29,239 nt of DNA from a virus: positions 1-29,239 of IMG/VR virus record IMGVR_UViG_3300031758_000414, one strand, 5' to 3'. Below, piece by piece: positions 1-29,239 of the stretch; within the stretch, counting starts at the first letter, position 1, and the number at the start of each line of letters is the position of its first letter. Below the pieces are notes generated by a model that worked only from the letters and a program-made list of their open reading frames with translations, did no database searches and was not told where the DNA came from. Made by a program: the position numbers and the translations under genes.

Positions 1-212
1 AGGTCGGCGAATATCACATCGAACTCGTATGAGATTGCGCCGTCCGATGGGGTCATCGACACTGGGACGATGTGCATCCAAGGATATTGGTTGTCTTGCA
101 CGATGTCGGTCACATCAACCTGACCGTGTGAGAATCGGCGAATGAGATAGTGACCCTCGGCAAACGCCTTAAACCGCTCGATGACTATGTTGTATGATGT
201 CTTATTTAGCAT
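1..212 (-). CDS. Tail/neck-associated phage protein, N-terminal 70 residues (cut by window edge)
   Basis: The ATG lies at 212-210 and the frame is open to the left edge, so the C-terminus is missing. The visible part begins MLNKTSYNIVIERFKAFAEG and later reads NQYPWMHIVPVSM. This resembles a family of short proteins in Bacteroidota phages that lies just after the tail-chaperone-like gene, in the position of a tail completion or neck protein. That assignment is from memory of the family pattern. The start overlaps the end of the preceding frameshift-extended frame by 11 bases (ATGCTAAATAA), which supports coupled translation and supports the extension frame being real. No catalytic motif is visible. 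Confidence 0.7.
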   Translation of the reverse strand, partial: MLNKTSYNIVIERFKAFAEGHYLIRRFSHGQVDVTDIVQDNQYPWMHIVPVSMTPSDGAISYEFDVIFAD

Positions 213-953
213 ACTGCATTTTTATTTTTTGCCGTTGTGACTCGTTATAGTCGCGCATATACGACAGGTGTGTCATTACCTCATACACTGGTCGGTCAAG
301 CACTGCATCGAATTTCGTGATGTCGTGGTCACTCAATGTCTCGACGATGTGCATCCAACCCCATCGACTTAAGTCATTGCCTCCAATTGGGACGTCATCG
401 CTTTCGTCGTCGCCTCCAAATAGGGCACTGAATTTTGAACCAATTCGTTTAGAATAGTCGAAAAAAAAACCATCACGCCATGAACTTGCGACATAGTCAT
501 CTTGTTGACCGCATCTAGATAGTACTTGACTCTGTCGACGTCGTACTGGTCTATCTCATACCACTTACCGAATCGACTCTTTATAGGTCGGTATAGGATT
601 GCCATTAACTGAGGCAAGTGAGTGTAATCGAGTTGCTCTTTGTTTTTCCATATCGCTTGGGCGAATGTGTCTAGGTCGATGTGTTCGCGCAAGGATATCG
701 CGTCAATGTCAGGAACGAACCCAAGGTCGACATCACCTTTGACGATATAGTCAAGACGAGGCGTGCCCTTGTCGAGTGCCTCAGTGAATTCGTTGACAAT
801 GGTGTCGATGGTTGACGCCTGCCATGACTCGACTGTCTTGCGGGTCATACCAGTGATAAGCATCACCCTCTCAACGTCGGACTTGAGCGAATGATACCTA
901 ACGAAATCGCCAAGCAAGATAGCATCGTATGATTGAGGTACACTGATTTTCAT
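202..953 (-). CDS. Tail-chaperone-like protein, -1 frameshift product (about 250 aa)
   Basis: This is the predicted long product of the gene starting at 953. Residues 1-164 come from the first frame. Ribosomes then slip back one base on the T9 run at 469-461 (codons GTT TTT TTT) and continue TTC GAC TAT to the TAA at 204-202, adding 86 residues. The added part reads FDYSKRIGSKFSALFGG, then a GDDESDDVP acidic stretch, then LSRWGWMHIVETLSDHD. The extension frame has no ATG, GTG or TTG between its upstream stop and an ATG at about residue 119 from its end, so independent translation would lose the best protein-like part. By analogy with the G/GT chaperone pairs of long-tailed phages, both short and long forms would help tape-measure and tail-tube assembly. 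The role is inferred; the reading frames are directly visible. Confidence 0.65.
369..953 (-). CDS. Tail-chaperone-like protein, short form (194 aa)
   Basis: This is the zero-frame product, from ATG 953 to the stop at 369. It begins MKISVPQSYDAILLGDFVRY and contains LYRPIKSRFGKWYEIDQYD and then MTMSQVHGVMVFFSTILNEL. I recognise this pattern from a Bacteroidota phage family found between terminase or head genes and tail genes and often considered a tail assembly chaperone. Its ATG overlaps the stop of the small-terminase-like gene (ATGA). The last 30 residues follow the slippery T run and differ from the frameshifted form. No enzyme motif is visible. The chaperone role is inferred from the family pattern and the frameshift arrangement. 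Confidence 0.75.
   Translation of the reverse strand: MKISVPQSYDAILLGDFVRYHSLKSDVERVMLITGMTRKTVESWQASTIDTIVNEFTEALDKGTPRLDYIVKGDVDLGFVPDIDAISLREHIDLDTFAQAIWKNKEQLDYTHLPQLMAILYRPIKSRFGKWYEIDQYDVDRVKYYLDAVNKMTMSQVHGVMVFFSTILNELVQNSVPYLEATTKAMTSQLEAMT
461..469 (-). other. Slippery T9 run, probable -1 ribosomal frameshift site
   Basis: On the minus strand the sequence is G, nine T, then CGAC. In the zero frame it reads GTT TTT TTT TCG, which contains the classic T TTT TTT slippery heptamer. A one-base backward slip yields TTT TTC GAC and enters a frame open for 86 codons. About 14 bases further on, a weak hairpin (arms GAATT/AATTC at 446-442 and 434-430) could form. It is too weak to be counted as a proven stimulator. 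Transcriptional slippage on T9 would give the same protein. Confidence 0.65.
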
Positions 954-1288
954 AAGTTGCTAGCAATGTGAATAATCGGTTGACCCTCATTGCCTGTTAA
1001 CTCGGTGCGTTCCACGAACCCTCTCTTTTTGCCCTTGGTCTTAAGGTAGAAGATAGTTGAGGCGACATCACCCCCATCGATAAGTGTGTGCAACTTCGAC
1101 TCAGCGAAATCGAGTACCTCCTCACTGATATGCTCAATCGCTTGCTTATAGTCCTCATCATCGCGCATCCAATTGTAATGGGTACCCCTATCGATGCCGA
1201 CCTCACGGCACGCAGTTGATACGATGCCGAGTGACTTTCGCATCGCTTCGACCATCGCTTTTTTTAATGTTGAATTTTGGTGATTCAT
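950..1288 (-). CDS. Small terminase subunit-like HTH protein (112 aa)
   Basis: The N-terminal half has a helix-turn-helix pattern (GIVSTACREVGIDRGTHYNW, residues about 21-40). This is followed by DDEDYKQAIEHISEEVLDFA and ESKLHTLIDGGDVASTIFYL, ending in a KTKGKKRGFVER stretch. This matches the HTH proteins annotated as phage small terminase subunits of the phBC6A51 type, which bind packaging sites on DNA and guide the large subunit. The large subunit here is on the other strand, more than 3 kb away, so the pairing is inferred. The stop overlaps the next start (ATGA). About 60 bases of non-coding sequence precede the ATG. Confidence 0.7.
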   Translation of the reverse strand: MNHQNSTLKKAMVEAMRKSLGIVSTACREVGIDRGTHYNWMRDDEDYKQAIEHISEEVLDFAESKLHTLIDGGDVASTIFYLKTKGKKRGFVERTELTGNEGQPIIHIASNL

Positions 1289-1350
1289 ATAATGTCAATA
1301 ACTACGTTTTTCCCTTAAACATTGGTGTTTCATCGGTGGCGAAATCGCAC

Positions 1351-1494
1351 TTACTTGCGTTCTTTCCATTGCATTTGACAAACCGCATATCGTTGCTTTG
1401 CGTCTTTATACTCGGCAATCATCTTGCTCTCGGCCATACAACGACCGATGAACTCGCTCTTGTCCTCGTTTGCGTTTGGGTTGGGTAGTGGCAT
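1351..1494 (-). CDS. Small conserved-looking phage protein (47 aa)
   Basis: A short frame starts at ATG 1494 with MPLPNPNANEDKSEFIGRCM and contains QRYAVCQMQWKERK. The MPxPxxxExxxEFixRCM opening and the QRxAVC motif recur in short phage proteins and at the N-terminus of some larger phage head proteins, usually close to portal or packaging genes. That is recalled family knowledge and the function is unknown. It has two cysteines and no membrane segment. It begins just after the stop of the tiny membrane peptide (1498) in the same operon. Confidence 0.65.
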   Translation of the reverse strand: MPLPNPNANEDKSEFIGRCMAESKMIAEYKDAKQRYAVCQMQWKERK

Positions 1495-1497
1495 ATC

Positions 1498-1587
1498 CTA
1501 TCGGTTTGTTGTTTGTTTAATAAGGTCGACAACGCCTGCTATCGCCCAAACAATGATACCAGTCATTATGATGCTATATATAATCAT
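1498..1587 (-). CDS. Tiny single-pass membrane peptide (29 aa)
   Basis: The ATG at 1587-1585 lies inside the last codons of the HAD-like gene (14-base overlap), and the frame stops at TAG 1500-1498. It encodes MIIYSIIMTGIIVWAIAGVV followed by DLIKQTTNR, a single hydrophobic helix with a short charged tail. The tight packing between two genes and the lack of an alternative use for this gap support it. Its length is too small for certainty, and the function is unknown. Confidence 0.45.
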   Translation of the reverse strand: MIIYSIIMTGIIVWAIAGVVDLIKQTTNR

Positions 1588-1918
1588 CTTGCTTGAATAG
1601 TATTGCTTTGTGATGCGGTGCTCTTGCGTTTATCTTGTCGACTTGCTCTTGGTTATTGTCATAATGCAGGCCGATGTGATGCTTCATGACGAAAGTGTAC
1701 TTGTCCTTGCCTTCGGTGAAAATCACATTTGCCCGACTGATACCAATGCGGTCGGCTACATTAAAAACGGATTGACCCTCCGATTTTCGTCTTGCGGTCA
1801 GTATTAAGACCTCAAGACCATCGGCGAGGGCGTTTTTTGCTAGTCTCTTGCCTTGTGGTGTTGATAGGACACCATCATAGTCGAATGAGACCCTTGTTTT
1901 TGCGAGATACTTATTCAT
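1574..1918 (-). CDS. HAD-superfamily phosphatase-like protein (114 aa)
   Basis: The N-terminus carries the HAD motif I, FDYDGVLST (Asp13 nucleophile and Asp15). Motif II is probably the Thr in LEVLILTARRKSE (residues about 36-48). A later lysine (EGKDKY, about 70) and HYDNN (about 84) could serve as motifs III and IV. Such short HAD proteins occur in phages as 5'-nucleotidase- or polynucleotide-phosphatase-like enzymes. The substrate cannot be told from this sequence. The gene overlaps its neighbours on both sides. At 114 residues it lacks a large cap domain, so a macromolecular or nucleotide substrate is plausible but unproven. Confidence 0.75.
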   Translation of the reverse strand: MNKYLAKTRVSFDYDGVLSTPQGKRLAKNALADGLEVLILTARRKSEGQSVFNVADRIGISRANVIFTEGKDKYTFVMKHHIGLHYDNNQEQVDKINARAPHHKAILFKQDDYI

Positions 1919-2372
1919 TTTCGGTTTTATTTAGATGCCTTTTGAGTTCTTTGAGTATGGTCATGGCATTGCAAGCGGTACATGAGATACGTTGGTCGCT
2001 CATCTTATTAAACCATTTGGTGATTTCGGTGATGACCTTAGGGTCGTTTATACTACCTGTCTTGGGGAGCGTGTCAAGAAACAATTTGAGTTGCTCGACG
2101 TCCTCATCGGTCAACTTATACTTGCCCCATTTTCCGACTGGGCATTCGGCAAGTCTCAACCATGTTTTGAGTCTCATATCGCACCCGCACAATCTTGCCT
2201 TGCGACGATAGTATGTGACAGTGTTTTCGTCTTCGGACTCCTCGTCCTTAATCTTGTTGCCAATGAATTTGGTGCCACAAGAGTGCGTTTGTTCTTTGTA
2301 GTACTTGCACCCTCGACAGGTCTCGAATCGTTCCTTGCGGACATTAGCAGGGACATTAAAGTTGATGAGCAT
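1911..2372 (-). CDS. Cys-rich, probable zinc-binding phage protein (153 aa)
   Basis: The N-terminal half contains cysteines spaced as metal ligands: ETCRGCKYYKEQTHSCG (about residues 18-34) and RLCGCDMRLKTWLRLAECP (about 60-78). A further CTAC pair lies near residue 131. I recognise the CKYY...CG...LCGC...CP pattern from small Bacteroidota phage proteins of unknown function. The C-terminal part (KLTDEDVEQLKLFLDTL) is probably helical. It sits directly after the sigma-like gene with a 17-base overlap, so the two are translated together. It may act with the sigma-like protein on transcription, but this is inference from position only. Confidence 0.7.
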   Translation of the reverse strand: MLINFNVPANVRKERFETCRGCKYYKEQTHSCGTKFIGNKIKDEESEDENTVTYYRRKARLCGCDMRLKTWLRLAECPVGKWGKYKLTDEDVEQLKLFLDTLPKTGSINDPKVITEITKWFNKMSDQRISCTACNAMTILKELKRHLNKTENE

Positions 2373-2871
2373 TGCGTTTGATTTTATTGATTGCGTTTTC
2401 TACTAATTTATAGAGTGTCTTGACCTCGATGCCTGTCTCATCGGAGCATTTTTGATAACTGAAATCGGTCATCATATATAGTCGAAGCATTGTCGCGTCG
2501 ATTTCAGGCATCATCGAGATGTATGCGTCTAGATATTCGTTGTCTAGGCGACTCCCCAACCAAGGGGCGTCGCGTTCCTTTTCGTATGCCGTTGATTCGC
2601 TCAACCATCGAGACTCGAATGAGCGATATTTTGTTCCATAACGGCTTGATTTGTCTATCGCCATTAAATAAAGTGAGCGGTTGACATAGGCGAAGAGACC
2701 CCCATCACTGGCGAGTTGACACAACTTGTCCGATTGATTTTCGAGTATCTTGAGCATTGTCTCGGACAATAGGTCATCGCCTTTGACTCGGTCACGCATT
2801 AGACCAGTCGCAAAGCGTTGCCATATGGGTAGGTGCCTTTTCAATTCGATATTGATGTCGCAACTTTTCAA
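2356..2871 (-). CDS. RNA polymerase sigma-70-like (ECF-type) factor, probable late regulator (171 aa)
   Basis: Residues about 10-75 look like sigma region 2 (MRDRVKGDDLLSETMLKILE, then YVNRSLYLMAIDKSS). Residues about 112-168 look like region 4, with an HTH near FSYQKCSDETGIEVKTLYKL. There is no region 3, as in ECF sigma factors. It would direct host RNA polymerase to phage promoters. It is the first gene of the leftward operon, so control of virion genes is a natural guess. There is no ATG near the start: an in-frame stop lies just upstream and the first usable codon is TTG at 2871 (another TTG is at 2844), which suggests weak initiation. The start overlaps the region of the rightward promoter. 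The exact N-terminus is uncertain. Confidence 0.75.
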   Translation of the reverse strand: MKSCDINIELKRHLPIWQRFATGLMRDRVKGDDLLSETMLKILENQSDKLCQLASDGGLFAYVNRSLYLMAIDKSSRYGTKYRSFESRWLSESTAYEKERDAPWLGSRLDNEYLDAYISMMPEIDATMLRLYMMTDFSYQKCSDETGIEVKTLYKLVENAINKIKRNAHQL

Positions 2872-2873
2872 CT

Positions 2874-2907
2874 TTTGTCAATGTAGCGAATAAATGACAT
2901 ATCTTTG
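2874..2907 (+). promoter_or_regulatory. Bacteroidota-type promoter P1 for the rightward operon
   Basis: TTTG at 2874-2877 and TATCTTTG at 2900-2907 match the TTTG / TAnnTTTG consensus, with a 22-base spacer. The element is closely similar to the one at 5896-5928, sharing AATGTAGC just after the -33 box and ACATATnTTTGCC around the -7 box. Transcription would start near 2914 and read the HTH gene at 2956. The -33 box abuts the TTG start of the divergent sigma-like gene. Confidence 0.75.
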
Positions 2908-2908
2908 C

Positions 2909-2944
2909 CAAATGTAACAAGCACGAGTAGTTCGTGTGCATCAA
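2909..2944 (-). promoter_or_regulatory. Possible leftward promoter overlapping P1
   Basis: Read on the minus strand, TACATTTG (2916-2909) matches the TAnnTTTG -7 box, and a TTG occurs at 2944-2942. The 25-base spacer is longer than usual, so this is weak. If real, transcription would start near 2902 and read the sigma-like gene and the rest of the leftward operon. The element occupies the bases next to the P1 -7 box. Confidence 0.35.
2922..2936. promoter_or_regulatory. Inverted repeat, possible operator
   Basis: CACGA and TCGTG form perfect 5-base arms around a 5-base centre. The repeat lies between P1 and the HTH gene, at the likely start of the rightward transcript, where a bound regulator could control both directions. 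It shares the ACGA/TCGT core with the palindrome at the second promoter. The HTH protein at 2956 is the obvious candidate binder, but this is inference. Confidence 0.4.
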
Positions 2945-2955
2945 TTTAATTGACA

Positions 2956-3162
2956 ATGGCAAAAATAAGTAAATTGGAACAGTTCATTCTAGATGAATTC
3001 GGCACTCGCGACCTATGTGCCAAGCGTCTTAAGGTGTCTCGTTGGACGATATACCGATGGATAGACCGGCCTGAGGCGATTCAATATAAACATCTCAAGC
3101 GATTGAGTGAGGTCACAAACAAAGACCTTTGTCATATAGTAAGCAATCACATAAACAATTGA
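2956..3162 (+). CDS. Small HTH DNA-binding regulator (68 aa)
   Basis: The protein begins MAKISKLEQFILDEFGTRDL and contains a helix-turn-helix core (LCAKRLKVSRWTIYRWIDRP, residues about 20-39), followed by HLKRLSEVTNKDL. This is the Cro/YdaS style of short phage regulator. I chose the ATG at 2956 over a TTG two codons upstream. It is the first gene of the rightward operon, 40 bases after the probable transcription start, and an inverted repeat lies in its leader, so autoregulation of the divergent region is likely. Whether it is a Cro-like early switch or a repressor cannot be told. Confidence 0.75.
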   Translation: MAKISKLEQFILDEFGTRDLCAKRLKVSRWTIYRWIDRPEAIQYKHLKRLSEVTNKDLCHIVSNHINN

Positions 3163-3166
3163 TACA

Positions 3167-3409
3167 ATGAGCAATTTCACACCAAAAGAGGGATTCGGAG
3201 CATTATTCCGCAACACCAAAAAGACCGAAGAGAAGCAACCCGACTATCGAGGCAACATTCAAGTCAAGGGCGAAAACTTTGTCCTAGTTGCTTGGGTTAA
3301 AGACGGCAAGAATGGCAAGTTTTTATCTATGAAAGTTGAGTCGCAAGATATGACCGAGCGTAAACCAGTGAAGAGTGAGGAAAATGAAAGTAATGACCTA
3401 CCGTTCTAA
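3167..3409 (+). CDS. DUF736-like small protein with SSB-like acidic tail (80 aa)
   Basis: The central part (YRGNIQVKGENFVLVAWVKD, then KNGKFLSMKVES) is a compact beta-rich stretch like DUF736-type proteins, which appear near phage and plasmid replication genes. The C-terminus is acidic and ends ESNDLPF. This closely resembles the D-x-(I/L)-P-F tip by which single-strand-binding proteins recruit replication and repair partners. A role as a small ssDNA-binding or replication accessory protein is therefore plausible. DNA binding itself is not demonstrated by a motif. It follows the HTH gene by 4 bases, in the same operon as the DnaA-like gene. Confidence 0.6.
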   Translation: MSNFTPKEGFGALFRNTKKTEEKQPDYRGNIQVKGENFVLVAWVKDGKNGKFLSMKVESQDMTERKPVKSEENESNDLPF

Positions 3410-3551
3410 TTGTCCGCATCGTGAACCTGAGGACTTGAGTTATCGTGATTTTATTGATGACGCTATCGAGCGGGTCGATAAGGGTGAAAAGCAACTCAAG
3501 TGCTCGGTTTGTGGGCGATTTATTTGGGAATCTTTATACACAATCGAATGA
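3384..3551 (+). CDS. Cys-rich mini-protein, probable zinc binder (55 aa)
   Basis: This frame starts with ATG 3384 inside the end of the previous gene and stops at TGA 3549-3551. It encodes MKVMTYRSNCPHREPEDLSY and ends KCSVCGRFIWESLYTIE. NCPH near the start and CSVC near the end could together bind one zinc ion. Short phage proteins with a CxxCGRxxW ending are familiar from Bacteroidota phages, but the function is not known. Coupling to both neighbours (26-base overlap before, ATGA overlap after) supports it as a real gene. A second ATG at codon 4 is possible. Confidence 0.65.
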   Translation: MKVMTYRSNCPHREPEDLSYRDFIDDAIERVDKGEKQLKCSVCGRFIWESLYTIE

Positions 3552-3715
3552 ATCTTTGTACCATATGTGAGGAACGCACCGCAAATCATATGATATATAA
3601 GTGGTGGGAAAATCCTAAAGAAATGCATCTTTGTTGCAAGTGCTATGTTCACGAGGGGAATGCTCCGACTGATTGGCATCCGCTATGTATGATTACTTAT
3701 GAAAAAATTAAATAA
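3548..3715 (+). CDS. Cys-rich mini-protein, probable zinc binder (55 aa)
   Basis: The ATG overlaps the stop of the preceding mini-protein (ATGA). The protein has a CTIC pair at residues 4-7, then LCCKCYVHEG (about 28-37) and a further His and Cys near HPLC. This is enough for one or two zinc sites. A longer in-frame extension upstream lacks an ATG and overlaps the previous gene, so I reject it. Function is unknown. The neighbouring mini-protein has a similar size and ligand style, so the two may act as a pair. Confidence 0.65.
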   Translation: MNLCTICEERTANHMIYKWWENPKEMHLCCKCYVHEGNAPTDWHPLCMITYEKIK

Positions 3716-3726
3716 CGAGGTGACAA

Positions 3727-4215
3727 ATGAATACCATTGAGACCCTCTTGTCGCTTATTAACCCCCGTGACCATAAACGAGCACTCATGTCATTGCAATC
3801 GATGTTGATGCCTGATGCAAGACAACAGGTTGAGTTGAGAATCGCTCAATTTGCCAAGCAAGAGCAAACCATCGATTCGACATTTGAGCACATTAGTCAT
3901 TGCGTGTCGATGTTCACTGGTGTCGATGATATCCCAAATACCATCAGTCGCAAGAGGCGTGAGGTTATGGCAAGGCAAATGGTAATATATTGCGTATGTG
4001 CCGAACTAGTTGGCACTAAAAAACTCACCCTGATGCAAGTCGGCAAGTATTTTAAGAACAAATACAATCACGCTCTCATCATACATTGTCGCAAGAGCAT
4101 TGCTGACCTATACATCACCGACAAGTTGTTGCGTGAAAATATGGACAACATATCGGATTGCTTATATCAAAATGGATTAATCTATACTAAGGTATGCCTA
4201 AAATCGACAAACTAG
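3727..4215 (+). CDS. DnaA domain IV-like DNA-binding protein (162 aa)
   Basis: Residues about 73-128 resemble the DNA-binding domain IV of DnaA. SRKRREVMARQMVIYCVCAE matches the RKREIVxARQIAMYL-type first helices, and MQVGKYFKNKYNHALIIHCR with RKSI matches the signature around the DHxTVLHAxRKI loop. There is no Walker A, so the AAA+ part of DnaA is absent; the N-terminal 70 residues are helical and unassigned. It probably binds the phage or host origin, or acts as a regulator recognising DnaA-box-like sites. The position at the head of the early operon fits replication initiation or its control. The last 22 bases overlap the next gene. Confidence 0.65.
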   Translation: MNTIETLLSLINPRDHKRALMSLQSMLMPDARQQVELRIAQFAKQEQTIDSTFEHISHCVSMFTGVDDIPNTISRKRREVMARQMVIYCVCAELVGTKKLTLMQVGKYFKNKYNHALIIHCRKSIADLYITDKLLRENMDNISDCLYQNGLIYTKVCLKSTN

Positions 4216-4514
4216 TCAACGTCAGTGACGATTCATTGATACATCGCGAATTGATTGAACTCGATTCCCCCAAGATATCAGCAAAGGAACATCGCAACTA
4301 TGCCTCGATGATTCAAGAATTGCATCACGAACGACTTGAGACCTATGCATTGAAGCGAGGTATCTCGGTCGATAAGGCAACTCATGAATTGATGAGACTG
4401 CATTCGGAGGGTGTGAACATTGCAAGTCACATCTCATTCATCATTAAGGTGCCACACAATAAGTATATGGAACGACTGAACCAGTTGCACGAGAACCCTT
4501 GGTTCATACGATGA
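4194..4514 (+). CDS. Unknown protein coupled to the large terminase gene (106 aa)
   Basis: I do not recognise this protein. It begins MPKIDKLVNVSDDSLIHREL and contains HHERLETYALKRGISVDKAT, a helical charged stretch, ending in NQLHENPWFIR. It overlaps the DnaA-like gene by 22 bases, and its stop overlaps the terminase start (ATGA). A small terminase subunit would be expected at this place, and its size fits. However, I see no clear HTH, and a better small-terminase candidate lies at 950-1288. It might be an accessory packaging protein. Confidence 0.6.
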   Translation: MPKIDKLVNVSDDSLIHRELIELDSPKISAKEHRNYASMIQELHHERLETYALKRGISVDKATHELMRLHSEGVNIASHISFIIKVPHNKYMERLNQLHENPWFIR

Positions 4515-5809
4515 TTGAATTCTTGCCCAAACAACTTGAGTGTCTCAAAGCACTGGCGACCGACTCGCCCTTTGAACTCGTGCTCTTCGGAGGAGGAGCA
4601 GGGGGGTCGAAATCGTTCATCGGTTGCGCTTGGCAAATACAACGTCGCTTGAAATATAAAGGGACGAGGGGTCTTATTGGTCGTTCTAAACTTGACACGC
4701 TAAAAAAGACCACTTTAAAGACGTTTTTTGAGGTGGCGGGAATGTTCGGCCTTGTTGCCAACAAACACTATCAATTCAATGCTCAATCCAATGTCATCCA
4801 GTTCGCAAACGGGAGCGAGATTCTGCTAAAGGACTTGTTCGCATATCCGTCGGATGCGAATTTCGACAGTTTAGGGTCGCTCGAAATCACCGACTACTAT
4901 ATTGACGAGTGCTCTCAAGTGAGTAAGAAAGCGGTCGATATTGTGCGGAGTCGCGTCAGGTTCAAATTGAATGAGTACAACCTAGCACCAAAAGGGTTAC
5001 TTACTTGCAATCCGTCAAAAGGTTGGTTGTATAATGAATTCTATGCACCTTGGACTACTGGTGAGTTGCCCCCATATATGGCCTTTATTCAAGCGAGGGC
5101 GATTGATAACCCGCACTTGCCACCATCATACATCGAGACGTTGTCTAAATTGCCTGAGGTTGACCGCAAACGTCTTCTCGACGGTGATTGGAATTTTGAT
5201 GACTCCAATGATGCATTGTTTGCGACCGATGATGTACTCCGATGCTTTCGGTCAGCCGAGGAATCGGGCGAGTTGTTTATCACCGCCGACATTGCTCGAC
5301 TGGGTAAGGATAGGTCAGTCATCGGATTGTGGCGAGGTTTATCGCTCATCCAAGTGATTGAGTTACGCCGAAAGCGTGTGACTGAGGTCGCCGACGCCAT
5401 TAAGAACCTTGCAAACCTAAAGTATGTAAAACTTGGCAACATCATCATTGATGAAGACGGTGTCGGAGGGGGCGTGTGCGATATCGTAAAGGGCACGCGA
5501 GGTTTTCGCAATGGGTCGAAAGCATCGCATCCCGAACGATTCGTCAATCTCAAGGCCGAGTGTTATTTTAAACTAGCGGAGTTTATCGAATTTGGTCGTG
5601 TGGTGTTCCCATCCGAGTTTAAAGACACTATCGTTCGCGAGTTGGATATGATACGACGCAAAAACCCTGAGGGCGATAGCAAGTTGACAGTGACTAGTAA
5701 AGACGAGATTCAACGAATGCATGGCCTATCACCTGACTACGCTGATATGATTATGATGCGTATGTTCTTTGAATTGTTCCCGAATTATGGGCGATATTCA
5801 TATGTCTAA
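4511..5809 (+). CDS. terL: Terminase large subunit (432 aa)
   Basis: This is the ATP-driven packaging motor and nuclease. Walker A-like LFGGGAGGSKS lies at residues 25-35 and Walker B YYIDECSQ at 129-136 (Asp132, Glu133). The coupling-motif region LLTCNPSKG follows at about 163-171. The RNase H-like nuclease has ITADIARLGKDRSVIG (Asp260), IIIDEDGVGGG (Asp314, Asp316) and SPDYADMIMMR near the C-terminus. All main acidic residues are present, so it looks functional. I chose the ATG at 4511 over a TTG four codons earlier because of the ATGA overlap with the preceding gene. It is encoded with early genes on the plus strand, apart from the portal and capsid genes on the minus strand. Confidence 0.95.
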   Translation: MIEFLPKQLECLKALATDSPFELVLFGGGAGGSKSFIGCAWQIQRRLKYKGTRGLIGRSKLDTLKKTTLKTFFEVAGMFGLVANKHYQFNAQSNVIQFANGSEILLKDLFAYPSDANFDSLGSLEITDYYIDECSQVSKKAVDIVRSRVRFKLNEYNLAPKGLLTCNPSKGWLYNEFYAPWTTGELPPYMAFIQARAIDNPHLPPSYIETLSKLPEVDRKRLLDGDWNFDDSNDALFATDDVLRCFRSAEESGELFITADIARLGKDRSVIGLWRGLSLIQVIELRRKRVTEVADAIKNLANLKYVKLGNIIIDEDGVGGGVCDIVKGTRGFRNGSKASHPERFVNLKAECYFKLAEFIEFGRVVFPSEFKDTIVRELDMIRRKNPEGDSKLTVTSKDEIQRMHGLSPDYADMIMMRMFFELFPNYGRYSYV

Positions 5810-5820
5810 AAAGTAGTTTT

Positions 5821-5846
5821 CAACACTGAAAGTCTTGTCAGTATTG
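5821..5846 (+). terminator. Weak hairpin after the terminase gene
   Basis: CAA-c-ACTGA and TCAGT-a-TTG form an imperfect stem with an 8-base loop, 11 bases after the terL stop. No long T run follows, so termination would be inefficient. It could also be a protein-binding repeat. Confidence 0.3.
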
Positions 5847-5882
5847 AGTTTGTTGCAGTTATTAACATAGAGCGATAAAAAT

Positions 5883-5897
5883 AATTCGTCACGAATT
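5883..5897. promoter_or_regulatory. Perfect palindrome overlapping the -33 box of P2 (operator candidate)
   Basis: AATTCGT, C, ACGAATT is a perfect 7+1+7 inverted repeat. Its right arm overlaps the first two bases of the TTTG -33 element of the promoter that follows. A bound protein would block or modify polymerase binding. It shares the TTCGT/ACGAA core with the repeat near P1. Confidence 0.5.
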
Positions 5898-5928
5898 TGG
5901 AATGTAGCAAAAAAGCAACATATATTTG
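5896..5928 (+). promoter_or_regulatory. Bacteroidota-type promoter P2 for the replication/recombination operon
   Basis: TTTG at 5896-5899 and TATATTTG at 5921-5928 have a 21-base spacer. The element is nearly a copy of P1, including AATGTAGC at 5901-5908 and ACATATnTTTGCC. Transcription would start near 5935, giving a short A-rich leader before the gene at 5979. The rest of 5810-5978 holds only the weak hairpin and the palindrome. Confidence 0.75.
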
Positions 5929-5978
5929 CCCCATTAATAACGATAACAACTCAAAAAACAACTTTTAAAATTAACGAT

Positions 5979-6164
5979 ATGGAAAATCAATCAACAATCG
6001 CAATCGAATCCACAATCGAATTGATGGACTCTTACAACTTGTTTGAAAACCTTAACAAGAGAGAGGTTGAGCGAATTAAAAGTGCTTTGAAAAGCATTGC
6101 TATTGCGGGTTATTTGGATGCAAAAAACACGCTTAATAACACAACCCTTGAAATCAATTTGTAA
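5979..6164 (+). CDS. Small unknown early protein (61 aa)
   Basis: I do not recognise the family. The protein starts MENQSTIAIESTIELMDSYN and has a helical middle (LNKREVERIKSALKSIAIAG). It is the first gene after promoter P2 and is preceded by an A/T-rich leader (AATTAACGAT before the ATG) without a Shine-Dalgarno sequence, as is typical for Bacteroidota. It has no cysteines, no membrane segment and no known motif. First genes of early phage operons are often host-takeover or anti-defence proteins, but nothing here shows that. Confidence 0.65.
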   Translation: MENQSTIAIESTIELMDSYNLFENLNKREVERIKSALKSIAIAGYLDAKNTLNNTTLEINL

Positions 6165-6189
6165 TTAACAATTATAAAAAATCAATTTT

Positions 6190-6402
6190 ATGACAATCCA
6201 AGCATCTTACACACTTATCATCAACGACTTGCCAAACCGCACGTCGCAAATCATCGAATTTCGTAACATTAGAGAAGCACTCAACTCGTTCATCGAGCGA
6301 TGTGATTCTCTCGACCTCGAATATCGTGAGGACAATAACGGCAATTTTATCGCAGGCGGTATCGGTCGCGACTTTGAACTTGAACTAATTAGCAATTTCT
6401 AA
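6190..6402 (+). CDS. Small unknown protein (70 aa)
   Basis: The protein begins MTIQASYTLIINDLPNRTSQ and continues through a helical stretch (FRNIREALNSFIERCDSL) to a beta-like end (GGIGRDFELELISNF). The alternating beta-alpha-beta pattern suggests a compact fold. I do not recognise a family. It lies 25 bases after the previous gene and 11 before the next, in the P2 operon, with A/T-rich spacers. Confidence 0.65.
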   Translation: MTIQASYTLIINDLPNRTSQIIEFRNIREALNSFIERCDSLDLEYREDNNGNFIAGGIGRDFELELISNF

Positions 6403-6413
6403 ATTCAATTTAT

Positions 6414-6725
6414 ATGTCAAAAAAGACAATCACTCACGTTATTCATCGCCCAATGGCGGTCGATAGCATCACCATCGAATTGCCGTACTACTGTCGCAAC
6501 AAGGTGGGCAACTATTTGTATCATTGTATCGTTGACGACGACAAAGTCCTCAACTTACTAGTCACGCAAAGTGGGGGGTTCATTAGCACCAGTGACGACG
6601 TCACGAAATTGCTCAATGACCCATCACTTGAACCCTGCTCACGCGAGGAGTTCATTCAATCATACGCAAAAGTCAATGATTCATTCACTAAACTACTCCC
6701 ATACGATGGACACCTCGACAATTGA
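6414..6725 (+). CDS. Unknown early protein (103 aa)
   Basis: The protein begins MSKKTITHVIHRPMAVDSIT and contains a beta-rich first half (ITIELPYYCRNKVGNYLYHC) and a helical second half (SREEFIQSYAKVNDSFTKLL). I recognise no family or catalytic motif. It overlaps the start of the recombinase gene by 20 bases, so it is probably translated together with it and could be an accessory to recombination. That is inference from position. Confidence 0.65.
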   Translation: MSKKTITHVIHRPMAVDSITIELPYYCRNKVGNYLYHCIVDDDKVLNLLVTQSGGFISTSDDVTKLLNDPSLEPCSREEFIQSYAKVNDSFTKLLPYDGHLDN

Positions 6726-7368
6726 TGCATTGCAAAAATTCAATCAACGATTGAACTCTCAACCCTCCGATGAGGGGGTTGAGTCAACTCCCGATGGTAA
6801 GGCGCGAACGCTTGTCATCAGTCACATCGAAATGACGCTCGACGAATTGTTTTTCGGCCAGTGGTCAACTGAGTCGTTCCAATGGTCGGCAATTGCTAAT
6901 GAGGTGCAAGGGTGTCTTGAACTTGTGGTCACTCACCCAATCACAGGCGAGAAGATTAAGCGCACTGGTTGTGCTTCGGTCATCATAATGGTCGACCGAG
7001 TGCCTGACGCCCTTAAAAATGACCCGCAAGCACGAAATCAGTGGGCATTGTCACCATCTAACAAAAAACCGAATGCGCTAGATATGGCATTCCCAAAATT
7101 GAAAGCGGAGTGCCTTAAAAATGCGGCTCAGTCGCTAGGCAAGATATTCGGTCGCGACTTGAATCGCAAGAATGCCGACACATATCGCCCATTTAAGTTG
7201 CAAAAGTCAGTAACCCAGTTGCCTGAGAGCACGATGATAAGACTTGAGCAAGGAATCAAAACAGGTGCGGACGAATTCGAGATTCGCAGTGCAATGGATG
7301 CCCTCGCCGAACTGATGAGCGATGACCAAAAAAACCGATTAAACCAACTAATTCAAGAAAGACAATGA
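6706..7368 (+). CDS. Rad52-like single-strand annealing protein (220 aa)
   Basis: The core FFGQWSTESFQWSAIANEVQ (residues about 45-64), followed by a hydrophobic strand and then LKAECLKNAAQSLGKIFGRD (about 130-149), matches the Rad52/22-like phage annealases (Sak group). These coat single-stranded DNA and pair complementary strands during phage recombination and repair. The start is ATG 6706. An upstream in-frame extension of 45 residues overlaps the previous gene in another frame and looks unlike protein. A YqaJ exonuclease follows nearby, so together they form an exonuclease/annealase recombination pair like lambda Red. The stop overlaps the next start (ATGA). Confidence 0.85.
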   Translation: MDTSTIDALQKFNQRLNSQPSDEGVESTPDGKARTLVISHIEMTLDELFFGQWSTESFQWSAIANEVQGCLELVVTHPITGEKIKRTGCASVIIMVDRVPDALKNDPQARNQWALSPSNKKPNALDMAFPKLKAECLKNAAQSLGKIFGRDLNRKNADTYRPFKLQKSVTQLPESTMIRLEQGIKTGADEFEIRSAMDALAELMSDDQKNRLNQLIQERQ

Positions 7369-7541
7369 TTGAAAAAATTAGTTCCTTGGTTTTTATGATT
7401 TTGTTCATAACAACTTTGATTTTCCCATTTTATCTAGTGTGGAAAACCGACCGCGAATTGACCAAGCAAATCGAAGACGTAAAAAAGTTACTCGATGAGC
7501 AAGAAAACGAATTAAATCAATTAACACAAGAAAACGAATGA
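7365..7541 (+). CDS. Small membrane-anchored coiled-coil protein (58 aa)
   Basis: The ATG overlaps the annealase stop (ATGA), and the TGA overlaps the exonuclease start. One hydrophobic helix (LVFMILFITTLIFPFYLVW, residues 8-26) is followed by a charged heptad-like tail (TKQIEDVKKLLDEQENELNQ). With TDR after the helix, the coiled coil is probably cytoplasmic. It could tether a partner to the membrane or act as a small spacer. The function is unknown, and its position between the two recombination genes is odd. Confidence 0.7.
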   Translation: MIEKISSLVFMILFITTLIFPFYLVWKTDRELTKQIEDVKKLLDEQENELNQLTQENE

Positions 7542-8239
7542 ACCAGTATATTCAAGACGCGATGATGCACATCGCACAAAATTCAATCGCTTGGGACAAG
7601 ATTCGCCTCGGCAAGTTCACAGGTAGCGGAATCAGTGCGTTGATGACTGACCCTCGCACCAAGGCCGACAAGGATGCAGGCAAATGGTCACAAACCGCCG
7701 AAAAGTATATCATTGGCAAAGCAATGGAGGTCATCACAGGTCAATCGAATGACGATGCGTTTGGTCGTGCAATCGAATGGGGTAACGAATGGGAAGAGCA
7801 CGCCATTGAGCAAGTGCGCATCGCCCTCAATTCACCCGCCGACCGAACCGATATCAAACCATCATTTAAATTATTCAATGACTACACTGGTTGTTCGCCT
7901 GATGCGTTGATGTATCATTCGGCAATGGGTATAGAGGTAGGTGTTGAGGTCAAGTGCCCATTCAACTCGGTCAACCATTATATGCATTCGCGTGTTGTCG
8001 ACGGTGCTTCACTTTACGATGTCAACGAGGACTACTTTTATCAGGTTCAATTAAATATGTTGACCTTTAATCGTACACATTGGGTGTTCGCGTCGTATGA
8101 CCCTCGTCAACCCGAACATCGAATGTTGCACTTGTCATTGATTGAGTTTGATTCCGAGCGTGTAGGTCAATTACTAGAGCGCATTGAACGTGCTGACGCA
8201 TACCGACGCGAGATTGTTCAAAAATGGAATGCATTGTAA
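7538..8239 (+). CDS. YqaJ-type recombination exonuclease (233 aa)
   Basis: This is a lambda-exonuclease-like nuclease of the PD-(D/E)XK fold that degrades one strand of duplex ends to provide single strands for the annealase. Motifs: GNEWEEHA (Glu86/87), GCSPDALMY (Asp122), GVEVKCP (Glu137, Lys139) and FYQVQLNM (Gln169). All expected active-site residues are visible. The N-terminal RLGKFTGSGISALM also fits the YqaJ family (S/T-A-S type opening). The 233 aa length is normal for the family. It sits in the replication and recombination operon, coupled to the preceding membrane peptide by ATGA. Confidence 0.9.
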   Translation: MNQYIQDAMMHIAQNSIAWDKIRLGKFTGSGISALMTDPRTKADKDAGKWSQTAEKYIIGKAMEVITGQSNDDAFGRAIEWGNEWEEHAIEQVRIALNSPADRTDIKPSFKLFNDYTGCSPDALMYHSAMGIEVGVEVKCPFNSVNHYMHSRVVDGASLYDVNEDYFYQVQLNMLTFNRTHWVFASYDPRQPEHRMLHLSLIEFDSERVGQLLERIERADAYRREIVQKWNAL

Positions 8240-8293
8240 ACAAATTACAATCACTCAATTCATTTAATGGTGTACTATTGTACTGCGACTCAG

Positions 8294-8386
8294 ATGAAAA
8301 AATCAAATACTTACCGTCACCGCATTGCCATAGCATTCTCGTGCACTGGGTCGCCTTTGCGTGTGGCGGTAGTATTTTTCAAATGA
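8294..8386 (+). CDS. Possible tiny protein before the helicase loader (30 aa)
   Basis: The frame starts at ATG 8294 (MKKSNTYRHRIAIAFSCTG) and ends in a TGA that overlaps the ATG of the helicase-loader gene (ATGA). The coupling and the basic character speak for it; the small size speaks against it. The alternative is that 8240-8382 is an N-terminal extension of the next gene, since another frame is open from ATG 8224. Otherwise this 143-base gap holds nothing I can identify. Confidence 0.3.
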   Translation: MKKSNTYRHRIAIAFSCTGSPLRVAVVFFK

Positions 8387-8997
8387 AAAAATCATTTTTA
8401 CTTTACCTCGATTCACTTGAGGTGCTCAATGTCTTATCGGACGAACAAGCGGGGCAACTATTCAAAGCGATTCGATGCTTGCAATTGGAAATTGATTGTG
8501 ATGTTGACCCATTTATCACTATCGCACTTGCTCCATTCATTCAACAATTTAAGCGTGACAATGACAAATACATGATGATAGTTGAGCGAAATCGTGCGAA
8601 CGGCTTGAAAAATAGCAAGTTATTGCACGCTGAGAAAAGAACCCAATCGAACCCAATGGGTACCAATGGCACCCAATTGAACCCAATGGTGACCGATAGT
8701 GATAGTGATAGTGATAGTGATAGTGTATCTACTAACGTAGATAAGAGACGCATTCAAAAAACAAAAGCACCTAGCGAACAAGAGGTCATCGAGTTCTTTA
8801 CATCAAACGGCTACCGCTCCGATATAGCATCAAACGCCTTCAGGTACTATGACTCGGCGGGTTGGCGTGATTCACGAGGCAAGGCGGTCATTAATTGGAA
8901 GCAAAAAATGAGAGGTGTTTGGTTCAAGGACGAACACAAGGCCAAACAACTCAATCAATCAACCTATCAATCATCAACTAAATATCGACCAGTATGA
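8383..8997 (+). CDS. DUF6291-type replisome organiser / helicase loader (204 aa)
   Basis: The N-terminal domain, from MKKSFLLYLDSLEVLNVLSD to RDNDKYMMIVERNRANGLKN, matches the DUF6291 pattern, and these families start at MKxSFxLY. I therefore place the start at 8383, although the frame is open back to an ATG at 8224. A low-complexity linker (NPMGTNGTQLNPM, then Asp-Ser repeats) follows. The C-terminal domain (EQEVIEFFTSNGYRSDIASN, then GWRDSRGKAVINWKQKMRGV) is typical of the tail of phage replisome organisers. It overlaps the DnaB gene (ATGA), so loading of that helicase at the origin is the likely role. The linker is encoded by simple repeats and may vary in length. Confidence 0.7.
   Translation: MKKSFLLYLDSLEVLNVLSDEQAGQLFKAIRCLQLEIDCDVDPFITIALAPFIQQFKRDNDKYMMIVERNRANGLKNSKLLHAEKRTQSNPMGTNGTQLNPMVTDSDSDSDSDSVSTNVDKRRIQKTKAPSEQEVIEFFTSNGYRSDIASNAFRYYDSAGWRDSRGKAVINWKQKMRGVWFKDEHKAKQLNQSTYQSSTKYRPV
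8641..8689 (+). repeat. Two 19-base direct repeats in the helicase-loader linker
   Basis: ACCCAATCGAACCCAATGG (8641-8659) recurs with one mismatch at 8671-8689, exactly 30 bases on, so the reading frame is kept. It encodes the QSNPM...QLNPM repeat. It probably arose by duplication in a disordered linker. Confidence 0.8.
8695..8724 (+). repeat. GATAGT microsatellite, five copies
   Basis: Five perfect tandem copies of GATAGT encode five Asp-Ser dipeptides in the linker. The unit is six bases, so copy-number changes keep the frame and alter linker length by two residues each. Confidence 0.95.
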
Positions 8998-10319
8998 ACT
9001 ATGATATCGAAATCGAACAATGTATTCTCGGCGCGATGTTGCTTGAACCCTCAAGCGTTGCAAGTGTCATTTCACAAGTTACGACCGAGATGTATTTTCA
9101 CCCAAGACATCAAACGATTCATTCAGCAATCGTTGAATTGACAAATCAAAATCAACCTGTCGACCTGTTAACAGTGAATCGAATACTCCGCAAGACTGGT
9201 GACATCGAATCAGTCGGAGCGTCATACCTATCACAACTAACAAATCGCATCGCATCCACTGTCAACCTAGACACTTGGTGCAAGTTGCTCTATGAATTTC
9301 ACCTGATGAGGCAAATGCGGAACATATGCCTCGAAATTGCCGATAAGACGACGATAGATGAATCCGACGCCTTTGACCTATATGCTGAGGTAATTTCAAA
9401 ACTTGAGTCGATTCTTGCGTCTAATATCAAAAGCGACGTTAAGCATATCAGTCAATTGTCAAACGAGGTGACCAAGAGCATCATCACACGAATGAACTCC
9501 GCTAGTGAGGTGAGCGGGTATTCGAGTAGTATCAAAAGCGTTGACAACCTCATTGGAGGACACCAAAAGTCCGATTTGATGTATATGGCAGGGCGACCCG
9601 CAATGGGCAAGACTGCAATGGCATTGACCGAGGTGCTTGAACTTGCAAAAAAAGGTATACCAGTAGCGTTTTTCTCACTTGAGATGTCGTCTCAACAAAT
9701 CACTTACCGCCTGATGTCCATGCTCAGTGGTATCGATGGGTCAACGCTGATGAAATATCGACTCGATGATGAGACCCTCAAAACATATTATCGGAATCTA
9801 GACCGATTGAATTCACTCCCCATCTATATTGACGATACCCCTGCATTATCAGTCATCGACCTAAGGGCAAAAGTCAAGAGATTGCAACACAAACACCAAG
9901 TCGAGGTCGTGTTTGTTGACTACGTCCAATTAATGACCAGTGGAACAAAGGCCAAGGGCGTCAGCCGTGAACAAGAATTGAGTCACATCAGTCGCAATCT
10001 TAAGTTGATTGCAAAGGAATGCAACATTCCGATGATTGTGCTTGCTCAATTGTCACGAGGAGTTGAGTCGAGAAGCGAAAAGCGACCATTGTTGAGCGAC
10101 TTGCGTGAATCAGGTTCGCTTGAGCAAGATGCCGATATTGTATCATTTTTATTCCGACCTGAATACTATGACATGATGCGCGACGAACAAGGCAATTCAA
10201 CCGAGGGACTGGGTGAGTATATCGTCGCCAAACAACGAAACGGGAGCATCGGCATTGCACAAATGCGATTCCATCCGTCAATTATGAAATATACTGATTA
10301 CACCGAAAACCCTTTTTAA
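8994..10319 (+). CDS. dnaB: Replicative DNA helicase, DnaB family (441 aa)
   Basis: The N-terminal DnaB domain begins IEIEQCILGAMLLEPSSVAS. The RecA-like domain has Walker A AGRPAMGKTAM (residues about 199-209), then FFSLEMSSQQ, Walker B VEVVFVDYVQLM (about 300), AQLSRGVESR and a C-terminal RNGSIG with an arginine-finger-like motif. The family forms a hexamer that unwinds DNA ahead of the fork. All core motifs are present at normal length. It is coupled by ATGA to the loader gene before it and directly abuts the methyltransferase gene after it. Confidence 0.95.
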   Translation: MNYDIEIEQCILGAMLLEPSSVASVISQVTTEMYFHPRHQTIHSAIVELTNQNQPVDLLTVNRILRKTGDIESVGASYLSQLTNRIASTVNLDTWCKLLYEFHLMRQMRNICLEIADKTTIDESDAFDLYAEVISKLESILASNIKSDVKHISQLSNEVTKSIITRMNSASEVSGYSSSIKSVDNLIGGHQKSDLMYMAGRPAMGKTAMALTEVLELAKKGIPVAFFSLEMSSQQITYRLMSMLSGIDGSTLMKYRLDDETLKTYYRNLDRLNSLPIYIDDTPALSVIDLRAKVKRLQHKHQVEVVFVDYVQLMTSGTKAKGVSREQELSHISRNLKLIAKECNIPMIVLAQLSRGVESRSEKRPLLSDLRESGSLEQDADIVSFLFRPEYYDMMRDEQGNSTEGLGEYIVAKQRNGSIGIAQMRFHPSIMKYTDYTENPF

Positions 10320-11573
10320 ATGAGACACGGTTCACTATTTTCAGGAATTGGAGGTTTTGACCTCGCATCCGAATGGATGGGGTGGGAAAATGTATTTCAT
10401 TGCGAATGGAATCCCTTCGGACAACGAGTGCTTCAACACTACTGGCCTAATGCCGAATTATTCGACGATATAACAAAAACAAATTTTACAAAATACTATG
10501 GAACAATTGACCTTATTTCAGGTGGATTCCCTTGTCAACCCTATTCAGCAAGTGGAAAGCGACTCGGCAAAGAAGACGAACGCCATCTATGGCCTGAAAT
10601 GCTTAGAGCAATACGAGAGATTGCCCCGCGTTACGTCGTGGGCGAAAATGTTCGCGGGATTACTAATTGGAACGGGGGAATGGTATTCGACGAGGTGTGT
10701 GCTGACTTGGAAAATCTTGGGTATCAAGTCGCGCCCTTTATTATTCCTGCGTGCTCGGTCAATGCCGTGCACCAACGAGAGCGAGTTTGGTTTATTGCCT
10801 ACTCCGACCGTGATAGATGGTGTCAAGACAGGCGACATGACAGGTTCGGCAAAAATGTTAATGGGTGCAACAATGAGGAGTTCGGGGCAACAAATACAAA
10901 GGACGCTATCGGATGCGGTACAAATGGAGGTGCTCAAGACGAACCCTGCTCTTGCGCTAGAATTGGCGTCAAAACAATTTGTGAAAAGGACAAAACTACC
11001 GACTCAAGAGGAATTTGTCGAATGGATAAAAACATTGGGAACAAAAAAGGAATTAGCGACGACATTGAACCTCAAATTGACAACAGTGGAGCACTGGTAT
11101 CGAACGGACAAGGTAGGATTCAGTCACCCATCTATACAGGATTGGGAAGCAATCAAGACTCACTATCCTGTGCCGTTGGAATTAGACACGAAAATGACAC
11201 ACCAAGAATCAATCGAATGGCAAGGAATGTTGCCGACACCGAGCGCATTCGATTGCAAGAATGGAATGAAACCGCAAACGTATCTAGCGAGAAAAAAGAG
11301 ACACCAAGAAAAGGGGGTCAATCTTCAATACGCCCTGAAGCAAATTGCAGCCGATATTTCGCACGAACAAACTGGCAAGATTTCCCAACTCAATCCCCGA
11401 TTTGTGGCCGAAATGATGGGATTCCCGCCGAATTGGACGGAATTACCATTTCTAAATGGCGAACCGAAAGCATAAAGGCATATGGCAACGCAATTGTGCC
11501 ACAAGTAGTGTATCAAATCTTTAAATCAATTCAAGAATATGAAAATCTATCGAAACAAAGACCAGTCATTTGA
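10320..11573 (+). CDS. DNA cytosine-5 methyltransferase (417 aa)
   Basis: Motif I is LFSGIGGFDLA (residues 6-16), motif IV is GGFPCQPYS with catalytic Cys72, motif VI is GENVRG (108-113), motif VIII is QRERVWFIA (152-160) and motif X is YGNAIVPQV near the C-terminus. It would methylate cytosine in a short target to protect phage DNA from host restriction. The stretch between motif VIII and X (about 160-370), where target recognition should lie, is rich in Asn, Gly, Asp and Cys and looks poorly ordered. It is also the part that fully encodes another protein in a second frame. The enzyme may therefore have an unusual or degenerate recognition domain. It starts directly after the DnaB stop. Confidence 0.9.
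   Translation: MRHGSLFSGIGGFDLASEWMGWENVFHCEWNPFGQRVLQHYWPNAELFDDITKTNFTKYYGTIDLISGGFPCQPYSASGKRLGKEDERHLWPEMLRAIREIAPRYVVGENVRGITNWNGGMVFDEVCADLENLGYQVAPFIIPACSVNAVHQRERVWFIAYSDRDRWCQDRRHDRFGKNVNGCNNEEFGATNTKDAIGCGTNGGAQDEPCSCARIGVKTICEKDKTTDSRGICRMDKNIGNKKGISDDIEPQIDNSGALVSNGQGRIQSPIYTGLGSNQDSLSCAVGIRHENDTPRINRMARNVADTERIRLQEWNETANVSSEKKETPRKGGQSSIRPEANCSRYFARTNWQDFPTQSPICGRNDGIPAELDGITISKWRTESIKAYGNAIVPQVVYQIFKSIQEYENLSKQRPVI
10498..11475 (+). CDS. Overprinted protein inside the methyltransferase gene (325 aa)
   Basis: A 325-codon frame lies wholly inside the methyltransferase gene, shifted by +1, from ATG 10498 to the stop ending at 11475. It has normal-looking protein content: MEQLTLFQVDSLVNPIQQVE at the start, VGLLPTPT-like FGLLPTPTVIDGVKTGD in the middle, an HTH-like LATTLNLKLTTVEHWYRTDK, then GMLPTPSAFDCKNG, and FVAEMMGFPPNWTELPF at the end. 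From memory, the LFQxDSLVNP, LLPTPT and MMGFPxxW motifs recur in methylase-associated phage proteins, which argues that this frame is expressed. It might supply target recognition or partner the enzyme. No methyltransferase catalytic motif is present in it. The function is unknown. Confidence 0.65.
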   Translation: MEQLTLFQVDSLVNPIQQVESDSAKKTNAIYGLKCLEQYERLPRVTSWAKMFAGLLIGTGEWYSTRCVLTWKILGIKSRPLLFLRARSMPCTNESEFGLLPTPTVIDGVKTGDMTGSAKMLMGATMRSSGQQIQRTLSDAVQMEVLKTNPALALELASKQFVKRTKLPTQEEFVEWIKTLGTKKELATTLNLKLTTVEHWYRTDKVGFSHPSIQDWEAIKTHYPVPLELDTKMTHQESIEWQGMLPTPSAFDCKNGMKPQTYLARKKRHQEKGVNLQYALKQIAADISHEQTGKISQLNPRFVAEMMGFPPNWTELPFLNGEPKA

Positions 11574-11766
11574 TGTCGTCAATGACAATGGAGTATTATT
11601 TCACTTGCACAATGATTGCATTCGCGTCATCGGTCGCGTCAGTCATAAATGGCAACATCACTCGCGTGCAATCAAACGCATTCCCGCTAGATATTCACGA
11701 TATTTGTTAGTATTAACAAACGCGACTATCAATGAAAAAATGCAAGATATGTCGAGAATTCTTTGA
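11539..11766 (+). CDS. Small basic unknown protein (75 aa)
   Basis: The ATG lies inside the last codons of the methyltransferase gene, and the frame overlaps the ninG start by 35 bases. The protein begins MKIYRNKDQSFDVVNDNGVL and continues with a basic middle (WQHHSRAIKRIPARYSRYLL). It may bind nucleic acid because of its charge, but I see no motif. Overlaps on both sides make it fit the operon's packing. The family is not recognised. Confidence 0.55.
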   Translation: MKIYRNKDQSFDVVNDNGVLFHLHNDCIRVIGRVSHKWQHHSRAIKRIPARYSRYLLVLTNATINEKMQDMSRIL

Positions 11767-12256
11767 ACCGACTTATTCATCATTGCAACCAACTTGCACG
11801 AAACCTCAATGCATCATCTCATATGCAAAAAGAGTCGAAGAGAAAAAAAGCAAACGCGAAATCAAAGCGATGCGCGAACGAGTCAAGTCAGTCAGTCACT
11901 GGCGACGAGACTTGCAACAAGCATTCAACGCATATATCAGGGCAAGAGATAAGCATCGACCATGCATCAGTTGTGACCGACCACTCGTCGGCAAATATGA
12001 TGCAGGTCACTTCTACTCGGTGGGTTCTTATCCGAACTTGAGATTTCACGAGCATAATTGTCACGGCCAGTGTGTCGAGTGCAACCAACATAAACACGGC
12101 AATCTCATCGAGTACTCATTAAGATTGCCTGACCGAATAGGTGTCACCGAATACAACGCATTGCATCAAATCAAAAATGAACCCCTCCGACTTTCACTTG
12201 ACGAGATAAAAACGAAAATCAAATACTATCGAAATCTTCTTAAATCAATTCAATAA
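11732..12256 (+). CDS. ninG: NinG-like recombination endonuclease (174 aa)
   Basis: The protein opens with a Cys-rich segment (MKKCKICREFFEP, then CTKPQC), followed by a charged helix (VEEKKSKREIKAMRERVKSV) and ISCDRPLVGKYDAGHFYSVG. It ends with an HNH-like cluster (NCHGQCVECNQHKHGN). This order matches the lambda NinG (Rap) family, structure-specific endonucleases that act on recombination joints. The pattern of Cys and His ligands is complete. It fits with the annealase and exonuclease upstream as the resolving step. The stop overlaps the next start (TAATG). Confidence 0.85.
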   Translation: MKKCKICREFFEPTYSSLQPTCTKPQCIISYAKRVEEKKSKREIKAMRERVKSVSHWRRDLQQAFNAYIRARDKHRPCISCDRPLVGKYDAGHFYSVGSYPNLRFHEHNCHGQCVECNQHKHGNLIEYSLRLPDRIGVTEYNALHQIKNEPLRLSLDEIKTKIKYYRNLLKSIQ

Positions 12257-12417
12257 TGTATACCGAAAAACAAATCATTCGCATTACCGAACTACGTCAC
12301 AAGCGATGGTCACTCTTGGGTGACAGTAACTCAATCAGCGAGTCTCAACTGCGAACGCAACTCAATAACGTCAACAACGAATTGTATCTACTAACTGGCA
12401 AAAGACAATACCTATGA
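12256..12417 (+). CDS. Small unknown helical protein (53 aa)
   Basis: The frame is coupled to ninG by TAATG and to the next gene by ATGA. It encodes MYTEKQIIRITELRHKRWSL, then SESQLRTQLNNVNNELYLLT, so a two-helix hairpin is likely. The family is not recognised. Exact fit between two overlaps supports it as a real gene. Confidence 0.6.
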   Translation: MYTEKQIIRITELRHKRWSLLGDSNSISESQLRTQLNNVNNELYLLTGKRQYL

Positions 12418-12902
12418 TTGCGTCGTTCACATATCCCGAATACCTCAACGAGGTCGCTGATGTCATCGGTCGGATGCGAAGCGAATCAAATGAAGAGTTG
12501 CGTTCTTTGTTCCCCGAATTTTCACGAGGAACACAAGAGGACAAAATCAGTCGATTCGGTGTCCTTTGTGAGATGGTATTTGCATACTACCTACAAAAAG
12601 AGGGTAAACAATACAAAATGGGTGTCTTGCTAGGCGGTAAACCAGTACCCGAACCTGATGTCATCATCGGCGACACGCGAATCGATGTCAAATGGATAAG
12701 CGGTGACGAATTCCGAGTAAACACCAAGGCACATCAAAAAAAGAACGACGTCACGCACTATGCATTTGTGCGACTAGCACCTCCTAACTATGCAAAGATG
12801 TGGGTCATTAAGTATGATGAGGTGAGTCGATGGGAAGAAAAAACCGCATTCACGCCGTTTCTATTCAAAAAAATCTATGAACCTCAAGAGCATCGTCGAT
12901 AA
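12414..12902 (+). CDS. PD-(D/E)XK nuclease-like protein (162 aa)
   Basis: Residues about 44-100 carry a PD-(D/E)XK layout: a helix with Glu (FGVLCEMVFAYYLQKEG), then PEPDVIIGDTRIDVKWISGD, where the Asp of PDV and the Asp-Val-Lys of IDVKW would be the catalytic D and (D/E)xK. A following beta stretch THYAFVRL and WVIKYDEV completes the core. Such proteins include resolvases, repair nucleases and restriction enzymes. Given ninG next door, a recombination or repair role is the simplest guess. A role against host or rival DNA is possible. The substrate cannot be told from the sequence. Confidence 0.55.
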   Translation: MIASFTYPEYLNEVADVIGRMRSESNEELRSLFPEFSRGTQEDKISRFGVLCEMVFAYYLQKEGKQYKMGVLLGGKPVPEPDVIIGDTRIDVKWISGDEFRVNTKAHQKKNDVTHYAFVRLAPPNYAKMWVIKYDEVSRWEEKTAFTPFLFKKIYEPQEHRR

Positions 12903-13113
12903 TCAGTCAAAGCAATTCATTGTCGGACTTGTTACGTTCGCCCTTTTGATGCTTGTGCTTGACCTTAAACCCGCTATAATTGCGATGATAGGTGTCGCTT
13001 TCTTGAATGAGATGATATCGGCCATTCAAAAAAGAACATGGATGTTCAATTCACTGGATATAGTGTTCACTTTACTCGGTGCCGTCGGTGCCTATCTAAT
13101 TTCATTGATATAA
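12877..13113 (+). CDS. Small two-pass membrane protein, relative of the one at 13343-13567 (78 aa)
   Basis: Two or three hydrophobic segments are visible: FIVGLVTFALLMLVLDL, AIIAMIGVAFLNEMIS and IVFTLLGAVGAYLISLI. The arrangement GLV...NEMIS...WMFNSLDIVFTLLG parallels GLV...KEFID...RFNMEDFLFTMVGG in the minus-strand protein 230 bases away, so the two look like diverged copies of one family. The function is unknown, but the partner sits in the lysis cluster. The gene overlaps the nuclease-like gene before it by 26 bases and the next gene by TAATG. Confidence 0.65.
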   Translation: MNLKSIVDNQSKQFIVGLVTFALLMLVLDLKPAIIAMIGVAFLNEMISAIQKRTWMFNSLDIVFTLLGAVGAYLISLI

Positions 13114-13346
13114 TGGTTCGGCTTGACTATAACGAAAACGAACAAGTGCTACGAATATGTGAGCAGGAATATATTCTAGACAATGGATTCGTGACCATTG
13201 GTAAAAACCTTGCCGAATCAATGGCGCATCTCTTTGCTGACTATGTTGACGCTAGTGACTTCGATGACGAGACTCGCTCAAGTGCCAAGGCAATGCGTTC
13301 TATATTTAACGAATGGCGTGCGAATCTATACGATGACGATTTTTAG
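13113..13346 (+). CDS. Acidic unknown protein, last gene of the rightward operon (77 aa)
   Basis: The ATG at 13113 overlaps the previous stop (TAATG). An upstream in-frame extension to 13038 lies inside the membrane-protein gene and is rejected. The protein begins MVRLDYNENEQVLRICEQEY and ends LYDDDF, with a helical acidic body (LFADYVDASDFDDETRSSAK). Its TAG shares bases with the TAA of the converging minus-strand gene. The family is not recognised. Confidence 0.6.
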   Translation: MVRLDYNENEQVLRICEQEYILDNGFVTIGKNLAESMAHLFADYVDASDFDDETRSSAKAMRSIFNEWRANLYDDDF

Positions 13347-13567
13347 AAAAAAAGCAAGTCGATAATCAATCCGAGGGTGCCTCCGACCATCGTGAAAAGA
13401 AAGTCCTCCATGTTAAATCGACGACCCTGTGATGAGTCGATGAACTCTTTTGCGAATCCAAATAGTGCACATATAATGAAAGACCCCAGTGCACCAATGA
13501 AGATGGTTGCAAGCACATATATAACAAGACCCGCAATGAGGTGTTGTATTTTATCAGGTTCAATCAT
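13343..13567 (-). CDS. Small two-pass membrane protein in the lysis cluster (74 aa)
   Basis: I place the start at ATG 13567 (MIEPDKIQHLIAGLVIYVLA), which overlaps the endolysin stop (ATGA). A longer frame from 13615 lies inside the endolysin gene. Hydrophobic segments: IAGLVIYVLATIFIGAL, FIICALFGFAKE and FTMVGGTLGLIIDLLFF. The DKIxHxxAG...KExxD...FNxxDFLxTxxGG pattern is familiar from small phage and host membrane proteins of unknown role. Being coupled to the endolysin, it may act as an accessory holin, antiholin or spanin-like part. A related protein lies on the plus strand just across the convergence point. Confidence 0.65.
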   Translation of the reverse strand: MIEPDKIQHLIAGLVIYVLATIFIGALGSFIICALFGFAKEFIDSSQGRRFNMEDFLFTMVGGTLGLIIDLLFF

Positions 13568-13947
13568 ACTTGAAAATGGGGCATATCTTTGAATGATTTC
13601 CAATTCCCGCCCCATTCGACCTCAGGGTATTGAATGGCGACGATATGGGCGAACTTGGCGAATAGAGCAGGCGACCAGTCAAGTTTTCCTTCACGAGTCT
13701 TGAACGCAATGTCAAACGCTTTTGATGGGTAACTGTTATGCTTGCCTCCTCGTTTGATTTGAGTGACAATGGCACCCGCCTTGGTTCGTCCTTGGGCGTA
13801 TAGGTCTAGTTGTTCCTGAGGTGTTCGATATGTGCAAGTGATAAATGGTTGAGGCAACTCAGGATTGAGCACCCCAAATGCTTTAGAACCATCACGCCAA
13901 CACTTGCGAAGCACTGGCACACAATCGTCAATGTTACGACTCGGCAT
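13564..13947 (-). CDS. Endolysin, M15 peptidase (L-Ala-D-Glu / VanY-like) (127 aa)
   Basis: This is a zinc peptidase that cuts peptidoglycan cross-bridging peptides at lysis. RTPQEQLDLYAQGRTKAGAI (residues 41-60) is the family opening. GGKHNSYPSKAFDIAF supplies His70 and Asp79 as zinc ligands, and EWGGNWKSFKDMPHFQV supplies the final His124. All three ligands and the expected Trp are present. Like many single-domain endolysins it has no signal peptide or cell-wall-binding domain, so release would need a holin. It overlaps the upstream membrane gene by 14 bases and the downstream membrane gene by ATGA. Confidence 0.92.
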   Translation of the reverse strand: MPSRNIDDCVPVLRKCWRDGSKAFGVLNPELPQPFITCTYRTPQEQLDLYAQGRTKAGAIVTQIKRGGKHNSYPSKAFDIAFKTREGKLDWSPALFAKFAHIVAIQYPEVEWGGNWKSFKDMPHFQV

Positions 13948-14509
13948 TGTTGCTTAATTTATGGATTGTCGTGTCTTTTAAGGCACTCGATTTTGATGAA
14001 CCGACATAGTATGAGAAGATGCTTGCTCCGATGCTCATAATCGCTCCGAAGCACATATCGGCGAGGCGTTGATTTTCTTGCGGAATTACTATGAATGTTA
14101 GGGTGATGATGGTTGTGATGAGAAGCACAAGACCTGTGATGACCACTGACGCCATTAACCAGTCGCGACCGCCTGTTGTTTTGGTATACTCGGCTTCTCT
14201 TAATCGTGCCGACGTCCTATCTTCAACCTCCGCTTTGTATGATTCAAGTTCATTTTGCACATCAATGCGATGCATCTCAAGTTGCCATTCTAGTCGATAG
14301 CGTTCAAACTCAAGTGCTAGGTCACGATGTGCCTCGCTCTTTTCTTTGTTAGCATTCAAATACTCACCAACTCGCTCGATTGCCTCGACGCCAGTAATAT
14401 CACCCACGACCTTGAGCACATCACCCGCGACAGGTTTGACCTTGTCACGCATAAACACGCCGAACTTTGACTCACTGATACGTTTTCCAAGGGGTTTTTT
14501 ATCACTCAT
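13934..14509 (-). CDS. Membrane protein with long charged domain, probable holin (191 aa)
   Basis: The first 110 residues are charged and helical (LALEFERYRLEWQLEMHRID, VQNELESYKAEVEDRTSARL), then GGRDWLMASVVITGLVLLIT leads into a first membrane segment (about 113-140). A second follows at CFGAIMSIGASIFSYYVGSS (about 150-172). This matches the 3TM/GTA-type phage holin layout in a general way. It lies between another membrane protein and the endolysin, as expected for lysis genes. It could alternatively be a spanin-like or regulatory lysis protein. Confidence 0.65.
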   Translation of the reverse strand: MSDKKPLGKRISESKFGVFMRDKVKPVAGDVLKVVGDITGVEAIERVGEYLNANKEKSEAHRDLALEFERYRLEWQLEMHRIDVQNELESYKAEVEDRTSARLREAEYTKTTGGRDWLMASVVITGLVLLITTIITLTFIVIPQENQRLADMCFGAIMSIGASIFSYYVGSSKSSALKDTTIHKLSNNAES

Positions 14510-14838
14510 TTTGGTTTGATTATGAGGTTGAATATCCCACTGAGAATTGATTTGTAATTCGCAAACAAATATATAAACATCTTCTCGCCGAGGAGCGTGC
14601 TAATTGGCACCAAGAATTGAGCGGACGACTGCATCCCTTTAGCATTACAATAGATGCTCACCATATAACCCGAAAACACACTCATTCCAACGACGGCCAA
14701 CCATTGAATCACCGACAATGTGCGTTTTTTATAGACCTCGTATGATATTTTGCCAAGCAATCCGATACTCATTCCAATGACGTATGTTTTTTGTTCGGTT
14801 GAATACGCAATCAATTCATCTACCCAATTGTGTTGCAT
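14506..14838 (-). CDS. Membrane protein, holin candidate (110 aa)
   Basis: The protein opens MQHNWVDELIAYSTEQKTYV and has about three hydrophobic stretches: VIGMSIGLLGKISYEVY, VIQWLAVVGMSVFSGYMVSI and a C-terminal ILSGIFNLIIKPK region, with LGEKMFIYLFANY between. Size and topology resemble class I holins of the LydA/holin-8 style. It is coupled to the next lysis gene by ATGA. Two holin-like genes in a row suggest a holin/antiholin pair, but which is which cannot be told. Confidence 0.6.
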   Translation of the reverse strand: MQHNWVDELIAYSTEQKTYVIGMSIGLLGKISYEVYKKRTLSVIQWLAVVGMSVFSGYMVSIYCNAKGMQSSAQFLVPISTLLGEKMFIYLFANYKSILSGIFNLIIKPK

Positions 14839-14938
14839 CTTTAGGTCTTTTTACTTGTGCAAGTAATCGTTGCTCATATGCTTTCAACTTCACGAGCAAC
14901 TCTTTTCGTTTATTAACGGCGCATTCCTCTTTTTTCAT
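14816..14938 (-). CDS. Small basic helical protein (40 aa)
   Basis: The ATG at 14938 overlaps the stop of the neck gene (ATGA), and its end overlaps the holin-candidate start. It encodes MKKEECAVNKRKELLVKLKA and a helical rest, YEQRLLAQVKRPKDATQLGR. It is strongly basic. There is no known family. The two coupling overlaps make it likely to be translated. Confidence 0.6.
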   Translation of the reverse strand: MKKEECAVNKRKELLVKLKAYEQRLLAQVKRPKDATQLGR

Positions 14939-15501
14939 AATGGCAATTGTGAAAGTCGATAGTCATAAACATCGTGACTAGTCGCCGTGTTCCCGCTACT
15001 AAAAATATACGACCCGCTACCTTTACGCATTTGCAATGGCGGACGTTGAGGCCATACATTATTTGAGTATTCAGGGAACAATGATGAGTTCGCGCATAGA
15101 TAATCGACCATCAATGCAGTATAGTATTCGGCGTTTGCACGAGCACGATTGAGCATATCTTTGAACACAACGTCACTCACTGGTGATGAGTCCTCCGATG
15201 TTCGTTGCACAAGAGTGCCATTGTCAACCTTGTATGTAAGTGACGGTAATGCTTCAACCATCGTCCACCATAATACAACACGACGAGCATAATCATCGAC
15301 AAGTGTTTGATAGTCGCCCGATAGAGTGTTGTCAGCAATATCATCTCGCAACTTGGTGTATAGCGATGTGCCTAGATAAGCACTCAAATACTTGTCTTGA
15401 GCAAGATAAATCGCAGGGTATAAAAGGTTCGGGTCAACCGCTCCATTGATGGTTGTGTATTTTTTCACATACACATCATTGATGAATAGTATCTCGGCCA
15501 T
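14935..15501 (-). CDS. Head-tail connector-like protein (188 aa)
   Basis: It begins MAEILFINDVYVKKYTTING and continues VDPNLLYPAIYLAQDKYLSA, LGTSLYTKLRDDIADNTLSG and VVLWWTMVEALPSLTYKVDN. I recognise this as the DUF6712-type neck protein family of Bacteroidota phages, comparable to the gp6-type connector that binds beneath the portal. The position next to the portal gene (TAATG overlap) supports that role. The C-terminal RPPLQMRKGSGSYIFSSG segment is a likely flexible tail. Confidence 0.7.
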   Translation of the reverse strand: MAEILFINDVYVKKYTTINGAVDPNLLYPAIYLAQDKYLSAYLGTSLYTKLRDDIADNTLSGDYQTLVDDYARRVVLWWTMVEALPSLTYKVDNGTLVQRTSEDSSPVSDVVFKDMLNRARANAEYYTALMVDYLCANSSLFPEYSNNVWPQRPPLQMRKGSGSYIFSSGNTATSHDVYDYRLSQLPL

Positions 15502-17531
15502 TATTCGTAGGTGTATTTTAGTGATGCATGATTCGGCATTGAATAGGGTGTTTGACCCTCGATTCCTTTTTGCGGTACATAGGGAACATTGCCGACCCTC
15601 TTTTCGTTCTCAAGTCCATTGTTCGGCATGATGCGTCCCTTTTCATCCCGCTTGCGCATAAAAATGAGACGCTTGAAAGCGTGCCTGCAAAAGCACCCCC
15701 CCTTAAAGGTGAAAATGTCGTAACTACTTGAACCTGAGGGCGCAAACTGACCATTCACACCATTGTCACTCATATTTTGAATGTCCTCATATCGGAACAC
15801 TTTTCCGTTTTTAGACATCGAGACCATTGCTCGACAAAACTCGCGCGATTTTTTACTGATGTTCGTCGTGTACGCATACCTCAACTTATACATTCCCGCG
15901 TCACCCCACTTCGATTTTTGGTCGCCGTTGGCATATGAGTCGTATGAGGCCAGTTCGAGCGATTGAATCTTGTTGATTGCATCGACCTCCTCGTCGTGTG
16001 TGTGACAAGCGTCCTCCTCACTCACAAGTTGCCATTCATTCAAGTCGATGTATTCACCTCGCTCAGTCATCACCTCAATCCAATACTTTTCATCCTCGTC
16101 ACTCATATCGATGTCACGAACCTTACCGCTTAGATGATGCATTGTGCGTTGTATCGCTTGCATTGCCACCGCATTCGGGTCAACCGAACCTTCTTTAATT
16201 CCTGAGAAGATATCCTCGATTTGAGCGGTTGTAAGCATTGGGAACGACGCACCCATCACCGCCTTTGCAGTTGACACGGGGAGCACACCAGTTGCCGACT
16301 GAATGATGATTTCAAGCATTGATGAGATTTGTGCTCCATTCATCGCGGTTTGTGCGACGTCGGTTGCGGGCACATCCAAAACTGGGACGTCGATATTTGA
16401 TTCAACGCTTGGAGTTGCCTCGGTAACTGGCGCAACAACGCTCGCGGTAGGTTGTTCAATTGGTGAATTTGGAATAACACTAATTTCGATACCCTCCATC
16501 TCATACGAAAGAACCTCGGTGAATGCCTTGGCCAACTTACGTTGAGCGGGTTCGATGACTTGTGTGTTGAATATCTGCAATCCGATTTTCATCTCGTCGC
16601 TATTTGACCCGAAACCGCTCTCGGCACGAATTCCGAAGATGAGCGGAGTTGTTACACGATGACCAGTGAGCACCTCGGTGCGTGATGCTTCGCTCAAGAA
16701 TTGATATTGCTTGTCGGCGTCCGAGATAGGGAATGCAGTAATATCGGGTTTTGGTGTATCACGTTCATTAAATGTCATTATAAACTTACCCGCATTCCGC
16801 TCACCGCTCAACTTATTTTCCCAATCGCGCATCATTGCACGTTGTTGGTCGGGGTCAGGTGCACCGCCAAAAAATGAAACAATAAACGATGGAAACAGGC
16901 CACTACTAATGTTGTTGACGTGATAGATTCCGATTTTTTTCGATAGTTCGATATAATTAACCGCACTCCAATAGTCAGGTCGAGGGTATGTTTGACCGCT
17001 AGTATAATAAAACGACCAGTATATTTGACGAGGTTCGGTCGTTGATGTTAGTGGGTTGTACTTGGGAATGAATGTCGGCTTGTTTTTTTTCTTTTTAGGT
17101 GCTGACCAATCATCCGATTGATATACTCCGATGATTGACTCGTCCTCACCCTCAATCGCCATTCTACACTCCTCAAATGGTATGTGATTTATCTTCGCAA
17201 TGCTTAATCGGTCAACCGAATAAATCACTTCAATAAAGAAACCGCCGTATTTTTTCAAGTCGTGCGAACAACCATAATACACATCATATGTATCTAGGGC
17301 ATCAACACGCGATTGATATTGTCCCGCATCTAGTCCTTTGCCTGCAATCATATCACCGATTGAGATACATAATGACCCGTGAATCGGTGAGGTCTCAGCA
17401 AGTGAACGCAAGTATTGAGGGAAGAGGTTGTCGACCCCAAATTGCACATAACCGCCTCGGTCGGTTTTTTCACTCGCGCTCACTGGCGTGTAGTCACTGA
17501 GCATTAAGTTGACAAGGTTGCTTTTATCCAT
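15501..17531 (-). CDS. Portal protein with C-terminal MuF-like domain (676 aa)
   Basis: The N-terminal 330 residues have portal features: YVQFGVDNLFPQYLRSLAET, SIGDMIAGKG, VIYSVDRLSIAKINHIPFEE and a late LTGHRVTTPLIFGIRAESGF before a long helix. An Ala/Pro/Thr/Val-rich linker (about 370-395) follows. The C-terminal part (about 535-630) contains SREFCRAMVSMS, YEDIQNMSDNGVN and FKGGCFCRHAFKRLIF. The FCR...GGxxCxH pattern is similar to MuF-type head-morphogenesis domains, with Cys/His residues that could bind metal. Portal forms the dodecameric DNA gate. Fusion to a minor head domain is seen in some Bacteroidota phages from memory, but at 676 aa it is longer than a typical portal. It overlaps both neighbours. 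Confidence 0.8.
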   Translation of the reverse strand: MDKSNLVNLMLSDYTPVSASEKTDRGGYVQFGVDNLFPQYLRSLAETSPIHGSLCISIGDMIAGKGLDAGQYQSRVDALDTYDVYYGCSHDLKKYGGFFIEVIYSVDRLSIAKINHIPFEECRMAIEGEDESIIGVYQSDDWSAPKKKKNKPTFIPKYNPLTSTTEPRQIYWSFYYTSGQTYPRPDYWSAVNYIELSKKIGIYHVNNISSGLFPSFIVSFFGGAPDPDQQRAMMRDWENKLSGERNAGKFIMTFNERDTPKPDITAFPISDADKQYQFLSEASRTEVLTGHRVTTPLIFGIRAESGFGSNSDEMKIGLQIFNTQVIEPAQRKLAKAFTEVLSYEMEGIEISVIPNSPIEQPTASVVAPVTEATPSVESNIDVPVLDVPATDVAQTAMNGAQISSMLEIIIQSATGVLPVSTAKAVMGASFPMLTTAQIEDIFSGIKEGSVDPNAVAMQAIQRTMHHLSGKVRDIDMSDEDEKYWIEVMTERGEYIDLNEWQLVSEEDACHTHDEEVDAINKIQSLELASYDSYANGDQKSKWGDAGMYKLRYAYTTNISKKSREFCRAMVSMSKNGKVFRYEDIQNMSDNGVNGQFAPSGSSSYDIFTFKGGCFCRHAFKRLIFMRKRDEKGRIMPNNGLENEKRVGNVPYVPQKGIEGQTPYSMPNHASLKYTYE

Positions 17532-17913
17532 TATATATCACGTCGTTAATGATAGTTATAGTCGGCAAGTCATAGTATGCAGTCTCGTCAGTCATCACAC
17601 ACAATCCGACCTCACACAATCCAACTACCGACAAGTCGCTTGGATTGGTATTGACCGCCGAATTTTGACCATACACCTCGTATCGATATCGACCCGAAAG
17701 TGTCAATGACACTGTTGTGATGCTCATCGTTGTTATGCGCTGAGATTCGCTCACGACATTCACAACTTGCGCTAAAGATACACCAGTTGTTGAGTTTTCC
17801 TCGTGAGTCAATATGAACAAATAGTGTGTGAATGGTATCGCAAAATACTGTCGTGCCTCATCTAGTGATAGACGAACGATTTGATTTGATGTGTTAGCGG
17901 TCAAGTAAATCAT
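17524..17913 (-). CDS. Structural phage protein of unknown role (129 aa)
   Basis: I place the start at ATG 17913 (MIYLTANTSNQIVRLSLDEA). A longer in-frame start at 17979 would encode the terminator hairpin itself (poly-Gly/Phe), so it is rejected. The rest is beta-rich: THYLFILTHEENSTTG, then MSITTVSLTLSGRYRYEVYG. It resembles small Bacteroidota virion proteins with a MIYL opening, possibly a decoration or tail protein. It sits between the tube gene's terminator and the portal gene and overlaps the latter by 8 bases. Confidence 0.65.
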   Translation of the reverse strand: MIYLTANTSNQIVRLSLDEARQYFAIPFTHYLFILTHEENSTTGVSLAQVVNVVSESQRITTMSITTVSLTLSGRYRYEVYGQNSAVNTNPSDLSVVGLCEVGLCVMTDETAYYDLPTITIINDVIYNG

Positions 17914-17932
17914 CACACTTATTTTTTCGGTT

Positions 17933-17963
17933 AAAAAAAAGGGGAAGAGTTTACCTCCTCCCC
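17933..17963 (-). terminator. Rho-independent terminator after the tail-tube gene
   Basis: On the minus strand, GGGGAGGAG and CTCTTCCCC (one G-T pair) form a 9-pair stem around GTAAA, followed by eight T. It is a strong, classic terminator. Downstream genes must be reached by read-through or a nearby promoter. Confidence 0.9.
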
Positions 17964-17988
17964 CTTTCAAAGGTATCAATTCAATATA

Positions 17989-18528
17989 TTATGGAGCAGG
18001 CGACCAAATGCTAATGTCAGGGAAATTGTCAAATGGTTCGGTGCCATATTGGTCAAGAAAATCGGGTTGATTCGGCTCTTCGGCGGTCAATGTAATTTGA
18101 TATCCATTGAGGTCGGCTCTTGCCTTACCACTTCCGAAAGTACCCGCAGTCAAGAAACAACCATCGTTGCGACCTATCATCATGATTTGGTCGTCGAACA
18201 AGCGAACAAATACCGCGACGCGAGTCTTGGCAAGGTTCTCAAGTTCGGCCTTCTTATCAGGGTCAAGTTTTCCGAGAGTCATTTCAACGGTGTGCGTATA
18301 GTACAACGTACCATTTTCAAGATTCGCGTTCGGTGTGATGGTTACACCGCCTGTGTTGCGGTTGGCCTGATATGGGAACAATTGTGCGGTGGGCAAATCG
18401 GTGATTAACCCACCTGATTCAACTATACCAGTGGCGAAATCTGACCACTTACCGATATAGATGTCCTTAATGCCTCCGACCCCCTCGTTGCAATCCAACA
18501 GGAACCCGCGTGAAAGGTTACAACTCAT
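17989..18528 (-). CDS. Probable tail tube protein (179 aa)
   Basis: It begins MSCNLSRGFLLDCNEGVGGI with KDIYIGKWSDF, then YTHTVEMTLGKLDPDKKAEL, VAVFVRLFDDQIMMIGRNDG and GYQITLTAEEP. This matches the tube-like proteins of flavobacterial phages (xRGFxLDCKxxVGGxKxIY), whose beta-sandwich units stack to form the tail tube. The protein is flanked by terminators on both sides, consistent with high, independent expression. A major virion protein other than the tube is the alternative. Confidence 0.7.
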   Translation of the reverse strand: MSCNLSRGFLLDCNEGVGGIKDIYIGKWSDFATGIVESGGLITDLPTAQLFPYQANRNTGGVTITPNANLENGTLYYTHTVEMTLGKLDPDKKAELENLAKTRVAVFVRLFDDQIMMIGRNDGCFLTAGTFGSGKARADLNGYQITLTAEEPNQPDFLDQYGTEPFDNFPDISIWSPAP

Positions 18529-18546
18529 TGTGTTTCAAGTATTTAA

Positions 18547-18566
18547 GGGGAGGTTTTACCCTCCCC
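18547..18566 (-). terminator. Hairpin terminator after the major capsid gene
   Basis: On the minus strand, GGGGAGG and CCTCCCC form a perfect 7-pair G/C-rich stem with a 6-base loop, 10 bases after the capsid stop. The following TTAAAT is a short T run, so read-through is expected. It may reduce expression of later genes relative to capsid. Confidence 0.75.
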
Positions 18567-18575
18567 ATTGTTATT

Positions 18576-19481
18576 TTAGAACCAAGTTGAATAAGCGGCG
18601 ATTTCACTACCGAAGCCGTACTGACAACCCGCGAAAAACTTCGCTGAGAAGCGTACATTGTCCTCACCGAATTGTTGCATTGGGGCAACCAAGATGTTAT
18701 TCCAATCGTTGAGTACATTCGTACCGAACCATAAGTTCGATTTGCGTGACATCACCATTGTTGAAGCAGGCATTCCCGCACATACTGCGATGGGATATAG
18801 ACCCATGAATGTTTTTGGCACCTCACCGCCACCATATGTGTACCATCCGTTGCCTGCTGATGCGTTAGCGTACATGTACGCTTCCCAAACGTCAGCCGAT
18901 ACATAGATTGTCGGCTTCTCATTTGCTTGCTTAACCGCCTGAGGCAATTCAGCAATCAACAATTGCATTTTAGCAACGACATTCCCACTATTGATTGCCA
19001 CTGGTGATGCAACAAAGTTGATGTCACCATCGCCGTCAGCACCAATCAATTGCAAAAGACCATCGTACTCGCCTGCGTTAACAGCCGAACCAGTCCAAAT
19101 CAATTGCTCGTTCTTTTGTGCCATGCCCTCAAGCATTGTCGCGATGACATTCTCAGTCACTGCGGGTTCAAGTTGACCATTTTGCGCATCACGAGCACCC
19201 CAATCATCGAGGAAATCGTTCAAACACAAGTTGCGTTGTACTTGCAATTTTTTCAATTCGAGAATACGCTCGGTGATGTTGATTGTGCCTGTTGGCGTGA
19301 AATCACAAGTTGCATTCGCAAATGACACATCATCGGTGATGCGCTTCACGACCGCTTTGTAGTCGATGTTTTCCTTGAACGTGACGTTGTTCACGGTGTC
19401 GTTCGCCAAGAAAGTAGCGCGAATGTACTCGCCTGCGTACTTACCAGCGTAAGTTGTTGGATTGTTTAGGGTTGTTGCCAT
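18576..19481 (-). CDS. Major capsid protein, HK97-fold (301 aa)
   Basis: It begins MATTLNNPTTYAGKYAGEYI and contains LNDFLDDWGARD, LEGMAQKNEQLIWTGSAVNA and VWEAYMYANASAGNGWYTYG. A C-terminal NVRFSAKFFAGCQYGFGSEI follows. This layout (N-arm, long helix, VSADVWEAY domain and a closing beta segment) fits the HK97-type capsid proteins of Bacteroidota phages. Position after a protease and a coiled-coil scaffold on the same transcript, with a terminator behind it, supports the call. There is no built-in scaffold (delta) domain, so the separate upstream gene likely provides it. Confidence 0.85.
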   Translation of the reverse strand: MATTLNNPTTYAGKYAGEYIRATFLANDTVNNVTFKENIDYKAVVKRITDDVSFANATCDFTPTGTINITERILELKKLQVQRNLCLNDFLDDWGARDAQNGQLEPAVTENVIATMLEGMAQKNEQLIWTGSAVNAGEYDGLLQLIGADGDGDINFVASPVAINSGNVVAKMQLLIAELPQAVKQANEKPTIYVSADVWEAYMYANASAGNGWYTYGGGEVPKTFMGLYPIAVCAGMPASTMVMSRKSNLWFGTNVLNDWNNILVAPMQQFGEDNVRFSAKFFAGCQYGFGSEIAAYSTWF

Positions 19482-19496
19482 TTTATATGTGCTACT

Positions 19497-20102
19497 TTAT
19501 TGGTTTGCTAGGTTGAATGCAATGCGCTCTTTGAGTGTCATTTGCGCATATGATTTCGATGGTGCTGACTCAATTGCTTTCTTTGCGCTCTTGAGTTCAA
19601 TCTTTGACTTTACTGACTCAATTGCGGGTGCCTTACGCAATGCGCTGAGTTCCGCTTTGAGTGTATTGACATCAGTTGATGCCTTTTCGTTCTTGCTCTT
19701 CTCGATTGAGAGTTGAGTTTCGAGTGTTGTTTTTTCGTTCTCAAGAGCACTCACACGATTTGACAATGATTCAATGGCCGAAAGCAAGTCAGCCGATGAC
19801 ATCTCTTGTTCCATTTCAGGCATACCGATTTCGGCAATCTTTGAATCTTCGCCAACGACGATGATTGTGCCGTCGGCAAGTTGATACTCACCCGCTACAC
19901 AAGGCACCATTGCGCCACTTTCGTCTTTAGTATAGCAATCAGCACCAACGCCGAATGACTCCGCACTGGTAAAAATTGCCGTTCCGTCCATTAGTTGACC
20001 TTGAACCTCAAGGGCAACTTGCTCGCTTAATTGAATACCGTGAGCCGATGGGTCGATGTTGTGCTTGGCGAAAATCGCCTTAATTGAATCGCGTACGTTC
20101 AT
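19497..20102 (-). CDS. Capsid scaffold-like protein (201 aa)
   Basis: The start is ATG 20102 (MNVRDSIKAIFAKHNIDPSA). A longer frame from 20168 covers the leader and looks non-coding. The first 90 residues contain an EVQGQLMDGTAIFTSAE beta segment. Residues about 105-155 form a coiled coil (ADLLSAIESLSNRVSALENE, KTTLETQLSIEKSKNEKAST). The C-terminus is Lys/Ser-rich. The capsid gene follows immediately and a protease lies upstream, as for scaffolds that are cleaved and removed during capsid maturation. Confidence 0.75.
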   Translation of the reverse strand: MNVRDSIKAIFAKHNIDPSAHGIQLSEQVALEVQGQLMDGTAIFTSAESFGVGADCYTKDESGAMVPCVAGEYQLADGTIIVVGEDSKIAEIGMPEMEQEMSSADLLSAIESLSNRVSALENEKTTLETQLSIEKSKNEKASTDVNTLKAELSALRKAPAIESVKSKIELKSAKKAIESAPSKSYAQMTLKERIAFNLANQ

Positions 20103-20187
20103 CGTGTAAATTTTTGATATGAACGGATGCGAGATGCTTTTCCCCATCACGTTGCATATATGTGACATATCTTGCTTAAAAACGGAA
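20103..20187 (-). promoter_or_regulatory. Leader between protease terminator and scaffold gene
   Basis: This 85-base stretch lies after a terminator and before the scaffold/capsid pair, so a promoter should lie here. I see no TAnnTTTG box on the minus strand, so the promoter may be of another type, perhaps one read by the phage sigma-like factor. No other feature is visible. Confidence 0.35.
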
Positions 20188-20206
20188 AAGAGGCACTATG
20201 CCTCTT
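20178..20206 (-). terminator. Rho-independent terminator overlapping the protease stop codon
   Basis: On the minus strand, AAGAGGCA and TGCCTCTT form a perfect 8-pair stem around the loop TAG, followed by TTCCGTTTTT. The loop is the TAG stop codon of the protease gene, so the hairpin's left arm encodes its last residues. Confidence 0.85.
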
Positions 20207-20783
20207 GACCGCTCTTCAATTCAATCAATAATCTCTCAATATCACCAAGCAATGACGATGTCGACATATTAACGGACACTTCATTAAAAATCCCCTCGAT
20301 TGAAAATCCCTTAACCGCTCCGCTCTTGACGTCTTCCCATATACCATCGTCATCGACTTTCATTCCGACCATCCATGTGCCGACAGGCAAATCGAATCCG
20401 AGTGCGGTTGATTTGTCGACCGATGATTCAACTATCCATGACTCGACAAGCGTGCAACCAGTTACCGCGAATTGATGCTCAAGTGTCGCACTATGTTGCA
20501 AGTTTTTCTTGAGGTACATATGAGCACACTTTTGAATTGTCTCTTTGTCAAAAGTGATATAGTATTCATTGCCCTCACCATCTATTCTCAAGATATGCTT
20601 GTCAGGAATCAATGAGGCACCATACAACATCCGTCGTTCCTCATTAACCGCTTGCAATTTGTGTTCGGATAGATGAACCCACGTCTCTTCAATCGCGGGG
20701 AATTCGACAAGCGAAATCGCTGTGATTCCAAGTTTGCCGTCAGCGTCGATGACGCATTTAACTACTCGTTTTTTTTCAATCAT
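20196..20783 (-). CDS. Prohead protease, XkdF-like (195 aa)
   Basis: The opening VVKCVIDADGKLGITAISLV leads to EFPAIEETWVHLS. GASLIPDKHILRIDGEGNEY, YYITFDKETIQKCAHMYLKK and LQHSATLEHQ follow (likely catalytic His103). Then come VESWIVESSVDKSTALGFDL, GTWMVGMKV and VKSGAVKGFSIEGIF (likely Ser161). This is the XkdF-like serine protease family that processes scaffold and capsid during head maturation. All family blocks are present in order. It lies between the tape measure and scaffold genes and ends inside a terminator hairpin. Confidence 0.88.
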   Translation of the reverse strand: MIEKKRVVKCVIDADGKLGITAISLVEFPAIEETWVHLSEHKLQAVNEERRMLYGASLIPDKHILRIDGEGNEYYITFDKETIQKCAHMYLKKNLQHSATLEHQFAVTGCTLVESWIVESSVDKSTALGFDLPVGTWMVGMKVDDDGIWEDVKSGAVKGFSIEGIFNEVSVNMSTSSLLGDIERLLIELKSGQEA

Positions 20784-20795
20784 ATCATTTGTTTT

Positions 20796-22802
20796 TTATC
20801 CAAGTCTTGCTAGGTCGGCCACCTTATCGCGTGCCTCAATTCCACTTGCCACGTCACCCGCGATGACATATGCCTCGATTGGTTGACTTGGCCGATTATT
20901 TAAAAAGTCAAAGTTCAAAGCATTGAATGACGGTGCGCCAGTGCCTGCCGACCCCCCATCACCGCCACCGCTAATTGATGGGGTTGTTGATGTCGGAGGT
21001 GTTGACGATTCAAATTTGCTAGATGCAATTTTTGCGATGTTAGTTGCGCTAGTAATGGCTGCAAAAGCGAGTGATGCGATACCCGCGGGGTTCGGTATCG
21101 GGCCGATTGCAACAGGCGATTGAGCGAGTGAAGCCGTTATCGCTTTGCCCGCATCAATAATCGCCCCACCGAGTTGCAACTTTTTATTAAATTCAAACTG
21201 TTTGCGTGCGAGTGCCTCCTCCTCCTTACTGCCTTTTTTAACCTTTGACATCTTATTCGCGAACGCGATATCGGCAAGACCCTGCAAAGCACTGACCCCT
21301 TGTTGAGCGAGGTCGAGATTCGCTTGAAAAGTCTCAAGATTAAGTTGACGAATCTTCTCTTGCTTCTCACGTTCAAGTTCGGTGATTTTTTCAGCGTCAC
21401 CGAATGCGAGTCGTTCCTTTTCGGCGTACTCAAGTTCAAGCAATGCTCTTCGCTCATCGAATCCAATGAGGTCGTTTTGAGCACGCAATACATTCAACTC
21501 ATTAGTGCGAGAAAGTTCGGCGTCGCTCAAGGCGGTTGCGTTTGATGCAAGTGCTTGGTCGAGTTCTTGTTTCTTGGTGTTGTACGCTATTTCGGCGTCG
21601 AGTCGTGCTTGCGTTCCTTGGTTGTACTTGTCGATTTCGGATTGTAATCGCTCAAGTTGAATCACCTTCTCTTGCTCCAATACCTCGCGTTGAGCGTTCA
21701 ATCGTTCGATGTCGTTTTTAATCGCATCGGCGGTAAACTTGGCGTTTGATATATTGAGTTCGGCAACACTAGTCGCTTGTGCTTTGAGCAATTCATTGTA
21801 CTCGCGAGTCAATGCCATTGCATTCATTTGTTGCTCGCTCATCAACCCCGCTATTTTTGCACGAACACCGTCAGCGTTTGCAAGTGCCTGAGTCAATGCA
21901 ACCTGATTCTCGATTGTTTGCGAGTGTTGATAGGTCGCTTGTGCCGAGGCCACTTGTGCCTGTGCTGACGCTAGTTCGGCAACCTCTTGTTTTTTGAGTA
22001 CCTCAAGCAAATCATCGTTCGACTTTATTCGGTCACTAATTGCACGAGTCTCATCATCTCTTTGCTGACGTAACAACTCCGCTTGTCGGTCGAATTGCTC
22101 GGCTAGACGTGCCTGTTGAGCAGCCGCTAATTTCGCGTTGTTTTGTAGTTGCACGAGGGCGACATTTGCCTCATATGTCTTGGTCGTATACTCAACAAAA
22201 GCATCGATTCCCTCGCTTACCGCATCGCTTACCTTGTCGACAGTGTCATCAACGCCAGTCAACACATCGATTGATTCCTTGCCTGCATTTTTGAACGACT
22301 CAAGTGCGCCCGCAAAATCACCCGAAAATATATTTTTCACACCCTCGGCGATAAATCCAAGAGTGTCAATGAATGAATTGAATCGTTCAATGAGGTTCTC
22401 AACTATCGCGTCGCCAAAATCTTTGAGTGATTGTACTGGGTCTTCAAATATCGCCTTGAACCATTCCACTACCGCCCCGCCATTGTCTATGATATAACCG
22501 AATGCGTCGCGTATCATATCGGCAAACGTGCCAAGTGTTGCCGTGATGGTATCTAGTACTTTTTGATTTGACGAGATGACATCTTTGAGGAATGCAAAAG
22601 CGGCCACAAGCAACCCGATGCCCGATGCTTTTATCGCGGTGCCCATCGCCTTGAATCCTGTCGCACTTTTATCGGCTGACTTTTTTATGTCACCTGCGGT
22701 CTTTTCGGTTTTTTCAAGACCATCATTAACCTTATTGATTGACGTGACCGCACCAGTACTGTCAATGGTGAGTTGTATTGTGTATTGCTTATTGTCGGCC
22801 AT
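20796..22802 (-). CDS. Tail tape measure protein (668 aa)
   Basis: The protein is long and mostly helical: an N-terminal KVNDGLEKTEKTAGDIKKSA, a hydrophobic stretch (ASGIGLLVAAFAFLKDVISS, about 53-72), Ala/Gln/Glu-rich coiled coils through the middle and a second hydrophobic region (ASLAFAAITSATNIAKIASS, near 590). A Gly/Ser-rich region and the ending AYVIAGDVASGIEARDKVAD follow. This matches Bacteroidota phage tape measures. These span the tail lumen and fix its length; at about 0.15 nm per residue it predicts a tail near 100 nm. Sitting directly before the prohead protease is unusual. The start overlaps the preceding small gene (TAATG). Confidence 0.85.
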   Translation of the reverse strand: MADNKQYTIQLTIDSTGAVTSINKVNDGLEKTEKTAGDIKKSADKSATGFKAMGTAIKASGIGLLVAAFAFLKDVISSNQKVLDTITATLGTFADMIRDAFGYIIDNGGAVVEWFKAIFEDPVQSLKDFGDAIVENLIERFNSFIDTLGFIAEGVKNIFSGDFAGALESFKNAGKESIDVLTGVDDTVDKVSDAVSEGIDAFVEYTTKTYEANVALVQLQNNAKLAAAQQARLAEQFDRQAELLRQQRDDETRAISDRIKSNDDLLEVLKKQEVAELASAQAQVASAQATYQHSQTIENQVALTQALANADGVRAKIAGLMSEQQMNAMALTREYNELLKAQATSVAELNISNAKFTADAIKNDIERLNAQREVLEQEKVIQLERLQSEIDKYNQGTQARLDAEIAYNTKKQELDQALASNATALSDAELSRTNELNVLRAQNDLIGFDERRALLELEYAEKERLAFGDAEKITELEREKQEKIRQLNLETFQANLDLAQQGVSALQGLADIAFANKMSKVKKGSKEEEALARKQFEFNKKLQLGGAIIDAGKAITASLAQSPVAIGPIPNPAGIASLAFAAITSATNIAKIASSKFESSTPPTSTTPSISGGGDGGSAGTGAPSFNALNFDFLNNRPSQPIEAYVIAGDVASGIEARDKVADLARLG

Positions 22803-22975
22803 TAGAACGCTAGATAAATGAACAATTTGACAAATAGGTATAGCATCGCAATACCTGTCGAATAACGAACGGATTTATACATCACTTTTCGCCAACCAAC
22901 AAGGCGACGACTCTTTTGTTTGGTGCGCAATCCAACCTTGAGGAATGCTAGTGATGGGGTGATATAGTTTTGCAT
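22802..22975 (-). CDS. Small basic membrane protein between tail genes (57 aa)
   Basis: The ATG at 22975 overlaps the stop of the large tail gene (TAATG), and its TAA overlaps the tape measure start (TAATG). It encodes MQNYITPSLAFLKVGLRTKQ, a basic stretch KSRRLVGWRKVMYKSVRY and a C-terminal hydrophobic helix (IAMLYLFVKLFIYLAF). The double coupling makes it a good gene despite its size. It could be a tape-measure partner or a membrane-active protein. The family is not recognised. Confidence 0.65.
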   Translation of the reverse strand: MQNYITPSLAFLKVGLRTKQKSRRLVGWRKVMYKSVRYSTGIAMLYLFVKLFIYLAF

Positions 22976-25900
22976 TATGCCGTTTTGCTTTGTTGATATT
23001 GAATTGAACCGATAAAAAAGAACGCCTCAGGATAAGTCCCTCCCGTCGTTGTAATCATAATGCGATGCTCGTCGGTGTTGGTCGTTGTATCAATTGACAA
23101 CGCGAAAGTGTATGCCCCGATTGAACCGATTGTGTTGAGTGTGGTGATTGCACTGGCGTAAGCAATGCCTCCAATCTTCTCAAGAGTAAAGTGATGGAGC
23201 GATGTCTCACTTGTTCCCGCTACATCTTTAATCGTCAGGTTGAATAAGCAACTCCAAAGGGTTTCGTCAGGCAATTCAATGCGTTGATTTGAAACACCCT
23301 CAACGAACAACTCCCAACTTTGACCCGATGCCGTTACGGTCGGATATCGATGCAAGGCGAATTGACCGAATTGCGCCCAACCATACTCGGTGGCCGATGG
23401 GTTACCCGCACGATACCCACCGCCGACGTGCAACCCTGCCAAGTTGATATACACATTCTTGCCGAGTAGGTTGCTACCATTGGCGTATTTTGTCAACGTC
23501 AAATCTTGACCCACCGCAAGAGTGTTGCCATTGTTCGGGTTGATTTGTATCTTGGTGCCATTAACAACCGAACTAGGCAATGTTATTTCGGTTGAGGTTA
23601 TTGGATTACTATTTTGAATCAATGAATTTCGGAATTGACCTCCATTATTGAACGCCCAACAAACGCCATTGAGTTCGTCCCAATAGTACCCATATCGCGA
23701 ACAACAATCTTCAGTCGGCTCAACAGGGTCACCATCGGCATTTTCAAAGTTGACCTCACCATTGGTCGAGACGGTGACTGGTGTCGATGAGCAATCGTTC
23801 ACATAATCAACGAACTTAATCAGTTTGACTTTTGTGCTTTCGGACAATCCGACTTTGTAGTCACTAATTTCAAGAATCCTCCAATAAGAATCTTGAATCC
23901 ATATCTTGTCGGCAAATGAAAATGTCAATATATCATTGAGGTCAAGCGCAAAAAACGCCTCCATAATTCGACCATATGGCGAATACAAGTCGTTCATATA
24001 ATCGCGCCAATACAAATTGAATAAATTGTTTACTGGGTTGCCTTGGATTGTCGATGAATGGGGTGGGATTTCAGGTGCCCAATTCAAATCAAAATCGGAT
24101 ACATTAGGATAAGTGTTGCTATAATGATTCAAAACAGGTACATTGGTCGATGTTGTTGCGCTACCACTGACCTCATTAAATAGATTGATGCTGATTTGCC
24201 CTGCGTTAAATAAGACCCTTGGACCGGGGGCAACATATTCAAGCGAATCATTGTAAAAGCATGGAATCGGTGTCCCATAGTTTGGAATTAATGCCGATGG
24301 TGTGCTTCGCGTCACAAGTTGAATTTGTTGATTCCCCTTTGCAAAATCGCTAGGCGGTGTTGATGGGTTGACTGTGTACCCCTCAACCTGATAGTCACCA
24401 TATACGCGATTCAAGTTTTTATAGACCTTGGAATATGCGTCCTCACCCGCCGAATAAGTGAATTGGAATTTCGCCTTTTGAATGTCGACTGTGCTAGTGA
24501 TTGAGATGTCTTTTGAGATATCGAGTTTATCCGTCCAATCAATTGCATCGCCAGTACCCAAGTAGTTGTTTTGCGGTATGATTGCGATTTGATTCGGCAC
24601 GATGCGACTTGGAACGATTGCACAATTGTGCATTTTAATGATATCGTTGACCAAATCAATTTGACGCATATCGGGTGCGTTTTGTTTGTAGTCAATCGTT
24701 TGACCAATGGTCACATCAACGGCGTTGAGTTCGATGTATGATGACGTGAACGACCCTGTTCCAAAAACGCCATACACATCGACAACTCCATATTCAAACA
24801 AATCAACAGGCGTCCAAGAGTTTGCCTGACTTCCCACGGCGATTGCCTGATTGCTTTGAAATTCAAAAAATACCTCGTCACCAAAATCTAGGTCAAGGGT
24901 GAAAGTTTGGTCAAATGTGCCGATTGATGTAATTGCCCCACTTTGTGTCAAGGCAAAGTTGCTATATATATTGTCGACTACTGACCCATTCTTAAATACC
25001 TTGAGGCGCATTACTATATAGTTCGTCGGATAAACCCAAACAGTGGCAAAGTTTTGAAATACATGAAAAGTAAAAGTGCCAGTTGCCGAGGCCGTATATA
25101 CACCTGTCACAGGGTCAAAGTCGTTGTTGTTGTCAAACATCTCAGTCATATTCACATAACTTGAGTTATCATTGAACCCATCATCTATCGCAAACGATGT
25201 TGTTGGATATGCCCGAAAAAAATACTGATTGCTTCCACCCTGATTGATGAGTTGAGGAGTATTAGTGAATGGCATCCAATAGTCTTCAATGATGTTCTCA
25301 AGCGATGTAGCGACTAACTCGAATCCCGCTTCAGCGATGATATTCTTGAGTAAAAACCACCAACTAACGGCAGGCGTCAGGTCGGCAGGATATACTGGGT
25401 TGCTTGCGTTCCTTATTGGGCGCGAATCCGCCTCAACTCCATTGCTCCATAGTTGCGCCCTATCACATAGCGTCCATATTCGGTCAGCGTTTTCAGTCGT
25501 TACATTCGCATAATTAACGACCTCATTCAAGTCATTAAGGGCAACGATATCACTCAACTTTTTTTCACCAATTGCACGAAACAAGTCAGGCGTCTCGGCA
25601 TAAAATGCGACCTGCAAATCGACGTGCCTATCGAGTTGCTTGAACACTTTCATCAAACGCAAGTGACCTCGAATGATGGGCAAGGTATTCACTAGAATCT
25701 CGGCGGGAATCTTTGTGTTGAATAGTGTGTCGGTTGTATCAGCACTTAAATAGTTGACGTTAGCAATTGCCCCGAACACTTGTTGATTGCGCTCAGTCAA
25801 TGGGATGCGGAACTCTCGCGAATAACTACCCACCGCCTTGAATTCGCTGATGTCATTGAATGACCAGTTTTGCGATATTGACTCATTCTCATATAGGTCG

Positions 25901-26238
25901 ACATAAAATTGCTCATTGTTGCCAAGCGTGAACGTGAATGAGTCAGCACCTGTGATTGAGAATGGTATTGATGGGACATATTCAAGGGTGCCTGAATAAG
26001 GAACTAGCGAACAACTTAATGACCCACCAACGATTTGAACAGTGTCAAGGAATACGCCGTTGTCATATACATCAACGAACCCTTGCTCATCAATCAATTG
26101 TTGATAGACCGAACAGGGCAACATACCTACCAACTCGCTTACATACATTTTTTGTAGCGTTTCATTGAGCGAATACATCACGCTCGTATATGTCGTTGAG
26201 TCGTTCTTGACGACGACAAGTTGTACCTCGTTTATCAT
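22975..26238 (-). CDS. Large tail-tip/baseplate-like structural protein (1087 aa)
   Basis: The N-terminal 250 residues contain SFTFTLGNNEQFYVDLYENE, NWSFNDISEFKAVGSYSREF, RIPLTERNQQVFGAIANVNY and LPIIRGHLRLMKVFKQLDRH. I recognise these from a widespread large structural protein of Bacteroidota phages next to the tape measure, probably part of the tail tip. Middle parts are beta-rich, with DVTIGQTIDYKQNAPDMRQI and ISDYKVGLSESTKVKLIKFV. The C-terminal 200 residues contain beta-rich repeats resembling a receptor-binding or carbohydrate-binding domain. No enzyme motif is visible. It overlaps both neighbours. Confidence 0.75.
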   Translation of the reverse strand: MINEVQLVVVKNDSTTYTSVMYSLNETLQKMYVSELVGMLPCSVYQQLIDEQGFVDVYDNGVFLDTVQIVGGSLSCSLVPYSGTLEYVPSIPFSITGADSFTFTLGNNEQFYVDLYENESISQNWSFNDISEFKAVGSYSREFRIPLTERNQQVFGAIANVNYLSADTTDTLFNTKIPAEILVNTLPIIRGHLRLMKVFKQLDRHVDLQVAFYAETPDLFRAIGEKKLSDIVALNDLNEVVNYANVTTENADRIWTLCDRAQLWSNGVEADSRPIRNASNPVYPADLTPAVSWWFLLKNIIAEAGFELVATSLENIIEDYWMPFTNTPQLINQGGSNQYFFRAYPTTSFAIDDGFNDNSSYVNMTEMFDNNNDFDPVTGVYTASATGTFTFHVFQNFATVWVYPTNYIVMRLKVFKNGSVVDNIYSNFALTQSGAITSIGTFDQTFTLDLDFGDEVFFEFQSNQAIAVGSQANSWTPVDLFEYGVVDVYGVFGTGSFTSSYIELNAVDVTIGQTIDYKQNAPDMRQIDLVNDIIKMHNCAIVPSRIVPNQIAIIPQNNYLGTGDAIDWTDKLDISKDISITSTVDIQKAKFQFTYSAGEDAYSKVYKNLNRVYGDYQVEGYTVNPSTPPSDFAKGNQQIQLVTRSTPSALIPNYGTPIPCFYNDSLEYVAPGPRVLFNAGQISINLFNEVSGSATTSTNVPVLNHYSNTYPNVSDFDLNWAPEIPPHSSTIQGNPVNNLFNLYWRDYMNDLYSPYGRIMEAFFALDLNDILTFSFADKIWIQDSYWRILEISDYKVGLSESTKVKLIKFVDYVNDCSSTPVTVSTNGEVNFENADGDPVEPTEDCCSRYGYYWDELNGVCWAFNNGGQFRNSLIQNSNPITSTEITLPSSVVNGTKIQINPNNGNTLAVGQDLTLTKYANGSNLLGKNVYINLAGLHVGGGYRAGNPSATEYGWAQFGQFALHRYPTVTASGQSWELFVEGVSNQRIELPDETLWSCLFNLTIKDVAGTSETSLHHFTLEKIGGIAYASAITTLNTIGSIGAYTFALSIDTTTNTDEHRIMITTTGGTYPEAFFFIGSIQYQQSKTA

Positions 26239-27542
26239 AACCAGTAGTCTTGGGATAGGGTGACAGTGAGAGTCACGTTGTACTTTTTACCGCTTCGCTC
26301 TTTTTTCTCGTTGAATGATGTGTCATTGATTGACACTGGTGTTGCCGTTCCGTCGGCGTTGATGATTTGAACCTGATTCGAGAAGAGTAGATTCTTTAAA
26401 AAAACAAACTCACCCTCTTGCACCCAATCGCTTGTGATGGTCAGGTTGCGAGTCACAATGTTCTCTCGGTCATGGAGTTGCCTGTCGGCGGGTCGGAATA
26501 CCTCAGTTGAGTTGCGATATAATACTCGGCGGTATTGCTTACGCTCGATTTGATTATTGTATTCGTTTTTCTTTATGAAATTGAAATAGTCCCAACCGCC
26601 TCGCGAGTTTACCCAACCGAGTCGGACGTTGTCAAAACGACAATCGTGTTGACCCCATATCTCGGCATTATAGAAACAATATCGAATAGACGAAAGATTG
26701 CCCCCGCTATCTAGCAACTGAATTGTGTAATACCGCCAATTGGTAGTATTTGATGGTTTGCTTGACAATGCGGGTTCATCGTTTAAGTTTTGAGGGTAAC
26801 AAGGAACGTGAACAATACCATCAATCTCACCTGTGTCAACAGTGTACGAGTATGTCGCTCCTGTCTCATTATACATTATATATCTAGCACGATATGAGGG
26901 CGAATTGAGGGTATATCGATTTGTCGGTGTTATGGACAAAAGACCATAGTCAGAACTCAAAACAGGAATATATACGGCGTCAACACCGCTAATTGGGAAC
27001 GAGTATGATTTCCACCAATCGTGAGTATTTGCAATTCTATCGGTCAACACTTGAGCGGTCGTTGTCCCCATTGCAAACGACCAAGGTTCATCAGTCGAGT
27101 CTACGTTCGGCAAATATCCGAATGATGGTTGTAATGACGCATTGAACACAACAAGGTTCACATCTTCTCGCGCCGATTCATTCTCGGTCATTGTCGGTGC
27201 TCCGCCTACTGGCGTAACCAACCACCACTCTTGCAATTGAACATCATACTCCTCATATGCCTTGCCTAGGGGTTCGATTTGATAACTGGTGAATGACGAC
27301 GAGTGCCAATTTGCAAGCGAGTCTTCATTGCGTAACTTGACGACGCTTTGCAAGTCAAACACGAGGTTGCCATCGATGTCAGGCGTGACCAAGAATTGCA
27401 AGACTTGACCTGTGCTATACGCTAACACCCTGACGCCATACTTGAATTGTGTGTTCGCCGTGTTATCCGATGTTGCGATGAACATCAGCCGTTGACCTCG
27501 CGGTGTGAACGAATAGGGTTGTGATGTGATAGTGATTGCCAT
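26235..27542 (-). CDS. Tail structural protein of Bacteroidota phage type (435 aa)
   Basis: It begins MAITITSQPYSFTPRGQRLM, and contains NLVFDLQSVVKLRN and a characteristic RLGWVNSRGGWDYFNFIKKN followed by IERKQYRRVLY. It ends NVTLTVTLSQDYWL. The WVNxxGGxDYxxF motif and partner gene order (directly before the 1087 aa gene) are familiar from flavobacterial phages. It is beta-rich, likely a distal tail or tail-tip component. The ATGA-type overlap with the next gene suggests fixed-ratio production. The role is inferred. Confidence 0.75.
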   Translation of the reverse strand: MAITITSQPYSFTPRGQRLMFIATSDNTANTQFKYGVRVLAYSTGQVLQFLVTPDIDGNLVFDLQSVVKLRNEDSLANWHSSSFTSYQIEPLGKAYEEYDVQLQEWWLVTPVGGAPTMTENESAREDVNLVVFNASLQPSFGYLPNVDSTDEPWSFAMGTTTAQVLTDRIANTHDWWKSYSFPISGVDAVYIPVLSSDYGLLSITPTNRYTLNSPSYRARYIMYNETGATYSYTVDTGEIDGIVHVPCYPQNLNDEPALSSKPSNTTNWRYYTIQLLDSGGNLSSIRYCFYNAEIWGQHDCRFDNVRLGWVNSRGGWDYFNFIKKNEYNNQIERKQYRRVLYRNSTEVFRPADRQLHDRENIVTRNLTITSDWVQEGEFVFLKNLLFSNQVQIINADGTATPVSINDTSFNEKKERSGKKYNVTLTVTLSQDYWL

Positions 27543-28090
27543 TATTTTATTCCTTTTGCCGTGTTAGTGCGGGCGTTTAATAACAAACGTTTTTCGAGTT
27601 CGTTTTTAAGCAAGTCAAAGAAATCATCGCCCCGCGAATCAATCTCTTCGACAATGGCCTCGTTGAAATAATTGATTCCCACGATACCCTTGCGACCGAT
27701 ACTTTGAGCGATGTTCCAAGATGCTGACCGCAAACGTGACTCGGTTGTCTTAATGAATTGACCTTGTTTATTGCGCAATCGTATCTTGCGAATTTTCAAC
27801 CAGTCGTATATCGCGTCCGATGGGGGTGCCTTACTATTCGGCTTGCGACCATACTCGATGATGTCGGCATATCGTTTAGTCAGGTTTGATTTCGTCGTGA
27901 AATCCATTGTGTACTTGTTGTTGCGAACTTTCAACTTATATGTCAGCGACTCCATTAGGTTGCTAGTGGCGACACGATTTCGACTCTTGCCTCGAATCGA
28001 ACGCATCACCTTGAGATTGCTCATCGCACGACGAACAACCGCCTCACCAAATACATTGAGTATGTCGATTGTGACCTCGTCTTTTGCCAT
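27542..28090 (-). CDS. HK97 gp10-like tail completion/neck protein (182 aa)
   Basis: It is a basic protein beginning MAKDEVTIDILNVFGEAVVR, with a central YADIIEYGRKPNSKAPPSDA and then IYDWLKIRK and LRSASWNIAQSIGRKGIVGI. The xEYGRxP...PxxAIxxWxxxK...A..IaxxIxxxGixg pattern is that of the HK97 gp10 / tail-completion family, which caps the tail and joins it to the neck. The C-terminal helix (EEIDSRGDDFFDLLKNELEK) also fits. It overlaps both neighbours by one base or more. Confidence 0.75.
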   Translation of the reverse strand: MAKDEVTIDILNVFGEAVVRRAMSNLKVMRSIRGKSRNRVATSNLMESLTYKLKVRNNKYTMDFTTKSNLTKRYADIIEYGRKPNSKAPPSDAIYDWLKIRKIRLRNKQGQFIKTTESRLRSASWNIAQSIGRKGIVGINYFNEAIVEEIDSRGDDFFDLLKNELEKRLLLNARTNTAKGIK

Positions 28091-28350
28091 TACACGAGTA
28101 TGAGGTTAAGTTGTGTTGCGGTTATGGTGTACGCCTCGGCATTTGAGTCGCTATTCGCACCCCAATTAAGATAGTCATCGCCAGTGATTTGAACTTGTCC
28201 CTCGTATATGGTTACACCATCAATATCACATAGTGCGTATTGTAACGATGCGCGAGTTTCGAGGTCATCATAACTGATGTATAATTTAAGGCATACCGCA
28301 GTTTTGGTCATGCCGTCACTCCAAATGTCAAGAGGTTGTATATTTTTCAT
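28090..28350 (-). CDS. Small tail-associated protein (86 aa)
   Basis: It begins MKNIQPLDIWSDGMTKTAVC and contains LKLYISYDDLETRASLQYAL and GQVQITGDDYLNWGANSDSN, ending QLNLILV. Small proteins with a KLxIxYDxL...I.G.DYxNW pattern lie beside fibre genes in Bacteroidota phages and are probably a short structural piece. This is recalled, not demonstrated. It is one base from the fibre gene before it and overlaps the gp10-like gene after it. Confidence 0.65.
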   Translation of the reverse strand: MKNIQPLDIWSDGMTKTAVCLKLYISYDDLETRASLQYALCDIDGVTIYEGQVQITGDDYLNWGANSDSNAEAYTITATQLNLILV

Positions 28351-28351
28351 G

Positions 28352-29239
28352 TTATCGTGTTAATCTTACAATTGTTCCCGCCGTTGATGCAGTGCTTGTC
28401 GCGTTACCCATTTGAATCGCGAGAATGACAAATATGCTTGCGGTCGTGTTGATGGTTATGTTTGATGCGTTCACCGAACTATTGACATATGAGGTCGCGT
28501 TATTATTTGCGGTCGGTGATATGCGCAAGTTACCGCTCGCACCAATAGTAGTGATGAATATGTTGCGTTGAAAACCTGTGTTTCCTGTTCCAACTGTATT
28601 GTTGAAAGTAGCAATTTGAGTCGCTCCTGTGAGTGATAGCGAGGTATTCACATATACGCGATAAGTTGTCGAGGTTCCGTTCGGAGTATTGGTGTTTAAT
28701 TGACTGACAAACTCAATAAAGTCATTGGCCTGCAAAGTGTTTGCGGGGATTTCCGTACTAAACGCAATGGTGTTGGTTGTGGTATTCGACACGGTAACAC
28801 CTGTGAAATCACGACCCAAAATAATACTTGACGAAATACCTAAATCACTCACTAATTGAGCGGGTGTCCTAGCGGTGATGGTATTGTCGGCATTAACCCG
28901 CAAATAAGATATGGCGTTCGGATTCGTCAACTTGACAAGATTTTGACCCACCGTTGTCGAGTCAGTAATGCGCGATGCGGTCAATTGACGCAAGCGATAC
29001 AATGATGTCGATGCATCATAGTACATATAATCGTTGTCAACAGGCGATGTCGCCACGACGTCATGAATCTCATCTAATTCATATCCATTTTGAATGCGAT
29101 ATTGAATGGTGCCATTCGTCGGTGATGTACGCACGACCATTCCAACATAGACGATGTGTTGCGGTGCGCTTGGTTTGACGCGAGTGATGTGACCCGCCGT
29201 TGTTGGTGATAGATATACGACATCACCATCGAGCAGGGT
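28352..29239 (-). CDS. Tail fibre or virion surface protein, C-terminal part (cut by window edge)
   Basis: The frame is open through the right edge. The Met at 29140 is internal, because the 33 codons before it read DGDVVYLSPTTAGHITRVKP and PQHIVYVGMV. This forms one continuous motif with VVRTSPTNGTIQYRIQNGYE and LDEIHDV. The VYLS...G..T..KP..P.H.V.VG.V.R...NG.I.V..QNGyELdElHdV pattern is a known phage fibre or collar-type module. The following part (DFTGVTVSNTTTNTIAFSTE and on) is a beta-rich tip of low complexity, rich in Thr, Asn and Ser. It probably binds host receptors. The N-terminus lies outside the window. Confidence 0.8.
   Translation of the reverse strand, partial: TLLDGDVVYLSPTTAGHITRVKPSAPQHIVYVGMVVRTSPTNGTIQYRIQNGYELDEIHDVVATSPVDNDYMYYDASTSLYRLRQLTASRITDSTTVGQNLVKLTNPNAISYLRVNADNTITARTPAQLVSDLGISSSIILGRDFTGVTVSNTTTNTIAFSTEIPANTLQANDFIEFVSQLNTNTPNGTSTTYRVYVNTSLSLTGATQIATFNNTVGTGNTGFQRNIFITTIGASGNLRISPTANNNATSYVNSSVNASNITINTTASIFVILAIQMGNATSTASTAGTIVRLTR

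Follow-up and report, generated by a model that had tools for sequence, protein, structure and literature searches.

The stretch of DNA analyzed here (the window) comprises 29,239 nucleotides, positions 1 to 29,239 of IMG/VR record IMGVR_UViG_3300031758_000414. Its plus strand carries a gene for a C5-cytosine DNA methyltransferase, termed alpha in the following (10320..11573, 417 amino acids, motifs I-VIII and X), within which a second plus-strand gene, termed beta (10498..11475, 325 amino acids), is nested. According to the list of open reading frames and the translation, beta runs from ATG to stop in the +1 frame relative to alpha, and we propose that it encodes a subunit of the methyltransferase that comprises the target-recognition part and motif IX. 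Alpha is preceded by a gene for a DnaB-like helicase (phrog_19, E=1.5e-99) and followed by a NinG gene (phrog_171, E=7.6e-64), and portal and virion structural genes are situated on the opposite strand of the window. Since no restriction endonuclease was named among the 20 window ORFs scanned against PHROGs, the methyltransferase is probably an orphan that shields the phage DNA from restriction.

Alpha matches PF00145 (E=3.1e-42, alpha residues 1-405), phrog_363 (E=4.7e-73) and TIGR00675 (E=5.1e-38). Core motifs I, IV (PCQ), VI (ENV), VIII and X of C5-methyltransferases are present and their core residues are invariant in 28 alphas. The series starts with motif I (LFSGIGGF, 10335..10358). It continues with motif IV containing the catalytic Pro-Cys (GGFPCQP, 10521..10541), which already resides inside the overlap and whose PCQ is invariant in the alpha alignment, motif VI (GENV, 10641..10652, ENV invariant) and motif VIII (QRERVWF, 10773..10793). 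Motif X (SIKAYGNAIVPQVV, 11469..11510, GNA..P invariant) is found at and after the end of beta; all of these are located on the plus strand. The AlphaFold2 (AF2) model of alpha is confident over residues 1-166, three loops excepted, and over the motif X helix. Its best fold matches include M.HhaI over about 164 columns (E=7.7e-14), and no small domain is seen. For residues 167-381 (10818..11462, plus strand), a weakly conserved reading of the beta-coding stretch, pLDDT is below 50. The first-pass annotation of this DNA had described the alpha stretch as Asn/Gly/Cys-rich and disordered-looking, in line with the low predicted order and also with the composition of residues 165-370, which contain 24% N+G+C and 29% hydrophobic residues compared to 18% and 45%, respectively, in residues 1-160.

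Beta is a real gene. Synonymous codons of alpha were permuted in 20,000 trials such that the alpha protein and its codon usage were preserved, and not a single shuffle yielded an ATG-started +1 ORF of at least 325 codons (mean 103, maximum 311) or matched the 333-codon +1 open run of the window (maximum 314). This agrees with the first-pass annotation, in which a run of this length had been judged very unlikely to arise by chance and in which three motifs had been picked out (LFQVDSLVNP, FGLLPTPT and MMGFPPNW) that are indeed all present in the beta translation. Stops are absent from the +1 frame over alpha codons 59-165, that is, the catalytic part (0 observed vs 4.0 expected; 0.5% of the shuffles are stop-free), just as they are over codons 165-385 (0 observed vs 3.9 expected; 0.4% stop-free).

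The nested arrangement is conserved across phages and bacteria of several phyla. A search of viral contigs with beta as the query returned 483 relatives, from which 79 distinct loci were retained, one of them being the window's own sequence. These 79 viral loci, the window's own locus and seven phage records make up a first set of 87 loci. Beta resides in the +1 frame of alpha in every one of them, and in four (L008, L069, L070 and L078) either the alpha or the beta frame is interrupted by a stop. Bacterial and archaeal genomes, mainly of Bacteroidota but also of Bacillota, Parcubacteria and Peregrinibacteria MAGs and Burkholderiales, supplied 66 loci. Both frames are intact in the +1 arrangement in 57 of the 62 that could be evaluated, the exceptions being L124, L135, L141, L142 and L147. 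Eleven further records stem from E. coli Kagunavirus, from phages of Pseudomonas, Vibrio, Salmonella, Klebsiella, Mycobacterium and Synechococcus and from a Leptospira plasmid. Ten of them give a motif IX signal in the +1 frame of alpha, in some cases a low-scoring one (minimum 13 bits). The exception is Ochi17, whose alpha is itself broken, with motif IX in +1 relative to the second part of alpha only. Plasmid records searched with one beta as the query gave only six matches.

A further set was chosen without regard to the second frame, using only the catalytic part of alpha as the query and taking the best 80 of at least 600 viral stretches. Many of its contigs are shared with the beta-query set and the window's own contig is included. 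Within these best 80 of at least 600, 76 combine an alpha that is intact up to motif X with motif IX in +1 and an open beta frame. Of the remaining four, two have a stop in the beta frame (L225 and L226, the contigs of L069 and L070), the contig of one ends too early (L242) and one shows a frame break (L262). The first-pass annotation had regarded frequent stops or frameshifts in homologous genes as evidence against the second frame; two stops and one frame break among these best 80 of at least 600 are far from that. As a control, 30 methyltransferase loci from the same genomes were inspected, of which 15 are conventional with motif IX in their own frame, eight are nested and seven stayed unclassified. 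Over codons 58-165, the +1 frame of the 15 conventional genes is interrupted by 7.4 stops on average (range 1-13), and their longest open +1 run does not exceed 132 codons, whereas the eight nested control loci have a mean of 0.4 stops in the same codons, with none in six of them, one in L191 and two in the broken L188. The idea that methyltransferase codon usage produced the second ORF by chance, for which we found no support, is contradicted by the shuffles, by the conservation in the loci chosen through alpha (best 80 of at least 600), by the conventional methyltransferases that lack such an ORF and by the selection test described below, and its probability is negligible.

This test compares codon positions in 48 disjoint locus pairs that were aligned at the DNA level and share 65-92% identity; the pairs are not phylogenetically independent. 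It draws, like the identity comparison and the start codon counts below, on 135 loci, i.e., the first set minus nine (L001, which is the window copy, and the broken or truncated L004, L005, L008, L043, L069, L070, L074 and L078) plus the 57 intact genome loci, for which the beta start was placed at a fixed offset in the codon-position and identity tests. Phage and plasmid records L154-L164 lie outside the codon-position and cassette counts. Upstream of the overlap, alpha positions 1/2/3 differ at rates of 0.166/0.096/0.448. The rates change to 0.170/0.093/0.300 over motifs IV-VIII, to 0.380/0.172/0.144 mid-overlap and to 0.215/0.053/0.117 in the motif IX part; past the overlap they are 0.119/0.080/0.426. 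As alpha position 1 is beta position 3, the wobble passes from alpha to beta just downstream of motif VIII and back again past motif IX. The individual pairs behave alike: alpha position 1 differs more often than position 3 in 1/44 pairs before the overlap and in 3/45 over motifs IV-VIII, in all 48 mid-overlap, in 35/43 in the motif IX part, where eight of the 43 retain the alpha-type pattern, and in 0/46 after the overlap. Beta position 3 exceeds alpha position 3 in 48/48 pairs mid-overlap, and the reverse holds outside the overlap (43/44 and 46/46). Two random pairings gave alpha position 1 above position 3 mid-overlap in 45/48 and 46/47 cases.

The suggestion of the first-pass annotation that selection acts more strongly on the second frame over residues 160-370 is thus borne out by the mid-overlap rates when these are held against the rates on either side of the overlap. 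Alpha is open through its middle in nearly all loci, which could be taken to mean that this stretch is a functional domain and that both frames are under equal selection. In that case one would not expect amino acid identity mid-overlap to amount to 77% for beta and only 56% for alpha over all aligned pairs, nor an alpha-like pattern to be seen in none of the 48 disjoint pairs and in just 3/48 and 1/47 of the random pairings; the pLDDT of the alpha middle speaks against it as well. We therefore consider equal selection highly improbable. Rather, alpha residues 167-381 behave as a by-product reading of the beta cassettes described below.

The N-terminal part of beta (residues 1-98, 10498..10791, plus strand) lies over alpha motifs IV-VIII, is conserved and avoids stops. 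Constraint acts on this part of beta too, as indicated by the third-position rate of alpha, which drops from 0.448 upstream of the overlap to 0.300 over the catalytic part. The first-pass annotation, which called the whole of the second gene overprinted, needs correction here: only the first ~98 codons of beta run over the catalytic domain, and most of the overlap is not a new gene placed on top of an old target-recognition domain.

Beta has a single good match, phrog_1008, annotated as "DNA methyltransferase" (E=6.2e-23, beta residues 2-233). Pfam returned one match far under the cut-off, NCBIfam gave none at E<=0.1, and a beta profile found nothing among PDB sequences up to E<=10. AF2 modeled beta alone poorly (mean pLDDT 60, pTM 0.38), with confidence only at about residues 141-240, and a fold search with the model gave nothing at E<=0.001, for which reason we did not use it as evidence. 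Such a poor fold is what a lone half domain might show and speaks neither for nor against any assignment.

Profile alignments place motif IX in the beta frame (QLNPRFVAEMMGFPPNW, 11386..11436, plus strand). The C-terminus of beta consists of QLNPRFVAEMMGFPPNWTELPF followed by seven residues. A profile built from 120 distinct beta C-termini aligns with columns 285-300 of a conventional profile of 16 methyltransferases (E=7.6e-4), in which motif IX occupies columns 284-296, the hhalign probability of the match being only 25%. When the same bases are read in the alpha frame, the alignment falls on an unrelated place (E=0.23), and motif IX was not found in alpha's own chain, its signal residing in the +1 frame. 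On M.HhaI, the alpha profile ends at residue 181, whereas a profile in which alpha is joined into beta extends through motif IX up to residue 294 and pairs GKTSQLNPRFVAEMMGFP with GKTRKLHPRECARVMGYP. M.HaeIII counts against motif IX in beta, as here the joined profile ends at residue 160 and the alpha profile reaches residue 322; moreover, PF00145 reaches profile position 294 in only two of five alpha-into-beta proteins. On balance, motifs I-VIII and X reside on alpha and motif IX is contributed by beta.

Between its conserved N-terminal part and motif IX, beta is built from cassettes that start with LLPTP or a similar sequence. We counted them in 137 betas (those of the 135 loci plus L004 and L005) and found zero to seven units per protein: none in 3, one in 21, two in 43, three in 36, four in 23, five in 8, six in 2 and seven in 1. 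Among the 365 units with 20 or more residues, the median length is 40, and the distance from the last LPTP to motif IX has a median of 42 residues (134 betas). Single-linkage grouping leads to 64 families, of which a single one takes up 196 units. Members of smaller families turn up at varied places and in varied combinations; family 1, for instance, has 18 units spread over 15 loci. In the window, a first cassette starts at LLPTPTVID (10792..10818) and a second at MLPTPSAFD (11227..11253), both on the plus strand. The cassettes occupy the place of the target-recognition domain in conventional enzymes. A TL motif is described in excerpts of the literature as sitting 10-50 residues before motif IX (PMC2413257). 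In its strict form, P(STCA)PT(ILV)(TASV), it is found in 1/137 betas, and in 85/137 when A is allowed at the fifth place, the corresponding numbers for controls being only 1 and 2 of 20. As conventional controls seldom carry the motif in either form, it does not discriminate, and we call the cassettes recognition units on the basis of their position and variability, which would fit a part in target specificity. The first-pass annotation had suggested a possible cooperation of the two products, with specificity as one role that the second might have; that beta is part of the methyltransferase and plausibly determines its specificity is supported by the presence of motif IX in beta and by the location of the cassettes at the target-recognition position.

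The large beta cassette of the window contains a helix-turn-helix-like stretch (LATTLNLKLTTVEHWYR, 11053..11103, plus strand; beta residues 169-210 in the matches), whose similarity to phrog_8008 is weak (E=0.0013). Taken together with the restriction of AF2 confidence to about residues 141-240, it might indicate that beta is a genuine protein serving another purpose, e.g., as a DNA-binding regulator or an anti-restriction protein, and just happens to be encoded within the methyltransferase gene. Yet this type of cassette occurs in only 10 of the 137 betas, motif IX is located at the end of beta and was not found in alpha, and the beta-frame protein of the mycobacteriophages Zimmer and Scottish bears motif X as well. 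A separate function of beta thus appears improbable.

As regards translation, an ATG is available in the open beta frame upstream of the alpha PCQ codon in 131 of the 135 loci; the other four, all from Bacillota (L127, L128, L138 and L153), offer only GTG or TTG. Inspection of 25 loci by eye revealed a Shine-Dalgarno-like sequence 6-10 nt before a beta-frame ATG in seven, a number for which the chance level was not computed. These comprise AGGAGG in L151 (7 nt), AGGAG in L141 (10 nt), GGAG in K1G, K1ind2 and fTaEco01 (6 nt each) and two others. Six loci have a match only at 11-13 nt and twelve have none at an ATG. No such sequence was seen by eye before the beta ATG of the window. Absence of Shine-Dalgarno sequences is usual in Bacteroidota, and if the window phage has a host from this phylum, as its relatives may suggest, the lack would be usual. 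The start codons in the related loci are consistent with separate translation of beta in the window phage.

As an alternative, the ribosome could shift from the alpha to the beta frame after motif VIII and produce a single fused chain, the beta start being unused. The linear order would then be right, with the beta cassettes and motif IX inserted between motifs VIII and X, and a single +1 step at GCC-T is stop-free in 51 of 88 sequences, the step lying elsewhere in some. A fused chain would leave unexplained why the beta frame is open and, judging from the third-position rates, constrained for ~98 codons before the junction, why in-frame ATG codons are so common and sometimes accompanied by Shine-Dalgarno-like sequences, and how the ribosome shifts back for motif X. 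Stops in the beta frame before the junction number 0 against 126 expected in 31 representatives, although these were drawn from intact loci and the zero is partly a selection effect. On this evidence we regard a fused chain as unlikely.

It is very likely, then, that the locus encodes one C5 methyltransferase made as two proteins from two frames of the same DNA, with the target part most likely residing on beta. Alpha would provide the large catalytic domain with motifs I-VIII, followed by a long disordered stretch and motif X. Beta, with translation starting at a separate +1-frame ATG close to motif IV, would provide the small domain, i.e., target-recognition cassettes and then motif IX. As far as can be judged from sequence, alpha and beta would most likely form a heterodimer in which the small domain closes over the DNA held by alpha and selects the sequence to be methylated. 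Alpha residues 167-381 would then be a loop that is kept open only so that motif X stays in frame with the catalytic domain.

Other layouts bear on the history of this arrangement. A tree of catalytic domains parts 43 nested from 19 conventional enzymes by one branch (100/98, bootstrap not settled), with the motif IX pattern not recognized in some of the 19 conventional rows. In mycobacteriophages Zimmer and Scottish, alpha ends after motif VIII and a +1-frame gene contains the cassettes, motif IX and motif X. The same layout is found in 9 of 11 Zimmer-like contigs by pattern and, by eye, in L286; it is not seen in L288. In a tree, four split forms of the Zimmer type fall on the nested side (100/100), where they form a group next to the nested L146 (98/83). 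Midpoint drawing was used for the two trees, whose conventional rows originate solely from genomes that also hold nested enzymes and not from phages. One frame change after motif VIII and another between motifs IX and X would link the single chain, the AquI-like pair and the nested form. Tentatively, and with rather less confidence than in the two-protein enzyme itself, we put forward that a widespread and ancient class of two-frame methyltransferases may exist in phages and in bacteria of several phyla, with specificity located on a hidden-frame subunit made of swappable cassettes of ~40 residues, such that several specificities per phage are possible. If this is true, swaps have to be multiples of three that leave both frames open, and specificity evolves by recombination within an overprinted gene. 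The pair would also be a clear case of long overlapping prokaryotic genes with a mechanical reason, the frame switch marking a domain boundary, and the intermediate forms would suggest a route by which it originated.

The nested frame as such has been listed before for single phages: as phrog_1008, as "Mte8-like protein" in Kagunavirus, namely in K1G, and as "g62 internal gene" in Paenibacillus phage Lily; in Bloom, it appears as a second "DNA cytosine methyltransferase". Among 19 nested phage and plasmid records, five annotate both frames, 12 only alpha and two only beta. The five that list both call the second frame hypothetical, Mte8-like or a second methyltransferase, and none names it as the other half of the enzyme. 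Because annotation often retains one frame, the proposed recognition half is often absent from databases. Should our interpretation be correct, many genes annotated as "DNA cytosine methyltransferase" encode only half an enzyme, the +1 partner being unlisted, and alpha alone would not suffice to predict which target such a methyltransferase recognizes.

Several known systems invite comparison. The gene for the small subunit of M.EcoHK31I reportedly also resides in an alternative frame of that for the large one. Excerpts from the literature describe M.EcoHK31I (YGGCCR) as consisting of a larger polypeptide with motifs I-VIII and X, for which the target-recognition domain is also predicted, and a smaller one with motif IX, and M.AquI (CYCGRG) as consisting of a larger polypeptide with motifs I-VIII and a small subunit with motifs IX and X (PMC3404938). 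Our alpha/beta pair resembles M.EcoHK31I, as described there, in motif layout. It differs in that the middle of alpha looks disordered and variable cassettes are present on beta; given the weak conservation and low pLDDT of alpha residues 167-381, we do not file it as a strict member of the M.EcoHK31I type. With M.AquI it shares the division into two polypeptides, the larger one with motifs I-VIII, but motif X of the window enzyme is on alpha, and an AquI-like layout is instead found in Zimmer and Scottish.

Multispecific C5 methyltransferases of Bacillus phages (SPbeta type) are single chains with tandem recognition units of ~40 residues before motif IX. The tandem, exchangeable units of ~40 amino acids before motif IX are a feature in common with beta, the difference being that those of the window reside on a separate protein in the +1 frame. 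Domain swaps in multispecific methyltransferases are mentioned in excerpts of an earlier paper (PMC2413257). In ShiLan-type mycobacteriophages, a methylase gene is described, again in excerpts, as carrying an out-of-frame insertion whose in-frame reading is disordered and whose hidden frame has been read as an HNH homing endonuclease (PMC11855218). A methylase gene with a disordered in-frame stretch and a protein-like other frame is common to both cases, but the hidden frame is a homing endonuclease there and a proposed methyltransferase subunit here; the words cytosine, subunit and motif IX are absent from the main text of that paper. In the open-licence PMC literature, we found no paper that describes this family as split enzymes whose recognition subunit is encoded in a hidden frame. 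While two-polypeptide C5 enzymes are already known through M.EcoHK31I and M.AquI (excerpts of PMC3404938), the breadth of the nested form, the shuffling of cassettes in a hidden frame and the mycobacteriophage forms in which the beta frame encodes motif X too are new.

One of the exchangeable cassettes of the +1-frame gene (beta) is large and carries a helix-turn-helix-like stretch with weak matches to phrog_8008 and YdaS (window 10918-11217, beta residues 141-240). These residues form the sole confident region in the predicted model of beta, and the cassette type is found in 10 of the 137 betas used for cassette counts. Elsewhere in the window, an ORF at 2356-2871 (-) has a weak hit (E=1.2e-9) to phrog_1740, a family of RNA polymerase sigma factors, and an ORF of 1087 aa at 22975-26238 (-) has no match in PHROG at E<=0.001.

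The records of Synechococcus phage Ssp-JY39 (locus L163, 556-1671) and Pseudomonas phage PMG1 (L156, 976-1737) list a CDS in the beta frame and leave the methyltransferase frame (alpha) unlisted, the opposite of the usual choice. In phage Ochi17 the alpha frame is broken (L157, 758-1517); two 'DNA methylase' genes are annotated across the interruption, and motif IX is still present in the frame +1 to the second part. Alpha is unbroken in its near relative Nitzel (L196). At loci L008, L069, L070, L078 and L262 either alpha or beta is interrupted, by a stop codon or by a broken frame; these loci may represent pseudogenes, sequencing errors or variation.

For ShiLan-type mycobacteriophage methylases, a published account describes insertions that are disordered when read in frame, with an HNH gene lying out of frame (PMC11855218). 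In the mycobacteriophage methylases at L195 (920-1922), L197 (1039-2521) and L278-L287, alpha ends past motif VIII, and the cassettes, motif IX and motif X all reside on the +1-frame gene, a split of the kind seen in M.AquI.
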